From: Chelatococcus sp. HY11
Lineage (GTDB): Bacteria > Pseudomonadota > Alphaproteobacteria > Rhizobiales > Beijerinckiaceae
Direction of reading: 5' to 3'
Assembly: GCF_018398335.1 (NCBI RefSeq)
Contig: NZ_JAHBRX010000001.1
Location: forward strand, 1,302,001 to 1,366,000
DNA length: 64,000 nucleotides
The notes below the pieces were generated by a model. That model was given only the letters and a program-made list of their open reading frames with translations, was not told where the DNA came from and searched no databases. Made by a program: the position numbers and the translations under genes. Positions within the stretch are counted from its first letter, which is position 1; each line of letters starts with the position of its first letter. Shown piece after piece: positions 1 to 64,000 of the stretch.

Positions 1-1238
1 GCGATCCCAAGGGCTTCCTCGGCGGTACAGTCGGCCAGGACGATCGCGAATTCTTCCCCTCCCAACCGCCCGAAAATATCCGAGTTGCGCAGGCAGCCGG
101 ATCCGCAGCGGGCGAACGCGGCCAGGACCGTGTCACCAGCCGCATGCCCAAACGTATCGTTGATGCTTTTGAAGTGATCGATATCCGCCATCAGGACAGC
201 TAACGGCCGTGCGTTGCGCGTCGATTCCGAAACAAGCGCGGATGCCTTGTCCCGGAAAGCACTCCGATTGAGAAGGCCGGTCAACTGGTCGTGCTCGGCC
301 AACCGCTTGAGCCGATCAAGAAGCTCATTTCGCGTTGCCATGACGCTGGCAACTGTAATCGGCGCCAGCGCCATCAACATGACACCGATACGGATCGACA
401 TCAGAGCATGCTGCGCGTCGTTGTCGACGGCGATGGGAAGATACCCGTTTGAAATGGCGAGAAGAATCCAGAAGCTAAACAAGAATGTCAGCGCTGAGGT
501 GACGAACAGACTATAGGTTAACGCGCACCATAGAAGCGCCGGCGCGGGAAAGGCCATGGCTCCCGGCCCGCCGACGAGCACCGAGGCAGCGGCAGAACCT
601 ATCAGCGCAAGGACAGGCCAGATCGAGGCCAGTCTAACATGCCTTGGAAAAGCCGACTTGCGTAAGCCCTGCCATGTTATATCGGGAAAGCTCAGCACAA
701 GCGGTAGTATCGCCATGAAGTTGACGAGCTCGGTCGCGAACCAGAAAGTCCAGCCAGACGCGGCTCCCTTGCCGAACAAGATCGGATTAGCGACTGCACC
801 TATGACACCAGCCGCTGCCGCCGCAATAGCCGTTATGACCACCAAATACATAACCGACAGCGGGCGACGGAGGCGTCTGTACTGCTCATCGAGCCGGGAA
901 AACAGCGCAAACCCAACGCCGACGCCGAACAAATTCGCAGCTGAAAGTAGAAGTGTCGAAAGCAACGTACCGCCGGTTACAAGATCAGCGGCAACATATC
1001 CAAGCGCTGCCGCTATCCACCCCGAGGGTCTCGCCAAGCCCTGAAAACGCACCATCAAGCCGAGCAAGATAGCGTTTGCCGGCCAGAATGCCGCCAGATC
1101 TCCGACAGGACGCGTCAATATTCCGAAAAGCGAAGCAGCAAAAACGCCAGACAATACGACAATAGCCGCCCTTATATCCGCGGTCTTTGCCCCATCGAAC
1201 TCCCTGCCTGGGCGAAGCCCTGGTGCGCGGGTTTGCAT
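1..1238 (-). CDS. MASE1-domain diguanylate cyclase (GGDEF), C-terminus cut by window edge
   Basis: The minus-strand frame is open from an ATG at 1238 to the left edge, about 412 codons. Roughly the first 270 residues are hydrophobic membrane segments and include the FWPAN motif typical of MASE1 sensor domains. A soluble domain follows with DHFKSIND and GHAAGD motifs, then GGEEF near positions 23-37, which is a functional version of the GGDEF active-site signature. The family condenses two GTP into cyclic di-GMP at the inner membrane and controls motility, adhesion and surface matrix. The C-terminal end of the domain, including any inhibitory site or EAL domain, lies outside the window. No partner gene is visible. 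The domain call is confident; the signal sensed is unknown. Confidence 0.9.
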   Translation of the reverse strand, partial: MQTRAPGLRPGREFDGAKTADIRAAIVVLSGVFAASLFGILTRPVGDLAAFWPANAILLGLMVRFQGLARPSGWIAAALGYVAADLVTGGTLLSTLLLSAANLFGVGVGFALFSRLDEQYRRLRRPLSVMYLVVITAIAAAAAGVIGAVANPILFGKGAASGWTFWFATELVNFMAILPLVLSFPDITWQGLRKSAFPRHVRLASIWPVLALIGSAAASVLVGGPGAMAFPAPALLWCALTYSLFVTSALTFLFSFWILLAISNGYLPIAVDNDAQHALMSIRIGVMLMALAPITVASVMATRNELLDRLKRLAEHDQLTGLLNRSAFRDKASALVSESTRNARPLAVLMADIDHFKSINDTFGHAAGDTVLAAFARCGSGCLRNSDIFGRLGGEEFAIVLADCTAEEALGI

Positions 1239-1572
1239 GACCTTGCGCCTCCAATGTCGTATCAGGCTACCGGAAAACTATAGTACGGCAAGTGGGATCT
1301 TGACTGCCGCATCTACGATCAGGCGCAACACTTGTGGCCTGCAACGTCGCCCTCCTCCCCGAAAATGGCCGGAGATGCCAGACTTCCGAAGACGACGTGA
1401 ACGAAACATTCGCTTCCTTTTCGCGCGACGGCGGCTTGATGGTATCCCGTTATTCCACCGCAGCCATTGTATGTTAATAAGATATCCTGGAGGGACCACG
1501 GGTTTGAGGAGCCGCTTTTTTGGGGGACGGGATGGGGGCGATCGCGTTACATCAGCTTGCGGAAGGCAAGGA

Positions 1573-2688
1573 ATGACCAGCTCCGATCAGCTGGATCATG
1601 AAGACAGCGCGCAGGCACGGCCGAGTCAGGACGGCGCGAGCGCCAACGCCCGCACCCGACAGGTTTTGGCCGCAAAGCTACAGCTGACGTCACTGGCGCT
1701 GAATTGCACGACACACAAGGAAATCTGTGCCCGATTTTCCGCCGCCAATGCACTGACAGCATTTACCCCACAAAATGCCTACAAGTGGTTTGCGGGGAAG
1801 GCGCTGCCTCGCCTGTCCAGCGTCTATTCCGACTGGGCCGTCGTTCTGGGGGGCCATCTCACGCCCACCTTCATCGCGGCCTCATCGTTCATTGAATTCG
1901 CCGAGGCCCTGAGCCGCTCGCACGCCTTGCCCGAAGGGGCGATCGGCCGGCTGTCCCCCGATGGCCCTCCACCGGAAATGCCTGAGATGGCGGACGAGCC
2001 AGGGACGCGCGCCCCATTGCCGGCCGAACACAAATCGCAATGGAAGGCCGACCGTGTCCTGGCGGGACGCTATCTGGCGATTTCTCCGGCGTGGTCGCCA
2101 CTCGAAATGGGCCAATTGGTTGTGGGACATGTCGAGATCGGCCCGCTCGACAGGCATCGATCCAAATTCACCTATCGCGAGGACTTGTTTGGTCGCGCTT
2201 TCGTTCTATCGGGTGAAATGGTGACCGACGCGCGCTATGCGCAGGCCATTTTGCACGCGGATTTTGCGCGAAGAGTCTGGGTGCTCAATCTGCACCTGCC
2301 GCCGTTTCCAGCCAGCCTGCTTACAGGCTTGCTCAGCGGATCAGCCGTGCTCGACTTCGACGGACGGTTGTTGACGGGTCGCATGATGCTCATACGAGAC
2401 TACAATGACAACGCCATCGGCACCCTTCCCACCTATGCCGCGCCGGACCCTGAGCTGATCGACGCGTGGCTGGCACGGCTCGGCTATCGGGAAGGCAAGG
2501 AACGGCTGACCTTCGCGAAAAACGCGATCGATTTCACGCTAGGCACCTGCGATGGGACCCTGATCGATGTCCCGCCCGAGGATCAGCGGGCATTGGGACT
2601 CGCCCTCGACAAGCTGGCGCCCCTCGAAGGGCGCCAGCGTTCCGCAAGCGACATTAAAATCTATTCGGCATCCGCGAAGGTCATCTAG
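1573..2688 (+). CDS. Hypothetical protein with possible HTH-like N-terminus
   Basis: This is a 371-aa protein. The chosen ATG has GGAAGG six bases upstream; the open frame extends back to 1237 but has no comparable ribosome site. Residues around 45-95 contain a segment reading TPQNAYKWFAGKALPRL, which looks like the recognition part of a Cro/XRE-type fold followed by a helical region. Residues from about 155 onward contain a mixed beta-rich region that I do not recognise. There is no signal peptide or membrane segment. Its stop overlaps the end of the convergent hydrolase gene by four bases. A 10-bp perfect hairpin (2613-2638) sits inside the last 30 codons. Function is not assigned; a cytoplasmic regulator or sensor is only a guess. 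Confidence 0.6.
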   Translation: MTSSDQLDHEDSAQARPSQDGASANARTRQVLAAKLQLTSLALNCTTHKEICARFSAANALTAFTPQNAYKWFAGKALPRLSSVYSDWAVVLGGHLTPTFIAASSFIEFAEALSRSHALPEGAIGRLSPDGPPPEMPEMADEPGTRAPLPAEHKSQWKADRVLAGRYLAISPAWSPLEMGQLVVGHVEIGPLDRHRSKFTYREDLFGRAFVLSGEMVTDARYAQAILHADFARRVWVLNLHLPPFPASLLTGLLSGSAVLDFDGRLLTGRMMLIRDYNDNAIGTLPTYAAPDPELIDAWLARLGYREGKERLTFAKNAIDFTLGTCDGTLIDVPPEDQRALGLALDKLAPLEGRQRSASDIKIYSASAKVI

Positions 2689-4274
2689 CGACGGCGGAAT
2701 GTCCCTGCACCGTCCTGATCGAGAAACTCGATGGTCATCGCTTCCACTGCGGTTCGGCCATTTGTGACGAACTCAACAGCGGACCGCGAGCCCCGGGGCG
2801 CGTCCTCACCGGAGATGGCAAAGGCGAATGTCGAGCCGTCCCAATGCTCGAGGCTATAGCGGCGCGCCTGGGGGCCAATGGTCAAAATCAACTTGCCGCC
2901 GTCCTCGGTGATCTGCACATCGCCAAAATAGTCGTTGGAATAGATGCCCGTATAAGCTGACAGCGCCTCCGCCGGTCTTGAAGCAGAGGGCTTGTCCTTG
3001 CCCACCAGACGGCCGACCGGCTTCGACATGCCCGCCATAGCCGCGCCATAGAGGGCATACCAGTCCTGGGTGACCCTGCCGAAGGTCACGAGATCAATGA
3101 ATTCCATGGCCAAGGCTTCGGCCGCACCAACCGGCGCTGCGTTGGTCAGCACGATAATCCCGATATCGAGCGACGGCACCATTACATAATTGGTTCCCGC
3201 GCCGAGCGAAAAGGCGCCGGAATGGCTCAAGGTCGTGCGGCCAGATGCCTGAATGCCCGTTCCAAAGCCAAAGCCGTAGAGGCCCGGGCGGGCGGCGGGT
3301 GATTTGGGGTGGTCGCTGATGACTTGCGGCGAAATTGCCGGCAGCAGGGCGGCGGCCGGGATGAGCTGCTTGCCCTCGTATTGCCCGTTCTGCAGGACCA
3401 GCGCCATCCATCTGGCCATGTCGTTGGCTGACGCACTGACGCCTCCCGCCGGCGTCTGGGCATCGGGCTGGCGGACATAGAGCGCTTCATAGCCCCTGCT
3501 GGTTTTGACATGCCCGGCAGCCCGGTTCGGGCGCGCGGCGAAATCGGCATAACGCGAGCTGGTGGCTGCCATGCCAAGCGGCTGATAGACGAGCCTGGCC
3601 GACAGATCGGCCCAATCACCGCCGGCAGCGGCGGCCGCCGAGATGGCGGCCGTGGTGAGGCCGAAATTGGTGTAGGCATAGTCGTCACGGAAGGCGTGCA
3701 AAGGCAGGAAACGCAGCCGCTCGAGCACGGCCCGCTGATCAAAGCCGAGATCCTCCAGATCATCGCCCGCATGGTCCGGCAATCCGGAGCGATGCGCATA
3801 GAGATCTCCGATGGTCACATGCGCGCTGACCCATGGATCCGAGAGCGCGAACCACGGCAGATGCTTGACGACCGGTGTGTCCCAGGCGATCACGCCCTGC
3901 CCCACCAAGCTTGCCACAACAGTCGCGCCGACAGATTTCGAGAGGGAGGCGAGCTGAAACACCGTGTCCGCGTCGACAGGCGCTGTCTCACCCACCTTGC
4001 GCAGGCCGAAGCCCTTGGCATAGACGGTTTTTCCCCGGTGGACGACTGCGACTGACAGGCCTGGAATGCCGCTCCTGGTGAGGATTGCGCCCGCAAGTTC
4101 GTCCAATCTGACGACGGCACGATCGATCTGCTCCTCAGAGACGGGAAGAGCCGCGGCTTCGGATGGTGATGATCCGGCGGTCTCGGCCCGGAGAACAGCC
4201 GTAGACATAGAGGTCAACGATAGCGCCAAGGTGAGGACAGGCAGACCGAGCAAGCGAACGATCTTCAAACTCAT
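2685..4274 (-). CDS. Exported serine hydrolase, class C beta-lactamase / penicillin-binding-protein-like
   Basis: The 529-aa product begins with a hydrophobic signal sequence (about residues 1-31). Catalytic motifs of the beta-lactamase/esterase superfamily are visible: SLSK at 110-113 (nucleophile Ser110, Lys113), YTN at 201-203, and an HSG-like third motif in LSHSG. These features indicate a periplasmic serine beta-lactamase-like peptidase or esterase. A C-terminal domain of about 100 residues follows the catalytic domain, as in many stand-alone PBP4*/EstB-type enzymes. The ATG at 4274 was chosen because AAGG lies nine bases upstream; an upstream frame to 4379 exists. It converges on the preceding hypothetical gene. 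True antibiotic hydrolysis cannot be inferred from the sequence. Confidence 0.85.
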   Translation of the reverse strand: MSLKIVRLLGLPVLTLALSLTSMSTAVLRAETAGSSPSEAAALPVSEEQIDRAVVRLDELAGAILTRSGIPGLSVAVVHRGKTVYAKGFGLRKVGETAPVDADTVFQLASLSKSVGATVVASLVGQGVIAWDTPVVKHLPWFALSDPWVSAHVTIGDLYAHRSGLPDHAGDDLEDLGFDQRAVLERLRFLPLHAFRDDYAYTNFGLTTAAISAAAAAGGDWADLSARLVYQPLGMAATSSRYADFAARPNRAAGHVKTSRGYEALYVRQPDAQTPAGGVSASANDMARWMALVLQNGQYEGKQLIPAAALLPAISPQVISDHPKSPAARPGLYGFGFGTGIQASGRTTLSHSGAFSLGAGTNYVMVPSLDIGIIVLTNAAPVGAAEALAMEFIDLVTFGRVTQDWYALYGAAMAGMSKPVGRLVGKDKPSASRPAEALSAYTGIYSNDYFGDVQITEDGGKLILTIGPQARRYSLEHWDGSTFAFAISGEDAPRGSRSAVEFVTNGRTAVEAMTIEFLDQDGAGTFRRR

Positions 4275-4953
4275 GCTCGTCATCCTTGGCCGCACGACAG
4301 ATGTCACTGCGTCGGGGCTGCCACGCAAATGATGGTGTCGCGATACGGCCAATGACGAGCACTTCTTTGGTTCGCTCATGCCCCCTCCCCCGCAATTCTC
4401 AAGTGGCGCCCGACATAATGCCCCGCAGGCTACCAGCGAAGCCGCCGGGCCGCCACAACCGCGCCGGGATGCCCGGCGGTTAAACGACCCAATCGTGGAG
4501 AAGCAGAAAATAGGAGTTCGAGGTCACCGCGACGCGGATCCGGCGGCAGCCGAATGGCTAAGGTTGCGCCAGAGCCCGCTTGTCATGCGCAGTGCTCAAG
4601 GAGGCCGCCGAGCGTGCTGCATAGGCTCGCCCGCTCTGCGATCCTAGATCTTGACAGCGAATATTATTGCGCGCATCAAATAATCGCCCTCGCTTGAGGC
4701 TGGAAGTATTATACGAATATACGAGACGGGCCGATCCAATCAGCGCTTGAGATGATCGGCAGAGTCCATATTTAGCAATATATCCCATACATTCTACAAA
4801 ATGGAGTGGGCAGCGGTTGCTTTTGTGCGCCGTTGCACCGAGGCAAGATTATCTCTGGTCGCGCTTCACACCCAGCGACGACATGTCGGTCAACTGTATC
4901 AACCCTAACGATGTGTCCGCATGGGCAGTGACGTCGGCAAATGGGGAACCGCC
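4275..4953. other. Intergenic region, no gene supported
   Basis: This stretch separates the divergently transcribed hydrolase and sulfatase genes. Short open frames exist on both strands but none has a ribosome-binding site or recognisable sequence. The part from about 4650 to 4800 is more AT-rich than its surroundings and is the likely site of promoters for the sulfatase. No repeat or RNA gene was recognised. Confidence 0.5.
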
Positions 4954-6726
4954 ATGGCAGATACGTATCCGAGCGAAGCGCAGATCCCGCAAGCGCCCCT
5001 GCGTCTCAAGAAGCGATGCTTCAAACTGGCCACAGCATTCGCCTCTCGGGCAATGCTCCTAGGCGCGACGGCGCTCATGTCCGCGGCGATCGTGTTGCCG
5101 GCGGCCGCGCAGGCTCCCTCGCCCGCGCCATCCGCGCCGGTGCAGCCCAATATCCTCGTCATCATGGGAGATGATGTCGGCTGGTTCAATATTGGCGCCT
5201 ATCACCAGGGCATGATGTCCGGCCGAACGCCGAACCTCGACAGACTCGCTGCTGAGGGCCTGAGATTCACCGACTATTATGCCGAGGCGAGTTGCACCGC
5301 AGGCCGCGCCAATTTCATCACCGGAGAGCTACCGCTGCGCACGGGTTTGACCACCGTCGGGCAAGCGGGTGCCGATGTCGGAATGCCCGACCAGGCCGTG
5401 ACGCTCGCCACTGTGCTGAAAGCGCAGGGCTACGCGACCGGTCAGTTCGGGAAGAACCATCTGGGCGACCTCAACAAGTATCTACCCACCTCGCATGGTT
5501 TCGATGAGTTCTTCGGCTATCTGTACCATCTCGACGCCATGTCGGATCCTTACTGGTTCGACTACCCCCAGGACTGGATCGACAAATACGGACCGCGCAA
5601 TCTGGTCCGCAGTTATGCCACATCGGTGGATGATCCGACCGTGATGCCGCGCTGGGGGCGGGTCGGCAAACAGCGCATCGTCGACGAGGGGCCGCTGGCG
5701 CCCTTCCCGGACATGACGGGACGGCAGAATTGGCAGGAAGGTCGCAAAGCCAAATACAATATGGAGACTTTCGACGAAGTCCTGGTGCAGGCCAGCTCAA
5801 ATTTCATGGACCAGGCCAAGAAAGATAACAAGCCGTTCTTCATATGGCATAACACGACGCGGATGCACGTCTTCACGTTCCTCCCGCCGAAGTATCAGGC
5901 CATGATGAACTACCAGTCCAACTACGGACTGGAAGAGGCGGGCATGGCGCAGATGGACGACAGCATCGGAGCCTTGCTGAAACACCTGCAGGATATCGGC
6001 GAAGCCGACAACACGATCGTGATCTTCACCACCGACAATGGCGCCGAGGTCTTCACCTGGCCAGACGGCGGCATGACGCCCTTCAGGGGGACCAAGGGCA
6101 CGGTCTTCGAAGGTGGGTTCCGCGTGCCGGCCATTATCCGCTGGCCCGGCAAGGTAAAGCCCGGCACGGTTGAAAACGGCCTGTTCTCGGGTCTCGACTG
6201 GTTGCCGACGCTCGCGGCGGCGGCCGGCAATACAAACATCACCGAGCAATTGCTCCGGGGCGTCAAACTCGGCGACCGCACCTACAAGAACCATCTCGAC
6301 GGTTACAATCAAATGGACCTGCTGCTCGGCAAGGGGCCGTCCGCGCGTCACGAGCTGTTCTACTTCGGCGGACCGCAGCTCGGGGCCATCCGCATCGATG
6401 ACTTCAAGTTCCAGTTCTATCAACAGCCTTATGGCTGGCCTGGCGAGAAAGTCACGACGGACATGCCGACCATCGTCAATCTCCGCCAGGATCCGTTCGA
6501 GCGGACGCCATCGATCCGCGGCGAAAACCTGAACAATCTGGGCGGCGGCTATATGAATGATTTCTACGCGCGCGAATTCTGGCGCTTCGTGCTCGTGCAG
6601 CAGCGGGTCGCGCAGCTGGCGCAGACGGGGCTGGAATATCCCCCGATGCAGTCCCCCGCGTCCTTCAATCTCGAGGCCGTGAAGGCGAAGATCGACGAGG
6701 CGCTGCGGAACCGCGAAGGCCAATAG
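4954..6726 (+). CDS. Exported arylsulfatase-family hydrolase
   Basis: The 590-aa protein has a hydrophobic signal segment around residues 33-55 ending in AAAQA, so it should act in the periplasm. The alkaline-phosphatase-like sulfatase fold is shown by NILVIMGDDVGW (metal-binding aspartates), the active-site stretch SCTAGR with Cys114 (codon 5293-5295) and ITG following, GKNHLGD, and TTDNG near residue 360. The signature has alanine where the canonical C-x-P-x-R motif has proline. Formylglycine formation at this Cys is expected from the family but needs a maturation enzyme not seen here. The ATG at 4954 has GGGGAA upstream; an in-frame ATG at 4921 lacks one. The substrate is unknown. A strong hairpin follows the stop. 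Confidence 0.88.
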   Translation: MADTYPSEAQIPQAPLRLKKRCFKLATAFASRAMLLGATALMSAAIVLPAAAQAPSPAPSAPVQPNILVIMGDDVGWFNIGAYHQGMMSGRTPNLDRLAAEGLRFTDYYAEASCTAGRANFITGELPLRTGLTTVGQAGADVGMPDQAVTLATVLKAQGYATGQFGKNHLGDLNKYLPTSHGFDEFFGYLYHLDAMSDPYWFDYPQDWIDKYGPRNLVRSYATSVDDPTVMPRWGRVGKQRIVDEGPLAPFPDMTGRQNWQEGRKAKYNMETFDEVLVQASSNFMDQAKKDNKPFFIWHNTTRMHVFTFLPPKYQAMMNYQSNYGLEEAGMAQMDDSIGALLKHLQDIGEADNTIVIFTTDNGAEVFTWPDGGMTPFRGTKGTVFEGGFRVPAIIRWPGKVKPGTVENGLFSGLDWLPTLAAAAGNTNITEQLLRGVKLGDRTYKNHLDGYNQMDLLLGKGPSARHELFYFGGPQLGAIRIDDFKFQFYQQPYGWPGEKVTTDMPTIVNLRQDPFERTPSIRGENLNNLGGGYMNDFYAREFWRFVLVQQRVAQLAQTGLEYPPMQSPASFNLEAVKAKIDEALRNREGQ

Positions 6727-6733
6727 CGGCTAT

Positions 6734-6761
6734 TGCGCCGGTGATTATCCTCACCGGCGCA
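6734..6761. terminator. Perfect 11-bp hairpin between convergent genes
   Basis: TGCGCCGGTGA, a six-base loop, then its exact reverse complement lie eight bases after the sulfatase stop. There is no clear T-run on either side. It is probably a terminator or transcript stabiliser for the sulfatase gene. Confidence 0.55.
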
Positions 6762-6912
6762 TGTCAGCCCAGGTCGGGCAGGTGCGGGCATGCGCCCGTC
6801 CGTCGCGCGGGGACAAGATAATTCGCCGCCGCTTTCCTTGACGCGGGAAGATCCGCTCGCACGCGGCCGGCAATCCACGCCGCCCCGTCAGGATCACCGC
6901 CTTGCGGCGCGA

Positions 6913-7749
6913 TCAGGTGCTGCTGCGCGTGGCGCTCCAGCTTGGACCGCCGGCATCGCTCGCGCTTTCCATCCGCTCCCCGTTGACACGCCCCTTGTAA
7001 ACCCGGCCATCGGCGGTGAAGGTGATCTCCACGCCATTCATCCTGGCGTCGGTCAGTGGCAGGCTCTTGCCATTCTGGATCAATTCGCCCGTCAACATCT
7101 GGAACTTCTGGTCGAGCTTGAGTTCCGCGTTGTCGAGCTTCCAGGTGCCCGCGACCTTGGCCGGCACGATCCACTTATGCGCATTGCAGAAGGACTGGCA
7201 ATCGGCGCCGGATTCGAGGCTCTGGTCCGGCGTCCAGTCATCCATCATGAAGGTGTTGGAGACCACGCGCGTCCCAGGCTTCATTTCGAGGATGGTGGGA
7301 CGCAGTCGCAGATTGAGCTCCGGCAGCAGGAAAAGCGTCAGCACGGTCGCATCCGAGAAGTCTGTCTCGAAGATATCAGCCTGGACGAAGGTCGCCTTGT
7401 CCTTGACCCCCTCGCTTTCAGCCGCGCGCTGCGACAGGGCGACCAGATCGGGATTGTACTCTATGCCGTGCGCGCGCAAGCCCCGCTTGGCCGCGGTGAT
7501 CACCGTCCGCCCATCACCGGAGCCGAGATCGATGAGATAGTCATTCGGCGTTACCTCGGCCATATCCAGCATACGGTCAACGAGGGATTGATGGGTTGGC
7601 ACCCAGACGACATCCTTACCGGCCTGTCCGGATTCAGGCTGATAGGTCGGCGTACCGGTCTGTGCCGGCTGGGCTGGCTGGGCCATGGCCACGCCAAGCG
7701 AGAGGATGGATGCTGCACATGCAGTCGCCAAAAGACGGATCGGCTTCAT
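6913..7749 (-). CDS. SAM-dependent methyltransferase-like protein with a signal peptide
   Basis: The 278-aa product starts with a clear Sec signal (Lys/Arg, hydrophobic core, AMAQ cleavage site near residue 24). A class I methyltransferase nucleotide-binding motif, LIDLGSGDGRT, follows at residues 72-82, with an acidic residue at the end of the next strand (IEYN) and VQADIF further on. The C-terminal 100 residues look like a small beta-rich domain. S-adenosylmethionine is not known to be available in the periplasm, so the export signal is odd for this fold. Related exported proteins occur in Proteobacteria, but I know of no assigned substrate. AAGGA lies 11 bases before the ATG. The fold is confident; the activity is not. 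Confidence 0.75.
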   Translation of the reverse strand: MKPIRLLATACAASILSLGVAMAQPAQPAQTGTPTYQPESGQAGKDVVWVPTHQSLVDRMLDMAEVTPNDYLIDLGSGDGRTVITAAKRGLRAHGIEYNPDLVALSQRAAESEGVKDKATFVQADIFETDFSDATVLTLFLLPELNLRLRPTILEMKPGTRVVSNTFMMDDWTPDQSLESGADCQSFCNAHKWIVPAKVAGTWKLDNAELKLDQKFQMLTGELIQNGKSLPLTDARMNGVEITFTADGRVYKGRVNGERMESASDAGGPSWSATRSST

Positions 7750-7787
7750 GGGACATTTTCCTTCGATAGGAGGGTGGTCAGGTCGTA

Positions 7788-9176
7788 TCAGTCGACAGCG
7801 GGCGTTATCGCCGCATTGGGCGCATGGGATGGCCGGACCGCTGCCTTCCGGCCGTCCTCATCCCGCTGACGGCGGAAGAAGAGCAGGGGCGCGCCAGCGG
7901 CGACCGCCGCGAGCCCAACCAGCGCGCCATATCCCGTATAGGCGATGCTGGCATGCAGCATGTAGATGCATCCCGCGCAGAACAGCAGGGGCGTCACAGG
8001 GTAGAACGGCACCCGGAATGGCAGTTTGCGGTCAGGCTCGCGCCAGCGCAGGACCATCAGCGCCGCGCCTACCAGCAGCAGGAACCCCCAGAACACCGGC
8101 GCCGTATAATCCACCATGGTCTGGAAACCGTCACGGCTTGCGGAACCGAGCGCAACGAGCGCGAGGGCGACGATGCCCTGCAGGATGAGGCCATTGGCCG
8201 GCGTCCGCCCACGCCGGTCCCATTCGCCGACACGCGGCAGCAACGTCATGTCGCGCGCCATCGCGAAATAGACGCGCGCGCCGGTAAAGATCGTGGCATT
8301 CAGGGTGGAGAGCGCGGCCGCGATGATCGCGATGCTGACAATCAAAGCCCCGCCCTCGCCAGCGACCGCCCGCATCATATCGGCCGCGACCGCATTCGAC
8401 TGACGCAGGCCCTCAAGGCCAAGAATGCTCAGCAGCGCCGCGTTGGCGAGCATATAGATGCTCACGAGGACGGCTGTGCCGATGAGCAACACCCGAGGCA
8501 CATTACGCGGTGCATCGCGCAACTCGCCCGAAAGATAGGCCGCCTCGTTCCAGCCGCCATAGGTGAGGAGAACGAAGATCATCGCCAGCCCCAGGGCGCC
8601 CGCGGAAGGCGACGCCGATTCCGTGACAGGGGGAGCGTCGCCGCCCCACAGAAAGGCGGCCAGGATAATAACCGCGATGCAGCCGAGTTCGAGGAACGTG
8701 ACGGCGATCTGCAGCCGCTTGCTCTGCAACGTGCCAATCACGTTCAATCCCGTGACGGCGATAACGGCGAGCGCCGCATAGATCGCAACGCCGTGCGGGC
8801 CGAGCGGCAGCACTTGCGCAGCATAATCACCGAAAACGAAGGCGACGGCCGCGATGGCCCCGGTCTGAATGACCGAGCCCCGCGCCCATCCGAACAGCAT
8901 GGCGACGGGGCGTCCATAGGCGCGCGAAAGGAAATGATACTCTCCGCCGGCATGGGGATGGGCGGCCGCAAGCTCGGCGTAGCACAACGCACCAATCAGC
9001 GTGACGATACCGCCGACGAGCCACACGGCGAGGAACGCGAACTCGGTATCGACATTTCCTGCCACAAGAGAGGGCGTACGAAATATGCCTATTCCAACAA
9101 CAATTCCGACCAAGATTGTAACCGCATCGAATACAGTCAAGCTCTCCTGTGGCTCAGAGTGGCTCTTGGGCGGCAT
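7788..9176 (-). CDS. APC-superfamily amino-acid permease
   Basis: The 462-aa integral membrane protein has about twelve hydrophobic segments. The first contains GIVVGIGIFRTP, the substrate-contacting unwound helix motif of APC transporters, and the GGEYHFLSRAYG region after helix 2 resembles LAT/AdiC-type exchangers. It should import or exchange amino acids across the inner membrane. The ATG at 9176 has GGAGAGG eight bases upstream; the frame is open back to 9245 but the extra residues are polar and lack a ribosome site. The gene lies upstream of, and on the same strand as, the exported methyltransferase-like gene, with 38 bases between them. The substrate cannot be specified. Confidence 0.85.
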   Translation of the reverse strand: MPPKSHSEPQESLTVFDAVTILVGIVVGIGIFRTPSLVAGNVDTEFAFLAVWLVGGIVTLIGALCYAELAAAHPHAGGEYHFLSRAYGRPVAMLFGWARGSVIQTGAIAAVAFVFGDYAAQVLPLGPHGVAIYAALAVIAVTGLNVIGTLQSKRLQIAVTFLELGCIAVIILAAFLWGGDAPPVTESASPSAGALGLAMIFVLLTYGGWNEAAYLSGELRDAPRNVPRVLLIGTAVLVSIYMLANAALLSILGLEGLRQSNAVAADMMRAVAGEGGALIVSIAIIAAALSTLNATIFTGARVYFAMARDMTLLPRVGEWDRRGRTPANGLILQGIVALALVALGSASRDGFQTMVDYTAPVFWGFLLLVGAALMVLRWREPDRKLPFRVPFYPVTPLLFCAGCIYMLHASIAYTGYGALVGLAAVAAGAPLLFFRRQRDEDGRKAAVRPSHAPNAAITPAVD

Positions 9177-10029
9177 CAAAAATCCCTCTCCGTCGTCCAA
9201 ATTCTGTCGCTCTCCTATCAATTGCGATTGGGAGCCCCTCCTCAAATCACCATTACGTCATTCGACTGTGATGGCAGATTCATACATTCACAGATCCGTT
9301 ATCCAGCCGGGTGAATATACTTACGCTTGCGTTTATGGCGGTGGCCATAATCGGGCGCGATGAGCACCGTGCTGAGAAGATCCCCAGCCTCGATCTGTTC
9401 GGCCGTCGGAACGCTCTCACACCCACGATCGAGGCGACCTCTAAGAAGCTTGAAACAGAAGTGCGGAAGCCGCGAGGGGACATTGTCCCCACGCTGAGCA
9501 GACCGACCATCGGAATATGGTTTCGGAACGTTTCAATCGCCTGGAACGCGATATGGACAGGCTCGGCGAGCGTGTCGTCCTGCGTGGCGAGTTGAGCGGA
9601 GAAATGGCGCGCTCACGACGATCGCTTCGTCGACCTCCAGCGCCAGCTGGACGACCAGAACAGGCCTTTGGCAATACCCTCAGCCTGCGCGATGCCCTGC
9701 AACCGACGTAAAGGCGCATCGACTTTCTGGAGCGGCGCCCGCAAGGCTGACTGCGTTCCGCTGTTAGATAGTTCGGTCGTCGTGGTGAGGATGTTAAACC
9801 AAGGAAGCCAGGGGCTCCCTTGTTGTCAGCTGATCAAGCCTGCGATCCCACATGGTCTCGGAGGCCGTTTAGTGTGGTGATATCGGTTGAAGGTTGATAT
9901 TTCCATTCCGCTGGGGTGGTGGGTCATTGACCTACCGCCTGCGTAATCAAGCCGGCCTTTCTGATATACTGTCAAAAGGCCGACTTCACATTTAAATCCA
10001 ATGCCGTATCCAAGCCAATCGAATAACGA
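9177..10029. other. Gene-poor region with a possible gene remnant
   Basis: About 850 bases without a supported intact gene. The portion nearest 9177 must carry the permease promoter. Between 9517 and about 9690 there is a broken coding trace, listed separately. The remainder (about 9720-10020) shows nothing I recognise. Confidence 0.45.
9517..9690 (+). pseudogene. Possible frameshifted remnant of a coiled-coil protein
   Basis: Frame 1 from 9517 reads a heptad-like SERFNRLERDMDRLGERV. From 9614 the next frame reads HDDRFVDLQRQLDDQ, which continues the same amphipathic style. A single-base shift joins them. Upstream and downstream frames soon become unlike protein. This suggests a decayed gene fragment with a helical, tail-fibre- or tether-like segment. 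It could also be chance in GC-rich DNA. Confidence 0.25.
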
Positions 10030-10443
10030 TTACTCGATAATCTGAACCACGCGGCGGGTCCGCGGGTCGACCAGCACTGTACGATTGTTGATCACAGTAT
10101 AGCGATAGTCACGCACACCGTACTCCGGTGGAACCTCATGATATACGATGCCGCCATCCGGTAGAACCGTACCAACTTGCAATTCGTCCTGGTAAGTGTA
10201 GGAGGGCACACGCTGGGTGACAACATACTGCTGGAAGCGCGGAGTACTATCGCCAATAATTCCGCCTACTAAGGCGCCACCAACGCCACCAACCACCGCA
10301 CCAACAGGGCCGCCTACGACGGCGCCACCTACCGCTCCTGCTGCCGCTCCGCCTGCCGCACCGCCTTGCGCGCCTTGGGGATTTTGCGCCATCGCAAGGG
10401 TCGGAATGACGGTAAGCATCGCTACTAACGCTAGCCTCTTCAT
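10030..10443 (-). CDS. DUF1236-family exported glycine-zipper protein
   Basis: The 137-aa product has a Sec signal (cleavage after TLAMA), then a Gly/Ala-rich zipper of about 45 residues (GGAAAGAVGGAVVGG and similar). The C-terminal half contains VPSYTY, DYRYTVINNRTVLVDPRTRRVVQII, shortened here to its recognisable DPRTRR core. That C-terminal pattern is the DUF1236 signature seen in many Rhizobiales envelope proteins. The role is unknown, probably structural in the periplasm or membrane. A strong AGGAGG site lies eight bases before the ATG. Confidence 0.85.
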   Translation of the reverse strand: MKRLALVAMLTVIPTLAMAQNPQGAQGGAAGGAAAGAVGGAVVGGPVGAVVGGVGGALVGGIIGDSTPRFQQYVVTQRVPSYTYQDELQVGTVLPDGGIVYHEVPPEYGVRDYRYTVINNRTVLVDPRTRRVVQIIE

Positions 10444-11219
10444 GGCTTAAACCTCCTGAATTTCTAACGCTGCATACAAACCGGCCCGAGAAGCATCCTG
10501 TTCCAACTGAGCAGTAAATACCCAACGATAGCCACAATTCAGCTGGCTTCCTGCCGCATGCTGCCTCCAAGATTTGTACTTCCGTAAAGGCCTCTGGAAT
10601 TGAGGGAGAGCGCGGTACAATAATACTTTTCTTCCCCCCGCGATGTATTGAACCTTCGAGGCCGTCGATTGAATGCACAGTGGTTCGACCGTGGGTTTTT
10701 CCTAGATGGCTTTCCGCAGATTCGGGGTGATCGTAGCCATCTTTAAGCCCTATGAAGTAGCGGGCAATGAGAAGCCCCCCAATCGATCTTCTCGCTAGGG
10801 GACCGATGCCGGAGTAAGCGCAGTGCGTGCTCGATTCCACGCGGTTTCGGCTCCTGCCGGCCAAAATAGCCCCATCCCTGAATGCGCCTTGACGCTTATG
10901 TTTCTATTTTGTTCCATAAGAGCGGCTATGGGGGGAGCTATGATACTCGAATTCACCTGTGACGTGGCCGTCGCTACCGAAGAAGAGGTCACGTGAGGCT
11001 TCAACGCTGCGACGTCCGCGCCACCGCATGGGGACCATGAAGCCCAGCCGCGACAACGGCGAGCCCTGCTTCGCCCGCCTCATCGATCTGTACAATCCAC
11101 CTGGACCGCCTAACACCCACAGGGATGGCGAAGCTGGGCGTCGTAGATGGGGGGCTGGCGGATGGCGAGTAGCGCTAATCAGCGTACCAGATGGGCTTAC
11201 CCGGAACGCCCACTGAACA
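10444..11219. other. Intergenic region, no gene supported
   Basis: About 775 bases between the DUF1236 gene and the tRNA-Arg terminator. Several open frames of 70-110 codons exist on both strands but none has a plausible ribosome site, domain or composition. The 10444-10950 part is less GC-rich and probably contains the DUF1236 promoter. No repeat recognised. Confidence 0.4.
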
Positions 11220-11255
11220 AAAAGTTGCAACGCCTGCTGTCAAGTTGCAACTTTT
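11220..11255 (-). terminator. Rho-independent terminator of tRNA-Arg
   Basis: Read on the minus strand, AAAAGTTGCAAC and GTTGCAACTTTT form a perfect 12-bp stem with a 12-base loop, ending in a T-run. It lies about 31 bases beyond the 3' end of tRNA-Arg. The core GTTGCAAC is itself palindromic. Confidence 0.75.
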
Positions 11256-11286
11256 GGCTAATCCGGGCCTGCTGATTGAGAAACGT

Positions 11287-11363
11287 TGGCGACCCCGACA
11301 GGATTCGAACCTGTGACCCGCAGCTTAGAAGGCTGCTGCTCTATCCAGCTGAGCTACGGGGCC
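11287..11363 (-). tRNA. tRNA-Arg (anticodon TCT)
   Basis: The minus strand folds as a 77-base tRNA. The acceptor GGCCCCG pairs with CGGGGTC (one G-U), the D-arm contains GCTCAGCTGGATAGAGC, the anticodon stem GCAGC/GCTGC encloses CTTCTAA with anticodon TCT, and the T-arm has GGTTCGAATCC. CCA is encoded. It sits 18 bases after the NDUFS4-like gene on the same strand and has its own terminator downstream. There is no integrase nearby. Confidence 0.96.
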
Positions 11364-11381
11364 TTCAGTCGTTTTTCCGCG

Positions 11382-11687
11382 TCAGTGAGTCCAGGGCTGG
11401 ACGCGGTTGAACTTGAAATTGTCGGAATAGGAGGACAGCCGCCGCTGCACGGGCTTCGGCTCCTCCACGCGATAGTGGATCGCATTCTTGTCCGCATAAG
11501 CCACAGCTTCCTCGCGTGTCGCGAAGAAGAGGCGCAGCTGCTGCTTCATATCGGTGCTGCTGGTCCACCCCATGAGGGGCTCAACCTCGCGCGGCCGGTC
11601 TGCATCATATTCCAGCACCCAGCGCTTCGTCTTGGCAACGCCAGACTGCATGGCATTCCGGGCCGGCTTGTAGATGCGCGCACTCAT
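11382..11687 (-). CDS. NDUFS4-like NADH-quinone oxidoreductase accessory subunit
   Basis: The 101-aa protein matches the ETC complex I subunit conserved region: ARIYKPARNAMQSG near the N-terminus, W.LEYD, LMGWTSSTDMKQQLRLFF, EEAVAYADKNAI and the C-terminal YSDNFKFNRVQPWTH. In alphaproteobacteria this small soluble subunit binds the NADH-dehydrogenase arm of complex I, as NDUFS4 does in mitochondria. It is full length for the bacterial form. It lies alone between tRNA-Pro upstream and tRNA-Arg downstream on the same strand, so the three may share a transcript. The main nuo operon is not in the window. Confidence 0.93.
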   Translation of the reverse strand: MSARIYKPARNAMQSGVAKTKRWVLEYDADRPREVEPLMGWTSSTDMKQQLRLFFATREEAVAYADKNAIHYRVEEPKPVQRRLSSYSDNFKFNRVQPWTH

Positions 11688-11747
11688 TCCTGCATTCCTG
11701 ACATACCCACGCCCCCCTTGAGGAGGGTGTCTAGATCGCTTGCGAGG

Positions 11748-11824
11748 TGGTCGGGGCAGCAGGATTTGAACCTGCGACCCTCTGCTCCCAAAGCAGATGC
11801 GCTACCGGACTGCGCTATGCCCCG
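11748..11824 (-). tRNA. tRNA-Pro (anticodon TGG)
   Basis: The 77-base minus-strand fold has acceptor CGGGGCA paired with TGCCCCG, anticodon stem TCTGC/GCAGA with loop TTTGGGA (anticodon TGG), T-arm GGTTCAAATCC and an encoded CCA. It is 60 bases upstream of the NDUFS4-like gene on the same strand. Confidence 0.96.
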
Positions 11825-12310
11825 ATCAATCTCACTTGACTGATTGCCTTAGAAAATCGGCCGGGGAAAGGCAAGCGCGGATTTAGAAAAACGTGAACAT
11901 AGTGAGGGTAGAGGCGGTGGCTCGGGACGCAAAGTCTCGCAGCATGTTCGCGATATGTCCCAAGGGGCTGTGTCCTCAACATCTGAAAACGAAGGCACTA
12001 TGCCGATAGCCGGCCTCACGCCTTTTTCACCGGGACTACGACCCGGCCATCAGCCGCGAGGGGCGCGCCAATGTTTTTTCCGGCCAAGGTCGAGGTCTTT
12101 CTCGGCACATAAGGCGCTTCCCGCTGTCATCGGGGCAACACAAGCCCCGCCGACATAGGGACGCAACCATTCCGTCAGCGGATCATCAACCCGCGACGGA
12201 CGAGACTACATTCAGGATGGGCACCGTCCCGTCACCATGATCCAGGAGTACCGGAACGTTCGGGCACCGTCCCTATCGTCGCCACAGTCCTCCCAACCTG
12301 AGGTCTCGCG
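11825..12310. other. Intergenic region with a 12-base direct repeat
   Basis: No gene is supported in these 486 bases. GGGCACCGTCCC occurs twice, at 12219-12230 and 12262-12273, 43 bases apart and 40-90 bases before the VOC gene start. The rest shows nothing recognisable apart from the probable tRNA-Pro promoter just above 11824. Confidence 0.45.
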
Positions 12311-12688
12311 ATGAGCGACGTCGCGCGTCATGAAATTCGGTTTGGCCGTATTGCCCCGATGATTCCAGTCAAAGATATCCGTAAAGCGCATGATTTTTAT
12401 GTCGGCGTGCTTGGGTTCAGAAAGACCTTCGAGAATGGCAATCCCGTGGGTTTCATGATCCTGAAGCAGGGGCAGGCTGAGCTGCACCTGACCCTGCAAC
12501 CCCATCACAAGGCCGCTCCATTCAACGTTGCGCATATGCTCGTCGATAATGTCGATGCGTTGCATCAAATCTGCCAGCAGCATGGACTGCGCATCATCAA
12601 GGGCCTGCAGGACAAGGATTATGGACTAAGAGCTTTTGTGTTCATGGACCCTGACGGGAACCGCATTGACGTCGGCCAGCCGATCTAG
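12311..12688 (+). CDS. Glyoxalase/bleomycin-resistance (VOC) superfamily protein
   Basis: The 125-aa protein is a single VOC unit pair. It has IAPMIPVKDIRKAHDFYVGVLGF at the start (shortened: VKD..KAHDFYVG.LGF), a central LKQGQAELHL strand and a C-terminal FVFMDPDGNRIDVGQP, the usual metal-ligand region. Members bind bleomycin-type drugs or act as dioxygenases or lyases; the length and single-gene setting fit a resistance-type or general VOC protein. A compact hairpin follows the stop directly. Substrate unknown. Confidence 0.85.
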   Translation: MSDVARHEIRFGRIAPMIPVKDIRKAHDFYVGVLGFRKTFENGNPVGFMILKQGQAELHLTLQPHHKAAPFNVAHMLVDNVDALHQICQQHGLRIIKGLQDKDYGLRAFVFMDPDGNRIDVGQPI

Positions 12689-12690
12689 AA

Positions 12691-12707
12691 GCGGCTCAGC
12701 GAGCCGC
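12691..12707 (+). terminator. Short hairpin after VOC gene
   Basis: GCGGCTC, loop AGC, GAGCCGC starts two bases after the VOC stop codon. It has no T-run. A second stem follows at 12716-12763, so the two may act together. Confidence 0.45.
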
Positions 12708-12715
12708 CGGGCAAC

Positions 12716-12763
12716 AAGCCGCATATAGCGGATAGGTTCATTCTAAGTCGCTATATGTGGCTT
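12716..12763. repeat. 15-bp inverted repeat
   Basis: AAGCCGCATATAGCG pairs with CGCTATATGTGGCTT across an 18-base loop with one G-U pair. It may be a terminator part or a protein-binding palindrome. It is unrelated to any other repeat I noticed here. Confidence 0.5.
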
Positions 12764-13204
12764 CTGCTCCCATGGCCGATGCCCGTCTCAACAGTCATGA
12801 CAGGGCGCGCTGGGACAAAGGGTGACTGGCATATGCCCCACCGTGGACGCCTCGGGGGGAATTGAGCCGTCCACGGCAGGGCTGCTTGCTGGGCAGCGAG
12901 CAACCGCATTTCCGCCAGAAATTGCGGCTGGAAAGCGGCCGTCCTGTTACGAACAAGTTTCAACACATTAAGTTTTATGTCGATCGCTCACTGCTGAAGC
13001 TCCCTGTCATGACACCAGCGCGCACCCACGCCGAAAGTCTCCACCGGACAGCCGGAATGGCCATCGTCATTGCGGACATCCTGTCAGGCGGACAGCGGGC
13101 AGCGATCCCATCACAGACCGTCTAAGCATCGGACACGATTGAGCTTCGTGCGCCCAGGCTGTATGAAGAAGGAAAGCTCGGTCGTCTCGCGCGGGGACGT
13201 GACA

Positions 13205-14509
13205 ATGATCAAATACACGATCGACGTTATTAATGAAGCGGGAGCGGAGCAAGCGCTGCTGGACCTTGTCCTGGCTGACTTTGCGACGGCATTTCAGGCT
13301 TGGTCGTCCGTCTTGACGGCGAATATTACTCTCAGCGTCAGGTTCGAGATATTGAATCAGACGATCAGTGGAAGATTTCAGGGCGGCCCAGCCTCTACTT
13401 TGAATATCGGCAAGAAAGATGGATTGACGGTCTGGGAAGGTGCCGCCTCCTACGAACTGAGAACCGGTCTTAATTCGGGCAAGGAATATGACATCCTGGT
13501 GCAGGCCAATATAAACCATCTCCGGGACGCAGTTTATTTCGGAAGCAACATAGAGCCGGATAAGGTAAGCGCGGTATCCACCATTGTCCACGAGCTGGGG
13601 CATGGCATCGGCTTCGTCGGCTGGCGCGACGACACCACAGGCCTTCTTCCCGGAGACTACCAGTCTCCTTTCGACTCCCATATCATCATGAAAGATGACC
13701 TTCCGTATTTTGATGGTGTGAATGCCATCAAGGCCTATGGAGGGCTTGTGCCGCTGACCCAGGGGAATCTTTTCCACCTCGGAAACTCTGCGCCGAAGCC
13801 AGGAGCGGACTTGGTTGACGACCTGATGAATGGCGTCGTCTTCAAATTTGCAACTGACTACCCGATCAGTGACCTTGATCTAGCGATCTTGGCTGACCTC
13901 GGTATTGGGACACGCAATTCCGACATTCTCGCCGCACCTCTGTCCGGGCAAATGCTCAATGCGGGAGCAGGATTTGACACCATCACCTTTGACGCGGGAA
14001 GCGTCGATTACACGTTCTCGTACATTGAAGACACTCTCGCAGTCAGCGGGCAAAGCGCGCCCTATAGCGCGACTATCGCGGGTGCTGAGCGGATTACTTT
14101 CACAGATCGCATTTTGGCGCTCGATATCGACGGACATGCGGGACAATCTTATCGCATCTACAAAGCCGCGCTGGATCGTTCGCCCGATGCGGCTGGCCTG
14201 ACATTCTGGACGGCCGCGATGGACGATGGGATGAGCCTGACCGATTTGGCTTATTCGTTTGTTTCATCCCCCGAGTTTGTTGCCCGCTACGGTCAAAAAC
14301 CAACCAACGAACGCTATGTTCAGCTTCTTTATGAAAATATACTCGGTCGCCAGACGGACGAGGCAGGGTATGATTTTTGGGTCGGAGCTATGGATGACGG
14401 ACTAACTATGGAAGATCTCCTTCTCGGCTTCTCGGAGAGCTTGGAAGGCAAGGCTGTTGTCATTGGCGAGATCTCAAACGGCATCTGGCTGAATGCTCAA
14501 ATCGCTTGA
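13205..14509 (+). CDS. Putative secreted metalloprotease with C-terminal DUF4214 domain
   Basis: The 434-aa protein has no N-terminal signal peptide. HELGHGIGF at 129-137 gives a zinc-binding HExxH (His129, Glu130, His133); the third ligand of the metzincin HExxHxxGxxH motif is not at the standard place (Gly139). Residues from about 265 to 305 are beta-rich with GAGFDTITFD, a lone RTX-like strand. Residues about 310-415 contain DUF4214-type units (RIYKAALDRSPDAAGLTFW, then ILGRQTDEAGYDFW). DUF4214 is common in proteins exported by type I secretion. The large 50-kb protein shares this domain, so the secretion system at 58-62 kb is the obvious exporter (inference). The ATG at 13205 has GGGGA upstream. 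IS66 is inserted six bases beyond the stop without damage. Confidence 0.8.
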   Translation: MIKYTIDVINEAGAEQALLDLVLADFATAFQAWSSVLTANITLSVRFEILNQTISGRFQGGPASTLNIGKKDGLTVWEGAASYELRTGLNSGKEYDILVQANINHLRDAVYFGSNIEPDKVSAVSTIVHELGHGIGFVGWRDDTTGLLPGDYQSPFDSHIIMKDDLPYFDGVNAIKAYGGLVPLTQGNLFHLGNSAPKPGADLVDDLMNGVVFKFATDYPISDLDLAILADLGIGTRNSDILAAPLSGQMLNAGAGFDTITFDAGSVDYTFSYIEDTLAVSGQSAPYSATIAGAERITFTDRILALDIDGHAGQSYRIYKAALDRSPDAAGLTFWTAAMDDGMSLTDLAYSFVSSPEFVARYGQKPTNERYVQLLYENILGRQTDEAGYDFWVGAMDDGLTMEDLLLGFSESLEGKAVVIGEISNGIWLNAQIA

Positions 14510-14514
14510 TTGGG

Positions 14515-14522
14515 TTTAAAGC
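14515..14522. repeat. Left target-site duplication of IS66 element
   Basis: TTTAAAGC precedes the left inverted repeat and is identical to 17015-17022. Eight-base duplications are the rule for IS66. Confidence 0.95.
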
Positions 14523-14605
14523 GTAAGCGGTGTTTCCGGGCCATCTTTCGGGAGTGATCGCGATCTGTGAGGTTGCCGGTCCTGTATTGGATCGGAGATA
14601 GATTT

Positions 14606-15046
14606 GTGTCTGGACTTGACCTTACGCTTGACCCGGAGCGGCAGCCTCGGCGTTTCGAGGTGATCAACGGTGCTGGCGGCCGGCGTCACTGGTCGATGGA
14701 TGACAAGGCGAGGATCGTCGCGGAGACGCTGGAGCCGACCGCAATCATTTCCGAAGTTGCCCGGCGTTATGGTCTCAGGCCGCAGCAGGTGTTCGCCTGG
14801 CGGCGCGAAGCGCGCAAACAGGCCGCTTCGGTGCAGCAGGAATCCCTGGCCTTCGTATCCGCGGTGGTGACAGCCCCGCCTCGGGGATCCGCGCCGAAGC
14901 GTCCTGGACAGCCGCGGAGGCGCAAGAGTATCCGCGACGTTGGGATGATCGAGCTGGAGATAGACGGCATTGCCATGCGGGTTGGCCGAGGCGCCGACGC
15001 CAAGACGGTTGCGGCGGTGATCCGTGCGCTGAAGGCAACCTCGTGA
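14606..15046 (+). CDS. tnpA: IS66 accessory protein TnpA
   Basis: The 146-aa protein contains the transposase-8-like helix-turn-helix found in IS66 OrfA: RRHWSMDDKARIVAETLEP, shortened here, followed by SEVARRYGLRPQQVFAWRRE. It binds DNA and is needed for transposition with TnpB and TnpC. The GTG at 14606 has GGAGA seven bases upstream; an in-frame GTG at 14567 is possible. Its stop overlaps the start of tnpB (GTGA), showing translational coupling. Confidence 0.9.
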   Translation: MSGLDLTLDPERQPRRFEVINGAGGRRHWSMDDKARIVAETLEPTAIISEVARRYGLRPQQVFAWRREARKQAASVQQESLAFVSAVVTAPPRGSAPKRPGQPRRRKSIRDVGMIELEIDGIAMRVGRGADAKTVAAVIRALKATS

Positions 15047-15399
15047 TCGGGCCGACGGGCGCCGTCAAGGTCATGGTGGCGACGAAGCCGGTAGACTTCC
15101 GCAAGGGGGCGGAGGGGCTGGCTGCGTTGGTGCGCGAGACGATGGGCGCCGACCCGTTCAGCGGTGCGGTGTATGTGTTTCGTGCCAAGCGCACGGATCG
15201 GATCAAGCTGATCTTCTGGGACGGTACCGGCGTCTGCCTCTATGCAAAGCGGCTGGAAGACGGGGAGTTCCGCTGGCCAAAGGTGCAGGATGGCGTGATG
15301 CGCCTGACGGCCGCGCAGTTGTCGGCGCTGCTTGAGGGGCTCGATTGGCGGCGGGTCCATGAAGCCCGCCAGACAAGCGTTCCCACGCAGGCGAGTTGA
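15043..15399 (+). CDS. tnpB: IS66 accessory protein TnpB
   Basis: The 118-aa protein has the IS66 Orf2 pattern: VMVATKPVDFRKGAEGLAALV (family core KPVDFRKG), FRAKRTDRIKLIFWDGTG, CLYAKRLEDGEFRWP and a C-terminal LLEGLDWRR. It starts with GTG overlapping the tnpA stop. It is full length. The family function is auxiliary to transposition and not mechanistically settled. Confidence 0.95.
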   Translation: MIGPTGAVKVMVATKPVDFRKGAEGLAALVRETMGADPFSGAVYVFRAKRTDRIKLIFWDGTGVCLYAKRLEDGEFRWPKVQDGVMRLTAAQLSALLEGLDWRRVHEARQTSVPTQAS

Positions 15400-15468
15400 T
15401 CCGCGACGAAGTGAATCAGCCTCGATTCCGCTGTCGCCCGGAGCCGGCGAATATGGTCTGCTCCCGTC

Positions 15469-17001
15469 ATGGCGATGACGGCGGACCAGCTTCCCGACGA
15501 TCCGGATGTGCTGAAGGCGATGGTCCTGGCGCGCGATGTCGAGAACGCTCGCCTGACCCAGATCATCAAGGAATTGCAGCGCCACCGCTTCGGTCGTCGG
15601 GCCGAGAGCCTGCCTGAGGATCAACTCCTTCTTGGCCTCGAGGAAGCAGAGCAGATCGAAGCAGCGGGCGAGGAAGAAGCCGAACACGCTGATCCGGCTA
15701 TCCGCAGGGAACGCGCTGCGAAGCGGCGGGCGAACCGTGGCGCGCTGCCGCCGCATCTGCCACGCATCGAGATGGTCGTCGACATCGAGGACCATGCCTG
15801 CCCATGCTGCCGCAACGACCTTCATCGGATCGGCGAAGACGTCAGCGAGCGGCTCGATATCGTGCCGGCGCAATTGCGCGTGATCGTCGTGCGTCGACCC
15901 AAATATGCGTGTCGTGCCTGCGATGACGTGGTCGTGCAGGCTCCGGCGCCTGCCCGGCTGATCGAAGGCGGTCTGCCGACCGAGGCGACGGTCGCGCAGG
16001 TTCTGGTCTCCAAATATGCCGATCATTTGCCGCTCTATCGTCAGGCGCAGATCTATGCTCGGCAGGGTATCAACCTCGACCGTTCCACGCTCGCCGACTG
16101 GGTCGGCCGCGCCGCCTGGCACCTGCGTCCGGTCCACGAGCGGCTGTTGGAGAAGCTGAAGGCCTCGCCGAAGCTCTTTGCCGACGAGACCACGGCGCCG
16201 GTGCTGGATCCCGGCCGCGGCAAGACCAAGACCGGGCAGCTCTGGGCCTACGCTCGCGATGACCGACCATGGAACGGGAGCGACCCGCCGGGCGTCGCCT
16301 ATGTCTATGCGCCGGACCGAAAGGCGGAGCGACCGATCGCTCATCTCGCGGGCTTTACCGGCATCCTGCAGGTCGACGGCTATGGCGGCTATCGCGTGCT
16401 GGCCGGGAAGAGCGGCGCAACGCTCGCCTTCTGCTGGGCACACGTACGCCGGCGCTTCTACGAGCTCGCGGCCGCCAGCCCGGCGCCCATCGCCAGCGAG
16501 GCGCTCCGGCGCATCGCAGAGATCTATCGCGTCGAGAACGACATCCGCGGCCAGTCGGCAGGCGAACGTCGCACCGCGCGCCAGGAAAGGAGTCGGCCGC
16601 TCCTGGCCGAACTCGAGCCATGGCTGCACGAGAAGCTCAGCCTGATCAGCCAGAAGACCAAACTCGCCGAGGCAATCCGCTATACGCTCTCACGCTGGGA
16701 GGGGCTCACCCGCTTCCTGGACGACGGACGTATCGAGATCGACTCCAATACCGTCGAGCGGTCGATCCGACCGATTGCGCTCAACCGCAAGAACGCTCTC
16801 TTCGCGGGCTCTGACGGTGGCGCCGAGCATTGGGCTGTCGTCGCTTCTCTCATTGAAACCTGCAAGCTCAACGACGTCGAACCGCTCCGCTACATCGCCG
16901 ACGTGCTCGCAAGGATCGTCAACGGCCATCCAAACAGCCAAATCGACGATCTCCTGCCTTGGGCCTATATCGCCGCTTCCGAGATCAAGGCCGTGGCCTG
17001 A
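15469..17001 (+). CDS. tnpC: IS66 transposase TnpC
   Basis: The 510-aa transposase has an N-terminal coiled-coil/leucine-rich segment, a zinc-finger region (HACPCC then YACRACDD), and the IS66 catalytic core. The core contains LFADETTAPVLDPG (first Asp), LQVDGYGGY (second Asp) and DSNTVERSIRPIALNRKN (Glu). All DDE positions appear present and the frame is undamaged. It cuts and joins the element ends. A 69-base spacer separates it from tnpB, as in other IS66 elements. Confidence 0.96.
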   Translation: MAMTADQLPDDPDVLKAMVLARDVENARLTQIIKELQRHRFGRRAESLPEDQLLLGLEEAEQIEAAGEEEAEHADPAIRRERAAKRRANRGALPPHLPRIEMVVDIEDHACPCCRNDLHRIGEDVSERLDIVPAQLRVIVVRRPKYACRACDDVVVQAPAPARLIEGGLPTEATVAQVLVSKYADHLPLYRQAQIYARQGINLDRSTLADWVGRAAWHLRPVHERLLEKLKASPKLFADETTAPVLDPGRGKTKTGQLWAYARDDRPWNGSDPPGVAYVYAPDRKAERPIAHLAGFTGILQVDGYGGYRVLAGKSGATLAFCWAHVRRRFYELAAASPAPIASEALRRIAEIYRVENDIRGQSAGERRTARQERSRPLLAELEPWLHEKLSLISQKTKLAEAIRYTLSRWEGLTRFLDDGRIEIDSNTVERSIRPIALNRKNALFAGSDGGAEHWAVVASLIETCKLNDVEPLRYIADVLARIVNGHPNSQIDDLLPWAYIAASEIKAVA

Positions 17002-17014
17002 GAACACCGCTTAC

Positions 17015-17022
17015 TTTAAAGC
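17015..17022. repeat. Right target-site duplication of IS66 element
   Basis: TTTAAAGC directly follows the right inverted repeat and matches 14515-14522 exactly. Confidence 0.95.
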
Positions 17023-17057
17023 GGAGCCCAGTGCCGTGAAGATGGGTGCGCCGAAAG

Positions 17058-17085
17058 AAAAACCCGCACCAACATGTGGAGCGGG
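17058..17085 (-). terminator. Rho-independent terminator
   Basis: On the minus strand CCCGC-T-CCA, loop CATGT, TGG-T-GCGGG forms an eight-pair stem with one mismatch and is followed by TTTTT. It lies 150 bases beyond the small membrane protein gene ending at 17238, which it probably terminates. Confidence 0.75.
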
Positions 17086-17237
17086 CTTAAGTCCATGGCT
17101 ATTATGTCCAGATAACGCTTTACGAGCCTGATCGTTCCGCCGCCTCATCCTTCGAGATAAGCGAGACTTCACTCGATCCGTCAACGGCACTACGATCGAG
17201 CCATACGTCGTCTCGCGATGAGCGAGCCTTGTCCCTC

Positions 17238-17528
17238 TTAGGACTGGCGCCCCATTTTCAGAACCATCCTGATCGTCAGCCCGACGCAAAACAGCAGCAG
17301 CGCAGCAGCGAAGGCAATCATAGACCAAAAGCCGGTCGGGTCATGCGCCTCGTTATAAATATGCGGAGGGGCATGCCGCGAATAATTGATGAACACGCCG
17401 GTCAACAATCCTTTGAGGATCTGCCAGCCGAGAAAGCCAATGCAGACGACGAAGAAACCAACCGCTGCCCATTGCTGCCCCCGGCTGCGTTGTTCAAATG
17501 GAATCCGGCGCGATGACGATTTGTACAT
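17238..17528 (-). CDS. Small membrane protein, unknown function
   Basis: The 96-aa product has two hydrophobic helices: residues about 23-43 (AAVGFFVVCIGFLGWQIL) and about 67-90 (MIAFAAALLLFCVGLTIRMV), with a polar loop containing HAPPHIYNEAHDP between them. The N-terminus is basic. The ATG at 17528 has AGGTAAGG upstream; a longer frame to 17657 looks non-coding. It is probably an inner-membrane protein. I do not recognise the family. Confidence 0.6.
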   Translation of the reverse strand: MYKSSSRRIPFEQRSRGQQWAAVGFFVVCIGFLGWQILKGLLTGVFINYSRHAPPHIYNEAHDPTGFWSMIAFAAALLLFCVGLTIRMVLKMGRQS

Positions 17529-17740
17529 ACTTAGCCTTACCTGCTTATCTTCCCTAGCAAACGCATCGCGCTCTCGTCCAGCTTCGATACCCGAGACCTC
17601 TCGGTATCGAAATCTCCTTCCCGCGCCATTCTTCATGAATGGCGTGCCAGCCTGCAAAAACCGGATCGCCGTTAATGCGGCCTGCTTTGCCGCGGCCTGG
17701 AGAGCCGCGGCAGGGTATTGCGAGGCGCAAGCCGGTTGGC

Positions 17741-18244
17741 TCAGCCCTCCTCTTCCTCGAATATCCAGATCTGTCCGCTTGGCTGGCTGGGGCCGTCGCT
17801 ATCCGTCAAGCCGAGGAAGGCGGGGATGCGGCGCTTCTGCGCGTCGCTCAGCGCCTCGACGAGCGGCTTGGCTGCTGCGACAAGAGCCTTGATATCCTTC
17901 GCGCGCGCTTCTTCGGAATCGGCGATCGCGCTCAGAACATCAAGGAAATGGCTCGGCGGCGCGGAGGTGATGCGCGCCTTGCGCCGCTCAGCCGATGTCT
18001 TCGCGATATCCCGAATGGCATTTTCCACCGCGGGCCAGAGGTTTTCCTGCTCGGGTGTCAATTCGATGACAGCCTTCAAGGCCGCTAGCCTCGCGTTCAG
18101 AACAGCTTTCGCGTCAGCATCGGAATAGCCCGGGATGACCGTGGTGGAGACCGGAGGAGAGCTTGGCTGCTGTGCTTGCGCCATGCTCACGGAAGCCAGG
18201 CCCAGGGTGACCGCAGTTGCTAGGATAGGGACGAAACGCTTCAT
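17741..18244 (-). CDS. Exported LTXXQ-motif (Spy/CpxP-like) protein
   Basis: The 167-aa product has a signal peptide (cleavage near SMAQA) and a helical mature domain with LTPEQENLW at about residues 62-70, the LTXXQ motif that defines the Spy/CpxP superfamily. Rhizobial members are frequently annotated in this family. Spy-like proteins are ATP-independent periplasmic chaperones; a role here is inferred only from the motif. It is followed on the same strand by the small membrane protein gene and preceded by a GCG_CRPN-type gene, but promoters are not clear. Confidence 0.8.
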   Translation of the reverse strand: MKRFVPILATAVTLGLASVSMAQAQQPSSPPVSTTVIPGYSDADAKAVLNARLAALKAVIELTPEQENLWPAVENAIRDIAKTSAERRKARITSAPPSHFLDVLSAIADSEEARAKDIKALVAAAKPLVEALSDAQKRRIPAFLGLTDSDGPSQPSGQIWIFEEEEG

Positions 18245-18319
18245 CAGGATATTCCTAACGGAAAAATGAACGCGGGCCTCGCCGGCATCCGCGCAACGCC
18301 AATGACGATCTCGAGGTGC

Positions 18320-18655
18320 TTATTTCCAGCCACCGCCCGGCAGAGGCCCATGGTAGGGCGTATCGCGGCAATGGCCCCATGGCCCGCGCCAGAAACCGGG
18401 CGGGCAACCATTCCCGCCAACAACCACGCCGCCCGCCGGGCCGGCCCAGCCACCACCTGGAAGCGGACCTTGATAGGGAGTGTCGCGACAACCGCCCCAA
18501 GGGCCGCGCCAGCGGCCCCATCCGCAACCTTCCGCCACAGGCGCCACGTCCTGCACGCGCTCAAGAGCCGGCATCGCGGGTAATGCTTGCGCGGGCATCG
18601 CCGCCGGGGCGAGCAAAGCTGCGCCCGCAACCAAACCCAACCATAGTCTACGCAT
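18320..18655 (-). CDS. Small secreted protein with GCG_CRPN-type repeats
   Basis: The 111-aa product has a signal peptide (cleavage near PAQA). The mature part is Gly/Trp/Pro-rich and contains a GCGWGRWRGPWGGCRDTPY unit and a second one, GCPPGFWRGPWGHCRDTPYHG, joined by a glycine linker. Paired cysteines in each unit suggest disulfides outside the cytoplasm. The pattern matches the GCG_CRPN prefix-to-repeats proteins common in Rhizobiales. The function is unknown. The ATG at 18655 gives a normal signal peptide; the frame upstream does not. Confidence 0.75.
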   Translation of the reverse strand: MRRLWLGLVAGAALLAPAAMPAQALPAMPALERVQDVAPVAEGCGWGRWRGPWGGCRDTPYQGPLPGGGWAGPAGGVVVGGNGCPPGFWRGPWGHCRDTPYHGPLPGGGWK

Positions 18656-19022
18656 GGAAAACCTCGTATGAAGGGGGATGCGCCACACTATGGGGGTAAT
18701 AAACTACCGGTTCAAGCAGAGACGCCGGAAGCTTGGCTGGAAAATTTGAACCTTATCCACTTGTCCTGTTCGAGCCTTCCATCAGAGCATAATTTTACGC
18801 GCCATCCATGTGATGGTGGATCGGCGCCTCGTGAAGATTAATCACCTTAGAATTCTTACAGAAAAATAAGCAGACCATGATAGACTTCTCTCGTCCGAGA
18901 AAACATCCGGTCTGCGGCTTGGCGCCTTGCCAGCGCCAGGCAGCATGCAGGCATCGTTTCATGATTGGACTTTTGCCCTCACACAGGTCAGATTGGCGGG
19001 CGAAGGCGGGTGAGGTTTCGGA
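18656..19022. other. Intergenic region
   Basis: About 370 bases between divergently oriented genes. It is comparatively AT-rich from 18830 to 18900. No gene, RNA or strong repeat was recognised; promoters for both neighbours are presumably here. Confidence 0.4.
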
Positions 19023-19436
19023 ATGTCAGAGAAGATCCAGGCGCGGCGTTTGAGTAAAAAGATTGGAGCCCAAGTCGCGAATGACGGAAAGATTGGGCTG
19101 TTGTTGTGCAATTTCGGCGACGACAGTCTGAATATTGCCGTTGATCGCGAAACAGCAACAACGCTCATGCAGATCCTGTCGACCCTCATCTCAAGGATGG
19201 CCCAGCTTGAAACGTCGGATTCGAACGTCCGTTTCGCCATGCCGGCCGAGAAATGGGCTTTTGAGCTCCCCCCCGGCGCCAACCACGCGGTTCTCAGTTT
19301 CATGCTGCAGGAAGGGGCCTATCAATCTTTCCGGGTCCCTCTGCACGCGCTTCGGCCGATGAGCCAAACGCTCGGCTGGATGGCCGAACAGGCCGAGGGG
19401 ATACCGGAGACGATCGAGTTCCGAGAGGGGCTATGA
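19023..19436 (+). CDS. Hypothetical cytoplasmic protein
   Basis: The 137-aa protein lacks a signal peptide and membrane segments. It has a predicted alternation of strands and helices (KIGLLLCNFGDDSLNIAV, MQILSTLISRMAQLE). No family was recognised. The composition and codon pattern look like neighbouring real genes. It stands alone, 200 bases from the aldo/keto reductase end. Confidence 0.55.
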   Translation: MSEKIQARRLSKKIGAQVANDGKIGLLLCNFGDDSLNIAVDRETATTLMQILSTLISRMAQLETSDSNVRFAMPAEKWAFELPPGANHAVLSFMLQEGAYQSFRVPLHALRPMSQTLGWMAEQAEGIPETIEFREGL

Positions 19437-19637
19437 TGGCCTTGCGGGGTCGCCCCGGAGATGCAAGCCCCCGTGCTTTGCCTCATGAGCTATCGTCTTC
19501 GTTTGCTCGTCATCACGGAGGCTAGCAACGTTACGCCATTGAGGCGGTAACGGCTCCCCATGCGACCTCGATCGGGGTTCGGAACCGGGTGAGCTGTAAG
19601 CAGCCGGACGATCCACCCGGTTCCGGAGGACGCGGGA

Positions 19638-20591
19638 CTACGCGCTCGCTTCGTCGAGCGTTGCGATATCGGTTGGCGACAGTTTGATGGCGGCGGCTTT
19701 GGCGAAGCTCTCCACCTGCGCAACGCTCGTCGCGCTGGCGATGGGCGCGGTGACACCCTTGCGAGCGATCAACCAGGTGAGGGCGATTTCCGCAGGCTTC
19801 GCCGCATGGTTCGCCGCCACGGTGTCGAGCGCCGCGAGGATGGCCAAGCCGCGCGTATCGAGATATTTCGCGATCCCACCGCCACGCTGGCTCTGGCCGA
19901 GATCGTCCTGCGAGCGGTATTTGCCCGTCAAAAATCCGGAGGCCAGGCTGTAATAGGTCACGACGCCCAGCCCCTCGCTGATGCAAAGATCCCTTAGCGG
20001 GCCATCGAACGACTGCCGCGCATAGAGGTTGTATTCCGGCTGCAGCACCTGATACGCGGGCAGACTTCTGGCCTTTGCGGTGGACAGTGCCTCGCCGAGC
20101 TGGTCGGCGTTGAGGTTGGAGGCCCCGATGGCGCGGATCTTGCCGGCCTCCAAAAGCTTCTGATAGGCGCCGAGCGTGATGTCATAGGGCGTCTCAGGAT
20201 CCAGCCAGTGGGAGAAATAGAGATCGATGCGCTCGACGCCGAGCCGCGCCAGCGAGTCGTCGACGGCCTTGAGGATCCATGCCTCGCCGAGGCCCTTTTT
20301 GCCGGGCTCGCCAAGATCCGAACCGACCTTCGTGAAGATCACGACCTTGTCGCGTACGCTTGGTCGCGCTTTAAGCCATCGTCCGATGATCGTCTCCGAT
20401 TCACCGCCCCTGTTGCCCGGCACCCAGCGCGAATAGACATCGGCCGTGTCGATCGCGTTGAAGCCGTGATCGACGAAGGCGTCGAGAACCGCGAAGCTCC
20501 TGGCCTCGTCGATCGTCCAGCCAAAGACATTCCCCCCGAAGACGATGGGGGCGATGTCGATGCCGGTGTTACCCAACGGCCGCTTGTCCAT
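19638..20591 (-). CDS. Aldo/keto reductase
   Basis: The 317-aa protein is a complete AKR. The catalytic tetrad is visible as Asp48 (AIDTAD), Tyr53, Lys88 (FTKVG) and His128 (YFSHW). GASNLN and the C-terminal phosphate-binding region fit NADP(H)-dependent enzymes. It reduces aldehydes or ketones in the cytoplasm; the substrate is unknown. It is 51 bases downstream of the SDR gene on the same strand and is likely co-transcribed with it, opposite the MFS exporter. Confidence 0.93.
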   Translation of the reverse strand: MDKRPLGNTGIDIAPIVFGGNVFGWTIDEARSFAVLDAFVDHGFNAIDTADVYSRWVPGNRGGESETIIGRWLKARPSVRDKVVIFTKVGSDLGEPGKKGLGEAWILKAVDDSLARLGVERIDLYFSHWLDPETPYDITLGAYQKLLEAGKIRAIGASNLNADQLGEALSTAKARSLPAYQVLQPEYNLYARQSFDGPLRDLCISEGLGVVTYYSLASGFLTGKYRSQDDLGQSQRGGGIAKYLDTRGLAILAALDTVAANHAAKPAEIALTWLIARKGVTAPIASATSVAQVESFAKAAAIKLSPTDIATLDEASA

Positions 20592-20642
20592 GGAATTCTC
20601 CTTGATCGATGATATCGGAAGCGGGTCGGCTGGCCGGCGGGC

Positions 20643-21434
20643 TCAGAGACTGTCCACCACGCCGCCGTCAACGCGCAGCGCGGCGCCGGTGGTTGCGGAG
20701 GCCTGCTTCGAACAGACATAGACAACCATATTGGCGACCTCCTCAGTGGTTGCGGCGCGCCGGATGATGGACGATGGGCGGTTCGCCATCACAAAATCCG
20801 CAGCCGCCTCATCCAACGACTTGCCAGTCTTTTCGATCGCGGGCTGCAGCATGTCCGCCACGCCTTCGGACAGGGTCGGCCCGGGTAGAACGGAATTGAC
20901 GGTAACGCCGGTGCCGGCCATGCGCTTGGCGAGCCCGCGCGCGATCGAGAGCACAGCCGTCTTGGTAAACCCGTAATGGATCATGTCAGCGGGAATATTG
21001 AGCCCGGATTCGGAGGACAAGAACACCACCCTGCCCCACCCGCGCTTTTCCATGCCCTGGAGATAGGCGCGCGACAGTCGCACCCCGGACATAATGTTGA
21101 CATCGAAGAAGCGCTGCCATTCGGCATCCGGTGTTTCAAAGAAATCCTGCGGGCCGAAAATGCCGAGATTGTTCACGAGAATGTCACAGGACGGCTCGGC
21201 CTTGACCAGAGCGGCGCAACCTTCCGCGGATCCGAGATCGCCCACGAAGGTGCGGATCTCCGCAGATGGCACCGCCGCCTTGATGGCGGCTACCGCGTGA
21301 TCGACAGCATCGGCCTTCCGGCCATTGATGACCACGCGCGCTCCGGCCTCCGCAAGCCCCTTGGCTGACGCCAGACCAATGCCGGCCGAGGATCCCGTGA
21401 TGATGGCTGTTTTGTCGGAAAGATCGATCTTCAT
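20643..21434 (-). CDS. SDR-family oxidoreductase
   Basis: The 263-aa classical short-chain dehydrogenase has TGSSAGIG at 13-20 for NAD(P) binding, NNLG at 88-91 in place of NNAG, Ser140/141, and catalytic Tyr154 and Lys158 (YGFTK). The ATG at 21434 has GGAG eight bases upstream; the frame continues to 21638 without signals. It is the first gene of a probable two-gene operon with the aldo/keto reductase, divergent from an MFS exporter. Substrate unknown. Confidence 0.92.
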   Translation of the reverse strand: MKIDLSDKTAIITGSSAGIGLASAKGLAEAGARVVINGRKADAVDHAVAAIKAAVPSAEIRTFVGDLGSAEGCAALVKAEPSCDILVNNLGIFGPQDFFETPDAEWQRFFDVNIMSGVRLSRAYLQGMEKRGWGRVVFLSSESGLNIPADMIHYGFTKTAVLSIARGLAKRMAGTGVTVNSVLPGPTLSEGVADMLQPAIEKTGKSLDEAAADFVMANRPSSIIRRAATTEEVANMVVYVCSKQASATTGAALRVDGGVVDSL

Positions 21435-21708
21435 GCTGCTCACTCCGAGAGACGGTTGCGCGCAATACCCGAACAGGCTGTCCAGCACATAGGCTCCGCC
21501 GCCATTCCGAACAACGCCCGCTCCCAAACTTACAGCAGGCACGGATGCATTTTTCGCCGATAGCTTATGCAGAGAATTCAATGCGGCAGTATTGCAGCGC
21601 AGTATAAACAGGAGTGGTTGAGCTTCGGTCTTGGTCACAGGGTGTGGGGCTCCGTTCGCCGGCCTGAACTCGCATACGGTGCAACGCTTTCATCACGCCG
21701 GTATCTTC

Positions 21709-22923
21709 ATGACCGTACAATCCGAGACCGTGGTTCCGATGGCCGTGCCTTCGTCACGCCTTCCTCTTTTCGCACTTGCAGCAGCGTCTTTCGGCATAGG
21801 CACCACCGAGTTCGTCATCATGGGGCTCCTCCCCGATGTCGCCACGGATCTCGGTGTCACCATCCCGCAAGCAGGTCTTCTCGTGACCGGCTATGCGCTC
21901 AGCGTCACGTTCGGTTCACCGTTCCTCGCCGTAGCGACAGCCAAGATGGATCGCCGCTGGGCGCTCATGCTGCTGATGGCCGTCTTCATTGTCGGCAATC
22001 TGCTCTGCGCGCTCGCCCCGAACTACACCCTGCTGATGGTGGCCCGTGTGGTCACGGCGCTCTGCCATGGCGCCTTCTTCGGCCTTGGCGCCGTGGTTGC
22101 GGCAGCACTGGTGGAGCCCCGCAAGAGGGCGCAGGCGATCGCCATGATGTTTGCAGGCCTCACCCTCGCCAATGTGCTCGGGGTGCCCTTCGGCACCGCG
22201 CTCGGTGAGCAGTTCGGCTGGCGCAACGCCTTCTCCGCCGTGGTTGTCATCGGTGTCGCGGCCGCGATCGCGCTCCAGCTCTGGCTGCCACGCAACGTTC
22301 CCGTTCCGCCCATGAATCTCAGGCGTGAGGCTGGCTCCCTGCGCAGCGCCCAGGTCATTCTCGCGATGGCTATCAGCATAGCGGTGTCGGCGAGCATGTT
22401 CAGCGTGTTCACTTATATCACGCCGATCCTGCAGAACGTCACCCAGATTTCGGCTCGTGGCGTCACCCTCATGCTGCTGTTGTTCGGCATCGGATTGACC
22501 GTCGGCAACATCATCGGCGGGCGTCTGGCCGATTGGCGGCTGATGGGCTCAATCGTCGGCGCGTTGACGGTGCTCATTCCGGTGCTCGCCCTGTTCTCCG
22601 TCACCAGCCTGTCGCCCGTGCTCACCGGCGTCACGCTGGTGATCTGGGGGCTCGTGGCCTTCGCGCTCGTGCCGCCCCTGCAGACGCGCGTCGTCACCGA
22701 AGCCGCCGGTGCGCCCAACCTGGCATCCACGCTCAACCAGGGCGCCTTCAATTTCGGCAATGCCATCGGTGCCTGGTTCGGCGGCGTGGGCATTACCCTC
22801 GGCCTGCCCTATCAAATGCTGCCGTGGATGGGCTCGGCGCTGGCGGTCGTGGCGCTGGTGCTGACTCTCATATCCATGCGTCTTGACCTGGCGAGCCGGA
22901 TCAAGGCGCAGCTGGCGCTGTGA
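21709..22923 (+). CDS. MFS exporter, AraJ/YdhP-like DHA1 family
   Basis: The 404-aa protein has twelve hydrophobic helices. FGIGTTEFVIMGLLP in helix 1 is the hallmark of the AraJ/YdhP/PurR-type DHA1 subgroup; DRRW follows helix 2 and CHGAFFGLGAV helix 4. These are proton-driven exporters of sugars, purines or drugs. The start at 21709 is the first ATG giving a standard N-terminus, but its ribosome site is weak. It is divergent from the SDR/AKR pair, an arrangement commonly controlled by a shared promoter; no regulator gene is adjacent. Confidence 0.88.
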   Translation: MTVQSETVVPMAVPSSRLPLFALAAASFGIGTTEFVIMGLLPDVATDLGVTIPQAGLLVTGYALSVTFGSPFLAVATAKMDRRWALMLLMAVFIVGNLLCALAPNYTLLMVARVVTALCHGAFFGLGAVVAAALVEPRKRAQAIAMMFAGLTLANVLGVPFGTALGEQFGWRNAFSAVVVIGVAAAIALQLWLPRNVPVPPMNLRREAGSLRSAQVILAMAISIAVSASMFSVFTYITPILQNVTQISARGVTLMLLLFGIGLTVGNIIGGRLADWRLMGSIVGALTVLIPVLALFSVTSLSPVLTGVTLVIWGLVAFALVPPLQTRVVTEAAGAPNLASTLNQGAFNFGNAIGAWFGGVGITLGLPYQMLPWMGSALAVVALVLTLISMRLDLASRIKAQLAL

Positions 22924-22955
22924 ACTCACGCGCGGTGAAGTCAGGCACGGTAAAG

Positions 22956-24575
22956 TCAGGCGATTGCGCCGATCCGAAAGCCCGTTGTGCCGCTCCGCTC
23001 GACCGCCGCCGGCAGACTGAGCTCCCAGTCGAGATAAGCGCGGGACGCCGCGAGATTGCCACTGTGACGGTCGTGCAGCCAGAATAGAGTGTCGATCCGC
23101 TCGCGGTCCGTCGGTTCGCTGGGCGTCGCCACAATCTCCAACCTAGCGTCTCGCCAGGCCGTCTCGCCGCCGGCCAGCACCGCGGCGTCCAGACCGTCGT
23201 CACGCAGGTCGCGGGCAACGAGCTCCGCGAGACCGACATCAGCGGCCGTCACGACAATCCGCGCGGCATCGCAGACCTCCGGCGGTAGCTGGGGCAACCG
23301 CGAGCGATTGGTCCAGATCGCCCCGCCGGGGTGGCCACGCCGGTAGTCCTCGCTTGCATCAGCCGAAATGAGCGCGGCGCCCGCATCAATCCATGCCTTG
23401 GCTTCGGCTGAAGTCAGGCGCGGCGGACGGGGGAAGGAGGCAACCGCGCCATGGCCGACGGCCGGGACCGTGCCACCGATCAGGCCGGGCACCACGGACA
23501 CATCCCATCCGAGCTGGCGCAGCCAATGGGCCGTCACGATGGCTCTCACGCCGTCGTCGTCGGTGAGCACGATCCGCGCCCCACGCGTGCCCACCCATTT
23601 GTCGAGCGCCTGGACGAGTTGCCCGCCCTGGGCGGACACGCTCCCCTCGGCATGGCCTGCCGCATAGTCCTCGGGATGACGGACGTCGAACAGATAGGTC
23701 GTGCGGACCGGGTCGTCCCGCCATTCCGCGAGCCGAAGCGGTGTGATCACCGGAACACCAAAACGGACGGCGAGCGCATCCGCGCGCCGGCGCGCCTCTT
23801 CCCGCGCTCTGAGGCCCAACGTCTGGCGTGGTGGGGGCGGCGCATCGCGTTCGAGATCGAGCCCCGCGAGCCGCCAGCCCTGGGTGCCGCCGGAGAGCGC
23901 CGCCACCCGGTTGGGTACGCCCGCGTTGATCAGAGCCTGCGCCCCGATGATGCCACGTGTCCGCCCCGCGCAGGAGACGACGACATAGGTGTCCGGCGAT
24001 GGCACGAGTTCGGCGAAGCGATGCACGATCTCGGCGCCCGGCGCACTGATGGCGCCCGGCACGTGGAAGCGCGCGAATTCCTCACTCGTCCGACTATCGA
24101 GAACGACGACGTCAGCCTTGGACTTGATCAACCGGTCGAGTTCTTCGGCCGTGATGTCCGGGGTGTGGTAGGCATGCTCGACGCATTCGGCAAAAGCCTT
24201 GCTCGGTACGTTGACGCTTGTGAACAGCGGCTCGCCCGCCGCCTCCCAGGCCGCGACACCGCCCAGGACGAGATGAACATCGCCATAACCGAGATCCGCC
24301 AGCCGCCGCGCGGCCGACGGCCCTATCCCCTCCTCTGCCAGCAGAACGACCCGCGTCGCCGGCCGCGGCACCAGCCGGGGGAAATCGATCTCAAGCCGGC
24401 TGTAGGGCACGTTGACGGCAAGCAGCGGGTGCCCTTCGCCGTGGAGGCCCTCTTCCCGCACGTCGACGAAGGCGATTTCCCCCTCTCCCGCGAGCCATGC
24501 GCGCAGGGTTGTCACATCGATCAATGGCGTGCCTTGCGGTGTCCCCCGCAGGATCACGCTCGTGGGCGCATTCAT
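22956..24575 (-). CDS. Four-domain rhodanese-related sulfurtransferase
   Basis: The 539-aa protein contains four tandem rhodanese domains (about 15-115, 140-240, 275-375 and 385-490). Only the second has the catalytic loop cysteine: Cys202 in SCAGRTRG. The others have Glu/Gly, Asp or Ala in that loop and are probably structural. Rhodaneses carry persulfide sulfur in the cytoplasm. Its place at the end of an operon with FMN monooxygenases and SfnB-type enzymes fits handling of sulfur released from organosulfur compounds (inference). It converges on the MFS gene with 32 bases between stops. Confidence 0.9.
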   Translation of the reverse strand: MNAPTSVILRGTPQGTPLIDVTTLRAWLAGEGEIAFVDVREEGLHGEGHPLLAVNVPYSRLEIDFPRLVPRPATRVVLLAEEGIGPSAARRLADLGYGDVHLVLGGVAAWEAAGEPLFTSVNVPSKAFAECVEHAYHTPDITAEELDRLIKSKADVVVLDSRTSEEFARFHVPGAISAPGAEIVHRFAELVPSPDTYVVVSCAGRTRGIIGAQALINAGVPNRVAALSGGTQGWRLAGLDLERDAPPPPRQTLGLRAREEARRRADALAVRFGVPVITPLRLAEWRDDPVRTTYLFDVRHPEDYAAGHAEGSVSAQGGQLVQALDKWVGTRGARIVLTDDDGVRAIVTAHWLRQLGWDVSVVPGLIGGTVPAVGHGAVASFPRPPRLTSAEAKAWIDAGAALISADASEDYRRGHPGGAIWTNRSRLPQLPPEVCDAARIVVTAADVGLAELVARDLRDDGLDAAVLAGGETAWRDARLEIVATPSEPTDRERIDTLFWLHDRHSGNLAASRAYLDWELSLPAAVERSGTTGFRIGAIA

Positions 24576-24620
24576 GGCACTCTCCTTGGCTTCATGAGGG
24601 CTGGAGCAGCAGAGGCGGGA

Positions 24621-25415
24621 TCAGTCGCGATACCCGGGATTCTGGCGATCGAGCAGCCGCTTCAGCGCGTCGAAATGCAGGTCGAACCCGGATTTCGCGC
24701 GGTTGGTCAGGGCCGTGCCCGTAATCTGCGCATGCACATGCTTGACCATCTCGTCGGTGAGATAGCGCAGGGGCTGGCCGGTCCATTGGGCAAAGAGCTG
24801 GACGCGGGCCGAGCGCTCGAGCTGGTAGAGCCGGTCGTAGGCTTCCGCCACCGTGCGCCCGGCGACCAAGACACCGTGATGGGCCATGAACAGGATGGTC
24901 TTGTCGCCGAGAATGTCAGCAAGGCGCTCGCCTTCCGCCGGATCACGCGCGAGGCCGGTGTAATCCTCGTCATAGGCGATCTGCTCGATGAGCTGCGCCT
25001 CGGTGTGGCCGATCGGCAGGAGCCGCTGGTCCTTGAGGCGCGTCAAGGCGCTGGTATAGGGCATATGGGTATGCAGCAGCGCCGCGTGCTCGGGCTTGCG
25101 CCGATGGATCGGCGCATGGATGCAATAGGCCGAGCGCTGCAACGCGCCGTCGCCGTCCAGCACGCGGCCCTCATAATCCACGGTCAGGAGACCACTCGCG
25201 GTCACCTCGGACCAGTGCAGGCCGAGCGGGCTGACATAGAAGCGGTCGTCGGTGCCGGGCACCGCCAAAGTGAAATGGTTGTAGATGCCCTCGCTCATCT
25301 CCTGGATGACGGCGAGACGCTGGGAGGCGGCGAGATCGATCCGCGCCTGGTGCTGCTCGGCGGTTTCCTGCCGGCGGTCATGGGCGGGGGCGAGGTTCTG
25401 GGTCACAGCATTCAT
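24621..25415 (-). CDS. Class II aldolase/adducin-family protein
   Basis: The 264-aa protein has the zinc-site motifs of the class II aldolase fold: LLHTHMPYTSAL with His115 and His117, and MAHHGVLVAG with His179/180. SPLG.H near residues 62-68 is the substrate phosphate loop region in variant form. Family members cleave or epimerise hydroxy-acid or sugar phosphates; others are decarboxylases or act on unphosphorylated substrates. Here it lies between a dipeptide-type permease and the rhodanese gene, suggesting processing of the imported carbon skeleton. Exact reaction unknown. Confidence 0.85.
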   Translation of the reverse strand: MNAVTQNLAPAHDRRQETAEQHQARIDLAASQRLAVIQEMSEGIYNHFTLAVPGTDDRFYVSPLGLHWSEVTASGLLTVDYEGRVLDGDGALQRSAYCIHAPIHRRKPEHAALLHTHMPYTSALTRLKDQRLLPIGHTEAQLIEQIAYDEDYTGLARDPAEGERLADILGDKTILFMAHHGVLVAGRTVAEAYDRLYQLERSARVQLFAQWTGQPLRYLTDEMVKHVHAQITGTALTNRAKSGFDLHFDALKRLLDRQNPGYRD

Positions 25416-25457
25416 CGGACAGGTTCCTGAGGCGATGCGGGCGAGCGCCGGGGCGGC

Positions 25458-26402
25458 TCATTCCACGGATGTGCGGGGGTTGAAAAGGTCATTGAGGCCA
25501 TTGCCGATGAGCATGAAGCTCATGACGGTGAGGAAGATCGCGCCACCGGGCAGCGCGGTCATGTACCAAGCGGTGCGGAGCATCGGGCGGCCAGCGCCCA
25601 CCATGCTGCCCCAGCTCATGACATTGGGGTCGCCGAGCCCGAGGAAGGACAGCGAGGCGTCCGACAGGATCGCCTGGGCGACGAGGATCGAGGCCGCCAC
25701 GACGACGGGCGCGAGGCTGTTCGGCAGCACATGACGCAGGATGACGCGCGCCGGGCTCATGCCCATGGCGACAGCCGCCAGCACGAAATCGAGCTGCCGC
25801 ACCCGGAGCGCCTCGGCGCGTACCAGCCGGGCGATCTGCGGCCATGACGTGATGCCGATGGCGAAGGTGATACTCGCGATCGATGGACCGAGGATCACCA
25901 CGATGATGATGGTGAAAAGGAGCCCCGGCATGGTCTGAAATAACTCGCTGATGCGCATCAGGATATCGTCCACCACGCCGCCGCAGTAGCCCGCCAGCGC
26001 CCCGAAGGTGACGCCGACGATCAGCGCGACGGCTGTCGCGGCGACACCGACGATCAGCGAAATGCTCGCCGAATGCGCCATCGCCGCCGCCATGTCGCGG
26101 CCCATCATGTCCGTCCCGAGCGGGAAGCGCGGATCGACGCCCGGCCAGAGGTTGGCCGGTCCCACCATGTCCCGGGGGTCGCCGGGATAGAGCATCCCCG
26201 CGGTCAGTGCGATGAAGACAATCACCGCGAGCAGCAGGCCACCGACGATGAGGGCGCGCGATGTCTTGAAGCGCCCGAGCCCGATGAGCCGTGGCAGGGC
26301 GAGCGCGACCGCCGTCAGCGCCGAACCTCCACCCGCGGATCCAGCACCGCGTAGAGCAGGTCCACGAACAAGTTGACCACGATCACGATCATCGATGAAC
26401 AT
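25458..26402 (-). CDS. ABC transporter permease, DppC/OppC type
   Basis: The 314-aa inner-membrane permease has the FGTD-like LGTDMMGRD motif, about six helices and the EAA loop region (EALRVRQLDFVLAAVAMGMSP). It pairs with the DppB-type permease upstream. The only ATG start overlaps that gene by 88 bases. A CTG at 26318 overlapping its stop would give a more normal 17-residue tail; no GTG or TTG lies between, so the start is unsettled. The transporter imports peptides, nickel or similar solutes; here an organosulfur compound is likely from context. No ATPase gene is present in the locus. Confidence 0.88.
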   Translation of the reverse strand: MFIDDRDRGQLVRGPALRGAGSAGGGSALTAVALALPRLIGLGRFKTSRALIVGGLLLAVIVFIALTAGMLYPGDPRDMVGPANLWPGVDPRFPLGTDMMGRDMAAAMAHSASISLIVGVAATAVALIVGVTFGALAGYCGGVVDDILMRISELFQTMPGLLFTIIIVVILGPSIASITFAIGITSWPQIARLVRAEALRVRQLDFVLAAVAMGMSPARVILRHVLPNSLAPVVVAASILVAQAILSDASLSFLGLGDPNVMSWGSMVGAGRPMLRTAWYMTALPGGAIFLTVMSFMLIGNGLNDLFNPRTSVE

Positions 26403-27298
26403 AGGAAAATCCCGAGCAGGAGATTGACGTCGCGGGAGAAGACGGCTTCATGCGCCAGCCGGCCGACACCCGGCCAGCCGAAGACGGTCTCGGTGACGAT
26501 CGTGCCGCCGAAGATGGCGCCGACCTGCAGCCCCGTGATGGTGACGATCGGCAGGAGGGCGTTGCGCAGCACATGGCGCAGGATGAGGCGCAGGCCCCCT
26601 ACCCCCTTGGCCCGCGCCGTGCGGACGAAATCCAGTCCATAGACCTCGAGCATCGCCGAGCGCGTAATGCGCACGTAGATCGACAGGAAAAACAGGCTGA
26701 GCGTGAGCGCGGGCAGGACGAGATGAACCGCCACGTCGCGCATCTCGTCCCAATAGCCCGCGTAGCTCGCGCCGATCGTGACGAGCCCCGCCGAGGGCAG
26801 CCAGCGCAACTCGATCGAAAACACGACGATGAGCATCAGCCCGACCCAGAAGAGCGGGGTCGCGAAGCCCATGGTCGAGATGACCGAAATCGCCTCGTCG
26901 AGAAGACTGCCTCGGTAGCGCGCGGCAATCGCGCCGAACGTGACACCGACGATCAGCGCGAAGGCGATCGCGGTGAGCGAGAGCAGGATCGTTGCCGGCA
27001 AGCGCTCCAAGATGAGATCAATCACCGCCATGTTCTGTCGGAACGAATAGCCGAGATCGAAATGCAGGATGTTGTAGATATAGTTGAAGAACTGCTCATG
27101 GACCGGAATGTCGAGTCCGTAGAGCTTCCGCAGACTGTCCATATATTCCGGCGTCGCCGAGCCGGATTCTCCCGCCATGACGTCCACAAGATCGCCGGGC
27201 GTCAGCTTCAACAGCACGAAATTGACGAGGATGATCGCGAAAGCCATCGGAATGGCCTGGATCAGCCGGCGCAGGACATACACAAGGGACGATGACAT
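26315..27298 (-). CDS. ABC transporter permease, DppB/OppB type
   Basis: The 327-aa protein has the DppB N-terminus (YVLRRLIQAIP), LTPGD, periplasmic YGLDIPVHEQF, six helices, and the EAA motif RTARAKGVGGLRLILRHVLRNA (core RTARAKGV). It forms the membrane channel with the DppC-type permease, whose gene overlaps its 3' end. The cognate binding protein is probably the divergent gene at 32810. The stop at 26315 coincides with the possible downstream CTG start. Confidence 0.92.
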   Translation of the reverse strand: MSSSLVYVLRRLIQAIPMAFAIILVNFVLLKLTPGDLVDVMAGESGSATPEYMDSLRKLYGLDIPVHEQFFNYIYNILHFDLGYSFRQNMAVIDLILERLPATILLSLTAIAFALIVGVTFGAIAARYRGSLLDEAISVISTMGFATPLFWVGLMLIVVFSIELRWLPSAGLVTIGASYAGYWDEMRDVAVHLVLPALTLSLFFLSIYVRITRSAMLEVYGLDFVRTARAKGVGGLRLILRHVLRNALLPIVTITGLQVGAIFGGTIVTETVFGWPGVGRLAHEAVFSRDVNLLLGIFLCSSMIVIVVNLFVDLLYAVLDPRVEVRR

Positions 27299-27373
27299 CG
27301 GACTTGCTCCGGGAGCAGTTCCAGCGGAAGCGCGCAGCGGTTCCGCGTCAGGAATTGCGTAAAGACAAATCGA

Positions 27374-27415
27374 TAGAGCGTTTCCAGCGAAGCAGATTTC
27401 GTCAGAAATGCTCTA
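27374..27415. repeat. Imperfect intergenic palindrome, rhizobial type
   Basis: TAGAGCGTTTC at 27374-27384 and GAAATGCTCTA at 27405-27415 form an inverted repeat with one mismatch; the right arm includes the stop codon of the SDR gene. A related GCAGTTCCAGCGGAAGC-type sequence lies just before it (27315-27340). Such TAGAGC-armed palindromes are dispersed between genes in many Rhizobiales genomes. It may act as a terminator or transcript processing site. Confidence 0.6.
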
Positions 27416-28231
27416 GAAGACGGCCGCTTGGCCGCCGTCGACGGCGACAAGCGCGCCCACCACGTAGCTCGCGCGCTCACTCGCGAGGAACACCGCGACA
27501 TCAGCGATCTCTTGGGCCTCCCCATAGCGGCGCAGCGGCGTCTCCGCCTGTCCGCGCGCCAAAGCCTCCTCACGGCTGATGCCGAGCCGTTCCTGCTCGA
27601 GCCTGAGGCTCTGCTCCACGCGGTCGGTCAGCGTGATCCCCGGATTGATGGCGTTGATGCGAATGCCGTAGCGCGCGTAGTATTTTGCGAGCCCAAGCGT
27701 CGAAAGCAGCAGGGCGGCGTTGGCGGAACCACCCGGGAGGTGGTTGTCGGCGGGGAAGCGTCCGCCCGAGCCGACGATATTCACGATCGCGCCGATCTGG
27801 CGGGGCGGCGGCGCCGTGCCATCCGTTTCCGCGCGTGCCCGCAGGCGCTTCAGAACAGCATCCTGCGCGTGGATATAGGGAAAGAACTTGGCCTCCAGGC
27901 CGGCGCGCCATGCGGCGGGATTGAGCTCCTCGGCCGGTGTCCGGCGGGCCGCGCCGGCGCTATTAACGAGCACCTCGATCGGGCCGAGCCGGGCTTCGAC
28001 CTCATCGATGGCGCGCGACGCCTCGGCCGCGTCGCCGAAATCGGCGGCGATTGCGTCGACGCTGTACCCCCTATGGCCGAGCAGATCCTTGCCGCGCGCG
28101 AGATTGGTGGGATCACGCGAGGCGATGGCGACACGCGCCCCCTCGCGGGCGAAACCCTCGGCTGCGGCCAGGCCCAGCCCCTTGCTGCCACCCGTGACCA
28201 GTACGACTTTATCAGTCAAACCAAGATCCAT
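27413..28231 (-). CDS. SDR-fold protein lacking the catalytic Tyr and Lys
   Basis: The 272-aa protein keeps the cofactor motif TGGSKGLG (13-20), NSAG (90-93) and Ser155. The YxxxK active site is replaced: by alignment to FabG-type enzymes Gly167 occupies the Tyr position and Asn171 the Lys position (GGSANAALLL). INPG follows as expected. It therefore should not act as a classical SDR dehydrogenase unless chemistry differs. It lies in the organosulfur operon between the SfnB-like enzyme and the permeases. It may be a non-catalytic NAD(P)-binding protein or have an alternative activity. Confidence 0.85.
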   Translation of the reverse strand: MDLGLTDKVVLVTGGSKGLGLAAAEGFAREGARVAIASRDPTNLARGKDLLGHRGYSVDAIAADFGDAAEASRAIDEVEARLGPIEVLVNSAGAARRTPAEELNPAAWRAGLEAKFFPYIHAQDAVLKRLRARAETDGTAPPPRQIGAIVNIVGSGGRFPADNHLPGGSANAALLLSTLGLAKYYARYGIRINAINPGITLTDRVEQSLRLEQERLGISREEALARGQAETPLRRYGEAQEIADVAVFLASERASYVVGALVAVDGGQAAVF

Positions 28232-28271
28232 GACCTATCCTCGCCATCATTCCGCATGTTGACCGATGCAT

Positions 28272-29567
28272 TCAATAGTACATCGTGATCGGTGGCGGCG
28301 TATCGTTGGTGTAATAATTTCCGACGACCTTGTATTTGTATGACGTGGCGTCGTGGGTCGTGTGCGTCCGCGCGTTGCGCCAGTGACGATCGAGGTTGCG
28401 ATGGCTGAGCGTCGCGGAGGCGCCGCCGACCTCGTAGAGCAGTTCACCGGCCTTGAGAGCGGCTTCGTTGCAGACGATCTTCGCCTCGGCCACCGCGATG
28501 GAAGCCTCGATCAGAGCCGGCTCCACCTCGGACCAGGGCGCCGCGCCTGCCAGCCAGCGCTGGTGCCAGACGTCATGGGCGAGATCGACCGCCTCCGCCG
28601 CCCAGAGAAGCGCGGCGCGGGCGGTGTGTGCGCGCGCTGCGATGTCACCGACCGTGTAGAGCACATAAGGGTCGTCGCCGGCGCGCGTCACGCCGCTTTC
28701 GGCCTGCACGCGCGCATTCTCCCGCACGAAGCGAGTGGTGTCGTCCAACGCGGCGAGCGCGATCCCCACCTCGATGGTGGAATGGAGCAACTGGGTGCCG
28801 GCGGCCTGGTAGTTGCGCGTGCTGCCCTCCTTGGCGTCGAAGGGCATGACCTCGTCGGCCGACACCGCGACGTCATGGAACTCGGTGGTGCCGCTCGCCG
28901 TGCCGCGCTGGCCCATGGCGCGCCAGTCGTCGATCTGGTGCACGCCCTCGCGCGTCTTCGGAAAGAGCACGGAGACGGTCCGGCCGTCCTCATCCCGCGC
29001 CGTGACGCGCAGGATGTCGGCCATCAGCCCGCCGGTGCTGTAGAATTTCGTGCCGTTGAGTCGGAAACCCGCGCCGTCGCGCGTCAATGTGGTCGCGATA
29101 TCTGTGCGGACCTTGCTGCCGCGCTCGGTGGTGGCGCCGCTGACGATGGCGCCATGGCGGATGGCCCGGAGCCAGCGGCGGCGTTGTGGCTCCGTCGCCA
29201 TCAACCGAATGCGCTCCACCGTGGTGAAATGCGGCAGCAGCACCTGGGCGACGCTGGAATCCCCCTTGGCGAGCAGGATCAGCACCTTGACGGTGTTGGC
29301 ATAGGAGAGATGCGGACCGCCATAATCGCGCGGCAGGCGAATGGCGCTGAGGCCCGCCTTGCGAACCGCTTCGAGCTCCGCATGCGGATGGCGGCTCTCC
29401 CGATCCCGCTCGGAGGCGCCGGCGGCGAGTTCCGCGCTCAGGGTCCTCGCGGCGGCAATGAAGTCGGACGCCGACTGGTGGGGCGAAACGACGGGATCGC
29501 GATAGCGCCCTAAGGCTGGCACGTCATCTGTCGCCGCGTTGGCGAGGGATAGCTCTACACTGGACAT
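28272..29567 (-). CDS. SfnB/DszC-type flavoprotein (acyl-CoA dehydrogenase fold)
   Basis: The 431-aa protein has the acyl-CoA dehydrogenase architecture: N-terminal helices, a beta domain with KFYSTGGLMADI, and a C-terminal helical domain with RNLDRHWRNARTHTTHD. The C-terminal histidine-rich motif is typical of the SfnB/DszC sulfur-acquisition branch rather than fatty-acid enzymes. That branch uses reduced flavin and oxygen to oxidise sulfur compounds or act in sulfone/sulfonate use. The operon with two FMN monooxygenases supports this. The paralogue at 34569 is transcribed in the opposite direction. Confidence 0.88.
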   Translation of the reverse strand: MSSVELSLANAATDDVPALGRYRDPVVSPHQSASDFIAAARTLSAELAAGASERDRESRHPHAELEAVRKAGLSAIRLPRDYGGPHLSYANTVKVLILLAKGDSSVAQVLLPHFTTVERIRLMATEPQRRRWLRAIRHGAIVSGATTERGSKVRTDIATTLTRDGAGFRLNGTKFYSTGGLMADILRVTARDEDGRTVSVLFPKTREGVHQIDDWRAMGQRGTASGTTEFHDVAVSADEVMPFDAKEGSTRNYQAAGTQLLHSTIEVGIALAALDDTTRFVRENARVQAESGVTRAGDDPYVLYTVGDIAARAHTARAALLWAAEAVDLAHDVWHQRWLAGAAPWSEVEPALIEASIAVAEAKIVCNEAALKAGELLYEVGGASATLSHRNLDRHWRNARTHTTHDATSYKYKVVGNYYTNDTPPPITMYY

Positions 29568-29608
29568 TCACAGGTCCTGAATTCTGATGGAGGCGGATCC
29601 GGGCGCCG

Positions 29609-31003
29609 TCATTCGGCGGGAATGCCGACGGTCGCCGGATGGGCGTCGTAACGGAAGGCACGCCCCGGATGGCGTGGGCCGAGCCGGGCATGGCCGAAGA
29701 ATTTCTCGCGCAAGGGGCCCGGCCGATAGGCTGTCTTGAAGACGCCCCGGTTCTGCAGTTCAGGCACAACGAGATCCACAAAATCCTCGAGATTGCGCGG
29801 CTCGACCACCCGGGTGAGGTTGAAGCCATCGACCCCCGCTTCATCGACCCAGGCGAGGAGTTCGTCGGCGACCTGCGACGGCGTGCCGACGATGAACGGC
29901 CCACGTCCGCCCACCTCGCCGAAATCCGCGAGGTCCCTCACCCGCCACACCCTGTCGGCGCTACGGATGGTCATGGCCTCCAGCTTCGATTGCACGCTGT
30001 TGTTATTCTTCACGAAGCGCACCGGGTCGTCCGGCCCGTAGTCGCCGAAATCGATGCCCGTCCAGCCCGACAGCAGCGCGAGCGCGCCCTTCACATCGAG
30101 ATGGCTGCGGTACTCCTCATATTTGTCGCGGGCCTCGGCTTCTGTCGGCGCAACGATCACGGTGGCGCCGACGAAGATGCGGATATCGTCGGGGTGCCGG
30201 CCGAAACCGATGGCGCGGCGCCGGATATCGACCGCGCTTTCGGCCAGCTGCTTCTTGCTCTGGTTTGTAAACACGCATTCCGCGTGGCGTGCCGCGAAGG
30301 CGCGGCCGCGCGCCGAGGTGCCCGCCTGGTAGAGAAGCGGCGTGCGCTGGGGCGATGGCTCGCTCAGATGGATGGCGTCAAGGTCGAAATAGGTGCCGTG
30401 ATGGCTGATGCGATGCACCTTCTCCGGCCGCGCGAAAACGCGGCCCACCTTGTCACGCGCCGCCGCGTCATCCTCCCACGAACCCTCCCAGAGCTTATAG
30501 ACGAGGTCCAGGAACTCGTCGGCCCGGTCATAGCGCTGGTCATGGTCGCGCACCGCCGTGTCGCCGAGCGCCTTCACGCCGCTTTCGAGATAGCCGGTGA
30601 CGATGTTCCAGGCGACGCGGCCCTTGGTGAGATGATCGAGGGTCGAGAAGCGGCGCGCGAGGTAATAGGGCTGCTCATAGCCGACCGACGCGGTGACGCC
30701 GAAGCCGAGGTTCTGCGTCGCGGCCGCCATCGCGGAAATCAGCACGGACGGATCATTGCTCGGGATCTGCGCGCCAGCCGCGAGAGCCGCATCAGGCGAG
30801 CCCTTGTAGACATCGTAGACACCCGAGACATCGGCCAGAAAAATGCCGTCGAGCAAGCCGCGCTCGGCGGTGCGGGCGATGGTGATCCAAAAATCAAGGT
30901 CGGTGTAGTCGATCGCGCGATCGGCGGGATGGGTCCACAGGCCGGCCCAGCTGTGGCCGGGCGCATTCATGTGGAAGGCGTTGATCGCAATTTCCTTCGG
31001 CAT
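29609..31003 (-). CDS. LLM-class FMN-dependent monooxygenase, NtaA/SnaA/DszA family
   Basis: The 464-aa protein is a full-length luciferase-like monooxygenase. It has FLADVSG, the SYEQPY-like GYEQPYYLARRFSTLDHLTKGRVAWNIVTG region (core FSTLDHLTKGR), HHGTYFDL and PQRTPLLYQAGTSARG. These match the NtaA/SnaA/DszA/DmoA group, which uses FMNH2 from a separate reductase and oxygen to cleave C-N or C-S bonds. No flavin reductase gene is visible here. It is the second gene of the minus-strand operon, paralogous to the first. The ATG at 31003 has GGAG upstream. Confidence 0.92.
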   Translation of the reverse strand: MPKEIAINAFHMNAPGHSWAGLWTHPADRAIDYTDLDFWITIARTAERGLLDGIFLADVSGVYDVYKGSPDAALAAGAQIPSNDPSVLISAMAAATQNLGFGVTASVGYEQPYYLARRFSTLDHLTKGRVAWNIVTGYLESGVKALGDTAVRDHDQRYDRADEFLDLVYKLWEGSWEDDAAARDKVGRVFARPEKVHRISHHGTYFDLDAIHLSEPSPQRTPLLYQAGTSARGRAFAARHAECVFTNQSKKQLAESAVDIRRRAIGFGRHPDDIRIFVGATVIVAPTEAEARDKYEEYRSHLDVKGALALLSGWTGIDFGDYGPDDPVRFVKNNNSVQSKLEAMTIRSADRVWRVRDLADFGEVGGRGPFIVGTPSQVADELLAWVDEAGVDGFNLTRVVEPRNLEDFVDLVVPELQNRGVFKTAYRPGPLREKFFGHARLGPRHPGRAFRYDAHPATVGIPAE

Positions 31004-31035
31004 GCCGATCTCCACTGGGATAAAATGGCGGCCTG

Positions 31036-32412
31036 TCAGGCCGCGTCGTAGCGGAAGCCCGCGCCTGGATGCGGCGCGGCAAGGCGCGCATGCCCGGGGC
31101 CAAACAGCTTCTCGCGATAGGTGCCGGCGGCGTATTGGCTCTTATAGGCGCCGCGCCTCTGCAGCTCCGGCACGACGAGGTCGATGAAATCGACATAGGT
31201 TTCCGGCGCGACCGCATAAGCGAGATTGAACCCGTCGGCGCCTGTTTCCTCGACCCAGGCCTCAATCTCATCCGCGACCTCAACCGGCGAGCCGACGATG
31301 ACGGGCCCTTGGCCGCCGATGCCCGCGTGGCGGGCGATGTCGCGCAAAGTCCATTGCCGGTTTGGATCGGCGACCGTGAAGGCCTCGATCGTCGAGACCA
31401 CACCGTTGTCGCGATCCTCATAGCGCAGCACCTCGTCGAGATCGCGGCCCGCCAAATCGATGCCCGTCCAGCCGGAGAACAGCACGAGGGCCCCCTGGTG
31501 GCTGATGTAGGACTGGTACTCCGCAAGCTTCGCCCGGGCGGCGCGCTCATTCTCCCCGACGATCACCGTCATGAGGGGAAAGAACAGGAGATCGTCCGGA
31601 TGGCGGCCGTTCTCGGCGGCGCGCCGGCGCACGTCGCTGATCACCTTGGCGGCGACCGTCTTGGTCGGCGCGGCGAGAAACACGCCTTCCGCGTGGCGTG
31701 CCGCGAAGGCACGTCCGCGCGTCGAGCCGCCGGCCTGGAACAATACGGGCGTGCGCTGGGGTGACGGTTCCGTCAGGTGGATAGCGTCCAGCTTGTAATG
31801 CGCGCCCTGATGGCTGACGCGGTGGACCTTCTCCGGGCGGGCGAAGATGCCCTGGTCCCGATCCCACAAGACGGCGTCATCCTCCCAGCTGCCCTCCCAG
31901 AGTTTGTAGACCACCTCCATGAACTCGTCGGCGATGTCGTAGCGCTGGTCGTGTGGGACGATCGCGTCCCGCCCCATGCCCTTCGCCCCCGCCGATGACT
32001 TGCCGGTGACGATGTTCCAGCCGACGCGTCCGCGCGTCAGCTGGTCAAGGGTCGAGAAACGGCGTGCGAAGAGATAAGGCGGCTCGAAGGAGAGATTGCC
32101 CGTGACCGCGAAGCCGAGGTTGCGGGTGGCGTGCGCCATCGCCGGGATCAGCAGTGTGGGATCATTGGTCGGCACCTGCGAGCCATGCGTGAGCGCCGCA
32201 TCGAGATTGCCGCCGTAAACATCGTTGGGCCCGATGCCGTCGGCGAGGAAGATGGCATCGAACAACCCGCGCTCCAGCGTGCGGGCGAGATCGACCCAAT
32301 AGTCGAGATCCTTGTAGGCGGTGGAGCGGTCCCGTGGATGCCGCCAGAGCCCTGGCGACTGGTGCACCGGGCGGCCGACGACGAAAGCGTTGAAGCGGAT
32401 TTCCCTGGTCAT
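31036..32412 (-). CDS. LLM-class FMN-dependent monooxygenase, NtaA/SnaA/DszA family (paralogue)
   Basis: The 458-aa protein has the same motifs as the gene downstream (FLADGIGPNDVYGG, FSTLDQLTRGRVGWNIVTG, PQRTPVLFQAGGSTRGRAFA), so the pair arose by duplication. It is the promoter-proximal gene of the operon, starting at an ATG with GGGAG eight bases upstream. The diverged substrate loops suggest different substrates or successive steps. Expression is likely controlled from the 32413-32809 divergent region, probably under sulfur limitation (inference). Confidence 0.92.
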   Translation of the reverse strand: MTREIRFNAFVVGRPVHQSPGLWRHPRDRSTAYKDLDYWVDLARTLERGLFDAIFLADGIGPNDVYGGNLDAALTHGSQVPTNDPTLLIPAMAHATRNLGFAVTGNLSFEPPYLFARRFSTLDQLTRGRVGWNIVTGKSSAGAKGMGRDAIVPHDQRYDIADEFMEVVYKLWEGSWEDDAVLWDRDQGIFARPEKVHRVSHQGAHYKLDAIHLTEPSPQRTPVLFQAGGSTRGRAFAARHAEGVFLAAPTKTVAAKVISDVRRRAAENGRHPDDLLFFPLMTVIVGENERAARAKLAEYQSYISHQGALVLFSGWTGIDLAGRDLDEVLRYEDRDNGVVSTIEAFTVADPNRQWTLRDIARHAGIGGQGPVIVGSPVEVADEIEAWVEETGADGFNLAYAVAPETYVDFIDLVVPELQRRGAYKSQYAAGTYREKLFGPGHARLAAPHPGAGFRYDAA

Positions 32413-32809
32413 GGCGCGATCTCCCATCCTACGGCTCCATCCAGACGTTCGTCAGCGCGGCGTCCGGTCCCGGCCGTCGCCCGCGGAAACCTGTGACGCG
32501 CGAGCCCCAATGACCGTGATGAAACGCTTCCTGACACTGGTGACACGTGAACCTCCGGCGATTGGCGAGCCGTGGACGCCGCCCCCGGCGTGCGCGAGCG
32601 GATGATGGGTGGCGATGGATGCCGGCCGCAGAACCGGGCAACGGGTGAATTCATCAGTATCACATGATTTTATTTTTTCTATAGATTTTATAGACAAAAA
32701 TAAAAGCTCATGCGAACGTCAACTCGCCCGGACCTGCTGCGAGATTTTGCGCGTCGCGGTCCTCGGCCACCAACTCATTGTTTTCCGGGAAATTTTCAAA
32801 GGAACGACC
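32413..32809. promoter_or_regulatory. Divergent control region of the organosulfur locus
   Basis: Nearly 400 bases lie between the monooxygenase operon and the binding-protein gene. Centred near 32687 is a 38-base interrupted palindrome: outer arms TTTTATTTTT (32668-32677) and AAAAATAAAA (32696-32705), inner arms CTATA and TATAG. The stretch is strikingly AT-rich against its GC-rich setting, so it is a strong candidate for the promoters and an operator. No regulator gene is adjacent; a CysB/Cbl/SfnR-like distant regulator is possible. Confidence 0.6.
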
Positions 32810-34486
32810 ATGTCCGCGAGAACTGGCGGCACCCGCCTCCCCATCAGTCCCCCGCCCTACAACCGCCGTCCTTTGATCCGGCACCTGCGCGGCGCGCTCG
32901 CCTGTCTCTCGCTATCGCTCGGCCTGGCTGCAATTGGATCGGCAACGTCAACGGCACAGGAGAGCCCGGCGCGGACACCGGTGCGCGGCGGCACGCTGAT
33001 CGCGGCGATCGAGCCGCAGCCATCCGTGCTGACGACGGTGTTCAACAATCAATATGCGAACGCGGTTCTGTCGACGAACATCTTCGACGGCCTGCTGCGC
33101 TATGATGAAAACTTGGCGCCACAGCCGAGCCTTGCTGAGAGCTGGGAGGTTGCGCCGGATGGCAAGTCCATCACCTTCCACCTGCGCAAGGGGGTGAAGT
33201 GGCATGACGGCCAGGAGTTCACGTCGGAGGATGTGAAGTTCAGCGCGCTCGAGGCCTGGAAGAAAACCCATACACGCGGCAGGCTCACCTTCGCGGCCCT
33301 TCAGGATGTCGAGACCCCGGACAAGTATACGGCCATCTTCCGCCTTGAGACGCCCGCTCTTGTTATCCTGAACGCCTTGAATGCCGCCGAATCGCAGATC
33401 ATCCCGAAGCATATATTCGCTGGCTCGGCTATCCCGACCAATCCCGCCAATGCCAAACCGATAGGCACGGGTCCATTCCGCTTCAAGGAGTGGAAGAAAG
33501 GCCAGTATATCGAGCTCGAGCGCAATCCCGACTACTGGGATGAAGGCAAGCCTTACCTCGACCGTGTAATCTTCAAGGTCATTCCCGATACCGCGAGCCG
33601 CGCCGCCGCGCTGGAGACGGGTGAACTGCTGTTCGCACCCTACGATGCCGTGCCCTTCGGCGACGTCGCGCGCCTGCGCAAGGACCCCAATCTGCGATTC
33701 GAAACGCGCGGCTATGATTATCACTCGCAGTTCTACCTGCTGGATTACAACCTGCGGAATCCCATTCTCGCCAATGTGAAAGTCCGCCAGGCCATCGCCC
33801 GCGCTATCAACAAGCAGGGACTGATCGACACGGTGTGGTATGGGCTCGGCAAGCCCTCGACCGGCCCTATCCCGTCCAGCGTCAAGACCTACTACACGCC
33901 GGATGTCCAGCAGTACGACTTTGACCCGGCCGCCGCGGAGAAACTGCTCGACGACGCCGGCTATCCGCGCAAGGCGGACGGCACCCGCTTCGACCTGAAT
34001 ATCGACTTCACGGCGGTTGGCGACGTCACCGCCAATTCAGCCGAATATATCCGCCAAAGCCTGAAGCGCGTCGGCATCAATCTCAAGCTGAATAATCTCG
34101 ACGACCCCTCCTATCTCAGGAAGGTCTACAAGGACTACGATTACGACCTCAATCTGCTGCAGATCTCACCGCTGATCGATCCGCAGATGGGCCTGTTCCG
34201 GCTCTACTGGTCGAAGGCGCAGGCGCCGGGCGTGCCCTATGTCAATGCGTCGAGCTATGCGAGCCCAGCGACGGACCGCATCATCGAGGCGATCCGCATC
34301 GAGGGTGATCCCGAGAAACGCGTGAAGCTCTTTCATGATCTGCAGCGGGTCGTGACATCGGACCTGCCGCTCGTGCCGCTGTTCGAGATGCAGCATTTCA
34401 CCTTCTACAACAAGAAGGTGCACGGCGTGAACACGACGCCGGACGGCGCGATCTCATCGCTCAAGAACGTCTGGCTGGAGCGCTGA
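32810..34486 (+). CDS. ABC transporter solute-binding protein, family 5 (DppA/OppA type)
   Basis: The 558-aa protein has a long basic N-region and a signal segment (about residues 27-52, ending STAQE). SBP_bac_5 features include GGTLIAAIEPQP, LAESWEVAPDGKSITFHLRKGVKWHDG (core LRKGVKWHDG), GTGPFRFKEW and NPDYWD. It should capture substrate in the periplasm for the DppB/DppC permeases encoded divergently. The ATG at 32810 has AAAGGA about six bases upstream. It starts a plus-strand arm with the SfnB-like and PanE-like genes. Confidence 0.9.
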   Translation: MSARTGGTRLPISPPPYNRRPLIRHLRGALACLSLSLGLAAIGSATSTAQESPARTPVRGGTLIAAIEPQPSVLTTVFNNQYANAVLSTNIFDGLLRYDENLAPQPSLAESWEVAPDGKSITFHLRKGVKWHDGQEFTSEDVKFSALEAWKKTHTRGRLTFAALQDVETPDKYTAIFRLETPALVILNALNAAESQIIPKHIFAGSAIPTNPANAKPIGTGPFRFKEWKKGQYIELERNPDYWDEGKPYLDRVIFKVIPDTASRAAALETGELLFAPYDAVPFGDVARLRKDPNLRFETRGYDYHSQFYLLDYNLRNPILANVKVRQAIARAINKQGLIDTVWYGLGKPSTGPIPSSVKTYYTPDVQQYDFDPAAAEKLLDDAGYPRKADGTRFDLNIDFTAVGDVTANSAEYIRQSLKRVGINLKLNNLDDPSYLRKVYKDYDYDLNLLQISPLIDPQMGLFRLYWSKAQAPGVPYVNASSYASPATDRIIEAIRIEGDPEKRVKLFHDLQRVVTSDLPLVPLFEMQHFTFYNKKVHGVNTTPDGAISSLKNVWLER

Positions 34487-34568
34487 ACCGCCACCTCGCC
34501 TGATCCGTTAGGTCGCCGGCCTGTCACGCCGGCGGCCGAGCCGTGACCGATTGAACAGGACAGCACCA

Positions 34569-35792
34569 ATGGCGCAGCCATCCCTGGCCCGCATCCCCTC
34601 ATCAAGCCCTCACGATGGCCAGGCGCTCGTCGCGCTGTCAGCCGCTTTCGGCGAGAAACTCGCCGCCGGGGCGGCCGCGCGCGACAGTGAACGCCGCCTG
34701 CCCTTCGCGGAAATTCGCGAGCTGGCAGCCTCTGGCCTGCTCGCTGCCCGCGTGCCGGCGGAATACGGCGGGCCGGAAGTGTCGATGGTCGACTACGCCC
34801 GCATCATTCTCAACCTCGCCAAGGGCGACCCCAATGTCGCCCAGGCTGCCGCGCCCGTCTTTCCCAATGTGGAGAAGATCCGGATCTATGGCAGCGAAGC
34901 ACAGAAGCGCCGCTACTTCGGCATCGTGTTGGACGGCCGTCTGTTCACCGGCAATGCCGCGGCGGAACGTGGCGGCAAGCGCATCGGCGACATGACGACC
35001 CGAGTGACGCGCAATGCCGGCGGCTACCGCCTCGACGGGCGTAAATACTATTCCACCGGCACGCTCTTCGCGGAATACGTGCTGGTGACCTCACATCTCG
35101 GCGACGACAGCCGCGCGGCGGTCATTGTCCCGACTGATCGCGAGGGCGTCACCGTCACCGACGACTGGGACGGGATGGGCCAGCGCACGACGGCGAGTGG
35201 CACTGCGGTCTTCGACAATGTGCGGCTCGATCCCGACGAGATCATGCCGATCCCCGCCTATGGCCAGCGCCGCACCTACGAGGGTGCCTATGCCCAGCTG
35301 ATGCATGCGGCGCTCGATGCGGGCATCGCGCTGGCCGCGCTCGAGGATGGTATCCGCTATGGCCGCGACGGCGCCCGCCCCCTCCCCGAGGCAGGCGTGG
35401 AGCGCGCGGCGGACGATCCTTACGTGCTGCACACGGTCGGCGAGATGGCGATCCAGACCCATGCGGCCGTGGCGCTGGTGGAGCGCGGCGCGGCGCTACT
35501 GGATCGGGCTGTCGAGGCCTTCTACGGCGGACGGGACGCCGACCGACTGCTTGGCGAGGCCTCAATCGCCGTTGCCGAAGCCAAATACATGTCGAGCGAG
35601 GCGTCCATCAAGGTGAGCGAGATGATCTTCCGCATTGGCGGCGCCTCCGCCACGTCGCGCCAGCGCAATCTCGACCGGCATTGGCGAAACGCGCGCACTC
35701 ACACCACTCACGACCCTGTTGCCTACAAGGCGCGCGCGGTCGGCAATTTCTACCTCAATGGCGCGTTGCCTCCCATCAACACCAAGATATGA
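34569..35792 (+). CDS. SfnB-type flavoprotein (acyl-CoA dehydrogenase fold), second paralogue
   Basis: The 407-aa protein parallels the gene at 28272-29567. It has KYYSTGTLFAEY, WDGMGQRTTASGT, and the C-terminal RNLDRHWRNARTHTTHDP that marks the SfnB/DszC branch. The two paralogues face away from each other at opposite sides of the locus. The ATG at 34569 has AGGA nine bases upstream; a TTG at 34551 is less likely. It likely oxidises sulfur or nitrogen-containing substrates with flavin from a reductase elsewhere. Confidence 0.88.
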   Translation: MAQPSLARIPSSSPHDGQALVALSAAFGEKLAAGAAARDSERRLPFAEIRELAASGLLAARVPAEYGGPEVSMVDYARIILNLAKGDPNVAQAAAPVFPNVEKIRIYGSEAQKRRYFGIVLDGRLFTGNAAAERGGKRIGDMTTRVTRNAGGYRLDGRKYYSTGTLFAEYVLVTSHLGDDSRAAVIVPTDREGVTVTDDWDGMGQRTTASGTAVFDNVRLDPDEIMPIPAYGQRRTYEGAYAQLMHAALDAGIALAALEDGIRYGRDGARPLPEAGVERAADDPYVLHTVGEMAIQTHAAVALVERGAALLDRAVEAFYGGRDADRLLGEASIAVAEAKYMSSEASIKVSEMIFRIGGASATSRQRNLDRHWRNARTHTTHDPVAYKARAVGNFYLNGALPPINTKI

Positions 35793-35825
35793 TCGCCGCT
35801 CTTGAAGCGTGTGGGAGAGGCGTTG

Positions 35826-36833
35826 ATGACGAGGCTTTGCATTTTCGGGGCCGGCGCCGTGGGCAGCCACCTCGCCGCCAAGCTCATCCGCTCCGGCAAG
35901 GTGGATGTGTCGCTCGTCGCGCGCGGCGCCCATCTTTCAGCCCTGCGGGATAACGGTCTGACGCTGCGTGGCGTGGAGGATAGCTTCACCGTCCCCGTCG
36001 CGATGGCGACCGACGATCCAAACAGCCTGCCGCCGCAGGACGTCGTGATCGTCGGGTTGAAATCCCACAGCCTGCCGCCGGTTGCCGCTCAACTCGGCCG
36101 GCTTATCGCGCCGGACGGGGTCGCGCTCTTCTGCCTCAATGGCATCCCGTGGTGGTGGAACCATGGCCTGCCCGGCAAGGCCGGGCCGCTGCCCCTCATC
36201 GATCCTGATGGTGTGCTCTGGAAGGAGATCGGCGCGGAACGGGCGCTTGGCGTGATCGTCCAGTCACCCAACGAGATCGTTGCGCCGGGCGTCGTCGAAA
36301 ATGCGAGCGACAGCAATCACTTCCTGCTGGGCGAACCTGACCGCAGCCCAAGCCCTCGCCTGGATTCCAGCCTGGCGCTTCTGCAATCGGCCGGCATTGA
36401 CGCCATCCACTCGCCGGACATCCGCCGTGATGTCTGGGCGAAGCTTCTCCGCAATGCTTCCAACGGACCGCTCGCCGCGCTGACACGCCTCGTCGGCGCT
36501 GAACGCAACGCATTCCCTGAACTCGACGCGGTTGGCCAGGCCATCATCACCGAGCTGGTCGCCATCGCGGGCGCGCAGGGCTACGATATCGGCACAGAGG
36601 CGGCCGAAAGAGGCAAGGGGCCGCGGGCCCAGGCTCTCGCAGCCGTTCGTCCCTCGATGCTTCAGGACCTGATGCAGGGCAGACCAATGGAAGTCGAGAG
36701 CCAGCTCGGCCAACCCGCGCTCTTCGCCGATGAAGTCGGGGTTGCGGCCCCAACCCTCAAGACGGTGCTCGCGCTGCTGCGCGGGCTCAACCACGCGATA
36801 ACCCGCGGCGCATCGCCCAAAGCGGACGCGTGA
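35826..36833 (+). CDS. Ketopantoate reductase (PanE/ApbA)-family protein
   Basis: The 335-aa protein starts with the NADP-binding LCIFGAGAVGSHLAAKL motif (GxGxxG), then GLKSHSL and the C-terminal helical domain containing the family's KLLRNASNGPLAALTR (catalytic Lys region) and MEVESQLG. Classical PanE makes pantoate for coenzyme A. In this catabolic setting, 33 bases after the SfnB-like gene, a role with another 2-keto acid is more likely. The ATG at 35826 has GGGAGAG upstream. Confidence 0.85.
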   Translation: MTRLCIFGAGAVGSHLAAKLIRSGKVDVSLVARGAHLSALRDNGLTLRGVEDSFTVPVAMATDDPNSLPPQDVVIVGLKSHSLPPVAAQLGRLIAPDGVALFCLNGIPWWWNHGLPGKAGPLPLIDPDGVLWKEIGAERALGVIVQSPNEIVAPGVVENASDSNHFLLGEPDRSPSPRLDSSLALLQSAGIDAIHSPDIRRDVWAKLLRNASNGPLAALTRLVGAERNAFPELDAVGQAIITELVAIAGAQGYDIGTEAAERGKGPRAQALAAVRPSMLQDLMQGRPMEVESQLGQPALFADEVGVAAPTLKTVLALLRGLNHAITRGASPKADA

Positions 36834-36947
36834 GGATGGACCATCCGAGCATTCAAGCGCTCGGAACGTCAGGACATAGGCGCCGGCCGCGACCGCACAT
36901 CAAGGCAAGTCGTCCAGCGCCAGGGTGTTGCAGACCAATCCGTATCC

Positions 36948-37301
36948 CTACATATCCACGATCGGCGCGAAACCGCCAAAGATCATGCGCTTTCCGTCGA
37001 AGGGCATGGTCGAGCCCATCTCCTTCATGCGCGGGTCGGACATCATCTTGGCATGGGCCGCGTCTCGAACTTCCTTTGAAGGATATTCGAACCAGCTGAA
37101 GACGACGACCTCACCCTCCTCGGCCTTCACGGCACGGCGAAAATCCGTGACCTTGCCGTCCGGCACGTCGTCACCCCAGCATTCAACGACGCGTGTCGCG
37201 CCGAACTCCTTGAACAAGGGCACCGCATCAGCGGCGTGCTTGCGATAAGCTTCCTTATTCGCCGCTGGCACGGCCACAACAAACCCTTCCACGTATTTCA
37301 T
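36948..37301 (-). CDS. DUF1428-family protein
   Basis: The 117-aa protein matches DUF1428: KYVEGFVVAVP at the start, HAADAVPLFKEFGATRVVECWGDDVPDG (core FGATRVVECWGDDVP), DPRMKEM and PFDGKRMIFGGF at the end. The family has a dimeric alpha/beta-barrel fold and no assigned reaction. It is a single gene converging on the PanE-like gene. A compact AT-rich upstream region (37340-37400) likely holds its promoter. Confidence 0.88.
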   Translation of the reverse strand: MKYVEGFVVAVPAANKEAYRKHAADAVPLFKEFGATRVVECWGDDVPDGKVTDFRRAVKAEEGEVVVFSWFEYPSKEVRDAAHAKMMSDPRMKEMGSTMPFDGKRMIFGGFAPIVDM

Positions 37302-37443
37302 GTCCGTCTCCTCCCTATGGAAAGCTGATTGCCTAAGGAGCGCTTTGCGCCTCGACGCTTGGAATTTATGTTGATATCAACTTAATTTTAAGTTGTCAAA
37401 GTAGGATGCCCGACGCCGATGGAAAGTTCCGCGTCCTCCCGGT

Positions 37444-38040
37444 TCATGCGTCGGCGAGCGGCCAGCGGCCCTTCTCATGGTATCGTCCTAGTCCGCGTTC
37501 GCTGTGAATAAGGGTGAAGGCCTTGGCCTTGAAACGGATCGGACCGATCGACTGAAAGGGTACCGGCCCCGGGCAGTAGGCCAGCGTCATATGCGGCTTG
37601 AAAGTGTCTGCCGCGCGTAGGCCATGGCCCCGCATGGCTTCGACGAGCGCCTCGTGCAGACGCTGGAGAGAACCGGCTTCCGCCAGCAGCACGAGGGGAT
37701 GCTTGCGCTCCCCGCCGCCGCGCTTGGGTGCTGGCCGAAAACTCCCCACCGAAGAGAAGGTAACCTCGAACGCCTGCCCACCGATGGTGCGAGCGGCGAG
37801 CTCCGACGCATAAACCTTGTGCGTTGGCAGCCGTTTGTAGTCGCCCACGTGGTACAGCGAAACATGGAGGCGCCCTGGTTTCAGGACGTCTCCCTGGATA
37901 GCGTTCTCCCGTCGAAAAACCGTACTGAAACGCGCGATCTTCGTCGCGGATCCACGGTCAGGAAGCAGGCAAAAAAACAACCTCTCGGGGAATCGCGGCC
38001 GCCAGCGCTCGTCCCGGAATAAATCAAGCTGATCTTGCAT
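37444..38040 (-). CDS. 2'-5' RNA ligase family protein (2H phosphoesterase)
   Basis: The 198-aa protein has the two H-x-T/S motifs of 2H phosphoesterases: HVS at 59-61 (GRLHVSLYHVG) and HMT at 150-152 (FKPHMTLAY). Bacterial members cleave or join 2'-5' linkages or cyclic phosphodiesters in RNA or nucleotides. The ATG at 38040 was chosen over a longer frame to 38166 because residues upstream look non-coding. No functional partner is adjacent. Confidence 0.85.
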   Translation of the reverse strand: MQDQLDLFRDERWRPRFPERLFFCLLPDRGSATKIARFSTVFRRENAIQGDVLKPGRLHVSLYHVGDYKRLPTHKVYASELAARTIGGQAFEVTFSSVGSFRPAPKRGGGERKHPLVLLAEAGSLQRLHEALVEAMRGHGLRAADTFKPHMTLAYCPGPVPFQSIGPIRFKAKAFTLIHSERGLGRYHEKGRWPLADA

Positions 38041-38272
38041 GACGGGCGCTCCCCTACGCAACAATCGCAGCCCGATCCCATAAATCGACGACCGGGCCGC
38101 CGAGACGCGCGCGACAACACTTGACCCTTTTGGCAGATGCCCGCAACGACTTGCTGTATAGAACATAACATGAACAAATCAAGCGTCAGCGACCGCCCGC
38201 GATTCAGATCAATGCATGCGCCGGTGTGGTAGGCTCAGATTCAGCCGATGACACAGGGAGGGCCGTGGCACC

Positions 38273-39589
38273 ATGACGGACGGACATTCAGCAACCACCC
38301 AGCGTAGCGTGGTCGTGCAGGGCTTCACAAACAGTGTCCTTGACCCGAAGGAGCCCATGCTCGGACCGCTGGAGAACGGCGGAACCATCATCGCGAATAC
38401 CGCGCCGGGATGCTGGGGCCCCATGATCACCCCGCGACTGCGTGGCGGGCACGAGGTCACGCAGCCTGTGTTCGTCGCGGGCGCGGAGCCGGGCGATGCC
38501 GTCGCGATCCGCATCCGCGACATCACCGTCACTTCGCTCGCGACAGCCTCGGGCCATGACAGTTCTCCCGCCGGATTCTGCCTTGGCGATCCCTATGTCG
38601 CGGCGCGCTGCCCTGTGTGCGACGAGATCTGGCCGGAGACCCACGTCGAGGGCATTGGTCAGGACGCCGTGCGCTGCGACAGATGCGGCAATGCCGTCAA
38701 GCCGTTCGAGATCGTTCACGGCTACACCGTGGTGTTCGACCACGCCCATGGCGTCGGCCTGACCATGCCGCGATCGGCCGCCGACAAGATTGCCCATGAA
38801 GCCAAGCATTATGCGGCCCTGCCCGATCACTCGGTGCAGCATTCCATCCTGACCTTCGCGCCCGCGGACATGGCCGGCGTGCCCGTGCGCCTCAGGCCGT
38901 TCCTCGGCCAGCTCGGCACGACGCCGTCCATGGCCCTGCCGGACTCGCATAATGCCGGTGATTTCGGCGCCTTCCTTGTCGGGGCTCCCCATCCCTATGC
39001 GGTCACGGCCGAGCAATTGGCCGCGCATAAGACAGACGGGCATATGGACATCGACGCGGTGCGCGCGGGCGCGATCCTCGTCGCGCCGGTGAAGGTGAAG
39101 GGTGCGGGCGTTTACATGGGCGACATGCATGCAGCCCAAGGCGACGGCGAGATCGCCGGCCACACCATGGACGTGGCGGGCAGCGTTACCCTGCAAGTCG
39201 AGGTGGTGAAGAACTATCGCATCGACGGGCCTGTCCTCTTCCCGCTGCTGGAGGATCTGCCGCCATTGGCGCGACCGCTCTCGCCAGCCGAGAAGGCGGC
39301 GGCGCAGAAGCTCGCGAGCCAATGGGGTGTCAGTGCGATCGAGGAACTCGCGCCGATCTCCGTGATCGGCACCGCGGCCAACATGAACGCCGCGATCGAT
39401 AACGGGCTCCAGCGGGCAGCCGATCTTCTTGGCCTGACGGTCCCGGAAATTCGTAACCGTGCGACTGTCAACGGCGCCATCGAGATCGGTCGCGCCCCGG
39501 GTGTCATCCAGGTCACGTTCCTCGCGCCACTCAGCCGGCTGGATGCCGCAGGACTCGGCGATTACGCGCGCGAACAATACGGGTTGTAG
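38273..39589 (+). CDS. Acetamidase/formamidase family protein with an inserted CxxC pair
   Basis: The 438-aa protein has FmdA/AmdA features: PGDAVAIRIRDI, GDMHAAQGDGEIAGHTMDVAG (core GDMHAAQGDGE) and TPSMALPDSHNAGDFG. These enzymes hydrolyse formamide or acetamide to ammonia and the acid using a zinc site. Residues 113-138 carry CPVC and CDRC, a zinc-ribbon-like insertion. It lies near an amide/peptide uptake locus with a LacI regulator and an amidase, supporting nitrogen acquisition from amides. Confidence 0.88.
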   Translation: MTDGHSATTQRSVVVQGFTNSVLDPKEPMLGPLENGGTIIANTAPGCWGPMITPRLRGGHEVTQPVFVAGAEPGDAVAIRIRDITVTSLATASGHDSSPAGFCLGDPYVAARCPVCDEIWPETHVEGIGQDAVRCDRCGNAVKPFEIVHGYTVVFDHAHGVGLTMPRSAADKIAHEAKHYAALPDHSVQHSILTFAPADMAGVPVRLRPFLGQLGTTPSMALPDSHNAGDFGAFLVGAPHPYAVTAEQLAAHKTDGHMDIDAVRAGAILVAPVKVKGAGVYMGDMHAAQGDGEIAGHTMDVAGSVTLQVEVVKNYRIDGPVLFPLLEDLPPLARPLSPAEKAAAQKLASQWGVSAIEELAPISVIGTAANMNAAIDNGLQRAADLLGLTVPEIRNRATVNGAIEIGRAPGVIQVTFLAPLSRLDAAGLGDYAREQYGL

Positions 39590-39723
39590 AACACTCGCCA
39601 ACCCAGGGCCTTGCCGCAGCCCCCGTTCCATCCCTGTGAATAGGCGACTGGCATGGGGACTGCGGATGATGCTCGCTCTCAACGATCGATCGCGAGCGAG
39701 TATTGATCAGGCCCGACGTCGGA

Positions 39724-39936
39724 TCAGACCACGCGCAATCCATGCCGGCTGCGGCCCGGCACGCTCATGGTCACAAGCGGGCCTCCGCCATCATTCTCCT
39801 CATCGCCCAAGGCGCTCACCATCTCCACGAGCTGGTCGAGCTGCGCATCGATCTCACGCCGCAAGGCGCAGAGGCGAAGAAACTCTTCCTCATAGGTCCG
39901 ACGAGAGGGCCGATTGGGGAAGCGGAGTACCGTCAT
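39724..39936 (-). CDS. Small hypothetical protein
   Basis: The 70-aa product has a charged helical centre (YEEEFLRLCALRREIDAQLD) and a basic C-terminus (GRSRHG). The ATG at 39936 has AGGGA eight bases upstream. It could be a small cytoplasmic adaptor. No family recognised; moderate chance of being non-coding. Confidence 0.45.
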   Translation of the reverse strand: MTVLRFPNRPSRRTYEEEFLRLCALRREIDAQLDQLVEMVSALGDEENDGGGPLVTMSVPGRSRHGLRVV

Positions 39937-40134
39937 GAGCGAATCCCTGTGATCGCGTTGTCGCCACAGTGATGCACCCGAGATGGCAAATTTTTTCCTA
40001 CCAACGATCAGATTTGCCCATCGCCTATCCAAAAAGCAGTGTGCCGGCAGCTCCCCGAAAGCAGCGCCGGCACCCCTCCCCCCAACATGAGGTTTGCGAT
40101 ACAACCCAATGCGACCACATATCTTTTCAGAAAA

Positions 40135-41694
40135 TCACTGGCCCTTGGTCACGTTCCAGTAGACGGGAACGCCAGCGGCCAGAAGCCCATCGACATTCTT
40201 GCGCACACCGCGCACCAGATAGAACTGTCCGACGGGCACGTAAGGCACAGTCTCGACCGCGCGAAGCTGGATCTTCTCGGCGATGGCCTTGCGGGCCGCG
40301 AAATCCGGTGCCGTCGTGAAATCAGCGCGAAGCTTCTCGATCTCCTCATCGCAAGGCCAGCCGAACCAGGCCTTTTCGCAGTTCGAGCGCAGGGCCATAT
40401 GGCCGACCGGCTCACTCATGTCGGGCGCCGCGGGTCCTGACAGAAAGAGCGACCAGCCGCCCTGTCCAACCGGATTCTTGCTGGTGCGGCGGCTCGACAG
40501 GGTGCCCCAGTCCATCGCCTGGTAGTCAACCTTGAGGCCGATGTCGCGCATGGCCTGCGCCACCACGAGGCTTGCGGGATGGAGGGCGGTTTCGGTCGCG
40601 TCGAGAAGCACGATCGGCGTGCCGTCATAGCCGCTCTCCTTGACCAGCTGCTTCGCCTTTTCCACGTCGGGCTTCGGCCATCCGGCCTTGGTGAAATAGG
40701 GCGAATCGCACATGTAGAACGATGGGCAATTGGTCTAGAGGCTGGGGTCGTCGACATAGGCGCGCAGCGCCGGATCCTGATCCACGAGCGTCAGGATAGC
40801 CTGCCGCAGCTTGGCATTGTTGAAAGGCGGCTGCGACTGGTTGAAGCGCATGACGCCCTGCAGGGCCGCGAGTTTGGCGATCCCCACATCCGCGTTGCCC
40901 TTGACGAGGGGAATCATGTCGGGCGGGACTTCCTCGAAGATATCGATCTCGCCCGCCTGCAACGCGTTCAACGCCGTCTGCGCATCGGGAATGATCTGCC
41001 ATTCCACGCGATCGACCTTCGCCGGCTTGCCTCCCGCCAGACCATCGGGCGCCTCGCCACGCGGGCTGTAGGTCGGCGATTTCACGTAGACGACCTTCGA
41101 ACCGGGCGCCCATTCGTCAAGCTTCATGACGAAGGGACCGGAGCCGACCGGATCCTTGATGTTCTCATTGGAGGGGGTCTTGGCGATACGCTCCGGCATG
41201 ATGAAGGGAACGTTCGAGCTCGGCTTGCCGAGCGCCTCCAACACGAGGCCCCAGCTATTCTTGAGGGTGAGCTTGACCGTCTTCGCGTCAACGGCCTCCA
41301 GAGCAGCCGTGTTGGCCATGAGCTGCTGGCCGAGACCATCGCGCTCGCCCCAGCGCCTGAGCGAGGCTACCACATCCGCCGCCGTGACCGGCGCGCCATC
41401 GCTGAACTTGAGCCCATCCCGCAGCACGAATGTCCAGGTCAGCCCGTCCTGCGAGCGATCGTAGCTCGCTAGCATTTGCGGCACGATCTCGCCCTTGGCG
41501 TTCTGCGCGAAAAGAACGTCGTAGACCATGTAGCCGTGATTGCGGACCATATAGTCCGATGTCGTGATCGGATCGATGGTCTTGAGATCGCCGAAGGGAC
41601 GAACCTTCAACGTGGTCTCCGCTGATGCAGGCAGCGCCCACAGGCCAACGATCACTGCTGCGACCGTGAGCCCCCATCCCTGTCTAGGCTTCAT
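40135..41694 (-). pseudogene. ABC solute-binding protein gene with an in-frame amber codon
   Basis: A 520-codon frame encodes a family 5 binding protein with a signal peptide (cleavage near ASAE), LRDGLKFSDGAPVTAADVVASL (core DGLKFSDGAPVTA) and GSGPFVMKL. A TAG at 40735-40737 (after DDPSL) interrupts it at residue 320; the same frame then continues as TNCPSFYMCDSPYF to a normal end at 40135. Both halves align in register to the family. A CAG-to-TAG change would explain it. It follows the two permease genes in the same operon, so loss would disable the transporter unless the codon is read through or is a sequencing error. Confidence 0.85.
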
Positions 41695-41826
41695 GTCTTC
41701 TCCCCTTCCTTGAGCTTTGCCTCTGGAGCATCTCCGCCTGTCGTCCGGCTGCGAAGAAGCTCCGTCCTTTTGGTTTTATTCACGATCCCTAGCGGAGATC
41801 CGCGAGGTACCGTCCCGAGAACCGCA

Positions 41827-42741
41827 TCAGTTTCTGCGCCGGCTGAGCTTTGGATCGAGCGCATCCCGCAGGGCATCGCCGAGAACGTTCACTGTCAGAA
41901 TGAGCAGCGCCAGAAACACCCCTGGAAAGGCGGCAATCCAGGGCGCGCGCTGCAGATATTGGCGTCCCTCGGCCAACATGTTGCCCCAGCTTGGAATGGT
42001 CGGTGGGGTCCCTGCGCCGAGGAACGACAAGACCGACTCGACGACCATCGCGGCCGCGAAGACGTAGGTCGCCTGGACCAGCACGGGCGCTGCGATGTTC
42101 GGCAGGATATCGCGAAGCAATAAGCGGGGAACGCGCGTGCCGAGCGTGATCGCGGCTTCCACATAGGGCTGGTCGCGCAGCACCAGCACGCAGCTGCGCA
42201 CCACGCGGGCCATGCGCGGCACCTCCACAATGGTGATGGCGACCACGACGTTCTGGAGGCTCGAGCCGAACAGCGACATGAGCGCGATGGCCAAGAGAAT
42301 GCCCGGTATCGCCATGACGCCGTCCATGAAACGCATGAGGATGCCGTCGAGCCTACGGAAAAATCCCGACAGCAGGCCGAAGAGCACACCGAAGACCGTC
42401 GTCAGCACCATCACCAGGGTGCCGGCAGCGAGCGAAATGCTGGTCCCGTTCAACGTGCGCGACAACACCGAGCGCCCGAGATGATCGGTTCCGAACCAGT
42501 TCTGCCAGCTCGGAGGTCGCAGGCGTTGCGATGGATCGAGCCGTGCCGGATCCGGCAGGAGATGGGGGGATGCGGCGGCGATCAGCATGAAAATCAGGAG
42601 GACGCTGATCCCAATCAGGATGACGGGATGCCGGCCGAGGAAGTGTCGGAACCCGGCACGTCGCCCCGCCGACATCATGGCGCCCGCTTGCTTGGTGTCG
42701 ACGGAACTGGTCTCGGCGGCTTCGGCTTCGATCATCGCCAT
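41827..42741 (-). CDS. ABC transporter permease, DppC/OppC type
   Basis: The 304-aa protein has the family's N-terminal helix, FGTDHLGRSVLSR, about six helices and the EAA-type loop (AAITLGTRVPRLLLRDILPN, core TLGTRVPRLLL). The ATG at 42741 lies seven bases after the DppB-type stop with GAGG before it, showing close coupling. The binding-protein gene downstream is interrupted, and no ATPase gene is present. Likely peptide or amide uptake. Confidence 0.92.
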   Translation of the reverse strand: MAMIEAEAAETSSVDTKQAGAMMSAGRRAGFRHFLGRHPVILIGISVLLIFMLIAAASPHLLPDPARLDPSQRLRPPSWQNWFGTDHLGRSVLSRTLNGTSISLAAGTLVMVLTTVFGVLFGLLSGFFRRLDGILMRFMDGVMAIPGILLAIALMSLFGSSLQNVVVAITIVEVPRMARVVRSCVLVLRDQPYVEAAITLGTRVPRLLLRDILPNIAAPVLVQATYVFAAAMVVESVLSFLGAGTPPTIPSWGNMLAEGRQYLQRAPWIAAFPGVFLALLILTVNVLGDALRDALDPKLSRRRN

Positions 42742-42748
42742 GGCCGCC

Positions 42749-43690
42749 TCAATACCGCACGCGCGGGTCGAACAGCCCGTAGCTGAGATCGACCAGAAGG
42801 TTGATGAAGACATAGATCGTCGAGAAGAGCAGGATCAGCCCCTGGACGACGGGATAGTCGCGCCGGAGGATGGCGTCGGTCGTCAGTCGGCCTAGCCCCG
42901 GAATGTTGAAGACCGTTTCCGTGACCACGACGCCACCGAGCAAGGCGGCCATGCCCACGCCCACCACGGTGACGATGGGAACCGCCGCATTGCGCAGCGC
43001 ATGGGCGATGAGGATGGCGCCCGGCCTGACACCCTTGGCGTTTGCCGTGCGGATATAGTCTTCCGACAGCACATCGAGCAGGCTGGCGCGGGTCACGCGG
43101 GCGATCAGCGACGTGTAGAGCAACGCCAAAGTGAGGCCGGGCAGAAAGAGGCTTCGCAGACATGGCCAGAGGCCCGCCGATAACGGCGTATAGCCCTGGG
43201 TCGGAAACCAGCCGAGCCAGAGGGAGAAGACATAGACAAGAAAGAAGCCGACGACGAACACCGGCGCCGAAAAGCCGAGCACCGCGAAAGCCATGGTCAG
43301 CCGGTCAACGAGCCCTCCCGCCCGCACAGCCGCGAGAATGCCCATCGGCAAGGCGAGCACAAGCGACATGACAATGGCGACCAGCGCCAGCATGGCCGTC
43401 GCTTCCGCGCGCTGCCCGATCAGCCGCGTCACCGGCATGTTTGAAAAGACGGACTGGCCAAGATCGCCCGATGCAAGCTGCGCGGCCCAGCCGATGAGCT
43501 GCTCTGGAATGGACCTGTCGAGGCCGAGCTTCAGCCGGACAGCCTCGACCTCCGCGGTCGTGGCCTGATCGCCAGCGAGCAGCGCGGCGGGATCGCCGGG
43601 TGTCAGCCGAAGCAGGCAGAAGGTGAACAGAGCGACAAAGAGAAAGACCGGCAGTGTGCCGATGAACCGCCGCACGACATACCGCCCCAT
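42749..43690 (-). CDS. ABC transporter permease, DppB/OppB type
   Basis: The 313-aa protein has YVVRRFIGTLP, LTPGDPAALLAGD, LGLDRSIPEQ, six helices and the cytoplasmic RTANAKGVRPGAILIAHALRNA (core RTANAKGVR). It is the first gene of the minus-strand operon and is divergent from the LacI regulator gene, whose predicted operators lie in the shared 186-base control region. Confidence 0.93.
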   Translation of the reverse strand: MGRYVVRRFIGTLPVFLFVALFTFCLLRLTPGDPAALLAGDQATTAEVEAVRLKLGLDRSIPEQLIGWAAQLASGDLGQSVFSNMPVTRLIGQRAEATAMLALVAIVMSLVLALPMGILAAVRAGGLVDRLTMAFAVLGFSAPVFVVGFFLVYVFSLWLGWFPTQGYTPLSAGLWPCLRSLFLPGLTLALLYTSLIARVTRASLLDVLSEDYIRTANAKGVRPGAILIAHALRNAAVPIVTVVGVGMAALLGGVVVTETVFNIPGLGRLTTDAILRRDYPVVQGLILLFSTIYVFINLLVDLSYGLFDPRVRY

Positions 43691-43747
43691 CTACCCTGCT
43701 CCCCGCAGCATCAGCACGCGACCGGACACGGCGCCCCCCTCTTGTGT

Positions 43748-43753
43748 AACGTT
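43748..43753. promoter_or_regulatory. Candidate LacI-type operator half-site pair 1
   Basis: AACGTT core within GTAACGTTTCGC, about 58 bases before the permease operon start. The same core recurs at 43859-43864. LacI-family operators are commonly built on a central CG flanked by AA/TT. Confidence 0.4.
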
Positions 43754-43856
43754 TCGCATAAAGCTCTCATAGCGTCGCACCATCGGGCAAGTGAAATTTT
43801 GAAACAATTTTTCTGTTTGATTTTCAAATAAGCCGTGAGATGAAGGCGATCCTTGT

Positions 43857-43866
43857 AAAACGTTTT
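43857..43866. promoter_or_regulatory. Candidate LacI-type operator 2
   Basis: AAAACGTTTT is a perfect 10-base palindrome ending 10 bases before the regulator ATG. It would suit autorepression of the LacI gene and, with the first site, repression of the divergent permease operon. Confidence 0.5.
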
Positions 43867-43876
43867 TTGGATCAAG

Positions 43877-45022
43877 ATGGCGACTATTCGCGACGTCGCG
43901 CGCCTAGCTGGTGTGTCGGTCACCACCGTGTCCAATGCACTGAACCGTCCGGGACGCGTGAGCGCAGAACTCAGTGCGCGGGTTCACACGGCGGTCGAGA
44001 AGCTCGGCTATTCCCCTCATGCCGCTGCCCGCAGCCTGCGCATGCGCACAAGCGGCCTCATCGGCATGGTGGTCGCCGACATCACGAACCCCTTCTTCAG
44101 CGAATTGTTCGAGGCTGTGGAAAACGCCGCCGCCAAGGCCGGCTTCTCGATGGTGCTGTGCAACTCCGGCGAGGCCTTCGCGCGGGAAGAACGACACATG
44201 CAGATGCTGCGCGCCCAGAGGATCGACGGCCTCATCCTGGCGCCGACGGGCGCGATCTCCATCAACAGGGCCGCCATCCTCGCGGACCTCGCCGTGCCAG
44301 TCGCCCTTGTCGACCGCGGCATGGTCGAGCTCGGCTATGATGCTGTCGTCCTTGACAACCACAGGGCCGGCGCGCTCGCCACGTCGCACCTCATCGAGGC
44401 TGGCCACCGACGTATCGGCCTCATCAACGGACCGGAGGTGCTGCGCACCGCGGCCGATCGCCTGCAGGGCTACCGCGAAACGCTTCTGGCGGCCGGTATC
44501 GCCTTCGACCCTTCATTGATATGTGACGCGCGCTATCGCGAGAACGAAGCCTACAGGGCCGCCATCGAGATGCTGCGACGCGAGGATGCGCCGACCGCCA
44601 TCTTCGCGACCAATAACGTCATGACCATCGGTGTGATGCGCGCCCTCGCCGATCTTGGCCTGACCTGCCCACACGATGTGTCCGTCATCGGTATCGACGA
44701 TTTTCCCTGGGCGGGAGCCTTCACGCCTCGCCTGACGACGGTCGCGCAGCCGGTGGCCGCGATGGGCAAGCAGGTGCTCGATCTTCTGATCGACCGGATC
44801 CAGGGCGTCCGGACCGGCCCCGGAGAGACCCGCGTCCTCGCGCCGAGCCTGGTCGTGCGGGAATCGACGGCCAGGCCCAATCGCCGATTGCAGGCCGGCG
44901 CCACTCATGTCGACACGCGGCATTCCGCCCAAGAATCTGCCGCCCAAGAATCTGCCGTCCAAGGATCTGCTGTCTCACGGTCCGCCGACGCGAGCCCCAT
45001 CGACCAAAACCATGCTGGGTGA
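43877..45022 (+). CDS. LacI-family transcriptional regulator
   Basis: The 381-aa protein has the LacI helix-turn-helix (TIRDVARLAGVSVTTVSNALN) with hinge AARSLR, followed by a periplasmic-binding-like domain (GLIGMVVADITNPFF, GIDDFPWAGAFTPRLTTVAQP, core GIDDFPWA). The C-terminus carries an extra Ser/Ala/Gln tail from three 15-base repeats (44927-44971: GCCCAAGAATCTGCC twice and a variant). The gene overlaps the amidase start region and is divergent from the transporter, which it probably represses. Confidence 0.93.
   Translation: MATIRDVARLAGVSVTTVSNALNRPGRVSAELSARVHTAVEKLGYSPHAAARSLRMRTSGLIGMVVADITNPFFSELFEAVENAAAKAGFSMVLCNSGEAFAREERHMQMLRAQRIDGLILAPTGAISINRAAILADLAVPVALVDRGMVELGYDAVVLDNHRAGALATSHLIEAGHRRIGLINGPEVLRTAADRLQGYRETLLAAGIAFDPSLICDARYRENEAYRAAIEMLRREDAPTAIFATNNVMTIGVMRALADLGLTCPHDVSVIGIDDFPWAGAFTPRLTTVAQPVAAMGKQVLDLLIDRIQGVRTGPGETRVLAPSLVVRESTARPNRRLQAGATHVDTRHSAQESAAQESAVQGSAVSRSADASPIDQNHAG
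44927..44971 (+). repeat. Three 15-bp tandem repeats in the regulator's 3' end
   Basis: GCCCAAGAATCTGCC occurs twice and a third copy has four changes. They encode AQESA-type pentapeptides beyond the conserved LacI domain. Copy number could vary between strains. Confidence 0.85.
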
Positions 45023-45027
45023 GAACC

Positions 45028-46467
45028 ATGTCTGATGAATTGATCGGAGCCAGCGCGAACCGCGTGGTCGCCCTGCTGCGGTCCGGCGCAATAACCGCCC
45101 TCGAACTCGTCGATATCGCGGCGAAGCGCATAGCCGCTGTGGAACCAGCCGTGAACGCCCTGCCGACGCTGTGTCTCGAGCGCGGGCGCGAGCAGGCGGC
45201 CGCCATCGACGCGGCTCGTGGGCGTGGCGAGCCCCTTCCCCTGCTCGCCGGACTGCCCATCGTCGTGAAGGACAACAACGACGTCGGCGGCGTGCGCACA
45301 ACGAGCGGCACCCCACTTTTTCGGGACCGGATAGCCGAGACTTCGGACCGCACCGTCGCTCTTCTCGAGCGGCGGGGCGCGGTCCCGATTGCCAAGTCCA
45401 ATCTGTCTGAACTCGGCGGCGCCCAGACCACCAACGCTGTCTTCGGGGCAACGCGCAATCCCTATGATATCAGGCTGACCTGTGGCGGATCCTCGGGTGG
45501 CGCGGCGGTTGCGCTCGCGACGGGCGAAGCCTGGCTTGCCCATGGCAATGATCTCGGGGGCAGCCTGCGCATTCCCGCGGCGTTCTGCAACGTCACAGGC
45601 CTCCGGCCGACGCCCGGGCGCGTGCCGCGCAAGCGCCTCGCCGCACCTTTCGACACGCTTGCGGTTGAAGGCCCGATGGCTCGCGACATCGCGGACCTCG
45701 CGCTCCTCTTCGACGCAATGGCCGGGTATGATCCCGGCGACGTGCTTACAGCGCCCTCCATGGAAACGCCCTTCCTCGACGCCGCCCGCGCGCCCTCAAG
45801 GCCCGGCCATGTCGCGGTCAGCGTCGATCTCGGGCTGCTCCCCGTCGCCCAACCCATCCGTGCCGCCTTCGACGCCTTCATCGCGACGCTCGCGCGCAGC
45901 GGCGTGCGAACAGAAGTCGCCACGCCTGACATCACCGGCGCGCTCGACGCCTTCCTCGCATTACGCGGCGCGAGCTTCCTCACGGCCTGGGAACCCTTCC
46001 TTCCCACGCATCGCGCCCTCTTTCCGGCAGGCGTGATGGAGGATATCGAACGCGGCGCCTCGCAATCCGGCGCCGCGCTCGCCGCCGCCGAACGCTACCG
46101 CGCCGATTTCTATCGCCGCACGATCGACTTGCTGGATCGCCACGAATTCCTGATCTGCCCGGCGACACAGGCGATGCCCTTCCCGGTCGAGACGCTCTAT
46201 CCGGCATCGGTCGATGGTGTCGCCATGCACACTTATCTCGACTGGATCGCGATCACCGCCATCCTGTCGATGACAGCCTGTCCGGCGATCGCGTTGCCTA
46301 TCGGCTTCTCCCCGGATGGATTGCCCATCGGCATCCAGATTCTGGCCCACCCGCGCCGCGAGGCCGCGCTGATCGCATTCGCGGCGTGGATCGAGCGGGA
46401 ACTCGGCCTGCCGACAAGCCCGATAGACCCGCGCCAGGGAGCCTCAGGCCTGCCGCATTCCACGTGA
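45028..46467 (+). CDS. Amidase signature-family hydrolase
   Basis: The 479-aa protein has the Ser-cisSer-Lys catalytic triad of the amidase family: Lys81 (VVKDNN), the cis-Ser155 in CGGSSGG and nucleophile Ser179 in DLGGSLRIPA. It hydrolyses amides to acid and ammonia in the cytoplasm. The preferred ATG at 45028 is six bases after the LacI stop; a GTG at 45019 overlaps it. Translational coupling to the regulator and the nearby transporter indicate an amide or peptide-amide use locus. Confidence 0.92.
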   Translation: MSDELIGASANRVVALLRSGAITALELVDIAAKRIAAVEPAVNALPTLCLERGREQAAAIDAARGRGEPLPLLAGLPIVVKDNNDVGGVRTTSGTPLFRDRIAETSDRTVALLERRGAVPIAKSNLSELGGAQTTNAVFGATRNPYDIRLTCGGSSGGAAVALATGEAWLAHGNDLGGSLRIPAAFCNVTGLRPTPGRVPRKRLAAPFDTLAVEGPMARDIADLALLFDAMAGYDPGDVLTAPSMETPFLDAARAPSRPGHVAVSVDLGLLPVAQPIRAAFDAFIATLARSGVRTEVATPDITGALDAFLALRGASFLTAWEPFLPTHRALFPAGVMEDIERGASQSGAALAAAERYRADFYRRTIDLLDRHEFLICPATQAMPFPVETLYPASVDGVAMHTYLDWIAITAILSMTACPAIALPIGFSPDGLPIGIQILAHPRREAALIAFAAWIERELGLPTSPIDPRQGASGLPHST

Positions 46468-46765
46468 ATTGTGTAGTGCGCGCCCCCTCGGGGAAGCGAT
46501 GAACTGCACTGCCGCTACGATCTTTTCAATGCAGAAGAGACCGCGCAGGACCCCATTCGCGGCTTGAGATGCAAAATCGATCTCTTAAAAAGAATCAAGA
46601 TCGTGGAACATCTATCTGGTATTCAACATTTTTCCCACCATAAGGAATGACGGCTCGTCGATTGGGCCGTTCCTCTGTTTCGTACCGCCACAAGATCTTT
46701 TAAGCTTGGCAAGCCTGCGGCTTCACATCGATCGAACGGCAGGATGCTATGAAGAGTGGGAAGAC
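46468..46765. other. Intergenic region
   Basis: Some 300 bases after the amidase gene, less GC-rich from about 46560 to 46700. No gene, RNA or repeat is evident. It presumably carries the promoter of the exported protein downstream. Confidence 0.4.
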
Positions 46766-47287
46766 ATGCCTATGGATGCTCGCTGCTTGACTGAACCGGA
46801 CAGCCGTCATGCCGTAGTCTCCCCTGCCGTAAAGGGCTCGAGGACGCTTTGCCTTCTCGCCGTGGCTGGAGTGCTTGCGTGTTCGACGCCTTTCTCGGCG
46901 GCGCTCGCTGAAACCGTCCTCTATCGCACGCTGCGGGTGCAGACCGGCAAGCCGAATCGTGTTGCCGTCTATCAAAGCCTCAAGGCCGACTGCAGCCGCG
47001 GCCCGCTGGCCGAGATTCGCGTCAAGAAAATGCCGGGTCACGGAACCCTCGTCGTGCGCCGGGGGTCTTCAAAGCGCTCCAGCGGCCCCTGCGCCGCCAT
47101 CCCGGCGCCCGCGCAGGCCATCTTCTACCAATCGCGCGATGGCTTCAGCGGCCAGGACCAGATTGAATACGAAGTGGTTTCGGGAAAGACGGTCGAGCGC
47201 CACACCGTCTCCATCATGGTGGAGAAAACCGCGCCACCTGTGCAGAGGACGCCCGATCGTCGGCTGGACGACAGCGTCGATATCTAA
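46766..47287 (+). CDS. Exported protein of unknown function, Ig-like fold suspected
   Basis: The 173-aa product has an N-terminal polar stretch then a hydrophobic signal segment ending SAALAE. The mature part is beta-rich with RTLRVQTGKPNRVAVYQSL, and a segment DGFSGQDQIEYEV resembling the GFxGxDxFxY motif of cadherin-like/VCBS repeats. Two cysteines flank the middle. It may be a single-domain extracellular or periplasmic adaptor. ATG choice between 46766 and 46772 is uncertain. It lies just before the surface-protein region. Confidence 0.6.
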   Translation: MPMDARCLTEPDSRHAVVSPAVKGSRTLCLLAVAGVLACSTPFSAALAETVLYRTLRVQTGKPNRVAVYQSLKADCSRGPLAEIRVKKMPGHGTLVVRRGSSKRSSGPCAAIPAPAQAIFYQSRDGFSGQDQIEYEVVSGKTVERHTVSIMVEKTAPPVQRTPDRRLDDSVDI

Positions 47288-47460
47288 AGCGAGTTTCGCG
47301 CCCGCCGGAGCAATCTTTCGCTTCCCGTCCTTATTTCAAACAACTGGTCTTCGCGTGGAGCTGCGCCGCTTCGCCTGACTGTGCTGCCCCAACGAGCTAT
47401 CCAATCCATTCCCGTGGATCGGGTGAAACGCGGCAGCGACGAATACGCCCCTCGGCCAAA

Positions 47461-47491
47461 AGAAAACCCGAACCACGCGTGGCCCGGGTTT
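47461..47491 (-). terminator. Rho-independent terminator of the 515-aa protein gene
   Basis: On the minus strand AAACCCG and CGGGTTT pair around an inner CCACGCGTGG palindrome, followed by TTTTCTTTT. It begins 28 bases after the stop at 47519. Confidence 0.8.
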
Positions 47492-47518
47492 GTATCCACG
47501 CTCTATAGGCTTGGCCTG

Positions 47519-49066
47519 TCAGGCTGCGATGGCGAACTCGTGCGGCAAAACCCCTATGAGGCTGAGCGTCGAACCGTCCTCGAATGTCCAGGTTACAAAA
47601 CTGAGGGCATCGCCCGTATGCACGTCCGGCGTCAGATCGTATAATACGACGTCTTTTCCAGACAGCGCCAACTCGAAATCGGCGTTCTTCTCCTTGAAGG
47701 TCGCCATGACGCTCTTATAGTCGTCCGCATTATCGTGGAAAGCATGGAGGGGACGATCGTCTCCAAACAGGGCCTCGATCTTCGCCGCCAAGCCGCTGGC
47801 CTGATCCTTGCCCGCTTGCCCAGATTGAATGGTCGAGCCATTCTCAGGGAGCACATCGGCGACCAACACCAGCCCGTCATCACTGCTCGTCAAAGAAGCC
47901 AGCAAGCCGTCACCGACTTTCAGGATTTCCCGGGCATCCACCGACGCCAGCACGCTGCTCTCGACATAGCGCACCGCCTCGACGACCGGCAGTGACGAAG
48001 ACCGCTCCGAGGAAGACTGGCTGAGTACCACCGTCACGACTTCCGCGTTTTCGGCTTTATGCTCGGGCGTCGCCGCTCGCTCATGTCCGGCCAACGGTTC
48101 CCGATCCGTCTCGGCGGGCGCCGAAGAGCCATTGTTGCTCGCCTCCTGGCGATAGGTGCTGAGATCTTCGACAACCGCAACTGCGCCCGGCAATTCCACA
48201 CCAGAAGCGCCGGCCTTATCTGTCGGTTGCGCGCCACTCATGAGGCTTGTCAACAAGCTGAGCAGGGAAAGCTTGTCGCCGAACAATGCCGCCAATTGTT
48301 CGAGATGTCCGCCATCCAGAGGCAGAATGCTGACATGTTCCACACGTGCCGCGGCGCTTTCCGCCGACGTGTCCACCAGATTAGCAAACTCGACGAGGTC
48401 GCTTGTCAACTTGTGCGCCTCTGCCACGCTCGAGGCCGTACTATCCTGATCCAGCCAATCGGAGGCCTTGCTCAGCCAATGGGTCCAGTCGCCATTGAAG
48501 TCGTGGGTCACCGCGAATGTCATGGCAGCCAGAACGACGGCGACATGGCGACGGTCGAGCTGGATGCTCGCCTGCTTCACATCCCCGTCAGACTTGATCC
48601 AGATCTCCCGTGAGGAGCTCCCATCCGTGCCTTTCCCATCCACTTCACTTGCCTGGGCATCGACGTCCGACAGCTTGAAGAATGCGGTGGCGACGAGCGC
48701 GACGAGCAAGGAACTCGGATGCAGCCGGATATTATCGCGCGCCTGCGGCATGACGAGCGGATGACGGCTCAGAAGCGCCTCGACGACCGAGCGGAAATCC
48801 CGTCCGCGCAGCACACCGTCGAAGGCGCCGCTGGCTGCTACATAGGCCCCATCGATGCGGGCGAAGTGAATGATGACGTCACCACTCTCCGAATTACAGA
48901 AGACGAACCAAGGCTCGTTCTCATCGGTTATGCCGCGATCTGTGTCGACCAGAAGTCCCGCCTGCACGAGCGAGGCTTCCACGCGGTAGAATTCCGCGAG
49001 CTCCTGGTTGCTCCAGTCGTTCGAACGGCGACGGAATGAGAAAAGCTGGGCGACGTTGGATGCCAT
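47519..49066 (-). CDS. Unknown 515-aa protein linked to the surface-protein locus
   Basis: The N-terminal 110 residues form a compact region with ELAEFYRVEASLVQAGLLV, NEPWFVFCNSESGDVIIHFARIDG (core WFVFCNSESGD) and GRDFRSVVEALL. A hydrophobic stretch (LLVALVATAFFKLSD) and another around residue 180 (HVAVVLAAMTFAV) suggest membrane association. The C-terminal half is acidic and low-complexity. The ATG at 49066 has GGGAT upstream. It lies downstream of the XRE regulator gene, divergent from the large surface protein. I do not recognise the family; roles in sensing or export control are guesses. Confidence 0.55.
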   Translation of the reverse strand: MASNVAQLFSFRRRSNDWSNQELAEFYRVEASLVQAGLLVDTDRGITDENEPWFVFCNSESGDVIIHFARIDGAYVAASGAFDGVLRGRDFRSVVEALLSRHPLVMPQARDNIRLHPSSLLVALVATAFFKLSDVDAQASEVDGKGTDGSSSREIWIKSDGDVKQASIQLDRRHVAVVLAAMTFAVTHDFNGDWTHWLSKASDWLDQDSTASSVAEAHKLTSDLVEFANLVDTSAESAAARVEHVSILPLDGGHLEQLAALFGDKLSLLSLLTSLMSGAQPTDKAGASGVELPGAVAVVEDLSTYRQEASNNGSSAPAETDREPLAGHERAATPEHKAENAEVVTVVLSQSSSERSSSLPVVEAVRYVESSVLASVDAREILKVGDGLLASLTSSDDGLVLVADVLPENGSTIQSGQAGKDQASGLAAKIEALFGDDRPLHAFHDNADDYKSVMATFKEKNADFELALSGKDVVLYDLTPDVHTGDALSFVTWTFEDGSTLSLIGVLPHEFAIAA

Positions 49067-49159
49067 ACCGATCCCAAGACAAATGCGCGCGGCGGAAGAG
49101 CCGAACAAGCCCCGACAAACAAGAGGATAGGACCTGGGCAAGGGTGCCCAGGGAGCCCA

Positions 49160-49459
49160 TCAGGCGTCTTCGAAAAGAATCTCGTAGGTGGCGGGGTCAT
49201 AAAATTTGAGGATCTGCCGGACGAACTCCTTCGGCTCCATCTGCAGGGCCTCGGCCCATACGCGATAACGATCCGGCGGAATGCGCCCGCGACCGGTCTC
49301 CAGCTGGGAGATGAAGGTGTAATAATCCGTGCCGACAAGCGTAGAGAGATCACGCTGCGAGAGATTACAAGCCTCTCGCCGCTGCTTCAGCCAGCGACCA
49401 GCCGCGCGGCGGAGCTCCTGCACGTCATTGGCGCTACGCCTTTGCGGATTTCCATACAT
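49160..49459 (-). CDS. XRE-family helix-turn-helix regulator
   Basis: The 99-aa protein has a Cro/C1-type HTH: WLKQRREACNLSQRDLSTLVG then YYTFISQLETGRGRIPPDRY, followed by a short tail (LQMEPKEFVRQIL). It likely binds DNA as a dimer. The ATG at 49459 was chosen; a TTG at 49471 is an alternative. It is divergent from the large DUF4214 gene and in tandem with the 515-aa protein, so it is a candidate regulator of the surface-protein module. Confidence 0.85.
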   Translation of the reverse strand: MYGNPQRRSANDVQELRRAAGRWLKQRREACNLSQRDLSTLVGTDYYTFISQLETGRGRIPPDRYRVWAEALQMEPKEFVRQILKFYDPATYEILFEDA

Positions 49460-49952
49460 TAGATTTCCCAAACATCAGCTCAGCAAGTGATCACTGCTTT
49501 TACAGTGTAAGTCTTTGCTGCATCCAGATCAAGAAGATTACCCTGGTCCAGAGGTTTCGTCGCGGCATGGACGATCACGCCATCGGAGCCGGCGACTTGA
49601 CCTTCATGCTCGCCGCAAAAACGGCAGGCCGGCTGACCTAATCCACCGAGAATAGCCGTCACCGTACCGCGCCGTCAGCCATGAAAAGCATATGCGCGGG
49701 CACCCATAACTTCCCGTTCACCATCTATTTCAGAAGGCCAGCGCTTTTTGATGTCGCTTAACACGACATCTTACCCCGCTGATTTGCCTCACTTTTCCTC
49801 GATTGCACCTCCTTTAAGCACGCAAACGGCGCTTAAGCTCTGCATATAAAAGACATTTACAGCAGTATGGTAATCACTGTATAGCCTTTTGCAGGCTGCG
49901 CTGACGATTCTGGCAGCGGTTGGCTTATCGCCTTTTTGATCAAGAGGTTAGC
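49460..49952. promoter_or_regulatory. Control region of the large surface-protein gene
   Basis: Nearly 500 bases between the divergent XRE gene and the large surface-protein gene. TTAAGC and GCTTAA form a small inverted repeat around 49815-49835, and TATAAA at about 49845 could be a -10-like element. A strong AGAGG ribosome site lies before the ATG at 49953. A 60-codon open frame at 49480-49662 (minus) is not convincing. Confidence 0.4.
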
Positions 49953-52900
49953 ATGACAATTCCTGCTGATATCGTCATTCAGCGCTACGAGGGGATCCTC
50001 CGGTCCACTCCCTCCGAGGCACAGGTTGCCGCGTATTCGGACAGCCCCAGCGTCGAAGCTCTCGACAATGCTCTTCTGGCTGCCGCGACTGTCACCGTTG
50101 ATCCGGTTGTCCGCCTCTACCAGGCCGTCTTCGGCCGCGTGCCGGATTCCGATGGCCTGAACTTCTGGGTCGCCGCCTATGACGGTGGCCAGGGCATGTC
50201 CCTTCCCGAACTCGCCAGCGCCTTCGGCGATTCCGGCGAATTCGAGTCGCAGTATGGTGGCCTGACCAACTCCGAGATCGTCGGTCGTCTTTACGCCAAC
50301 GTTCTCGGTCGTCCGGGCGACGCCGCCGGCATCGCCTTCTGGACGGAAGTCCTGAACAACGGCGGCACGCTCGCCGAAGTCATCGTCGGCTTCTCCCAGT
50401 CGCCGGAATTCATCCAGTCGACTGAGCCTTATATCGAGGGCTTCCTCCTGGCCGCCGCTGATGGCGAAGGCATCTACACCGGCTCGCTGTTCGACGTTCT
50501 CACGACGGTCTACGACCTGACCGTCCAGGCTGACCACATTGTCGGCACGGGCAGCGACGAGATCTTTTCCGCGCCACTCAAGACCGGCCTTGATGGGCTC
50601 TTCGCGACACAGACGCTCCAGGGCGTTGACGTGCTCGACGGCGGTGATGGCCACGACATTCTCAGGGCTGAGCTGAATGGCTTCACCGGCATCGGTGGCT
50701 CTGACGACCCGTCCATCAAGAACATCGAAGAGTTCCAGCTCACGTCACGTGACAACGACGCCGAACTCGACATGACCCGTGTCGAAGGCGTGGAAGAAGT
50801 CCGCAACGTCAATTCGACGCGTGACCTGGATGTCTACGAGATCCAGAACTCGGTACTTCTCGGCCTCGACAACGTGTCCGGCAACACGACGTTCTATGCG
50901 TCGTATGCGGCTGACGCGCTCGGCAGCGACAAGGCCTCTCAGGTCGTCGAGATCAACAGCGTCGGCAAGGACGTGAACAATCGCACCGAGCTGCACGTGC
51001 ACGCGAACGGCGATGACGTCATCACCGATCTCGCGCTGACCGTCACCGGCGACAACTACCTGCAGATCAACTACGGGCTGCACGGCACCGTCGAGAACCT
51101 CACCATCGACGGTGACGGCGATCTCAACGTGCGCGGCAACTGGTTCCAGCAGCAGTGGGATAGCCTGAAGACGCTCGACGCGAGCACCATGTCAGGCGAC
51201 CTCGACATCGACCTGCGTGGTTCTGAAGTGCTCGAGAGCGTCGAGACCGGCTCAGGCGATGACCGCGTTGTCGTGAATGGCGCGAACTTCGACGGCGCTG
51301 ACATCCTCATCGACCTCGGCGCTGGCGACAACGAGTTCGCTCTTGCCAAGGTCTATGACGACGGCGACGTCAACGCGCTCGACTTCACCGGCACGACGCT
51401 GGTGGGCTTCGACGGCAACCTCGAGTTCGTCGACGACATCAGCCTCGGCGGCAACGCCACGCTCGACCTCGACGGCATCGGCGACCAGGTCACGACCCTC
51501 GACTTCACGTACGTCGACGGCAATGGCAACTGGCTCACGCTGGCGAACACGCTCGATGTCCTGACCATCGACTCCGAGTTCGGCATCGAGGATCTCAGGC
51601 TTGACGCGGGCAACGTCACTGAGCTGACCGTCAAGTCCTTCGATGGCACCATCGACCTCGACTCTCTCGCCGGCGCTGCTCTGACGACCCTCAAGGTCGA
51701 GACGTCGGATCTTATCGACGGTAACGTCTGGATCGACGTGGACGGCGCTGACGACGTCGCGGCTCTTCAGAACGTCGATGTGGCCGCTGCTGCCAACGCC
51801 GCGGTCGAGTTCGATGCATCGGCTCCGATGGATGACCTCGACGCCCTGAAGAACGTCAATGTCGTCGCGGGCGGCAACGCCTACGTCGAATTCGAAGGTG
51901 TTGCTGGCGTTCCGTACGATGCCGGTACGCAGGAAGTTGCAACTTTCACCGTTAACGTAGTTGCGCAGAGCGTCGGAGCTGGATTTGGCCAGACAACTCA
52001 GACCGCCGGTCAGATTGTCTTGTCGAGCCAGGGCTTCCCTGGCGGCTCGATCATCGTGCCGTACGCGACGTCGTTTGCTTACCCCTTCGGCATCGGTATT
52101 GGTCCGAACAACCCGCTGCACGATCAGGGCGTTGCCCAGGATATCGTGGACTATCTCAACACCAACCTCAGCTCCCTTCTGACCGCTACTCGGAACGGAT
52201 CGGACGTTGAGATCGTGTGGAACGACGTCGGTGACCAAGGCGCTATCACCAGCTTCCCGCTGGCGGTTACGCTTGGCACCTGGACCAATCCGGTCATCAA
52301 CACAGTTGATGGTACGCCGGAGATCCCGCTGGTGCTGCCGCAAGGCTTCGACAGCCTTGAGGTTGTCAATGTCGAAGGTGGCCAGGATGCTGACGCGCAT
52401 CTCCACGATGTGGTGGGTTCGTTCACATTCACGGCCACCGCTGGTGAAGACTCGGACGTCCAGTTCATCAACACCGGTGTCGTGACTGCGTCGATCGTCG
52501 CCGGCCTTGACGCTGATGTGGACGTTTACGGCAGCACATCGGCGAACGTCGACCTGGTGTCGCTGACCGTCTCCGCCGGCAATAACGCCGACGTCTATCT
52601 GGCGGATGGCCTTACCAGCTTCACGACGCTCGATGTGTCCAAGGTTGCGGCCAACCTCATCGTCGACGCCTCGGATGCGCTCTACGGTGCGACCGCCGTT
52701 GAGTATCACCTCGGCGCAACCGACTTCGTGACCTTCACGGCCGAAGACGGCTATGCTACCCGCGAAGTCTTCACGTTCGACGGAGCCGGCATCGGCGACA
52801 TCACGATTGACTTCTTCGAAGGCGGCAACACGGCCACGTCCGACCGCATCGATCTGTCGGTCTTCGGCGTCACCAGCGCCGGTCAACTGTCCTTTGTGAA

Positions 52901-53018
52901 CGACGGCGTCGATCTGCACATCACGTCGATCACCGGAGCCTTCGCTGGCGAGATCACCCTCGTCGGCCTCGGCGCGGATGCGAACGACGTGTCGCAGTTC
53001 AACATCATTTACGCCTAA
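49953..53018 (+). CDS. Large DUF4214 surface protein, S-layer-like type I secretion substrate
   Basis: The 1021-aa protein has no signal peptide and no cysteine. Residues about 50-155 contain DUF4214 units (LYQAVFGRVPDSDGLNFW, then LYANVLGRPGDAAGIAFW). After a linker come long beta-strand repeats rich in Asp, Asn, Thr and Val, with a lone RTX-like LDGGDGHDILRAEL and a block at 655-790 of different style. The C-terminus (DVSQFNIIYA) is hydrophobic and uncleaved as in type I secretion substrates. Only about ten lysines occur in the whole chain. Adjacent SapC, the methyltransferase and the ABC/HlyD exporter point to a major surface-layer protein, comparable to Caulobacter RsaA (inference). Confidence 0.82.
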   Translation: MTIPADIVIQRYEGILRSTPSEAQVAAYSDSPSVEALDNALLAAATVTVDPVVRLYQAVFGRVPDSDGLNFWVAAYDGGQGMSLPELASAFGDSGEFESQYGGLTNSEIVGRLYANVLGRPGDAAGIAFWTEVLNNGGTLAEVIVGFSQSPEFIQSTEPYIEGFLLAAADGEGIYTGSLFDVLTTVYDLTVQADHIVGTGSDEIFSAPLKTGLDGLFATQTLQGVDVLDGGDGHDILRAELNGFTGIGGSDDPSIKNIEEFQLTSRDNDAELDMTRVEGVEEVRNVNSTRDLDVYEIQNSVLLGLDNVSGNTTFYASYAADALGSDKASQVVEINSVGKDVNNRTELHVHANGDDVITDLALTVTGDNYLQINYGLHGTVENLTIDGDGDLNVRGNWFQQQWDSLKTLDASTMSGDLDIDLRGSEVLESVETGSGDDRVVVNGANFDGADILIDLGAGDNEFALAKVYDDGDVNALDFTGTTLVGFDGNLEFVDDISLGGNATLDLDGIGDQVTTLDFTYVDGNGNWLTLANTLDVLTIDSEFGIEDLRLDAGNVTELTVKSFDGTIDLDSLAGAALTTLKVETSDLIDGNVWIDVDGADDVAALQNVDVAAAANAAVEFDASAPMDDLDALKNVNVVAGGNAYVEFEGVAGVPYDAGTQEVATFTVNVVAQSVGAGFGQTTQTAGQIVLSSQGFPGGSIIVPYATSFAYPFGIGIGPNNPLHDQGVAQDIVDYLNTNLSSLLTATRNGSDVEIVWNDVGDQGAITSFPLAVTLGTWTNPVINTVDGTPEIPLVLPQGFDSLEVVNVEGGQDADAHLHDVVGSFTFTATAGEDSDVQFINTGVVTASIVAGLDADVDVYGSTSANVDLVSLTVSAGNNADVYLADGLTSFTTLDVSKVAANLIVDASDALYGATAVEYHLGATDFVTFTAEDGYATREVFTFDGAGIGDITIDFFEGGNTATSDRIDLSVFGVTSAGQLSFVNDGVDLHITSITGAFAGEITLVGLGADANDVSQFNIIYA

Positions 53019-53048
53019 GCCTTGCAGGCCTATATAGCGTGAGTAGGG

Positions 53049-53074
53049 AACGGGGGGCGGTTACGCCCCCCGTT
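53049..53074 (+). terminator. GC-rich hairpin between the large surface-protein gene and sapC
   Basis: AACGGGGGGCG, loop GTTA and CGCCCCCCGTT form a perfect 11-bp stem starting 30 bases after the stop of the large gene, followed by CTTGCTT. With no strong T-run it may only partly stop transcription, giving high surface-protein and lower SapC output. Confidence 0.65.
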
Positions 53075-53092
53075 CTTGCTTGGGAGAGAACC

Positions 53093-53881
53093 ATGTTCAA
53101 GACGCAGATTCCCCTGACTTTCGCGCAGCACCGCGATCTGCGGGTCTTTGAGAGCAACGATTACGGCTACGCGAAAGCTGAGACGCTCGCGCCGATTGTT
53201 TTCGATGAAATGAGCGACGTTGCTCGCGAATATCCGATTATCTTTCCCGACAACAACAGCGAAATGCCCGCCGCCCTGCTCGGCCTCGAGCCCGGCAAGA
53301 ACGCGTATGTTGCCGACGACGGCCGCTGGTTGGCCACCTATATTCCCGCCCATATCCGCCGTTATCCTTTCGTGTTTGGCGCAACGCCACAAGAAGAAGG
53401 CTCGGAAAAGCGCTTTATCGTCATGTTTGATCCCGACGCGCCGCATCTGAAGAACCCGAGTGGCCATCCTGTCTTCACGTCGGACGGTCAATTAACACCA
53501 CATATGCAGCGCCGCCTCCAGCTTCTGGAGCACGTGCAGAAGAAGATTGCCGCCACCCGGGCCATGGTCGCAGCTATTGCCGAAAGCGGTCTTCTCGTGG
53601 ACCGAAGCATTGTCCTTCGCAAACCCGATGGCTCAGGCCATAAGATAAAAGGACTGCGTGTCGTCAACGAGCAGAAGCTCAATCAGCTTTCCGACGCCGA
53701 TTTCAACACCCTGCGCAAAACCAATGTCCTTCCGCTGATCTACGCCCATCTCCTATCATGGGCCAATTTCCGGCAGGGACCGATCGGCGGCAAGTATCCG
53801 GATCTGGCCGCCAAGGCCGGCGGCAACAATGCGCCGTTCCAATTCGAGAGCGATGTCCTCGACCTTTCACATCTAAGCTAG
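53093..53881 (+). CDS. sapC: SapC-family protein
   Basis: The 262-aa protein matches the SapC family: FAQHRDLRVFESNDYGYAK, APIVFDEM..VAREYPIIFPD, W.ATYIPAHIRRYPFVFG and a C-terminal helical region (YAHLLSWANF). SapC was described with Campylobacter fetus S-layer proteins; the biochemical role is unclear. The ATG at 53093 has GGGAGAG upstream. It lies 75 bases downstream of the large surface-protein gene, whose hairpin separates them, and is followed by a strong terminator. Confidence 0.9.
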   Translation: MFKTQIPLTFAQHRDLRVFESNDYGYAKAETLAPIVFDEMSDVAREYPIIFPDNNSEMPAALLGLEPGKNAYVADDGRWLATYIPAHIRRYPFVFGATPQEEGSEKRFIVMFDPDAPHLKNPSGHPVFTSDGQLTPHMQRRLQLLEHVQKKIAATRAMVAAIAESGLLVDRSIVLRKPDGSGHKIKGLRVVNEQKLNQLSDADFNTLRKTNVLPLIYAHLLSWANFRQGPIGGKYPDLAAKAGGNNAPFQFESDVLDLSHLS

Positions 53882-53930
53882 GCGTGTCCCGCCCCCCTTC
53901 TCGTAACAGCCATCTGTGCTCCCGCGTTCG

Positions 53931-53960
53931 CCCTGGCCTTTCCACAGGCCGGGGTTTTTT
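53931..53960 (+). terminator. Rho-independent terminator after sapC
   Basis: CCCTGGCC, loop TTTCCACA, GGCCGGGG (one T-G pair) and a run of six T close the sapC transcript. Confidence 0.9.
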
Positions 53961-54061
53961 CATATCGACCGAGCCAAGAGCCTTTCTTTCCCTCATCGCT
54001 TGCATTGCAAGCGCCGCTGATCACAAATCACCGGGCAAGATAAGAGGGCGGGGAGTGACGC

Positions 54062-55585
54062 ATGGCGGATTGGAGTGATGGCTACGTCACGGAAGTCGGC
54101 TACACGCATGGCTTCTATCGGGAGCTTGTCCCGCTCAGCCTGCAACTCGCGGCATTGACCGCCGGCGTCAAGCCACCGTCCGGGCGGCTGCGCTATCTCG
54201 AACTCGGCTGCGGCCAGGGCATGTCGGCCAATATCATCGCCGCCGCCAATCCCGACGTCTCGGTCACCGCCATTGATTTCAACCCCGCCCATATCGCGGG
54301 TGCCTGCGACCTGGCGCGGCTCGCGCGCAGCGAGCGCATAGACCTGCGCGAGGCCAGCTTCGCGGATCTGGCGGCAGACCCCGATCTCGGCGATTTCGAC
54401 ATCATCGCGCTCCACGGAATCTACAGCTGGGTCTCGGCGGAGAACCGCGCTTACATTCGCGAGATCGCGCGCAAGCACCTCAAGACCGGCGGCCTGCTTT
54501 ACGTCTCCTACAATGCCCTGCCCGGCTGGGCAGCTGCGGCGCCCCTTCGCCGCCTTCTCATAGACACGGCGGCCCAGCAATCCGGCCCGTTGTTCGATCG
54601 GATTGAAGCGAGCCTTGCCTTCGCGAAGCGGCTGGAAACCGTCCAGGCCCGCTATTTCACCCAGTCCCCCACGGTCGGCAGCCGGCTCGAGGGGCTCGGC
54701 AAGCAACAGAGGGCCTATATCGCGCACGAATATCTCAATGCCGATTGGACGCCGTTCTACTGCACGGACGTGCGCCGTGACTTCGAGGGCGCCAAGTTGA
54801 GCTATGTCGGCCAGGTGCAGCTCTCCGATCAGGTCGATGTCATCAATTTCACCGAGCAGCAGCGGGCGCTTCTCGCCGAGATCAAGGACCCGGCTTTTCG
54901 CGACCTCGCCGGCGACATGATGTTGAATCGCCCGTTCCGCCGCGATCTCTTCGTGCGCGGTCGCCTGCCCCTGGAAGGCGCGCAGCTCTTCGAGGCCTGG
55001 GCCGGCCTGCGCTTCGTGCTGGCGACCGCCCCGCAGGCCGTTTCGCGTTCCATCACCACCCCGGTCGGCACGATCGGCTTGCAGCAGAAGATCTACGATC
55101 CGCTGGTCGACGCTCTCGCCGAACGTCCCAAGACCGTGCGGGAGCTCCTGAACACGCCGTCACTCTCCGCCATCGGCTGGCAACGGATACACCAGGCCTT
55201 GCTGATCCTCATCGGCCAAGGCGGGGTGAGCCCGGCGCTCCCGCTGGAAGGCGAGGAAGCCCGCGCTGTCGGCACTGCCCATTTCAACGATGCCGTCCTC
55301 AATGCCGCACGGCATAGCGGACAGTTGTCATATCTCGCCTCACCCGTCACAGGCGGCGCCGTCGCCGTCGACCGCATCAGCCAGCTCGCGCTGCTGGCCC
55401 GCCGCCAAAAAGCCGAAGACCTGGTCAGCTTCATCTGGTCGGTCTTCGCCGCGCAAGGCCAACGCCTCATGAAGGACGGCGCGCCCCTGCAGGATGAAGC
55501 CGCCAACCGCGCCGAAATCGAGGCCCGCTTGACGACCTTCCATGGGGAGCTATCGCCGACCCTAACACGTCTGCGTGTTGCTTGA
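54062..55585 (+). CDS. Methyltransferase with regulatory domain, PKMT-like
   Basis: The 507-aa protein has a class I methyltransferase domain: LELGCGQG at 47-53 binds SAM, AIDFNPAHI follows. A second domain from about residue 240 matches the methyltransferase regulatory domain (DWTPFYCTDVRRDFEGAKLSYVGQV, core FEGAKLSYVGQ). This architecture is that of rickettsial PKMT1/2, which methylate lysines of the surface protein OmpB (known). Next to sapC and the large surface protein it is a candidate modifier of the surface layer (inference). The ATG at 54062 opens after the sapC terminator, so it has its own promoter. Confidence 0.85.
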   Translation: MADWSDGYVTEVGYTHGFYRELVPLSLQLAALTAGVKPPSGRLRYLELGCGQGMSANIIAAANPDVSVTAIDFNPAHIAGACDLARLARSERIDLREASFADLAADPDLGDFDIIALHGIYSWVSAENRAYIREIARKHLKTGGLLYVSYNALPGWAAAAPLRRLLIDTAAQQSGPLFDRIEASLAFAKRLETVQARYFTQSPTVGSRLEGLGKQQRAYIAHEYLNADWTPFYCTDVRRDFEGAKLSYVGQVQLSDQVDVINFTEQQRALLAEIKDPAFRDLAGDMMLNRPFRRDLFVRGRLPLEGAQLFEAWAGLRFVLATAPQAVSRSITTPVGTIGLQQKIYDPLVDALAERPKTVRELLNTPSLSAIGWQRIHQALLILIGQGGVSPALPLEGEEARAVGTAHFNDAVLNAARHSGQLSYLASPVTGGAVAVDRISQLALLARRQKAEDLVSFIWSVFAAQGQRLMKDGAPLQDEAANRAEIEARLTTFHGELSPTLTRLRVA

Positions 55586-55775
55586 CAGCGACCGACCCAC
55601 CCCAACAACAAGCGTTCGGGTGAATGCGAGATACGGCCATTCAATATATCACAGATTTAATGCATCCACAGAATGCAGCATCTTTTGCACAATAACGATA
55701 TGACACTCCTAACGCATTCAATTAAAAGAAATTTATTAAAATCTATTGATATATTAATTTGATTTGAGGTTTTCT

Positions 55776-57707
55776 GTGAGCGATATTGCTGTGAATAGCG
55801 CGCCCGGTATCAACGGCGCCACAATCGCGACTGACACGGCTCAGGCGGCGGTGAAGGAATATGCGATCGAGGTGAAGCAGTGGCAGCTGTATGAACAGCT
55901 CAAGCTCACCATCGGCAGCCATGTATTCTCGGCATCCAGCGTTGTCGAAGGCTTTCGCCTCGACGCGCCCGGCGGCCCGCAGTGCAACGGCAAAGCCTCC
56001 CTCGACCATTTCATGGCCTTCAACAAGTCCGCCATCGAGAGCCTGACGGGCGGCACGGTCTTCGTGCGCTCCGCCAAAAGCGGATCCGGCAATTTCGAGA
56101 TCGTCATTCAGGCGAAGGACGGCTCCGATCTCAAGGGCGGCGCCATCTCAGCAGCCATGGACCGCGGCAAGACCCTGCATGGGCCGGCGCATTCCGATAA
56201 TCTTACCCAGGACAGCCTTGTCGCCGTGCGCGCCGACGACGTCCTGATGCCGGCGTCTGCTGATCGCGCCGAAGGCACGGCCCAGGCCACGATTGATGTC
56301 GGTGCCTGGAACGCGCGTGATACGCTGCACATTACGATCGGCGCGCACAGCTTCTCGGCCGGTGCGGCCGCGAATCCCGCCACGTCTCTCGAACAGTTCG
56401 TCGCGACAAACGGGCATGCCATTCACGCTCTCACTGGCGGCACTCTCGTCGTCGAAAACGGCGATCTCGTCATCAAGGGCACAAATGCGCTGAGGGGCGG
56501 CGCCATTTCCGCCTATATGGAAACAGGCGATCTCCTTTCCGCAACAAAGCCGTTCATCGCGTTGCGGGCCACGCAGGGCACGGGCGGCCCCGCAAGTGCC
56601 GCCTACGAGACGCCTGCCGTCGCCCCTACCTCCAGCGAATATCGCGTCACGATAGGCCCGTGGAAGGAGCACCAGCAGTTGCAGCTCACCATAGGTGAGC
56701 ACGTTTACTCGGCCTACGGCGTGTTCGGGATCGACACGGACCGTTCGCTCGCAAAATTCCTGGAAATCAACAAAGCGCCGATAGAGGTGCTGACAGGCGG
56801 CCAAGTCTCTGCCCAAGGGAATACTCTCGTCATCACCAGCGCCACAGGCCTGAAGGGCGGCCAGATTTCGGCGCATATGGACGAGTGGAACGGCACCCCG
56901 ATCAACATTACCAAGATCCCCTATCAGGCTTCCACATCTGGAAACGGCACCGACGGCAATGGCGGCACCGGTACGGGCGGCACTGACGGCAATAGCGGCA
57001 CAGGCACGGGCGACACCGACGGAAACGGCGGCACCGGCATAGGCGGCACCGACGGCAATGGCGGCACAGGCACGGGCGGCACCGACGGCAATAGTGGCAC
57101 AGGCACGGGCGACACCGACGGAAACGGCGGCACCGGCATAGGCGGCACCGACGGCAATGGCGGCACCGGCACGGGCGGCACCGACGGAAACGGCGGCACC
57201 GGCACGGGCGGCACCGACGGCAATGGCGGCACCGGCACGAGCGGCACCGACGGCAATGGCGGCGCAGGCACGGGCGGCACCGACGGCACGGAAATCGATG
57301 GCAATGGCGGAGGCATCGTCGCCGTCGAGACGATGAAATACGTCGTCCATGGCGGCGGTTTCAACGCGGACGGTGAGGTCCAAGGAACAATCGAGGGACT
57401 GAACCTCGGCACCCAGAACGCCAAAGGCCGGATGGATACGATCGACTTCGCCTTCGACATCGATCTCGTCGCCAATACCTCGCGGGTCCAGGCCATTGCG
57501 GGCGCCAGCCTTAAGGAGGCCGTTGACCGCCTGTTCAAGGCCGGTGGCGAGCTGGACGGCAGCCATCACACCGCTGGCTTGTTCGGCTACGGCAAGGATG
57601 TGTACCTCGTTGCCGCCAATGAGGTCGGTGCGGCATTTGGTGCCGACGACGTGATCATCAAGGTCACGGGCTACACCGGGGTCATCGATCAGTCGGACTT
57701 CGCCTGA
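55776..57707 (+). CDS. Three-repeat surface protein with Gly-rich linker, probable type I secretion substrate
   Basis: The 643-aa product starts at a GTG with TTGAGG upstream. It has three repeats of about 120 residues, each with a QLKLTIGSHVFSA-like strand, LTGG and GGAISA. A 110-residue Gly/Thr/Asp linker of ten 11-residue units (GNGGTGTGGTD) follows. The C-terminal 130 residues contain VVHGGGFN and end in DVIIKVTGYTGVIDQSDFA, resembling the secretion end of type I substrates of the bluetail/RsaA style. No signal peptide or cysteine-rich part. It is upstream of the ABC/HlyD genes and is likely their substrate. Confidence 0.75.
   Translation: MSDIAVNSAPGINGATIATDTAQAAVKEYAIEVKQWQLYEQLKLTIGSHVFSASSVVEGFRLDAPGGPQCNGKASLDHFMAFNKSAIESLTGGTVFVRSAKSGSGNFEIVIQAKDGSDLKGGAISAAMDRGKTLHGPAHSDNLTQDSLVAVRADDVLMPASADRAEGTAQATIDVGAWNARDTLHITIGAHSFSAGAAANPATSLEQFVATNGHAIHALTGGTLVVENGDLVIKGTNALRGGAISAYMETGDLLSATKPFIALRATQGTGGPASAAYETPAVAPTSSEYRVTIGPWKEHQQLQLTIGEHVYSAYGVFGIDTDRSLAKFLEINKAPIEVLTGGQVSAQGNTLVITSATGLKGGQISAHMDEWNGTPINITKIPYQASTSGNGTDGNGGTGTGGTDGNSGTGTGDTDGNGGTGIGGTDGNGGTGTGGTDGNSGTGTGDTDGNGGTGIGGTDGNGGTGTGGTDGNGGTGTGGTDGNGGTGTSGTDGNGGAGTGGTDGTEIDGNGGGIVAVETMKYVVHGGGFNADGEVQGTIEGLNLGTQNAKGRMDTIDFAFDIDLVANTSRVQAIAGASLKEAVDRLFKAGGELDGSHHTAGLFGYGKDVYLVAANEVGAAFGADDVIIKVTGYTGVIDQSDFA
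56955..57284 (+). repeat. 33-bp minisatellite, ten copies, in the surface-protein gene
   Basis: Units such as GGCAATGGCGGCACCGG-CACGGGCGGCACCGAC (hyphen added) recur ten times in frame. Copies 2-4 and 5-7 are nearly the same three-unit block, showing a 99-bp higher-order duplication. It encodes the Gly-rich linker and could vary in length. Confidence 0.95.
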
Positions 57708-57759
57708 CGTCAGACGCTGGGGCTGGCCTGGGGTTTTTCTGATCGTGAGCGCATCCAGG

Positions 57760-57787
57760 AAGGCGGCGGAGAATGCTCCGCCGCCTT
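57760..57787 (+). terminator. Perfect 12-bp hairpin after the three-repeat protein gene
   Basis: AAGGCGGCGGAG, loop AATG, CTCCGCCGCCTT lies 53 bases past the stop. It lacks a T-run and may reduce rather than end transcription into the ABC gene. Confidence 0.65.
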
Positions 57788-57908
57788 CACGCACTGCCTC
57801 ACATCAGCGGGGCCTGTTGTGGTAATTGCCTCCATAAGTTGGATTGGTACGATATACAGTTCTTATGAAACCCCGTATGATGTTCAGACGGGATTGGAGC
57901 GTAGATTG

Positions 57909-59717
57909 ATGTCACAGGCGGGGATGATGGTTGGGGGGAAGAAGGCGCCGACGGCCTTGAACGCGGCGATCCGCGCGACGCGTCCGGCCTTTGTGACGGC
58001 GATCATTTTTTCGTTTTTCATCAATCTTCTGGGACTGACGGGTTCGTTGTACATGATGCAGGTCTATGACCGCGTCCTGTCGAGCCGGAACCTGACGACG
58101 CTAGTTGTTCTGACGATCCTGATCGCGATTTTGTATCTTGTCTCGGCGTCGCTGGAGAGCCTGCGGACGCGGCTTCTGGTGCGGGCCGGGGTGCGGTTTG
58201 ACGAGGAGGTGAACGCGGATGCGTTCAACGCGGTGCAGCGCGCCTCGCTGCGCCAGCCCGGGCCTGGCCATGTCCAGGCCCTGCGCGACGTCGACAGCAT
58301 CCGGGAGTTTTTCACGGGCCAGGGGCTGATCACCTTCTGCGACGTGCCGTGGGTGCCGATCTACATCATCGCGGCGACGCTGCTGCATCCCTGGTACGGG
58401 GTCCTGGCGATCATCACGGCCCTGATCTCGGCGGCGCTGGCCTTCGCCAACGACCGGGCGACACGGCCGGTGCTGGACCAGGCGACGAAGGCCAACATCA
58501 CGGCGCAGAACCAGGCGCTGACCACCTTCCGCAACGCGGAGGTGCTGCAGGCGATGGGGATGGTGGGGCGGCTGCGCGAGAAGTGGGTGAAGCACCACTA
58601 CGACGCGCTCGGCCACCAGGCGCAGGCCTCGGACCGCGCCGGCGGGCTGATGGCCGGCATCAAGTTCAACCGCGCCTTCATGCAGAGCCTGATCCTGGGG
58701 GTCGGGGCCTATCTGGCGATCAAGCGGGAGATCTCGCCGGGCATGATGATCGCGGCGTCGATCATCGTGGGGCGCTGCGTGCAGCCGATCGAGATGGCGA
58801 TCAGCAACTGGAAGTCGCTGATCAACATGCGCTCGGCCTATGAGCGCGTGCAGGGCCTTTTGCGGGCGCTGCCGGCGCCGGGGGCGCGCATGCGCCTGCC
58901 CGACCCGAAGGGCGACATCTCGGTCGAAAACCTGATCGTGCGGGTGCCGACGCGGGACATGCCGGTGCTGAAGGGCATCTCCTTCGCGGTCAATGCCGGC
59001 ACGGTGCTGGGTGTGATCGGGCCGAGCGCTGCGGGCAAGTCGAGCCTGGCGCGAGCGCTTGTCGGGGTGTGGCCGGCGGCGGCGGGCTGCGTGCGGCTCG
59101 ACGGGTCGGACCTGAGCCATTGGGATCCCGAACAGCTCGGGCGTTTCCTCGGCTATCTGCCACAGGACGTCGAGCTGTTTTCCGGCTCGATCGCCGAGAA
59201 CATCGCGCGCTTCGGCGACATGGACGAGGCGGGGATCGTGGGGGCGGCGCAGCTGGCGGGCGTGCATGAGATGATCCAGCGGCTGCCGGACGGCTACAAC
59301 ACGCAGATCGGCGAAGGCGGGCAGGCGCTGTCGGGCGGCCAGCGCCAGCGGGTCGGCCTGGCGCGGGCGCTTTACGGGTCGCCGCCGATCCTGGTGCTGG
59401 ACGAGCCGAACGCGAGCCTGGACGCGGCCGGCGAACAGGCGCTGATGACGGCGATCCGCCAGCTGAAGGCGGCCGGACGCACGGTCATCCTGATCAGCCA
59501 CAAGACCAATTCACTGGCCTTGTGCGATTCCATCCTGGTGCTGGCGGAAGGTGGCGTGCAGGCCTTCGGGCCGCGCGACGAGGTGCTGGCCAAGGTGCTC
59601 GGGCCGCGCATCGTCGGGCCGCAGGGCGCTGGCCAGGGGGCGGGATCGGTGACGGCGGGATCGGTGACGGCCACCCCGGGCCAGCCCGGCATCGCCGCGG
59701 CGGCCGCGCCAGGTTGA
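57909..59717 (+). CDS. Type I secretion ABC permease/ATPase, PrtD/RsaD family
   Basis: The 602-aa fused protein has an N-terminal membrane domain with about six helices (SFFINLLGLTGSLYMMQVYDRVLSSRN, core LYMMQVYDRVL) and a C-terminal ATPase. Walker A is GPSAAGKSS at 371-379, signature LSGGQRQR near 474, Walker B ILVLDEPNASLD, and H-loop ISHK. It lacks the peptidase-like N-domain of HlyB, as in PrtD/RsaD. It powers export of unfolded proteins across both membranes with the HlyD-family partner. An Ala/Gly/Pro tail ends the protein. The ATG at 57909 has GGAG 11 bases upstream. Confidence 0.93.
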   Translation: MSQAGMMVGGKKAPTALNAAIRATRPAFVTAIIFSFFINLLGLTGSLYMMQVYDRVLSSRNLTTLVVLTILIAILYLVSASLESLRTRLLVRAGVRFDEEVNADAFNAVQRASLRQPGPGHVQALRDVDSIREFFTGQGLITFCDVPWVPIYIIAATLLHPWYGVLAIITALISAALAFANDRATRPVLDQATKANITAQNQALTTFRNAEVLQAMGMVGRLREKWVKHHYDALGHQAQASDRAGGLMAGIKFNRAFMQSLILGVGAYLAIKREISPGMMIAASIIVGRCVQPIEMAISNWKSLINMRSAYERVQGLLRALPAPGARMRLPDPKGDISVENLIVRVPTRDMPVLKGISFAVNAGTVLGVIGPSAAGKSSLARALVGVWPAAAGCVRLDGSDLSHWDPEQLGRFLGYLPQDVELFSGSIAENIARFGDMDEAGIVGAAQLAGVHEMIQRLPDGYNTQIGEGGQALSGGQRQRVGLARALYGSPPILVLDEPNASLDAAGEQALMTAIRQLKAAGRTVILISHKTNSLALCDSILVLAEGGVQAFGPRDEVLAKVLGPRIVGPQGAGQGAGSVTAGSVTATPGQPGIAAAAAPG

Positions 59718-59983
59718 GCCAAGGCCTGCTGAGCCAAGGCCTGGCCAAGGTCTGCTGAGACGACAGAGCGGCGATACCGCGCCGAGGCCGAAAGCCGGCC
59801 GCGGATGCCCGCGACTAACATCGATGTGATCGGCGCCGGCGGGCTTCCTCTGGCAAGCGGCGGCGCCGGTGTCTATGTGATCGCTGTCCCGGCCGCCATC
59901 GTGGTCCGTACAGCTGTGGTTCCTGTGGTTTCTCCGGCGCTGTCTGCCGGCCGGAGCCTGTGTGTGACGCTGGAGCGTGGTTG

Positions 59984-62050
59984 ATGTCCGAGCAGAAGAT
60001 CCCCCCGGTGAATGCCCAGCCGGTCAATGCCCAGACGGGGCAGGCTCAGAATCAGCCCAGCGCAGGTCAACCCGCCGCAGGTCAACCTTCGCGGCCCCTG
60101 GCGGCGCCCGCCCCCGGCGGCGTCCCGGCCGGCGCCGACAGCGAGGGCGCCCGCTTTCCACGGCCGCTGACCTTCGGCAAGCCCATTCCGCCAAACCAGC
60201 CTGCTCCTGCAAACCAGCCTGCTTTTGCAAACCAGCCCGCTTTTTCAAGCCAGCCCGCGACAGGCCAGTCCGCCATGAGCCAGCCCGGCATGAGCCAGCC
60301 CGGCATGAACCAGCCCGGCATGAGCCGGCCGGCCCCTCCCCTGGCGGCCGGCACGGCGCAACCCGCCGCCAGCCTGGCGGCAGCCGCCGCGTCGGAAGGG
60401 GGGCTGGCCAGGGGTCCGGAGACAACGGGTTCCGAGACAAATGGCCCCGGCGCCAGCGGCCCGGTGCCCTTCGCCGCCATCACGCCGGTGAAGGTGCCGG
60501 CGCATGAGGCCATCCAAGGTAATCCTGGCCAAGGTAATCCTGGGCAAGGCAATTTTGGGCAAGGCAATTTTGGGCAAGGCAACCCCGGGCACGGCGGCGC
60601 CGGCGCGCTCGCCAACGCCCAGCCGGACAAGGCCGGGCGCAAGCTGCCCTTTCTCGAAAAGGCCATCGATGCCGCCCTCAGCCTGGGCAAGAGCAAGCGC
60701 GGCACCACGAACGGCGACGGCGCTCCGGGCAACGACGGCACCGGTTCCCCGGGCAAGCCCGACAGTGACTTCCGCCGCATCGCCCTGACCGGCTATGCCA
60801 TCATCGTCTTCACCTTCGGCATCATGGGCGGCTGGGCGGCGCTCGCCAATATCGACGCCGGCGTCGTGGCGCCGGGCCTCATCTCCGTGGAGAGCAAGCG
60901 CCAGGTCGTGCAGCACCTGGAAGGCGGCATCATCAAGGAGATCAAGGTCCGCGAAGGCCAGAAGGTCGAGGTCGGCGATCTCCTGTTCCGCCTCGAGGAC
61001 ACCACCGCGCTCGCCAACCGCGACGCCGTCCGCAACCAGGTCTATGCGGCCCTGGCGCTCGAGGCCCGCCTCGTCGCCGAGCGCGACGACGCCCCGAGGA
61101 TCACCTTCCCCGCCCTCCTCGTCGATCATCCCGACGACCCGGTGGTCAAGCGCGTCATCGGCGACGAGACCGCCCAGTTCAACGACCGCCGCGCCTCCAT
61201 CACCGGCCAGATCAACATCATCAACGGCCGCGTCGACCAGCTCAAGGCCGAGATCGACGGTCTCGACCGCGAGCGCAAGTCCGCCGAGCAGCAGCTCTAC
61301 TTCATCAACGACGAGCTCGTCGGCATCCGCGACCTCGCCCTCAAGGGCCTCGTCCCGAAGTCCCGCCAGTCGGCGCTGGAGCGCGAGAAGGCCCGCCTCG
61401 ACGGCGTCGTCGGCCGCAATCTCGCCGATGCCGCCAAGGCCCAGAACAATATCGGCGAGATGAACCTGCAGGCGACCCAGACCCGCCAGAAATTCATCGA
61501 GGAGGTCGGCGCCCAGCTCCTCGACATCCGCCAGAAGCTCGGCGACATGCGCGAGAAGCTCAATGTCACCGAGGACGTCCTGCGCCGCACCGAAATCCGC
61601 GCGCCGCGCGGCGGCGAGGCCCAGAACATCAATCAGCGCGTCTTCACCGTCGGCGCCGTCGTGCGCCCCGGCGACACCCTCGTCGAGATCGTCCCCCAGG
61701 ACGACGAGCTCGTCATCGAGGCCCGCGTCCAGGTCACCGACATCGACAACCTCAGGACCGAGACCTCGACGGAAGTCCGCTTCCCCGCCTTCCACTCGCG
61801 CACCACGCCGCTCATCCTCGGCACCCTGCGCAACGTCTCCCGCGACCGCCTCGTCGACGAGCAGACCCGCGAGCCCTACTACCTCGCCCTCATCTCCGTC
61901 GCCGACACCGATGTCCCCGCCGAGCTCAAGGGACGCCTCAGACCCGGAATGCCCGCCGAAATCATCTTCAACACCGGCGAAAGAACCGTCATGAGCTACC
62001 TCATGAGACCCCTCACAGACGCCATGACCGGCGCCTTCAGGGAACACTGA
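59984..62050 (+). CDS. HlyD-family type I secretion adaptor with long N-terminal extension
   Basis: The 688-aa membrane-fusion protein has a single N-terminal-type helix at about residues 266-288 (GYAIIVFTFGIMGGWAAL), then the PrtE/HlyD barrel, coiled-coil and barrel (QHLEGGIIKEI, IRAPRGGEAQN, VSRDRLVDEQTREPYYLA). The 260 residues before the helix are Pro/Gln/Gly-rich with tandem repeats (PANQPAF, QPGMS, GNPGQ). Usual family members have only a short tail there. It bridges the ABC protein to a TolC-like channel, which is not in the window. The ATG at 59984 has GGAG upstream, similar to that of the ABC gene. Confidence 0.92.
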   Translation: MSEQKIPPVNAQPVNAQTGQAQNQPSAGQPAAGQPSRPLAAPAPGGVPAGADSEGARFPRPLTFGKPIPPNQPAPANQPAFANQPAFSSQPATGQSAMSQPGMSQPGMNQPGMSRPAPPLAAGTAQPAASLAAAAASEGGLARGPETTGSETNGPGASGPVPFAAITPVKVPAHEAIQGNPGQGNPGQGNFGQGNFGQGNPGHGGAGALANAQPDKAGRKLPFLEKAIDAALSLGKSKRGTTNGDGAPGNDGTGSPGKPDSDFRRIALTGYAIIVFTFGIMGGWAALANIDAGVVAPGLISVESKRQVVQHLEGGIIKEIKVREGQKVEVGDLLFRLEDTTALANRDAVRNQVYAALALEARLVAERDDAPRITFPALLVDHPDDPVVKRVIGDETAQFNDRRASITGQINIINGRVDQLKAEIDGLDRERKSAEQQLYFINDELVGIRDLALKGLVPKSRQSALEREKARLDGVVGRNLADAAKAQNNIGEMNLQATQTRQKFIEEVGAQLLDIRQKLGDMREKLNVTEDVLRRTEIRAPRGGEAQNINQRVFTVGAVVRPGDTLVEIVPQDDELVIEARVQVTDIDNLRTETSTEVRFPAFHSRTTPLILGTLRNVSRDRLVDEQTREPYYLALISVADTDVPAELKGRLRPGMPAEIIFNTGERTVMSYLMRPLTDAMTGAFREH
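60190..60590 (+). repeat. Short tandem repeats in the adaptor's extension
   Basis: Three families are visible: an 18-base unit encoding PANQPA-type hexapeptides (about 60193-60255), a 15-base unit CAGCCCGGCATGAGC (about 60283-60325), and a 15-base unit encoding GNPGQ/GNFGQ (about 60521-60590). Confidence 0.85.
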
Positions 62051-62270
62051 CCGCAGCCAGGAAGATGGCGCGGAACGGTTGATCCGGCGCCGCGACGTCC
62101 TCCCAAACGATCGACCACAAGACGACAGCCCCTGCCCGCGCGGCGAGGCCGCCCTCGGGTGCGTCTTGCTCTTTCCGTCATCACCTTCTCATACTATAGC
62201 TTATGCTAGACGTCTGGGTTGCACAGCAAAAGCAATCCTGACGGTCTAGTGCTGAGACGTGGGAGGAACG

Positions 62271-62828
62271 ATGCACGGGTTATACTCTATTGGCGGCCGA
62301 GCCTTCATGGCGGCTCACCCGGACGAGCCTTCCCAACCGTTGCCCCCCCAGAACTTGCGGCGCTCTCGCGCAACTACCGTCGCCGCCCTTGTCCTGGCTG
62401 CCCTGACGCTGGCCGGATGCGCCATGATGCCGGAAGAGCGGCAGAGTTTCAGCCAGGCAGCGCCCGCCGGACTGGTAATCACCCGCGATCAACTCGTCGG
62501 GCGCTGGGGCATCGCCTCGTTCCACGAGGAGAAAGACCGCAAGCGCACGGAAGCCCAGGCACGCGCGCAATGCAGCCAGCCCTATGTCATCACCAAGGGC
62601 CCGACCAACGGCGTGATGATGCATGTCGCCGATGACGCGCAGCTCTATGAGCTGGCCCTCAAGCGCAGCGCCGACGGCAGGACCTACATCGGCTTCGAGG
62701 CTCCGGCCGGCCATCCGCAGGACCGCGAGGTCCTTTCCTACAACGGCGAATTTCTCGTGATGCGATTCGTCGATCCTGACGCGAATCGCCGGTATGGCAC
62801 GTTCATTTTCGCGCGCTGCGGCAACTGA
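62271..62828 (+). CDS. Lipoprotein of unknown function
   Basis: The 185-aa product has a basic N-region and a lipobox LTLAGC near residue 48, so it should be lipid-anchored. The mature part has a LVGRWGIASF strand and many beta segments (TYIGFEAPAGHP), ending with FIFARCGN. The ATG at 62271 has GGGAGG five bases upstream; a later ATG at 62307 would give a shorter signal. It is 33 bases before the L,D-transpeptidase start and may be co-transcribed. Family not recognised. Confidence 0.75.
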   Translation: MHGLYSIGGRAFMAAHPDEPSQPLPPQNLRRSRATTVAALVLAALTLAGCAMMPEERQSFSQAAPAGLVITRDQLVGRWGIASFHEEKDRKRTEAQARAQCSQPYVITKGPTNGVMMHVADDAQLYELALKRSADGRTYIGFEAPAGHPQDREVLSYNGEFLVMRFVDPDANRRYGTFIFARCGN

Positions 62829-62861
62829 GTGCGCTCGCAGCAGGTAAAAGTGGAGTACGGA

Positions 62862-63515
62862 ATGCTCAAGGACATCAACGAGACCCTTCGACGGTCTACG
62901 CTGAGAGCGGCCTTTGCCGTTCTCGCCGGACTGTCGCTCTCGACTGCGGTGGCAGGGGCTGCCCTCGCCCAAAGCGCGCCGCGCATCCCGGGCAAGGAAA
63001 CCCTCGACATCGGCGATGAGCCCGGCCGCGTCTCGACCGAAGAGGTCGTGATCACCGACGGCCCCTACGCGCGCCAGATGGTCTTCTTCCGCAGCAACGA
63101 GAAGCCCGGCACGCTGGTCGTCCACACCTCGGAGCGCTTCGTCTATCTCGTCCAGGGCAACAACCGGGCGCTCCGTTACGGCATCGGCGTCGGCCGTGAG
63201 GGGTTCCAGTGGTCGGGTCTCGTGAATGTCAGCCGCAAGGCGGAATGGCCGGACTGGCGTCCGCCGCCGGAGATGATCGCCCGCCAGCCTTATCTGCCCC
63301 GCTTCATGGCGGGCGGCCCCGGCAATCCCATGGGTTCGCGCGCGCTCTATCTCGGCTCGACGGTCTTCCGCATCCACGGCACCAATCAGCCTGAGACGAT
63401 CGGACATGCAATTTCCTCGGGATGCTTCCGTCTGGCCAACGGTGACATCATCGATCTCTACGAGCGGGTGCCTGTCGGCACGAAGGTGATCATCCGCCAC
63501 GGCGCGACGATCTGA
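62862..63515 (+). CDS. L,D-transpeptidase, YkuD/ErfK family
   Basis: The 217-aa product has a signal peptide (cleavage near GAALAQ) and a C-terminal YkuD domain. The active-site motif HGTNQPETIGHAISSGCFRL ends with Cys188 and the conserved Arg. These enzymes form 3-3 cross-links in peptidoglycan or attach proteins to it in the periplasm. The ATG at 62862 has GGAG upstream; a GTG at 62829 directly after the lipoprotein stop is possible. Confidence 0.92.
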   Translation: MLKDINETLRRSTLRAAFAVLAGLSLSTAVAGAALAQSAPRIPGKETLDIGDEPGRVSTEEVVITDGPYARQMVFFRSNEKPGTLVVHTSERFVYLVQGNNRALRYGIGVGREGFQWSGLVNVSRKAEWPDWRPPPEMIARQPYLPRFMAGGPGNPMGSRALYLGSTVFRIHGTNQPETIGHAISSGCFRLANGDIIDLYERVPVGTKVIIRHGATI

Positions 63516-63539
63516 TCAGCGGCGGCTACGACAAAAGCT

Positions 63540-63563
63540 ACCCGGCGCAAGACGGCGCCGGGT
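63540..63563 (+). terminator. Hairpin after the L,D-transpeptidase gene
   Basis: ACCCGGCGC, loop AAGACG, GCGCCGGGT form a perfect 9-bp stem, 25 bases past the stop. The following TCTCG is a weak T-run. Confidence 0.6.
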
Positions 63564-63604
63564 TCTCGAACGACCACAGACGGGCGACCAGGAGAACGAA
63601 GACC

Positions 63605-64000
63605 ATGCTGCAAGCGGCACAATCCCGCGCCGGGTTCCACGCCATCACGCGGATAGCGCAAGGGCGCATGCGCCGCGTCCTCGCGGCAGCGGCCGGCGTC
63701 GCCGCCACATGCCTCCTGGCACCGGTCGCCTCAGCCGCGACGCTCGACACCGTGAAGCAGCGCGGCCAGCTTCAGTGCGGTGTCAGCGAGGGCCTTTTCG
63801 GCTTTTCTGAGAAGGATGCCCAGGGCCAGTGGTCAGGCTTCGATGTCGATTTCTGTCGCGCGGTAGCCGGCGCCATTTTCGACGATCGCACCAAGGTCAC
63901 CTTCGTGCCACTCTCGGCCAGCGAGCGCTTCAAGGCCTTGAAAGACGGCCGTGTCGACCTCCTCTCACGCAACTCCACCTGGACGCTCGAACGCGAAGCC
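63605..64000 (+). CDS. Amino-acid ABC transporter binding protein, AapJ-like, N-terminal part
   Basis: The 132 codons reach the right edge in frame. A signal peptide (cleavage near ASAA) is followed by TLDTVKQRGQLQCGVSEGLFGFSEKDAQGQWSGFDVDFCRA (core LQCGVSEGLFGFS), VTFVPLSASERFKALKDGRVDLL (core RFKALKDG) and SRNSTWTLERE. This is the pattern of general L-amino-acid binding proteins of rhizobia. GGAGA lies 11 bases before the ATG. Permease and ATPase genes probably follow outside the window. Confidence 0.9.
   Translation, partial: MLQAAQSRAGFHAITRIAQGRMRRVLAAAAGVAATCLLAPVASAATLDTVKQRGQLQCGVSEGLFGFSEKDAQGQWSGFDVDFCRAVAGAIFDDRTKVTFVPLSASERFKALKDGRVDLLSRNSTWTLEREA

Follow-up and report, generated by a model that had tools for sequence, protein, structure and literature searches.

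A DUF4214, SapC and PKMT gene cluster of Chelatococcus: a candidate surface-protein system with a type I exporter twinned at a distant paralogous locus

Results

Gene content of the cluster

The window, i.e. the whole stretch of 64 kb of DNA that was analysed, comes from a Chelatococcus genome (G000), and the features of the cluster are compiled in Table 1. All eight genes that an earlier sequence-only reading had noted are present where it had placed them, and its descriptions of them (1021-aa protein, SapC, methyltransferase, three-repeat protein, ABC/HlyD pair, XRE gene and 515-aa protein) hold. A consensus scan of the DNA found 2 promoters and 12 terminators, compared with shuffle means of 2.8 and 10.9.

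Table 1. Features of the cluster, with positions in the window
Feature	Position	Strand	Remarks
515-aa protein, XRE partner	47519..49066	-	without Pfam/NCBIfam family; relatives in 12 of 149 family genomes
XRE-type HTH regulator	49160..49471	-	HTH_31/HTH_3; divergent from DUF4214 gene
Leader upstream of DUF4214 gene	49829..49952	+	column conservation in 4 species
1021-aa acidic cysteine-free protein, candidate LPS-tethered surface protein	49953..53018	+	
Tandem DUF4214 region, residues about 43-155	50079..50417	+	PF13946; possible weak kinship to the N-terminal anchor of RsaA
SapC family protein, 262 aa	53093..53881	+	PF07277
PKMT relative (outer-membrane-protein lysine methyltransferases)	54062..55585	+	PF10119
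647-aa three-repeat protein, probable second type I substrate	55764..57707	+	repeats, bluetail-like C-terminus
Type I secretion ABC transporter, PrtD subfamily	57909..59717	+	ORF open from 57819
HlyD family adaptor	59984..62050	+	TIGR01843; N-terminal extension
Block 100% identical to second copy	57890..62075	+	twin at contig 1, 3640892-3645077, other strand, same genome

The 1021-aa protein contains no cysteine and 11.0% aspartate, has a pI of 4.05, and carries two DUF4214 units near its N-terminus (PF13946, E 1.7e-23; 82.9 bits at a gathering cut-off of 23.2). No Sec signal was seen by eye, Pfam detected no RTX repeat at E<=0.1, the C-terminus matched no named family of Pfam or NCBIfam, and a phmmer search of the PDB with the whole protein (E<=10) returned one chance-level row and no RsaA. 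The presence of DUF4214 alone says little, as this genome encodes 20 such proteins, of which the three large ones are tape-measure proteins. It had also been pointed out that the protein begins, rather than ends, with DUF4214; the N-terminal position is correct, but it is not an oddity, since this genome has 17 non-phage DUF4214 proteins and 8 of them are alike in this respect, and we therefore dropped it as a feature that is remarkable in itself.

SapC belongs to PF07277 (E 4.9e-64; 216.4 bits at a gathering cut-off of 28.9). Against the PDB, the protein alone gave one chance-level row and its profile nothing credible, and a structure prediction with two sequences was poor (mean pLDDT 39.2). 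The methyltransferase consists of a class I methyltransferase domain and PF10119 (E 6.1e-28), and it resembles in this arrangement of methyltransferase and regulatory domain its best solved relatives, PKMT2 (E 3.3e-21) and PKMT1 (E 2.3e-20), which we take to be from Rickettsia. In the 647-aa protein, three repeats, each about 90-105 aa long (pairwise scores 128-135, compared with maxima of 47-53 in 1000 shuffles each) are followed by a Gly-rich spacer and a bluetail-like C-terminus, which with 20.4 bits lies below the 21-bit cut-off of the bluetail domain; a PDB search gave no match for this protein, which is probably a second type I substrate. Judged by composition, the 1021-aa protein is a poor PKMT target beside it, because it has only 10 lysines, 4 of them invariant in four species, compared with 22 in the three-repeat protein.

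The ABC transporter is of the PrtD subfamily (TIGR01842, 733.7 bits, cut-off 510.15), and the adaptor, which is extended at its N-terminus by about 265 residues rich in Pro, Gln and Gly, is of the HlyD family (TIGR01843, 382.9 bits, cut-off 208.65). A type I exporter with both families over their cut-offs is thus linked to the 1021-aa gene in the same cluster, and we infer that this pump carries the 1021-aa protein.

On the divergent side, the gap between the XRE gene and its partner measures 18 bp with the longest reading of the partner, or 93 bp with its ATG. The 515-aa protein has a conserved N-terminal domain, a variable middle and a conserved C-terminal end, and weak hydrophobic stretches begin at residues 119 and 258, with a best hydropathy window of 1.46, where 1.6 is the usual mark for a membrane helix. 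Neither Pfam (E<=0.1) nor NCBIfam (E<=1) gave a match, and its family profile found nothing credible in the PDB. In the leader, 108 of 124 columns are invariant in four species, compared with 132 of 381 in the remaining gap; its RNA folding has a z of +0.91, which argues against special stability of the leader.

Conservation across genomes

The gene order is kept in all four Chelatococcus genomes drawn, namely in G000, G015 and G055, and in G087 up to the contig end. For the gene neighbourhoods, 16 loci were read stop to stop, and all counts of DUF4214 neighbours are among the matches listed, to which the places of G078 do not belong. Of the 9 genomes that have both SapC and DUF4214 (149 searched), 8 have them no more than 10 kb apart, the exception being G136 with a distance of about 92 kb. 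At least 7 of 12 genomes (the four Chelatococcus genomes, G082, G091 and G100) have the PKMT gene no farther than about 1.1 kb from a DUF4214 gene, and among the matches listed PKMT is not beside DUF4214 in 5 of the 8 non-Chelatococcus genomes with both. The DUF4214 proteins that PKMT adjoins have 630, 811 and 1088 aa, to which the 1021-aa protein adds with SapC in between, and by eye the first three have bluetail-like ends. The XRE/515-aa pair is near DUF4214 in at least 9 of the 12 genomes with the 515-aa family, the distance of this family from DUF4214 being at most 10 kb, and in 2 of the other 3 the family adjoins PrtD/HlyD. Outside Chelatococcus, the linkages of SapC, PKMT and the 515-aa family to DUF4214 have chance estimates of 4.9e-5, 4.7e-6 and 3.1e-5, which are conservative, with windows chosen post hoc; the recurrence of subsets in other genera is thus supported as exceeding chance.

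Because the gene order is kept in Chelatococcus and subsets recur in other genera, the module is, on the evidence of these neighbourhoods, real. The sequence-only reading had seen in it one surface-coat system and had made this depend on conserved linkage, and co-occurrence is indeed kept across genomes. What stands of that claim is the conserved gene unit with its recurring subsets, and the RsaA-like architecture of the 1021-aa protein is the weakly supported part.

A second locus with a twin of the exporter

On contig 1, at about 3.65 Mb, there is a second locus with its own XRE gene, a relative of the 515-aa protein, a larger DUF4214/RTX protein of 1174 aa and a similar upstream element. 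The leader element ATATAAAAGAC...CACTGTAT (49844-49882 in the window) is common to both loci and has no third exact match in this genome; exact matches at both loci occur in G000 and G015 alone, and G055 and G087 have one only at the locus in the window.

New here is that the exporter pair has a virtually identical twin at this distant paralogous XRE/515-aa/DUF4214 locus. In G000, the copies are 2.3 Mb apart and 100% identical over 4,186 bp, in G055 they are 100% identical over 3,922 bp, and in G015 99.9% over 3,949 bp, with 1 mismatch and 3 gap positions. The draft genome G087 has the pair once, on a 4,109-bp contig. Each end of this contig has exact 95-bp matches to two further contigs, the pattern expected of a collapsed repeat; the contigs after the two copies have 170 bp in common with 3 mismatches, and therefore the copy identity stops before the HlyD end. 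Between species, the main aligned pieces are 88-94% identical with gaps, i.e. about 10% apart. As the copies are near-identical within species and divergent between them, we infer that they are kept identical by repeated gene conversion. Could they instead stem from faulty assembly or from a duplication of very recent date, without any gene conversion? Complete identity over 4.2 kb would also be expected of a mis-assembly or a fresh copy, but separate assemblies, those of G000, G015 and G055 (6-7 contigs each), place the copies in the same pair of gene settings, where the flanks of one copy do not match those of the other, and a fresh duplication would need separate events at identical places in every species. 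The divergence between species, the few differences in G015 and the mismatches after the copies in G087 likewise argue against this explanation, which we regard as very unlikely. The twins rather resemble a clear instance, in nature, of two secretion operons evolving in concert, which points to selection for a single pump sequence, for dosage, or for both.

Comparison of the DUF4214 tandem with RsaA and phycobilisome linkers

On the tandem DUF4214 profile, the N-terminus of RsaA scores 15.6 bits, more than any of the 39,992 scored shuffles (maximum 12.7), and the best non-DUF4214 ORF scores 11.0 bits (364 reported, from 656 ORFs). On the single-domain profile, RsaA has 9.8 bits, which 13 of 29,724 scored shuffles equalled or exceeded, and on a profile of the four closest N-termini its score was reached by 1 of 39,389; the shuffle counts are those with reported scores, out of 40,000 made. 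An hhalign comparison of the tandem with RsaA placed both repeats in register (E 0.0052, probability 6.9%). In the PDB (E<=10), RsaA was not listed with the DUF4214 profile; the tandem profile found 19 sequences, all of them phycobilisome proteins (best E 5.5e-6), the best scores being sums over repeats. The structure prediction that had been proposed for the 1021-aa protein was carried out for the N-terminal 220 residues with two sequences and turned out poor (mean pLDDT 46.3); with this low-confidence model, Foldseek gave phycobilisome proteins in 48 of the best 50 of 189 rows (E<=10), with a best E of 9.8e-3 and none at E<=0.001. A search of 385 genomes with the RsaA N-terminus matched 7 genomes, and only the own-genome match carries DUF4214, being a phage tape-measure gene; the idea that such matches are DUF4214 proteins in general was dropped (1 of 7). 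These comparisons weakly suggest that the DUF4214 tandem is kin to the N-terminal LPS anchor of RsaA.

Discussion

We favour, with modest confidence, the view that the cluster serves to produce, modify and export a surface protein of the RsaA kind and is one half of a two-locus system with a shared, homogenised pump. The XRE protein and its 515-aa partner would control the operon through the conserved leader, and the PrtD/HlyD pump, together with an outer-membrane pore presumably encoded elsewhere, would export the 1021-aa protein and probably also the three-repeat protein. Outside the cell, the N-terminal DUF4214 tandem would tether the protein to LPS, like the N-terminal domain of RsaA; PKMT would methylate lysines of an exported protein, and SapC may be an accessory factor. 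If the exporter copy is homogenised by gene conversion with the paralogous locus, both loci would use the same pump. For the 1021-aa protein itself, the best reading, weakly supported as it is, would be that of an RsaA-like, type I secreted and LPS-tethered surface protein, and its role as lattice subunit, for which it was a predicted candidate, is not supported by the sequence data. Should the kinship to the RsaA anchor be true, DUF4214, a domain of undefined function, would obtain a directly testable role, which is LPS tethering. To our knowledge, few partners are known for SapC and outer-membrane-type PKMTs, and the repeated linkage of both to DUF4214 proteins points out candidate substrates.

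What alternatives exist for this view? The 1021-aa protein had been taken for the major subunit of a coat. Codon usage, which leans to the ribosomal set in case of both main proteins, as is usual for abundant proteins, rather favours the 1174-aa paralogue in three of four species. The two genes with N-terminal DUF4214 rank first and second of the 20 DUF4214 genes in codon adaptation, and the paralogue outranks the window protein in G000 (4 versus 33 of 204), G055 (1 versus 10 of 37) and G015 (5 versus 10 of 38). There may hence be a true RsaA-like S-layer with the paralogue as main subunit and the window protein as a minor or conditional variant, with which the similar upstream element and the RTX repeat (PF00353) of the paralogue would agree. 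However, the ranks are reversed in G087 (3 versus 1 of 34), and codon usage is an indirect measure, with reference set and amino-acid means taken from G000 only, so that we consider such an S-layer conceivable but rather unlikely. We are similarly doubtful about the possibility that the 1021-aa protein, instead of being a coat subunit, acts as an adhesin or in the biofilm matrix after type I secretion, its display being tuned by PKMT, like that of AtaA by KmtA in Acinetobacter Tol 5. The outer-membrane PKMTs with known targets that are covered in the available part of PMC11784438 act on surface adhesins or outer-membrane proteins, and the very unlike sizes of the DUF4214 proteins beside PKMT, the bluetail-like ends of three of them and the sheer number of twenty DUF4214 proteins in this genome would fit. 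On the other hand, AtaA is a trimeric autotransporter and no type I substrate, and the ribosome-like codon usage of the two main proteins fits abundance, which an adhesin would not need.

A much bolder extension of the favoured reading, which we deem improbable as a whole, would be that DUF4214 tandems are a widespread LPS-binding anchor, kin to the N-terminal domain of RsaA on the fold of phycobilisome linkers. The two loci would then build a two-component coat, using one kind of XRE/515-aa switch, one shared upstream element and a gene-converted pump for matched export rates, and the window coat protein or the three-repeat protein would be lysine-methylated.

Among known systems, that of Caulobacter crescentus is one of the closest: RsaA is acidic and cysteine-free, and RsaD/RsaE are of the PrtD/HlyD type, as is the exporter here. 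The two proteins are also alike in size (1021 aa here, 1026 aa in RsaA, PDB 5n8p) and may share a helical N-terminal module, with putative weak homology to the LPS anchor, but the phmmer search described above, which compares sequence only, gave no similarity for the whole protein, and the Chelatococcus cluster has the linked SapC, PKMT and XRE/515-aa genes and a second, probably homogenised locus. The phycobilisome linker domain resembles the DUF4214 tandem in profile and weak-model matches, and its function is unrelated; a literature search found no parallel in a Synechococcus S-layer. The sap locus of Campylobacter fetus (sapA, sapCDEF) likewise has a type I exporter together with a gene of the SapC family; a difference is the presence of PKMT and XRE/515-aa in the Chelatococcus cluster. 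With DUF4214 proteins and a type I exporter, PKMT here adjoins a substrate class that is not named in the available part of PMC11784438. The combination had been thought undescribed, which has to be qualified, as DUF4214 proteins have already been proposed as S-layer-like anchors in the accessible part of PMC11970703. The surface-protein candidate Halo4214 of Halomonas, a DUF4214 protein of similar size (1038 aa), matched the Caulobacter S-layer protein with residues S16-V104, and a lipase with its C-terminal half, according to the same part of that source.

Gene content and conservation of the cluster

The cluster, which lies in the stretch 1302001-1366000 of contig 1 in the 6.95-Mb genome, is a real and conserved module for the secretion of a predicted surface protein, as judged from sequence, and it is one half of a two-locus system. 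All eight genes named in the sequence-only reading were found (see table). PKMT2 and PKMT1 are Rickettsia proteins, and the C-terminal end of the three-repeat protein resembles bluetail, slightly below the cut-off.

Genes of the cluster and further features of the window
Feature	Position	Strand	Remarks
Protein without family, 515 aa	47519-49066	-	
XRE-type regulator	49160-49471	-	
Acidic, cysteine-free protein, 1021 aa	49953-53018	+	two N-terminal DUF4214 units
SapC		+	
PKMT-type methyltransferase		+	closest solved relatives PKMT2 and PKMT1
Three-repeat protein		+	repeat scores 128-135 vs shuffle maxima of 47-53
PrtD transporter	57909-59717	+	ATG at 57909
HlyD adaptor	59984-62050	+	low-complexity N-terminal extension (59984-60780) with short Pro/Gln/Gly repeats
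Further DUF4214 protein, 479 aa	13070-14509	+	DUF4214 at C-terminus
Two tRNA genes	11.3-11.8 kb		

The cluster is also present in Chelatococcus asaccharovorans DSM 6462, with 79% identity in SapC. Conservation was assessed in a sample of 149 family genomes taken from a larger group, four of them Chelatococcus (the host G000, G015, G055 and G087). In this sample, SapC occurs in 29 genomes, DUF4214 in 28, PF10119 in 32 and the 515-aa family in 12. Nine genomes have both SapC and DUF4214. In eight of them (the four Chelatococcus, G005, G047, G082 and G091) no more than 10 kb separates the two, and the ninth, G136, has them about 92 kb apart. The PKMT gene is within about 1.1 kb of DUF4214 in at least 7 of 12 genomes with both (the four Chelatococcus, in which SapC sits between the two genes, G082, G091 and G100), and at least 9 of the 12 genomes with the 515-aa family have a member at most 10 kb from DUF4214 (the four Chelatococcus, G053, G082, G085, G091 and G113). 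In G047 and G100, a member of the latter family adjoins PrtD/HlyD, and the match in G005 is weak. Outside Chelatococcus, post hoc chance estimates that take each domain match as one locus are 4.9e-5 for SapC-DUF4214 (4/5 within 10 kb), 4.7e-6 for PKMT-DUF4214 (3/8 within 1 kb) and 3.1e-5 for 515-aa-DUF4214 (5/8 within 10 kb).

The complete gene order is retained in G015 and G055, and in G087 as far as the contig end, which is located at the exporter. Subsets of the cluster recur in other genera, and the full set in window order was seen at none of the fetched loci outside Chelatococcus. The closest of these, in G082, has SapC, DUF4214, PKMT, XRE and 515-aa genes inside about 7 kb, and no exporter was seen in the 20 kb read. 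On the 217-kb contig 12 of G091 (L080, L128), many DUF4214 matches occur together with SapC, PKMT, XRE, a 515-aa relative and an exporter.

In the literature on DUF4214, SapC, RsaA anchoring and PKMT, as far as its text was accessible and with subscription journals little covered, no description of this gene combination was found, and in a 2025 S-layer review (PMC12175726) SapC, DUF and type I secretion have 0 occurrences each.

A second locus with an identical exporter

The twin locus, whose exporter copy is about 2.3 Mb away, also has an XRE gene, a 515-aa relative (38% identity across the first 187 residues) and a 1174-aa DUF4214/RTX protein that shares 33% identity with the window protein over approximately the first 450 residues. 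A similar element precedes the DUF4214 gene at both loci. As its pattern was written from these two sites themselves, the only news from its two exact matches in G000 (reversed control 0) is that there is no third. The pattern matches at both types of locus in G015, at the window-type locus only in G055 and G087, and nowhere in 17 other genomes searched. In the leader, 108 of 124 columns are invariant in four species, versus 132 of 381 in the remaining gap, and RNA folding of the leader gave no unusual stability.

The exporter copies are identical over 4,186 bp (window 57890-62075 vs contig 1 3640892-3645077, opposite strand), from 19 bp 5' of the transporter ATG to 25 bp 3' of the adaptor stop, including the Pro/Gln/Gly-rich HlyD extension, which varies between species (about 265, 245 and 203 residues). 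In G055, the two copies show no difference across 3,922 bp, and those of G015 have 99.9% identity over 3,949 bp (one mismatch, three gap positions), whereas the main aligned pieces between species show 88-94% identity, with gaps. In draft G087, the pair occurs once, on a 4,109-bp contig with an exact 95-bp match to each of contigs C23 and C4 at one end and C5 and C7 at the other; C5 and C7 have 170 bp in common, with three mismatches. Such a pattern is expected from the collapse of a repeat with nearly identical copies. Most simply, the pair would be an old duplication homogenised by gene conversion. The accessible literature on Chelatococcus S-layers and on type I secretion with gene conversion yielded no description of such twins, and nothing was found on concerted evolution combined with type I secretion in the literature searched.

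Codon adaptation was ranked against 25 genes of the ribosomal-protein region, corrected for amino-acid make-up, among 204 genes of the fetched loci and the window rather than the whole genome. The 1174-aa gene ranks 4th and the window gene 33rd, first and second among 20 DUF4214 genes, and SapC ranks 172nd. The 1174-aa gene is again above the window orthologue in G055 and G015, and the order is reversed in G087. Codon usage distant from the ribosomal set was seen for the 479-aa DUF4214 gene (entered twice, ranks 195 and 196) and for the paired SapC genes of the second kind of SapC locus described below (L067 9318-11021, ranks 202 and 185).

In G015, one more set of an XRE gene, a 515-aa relative and a DUF4214 gene (1211 aa) is found on a different contig, of 276 kb (contig 3, 126000-145900; L124), and a DUF4214 match akin to the window protein in G055 (C2:2058027-2059181; L131) crosses one internal stop codon and is perhaps a broken gene.

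A second kind of SapC locus

All four Chelatococcus genomes also have two SapC genes near a 329-aa DUF4214 protein. A PrtD/HlyD pair comes next in G000, G055 and G087, and in G015 an exporter DNA match is present, though absent from the ORF list. In G000, this locus is flanked by glycosyltransferase-2 genes, further genes that look like dTDP-sugar synthesis, and a 345-aa gene of unknown type that is found in G015 also. As the SapC pair of G019 adjoins an RTX protein without DUF4214, SapC may track type I secreted proteins, and may not be associated with DUF4214 as such.

DUF4214 and the RsaA anchor

The N-terminal domain of RsaA binds O-antigen with calcium (PMC6978808). On a tandem DUF4214 profile of 16 sequences, the RsaA N-terminus scored 15.6 bits, compared with a shuffle maximum of 12.7 (39,992 scored) and 11.0 for the best other ORF (364 reported from a file of 656 ORFs), and hhalign aligned both repeats in register at E 0.0052, although its probability was 6.9%. 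The single-domain profile is weaker, as 13 of 29,724 shuffles reached its RsaA score. A PDB search with the DUF4214 profile listed phycobilisome proteins in 19 of 19 cases (best E 5.5e-6) and not RsaA, and a weak structure model likewise matched phycobilisome proteins. A search of 385 genomes of the class with the RsaA N-terminus gave matches in 7, and of these matches only that in the host genome G000, a phage tape-measure gene, has DUF4214. The link is not wholly new, because PMC11970703 already matched a DUF4214 protein of Halomonas with the S-layer protein of Caulobacter across 88 residues. The secretion module would be RsaA-like in kind, with a putative, unproven lattice-forming role.

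A DUF4214 match above the cut-off is located near the C-terminus in each of three tape-measure proteins of phage tails, all about 1640 aa long (PF06791 or PF20155; L086 6465-11399, L087 2617-7575, L088 8296-13203), so DUF4214 is present in phage tails too; a tail-tube gene (PF18906) is close to the tape-measure gene of L086.
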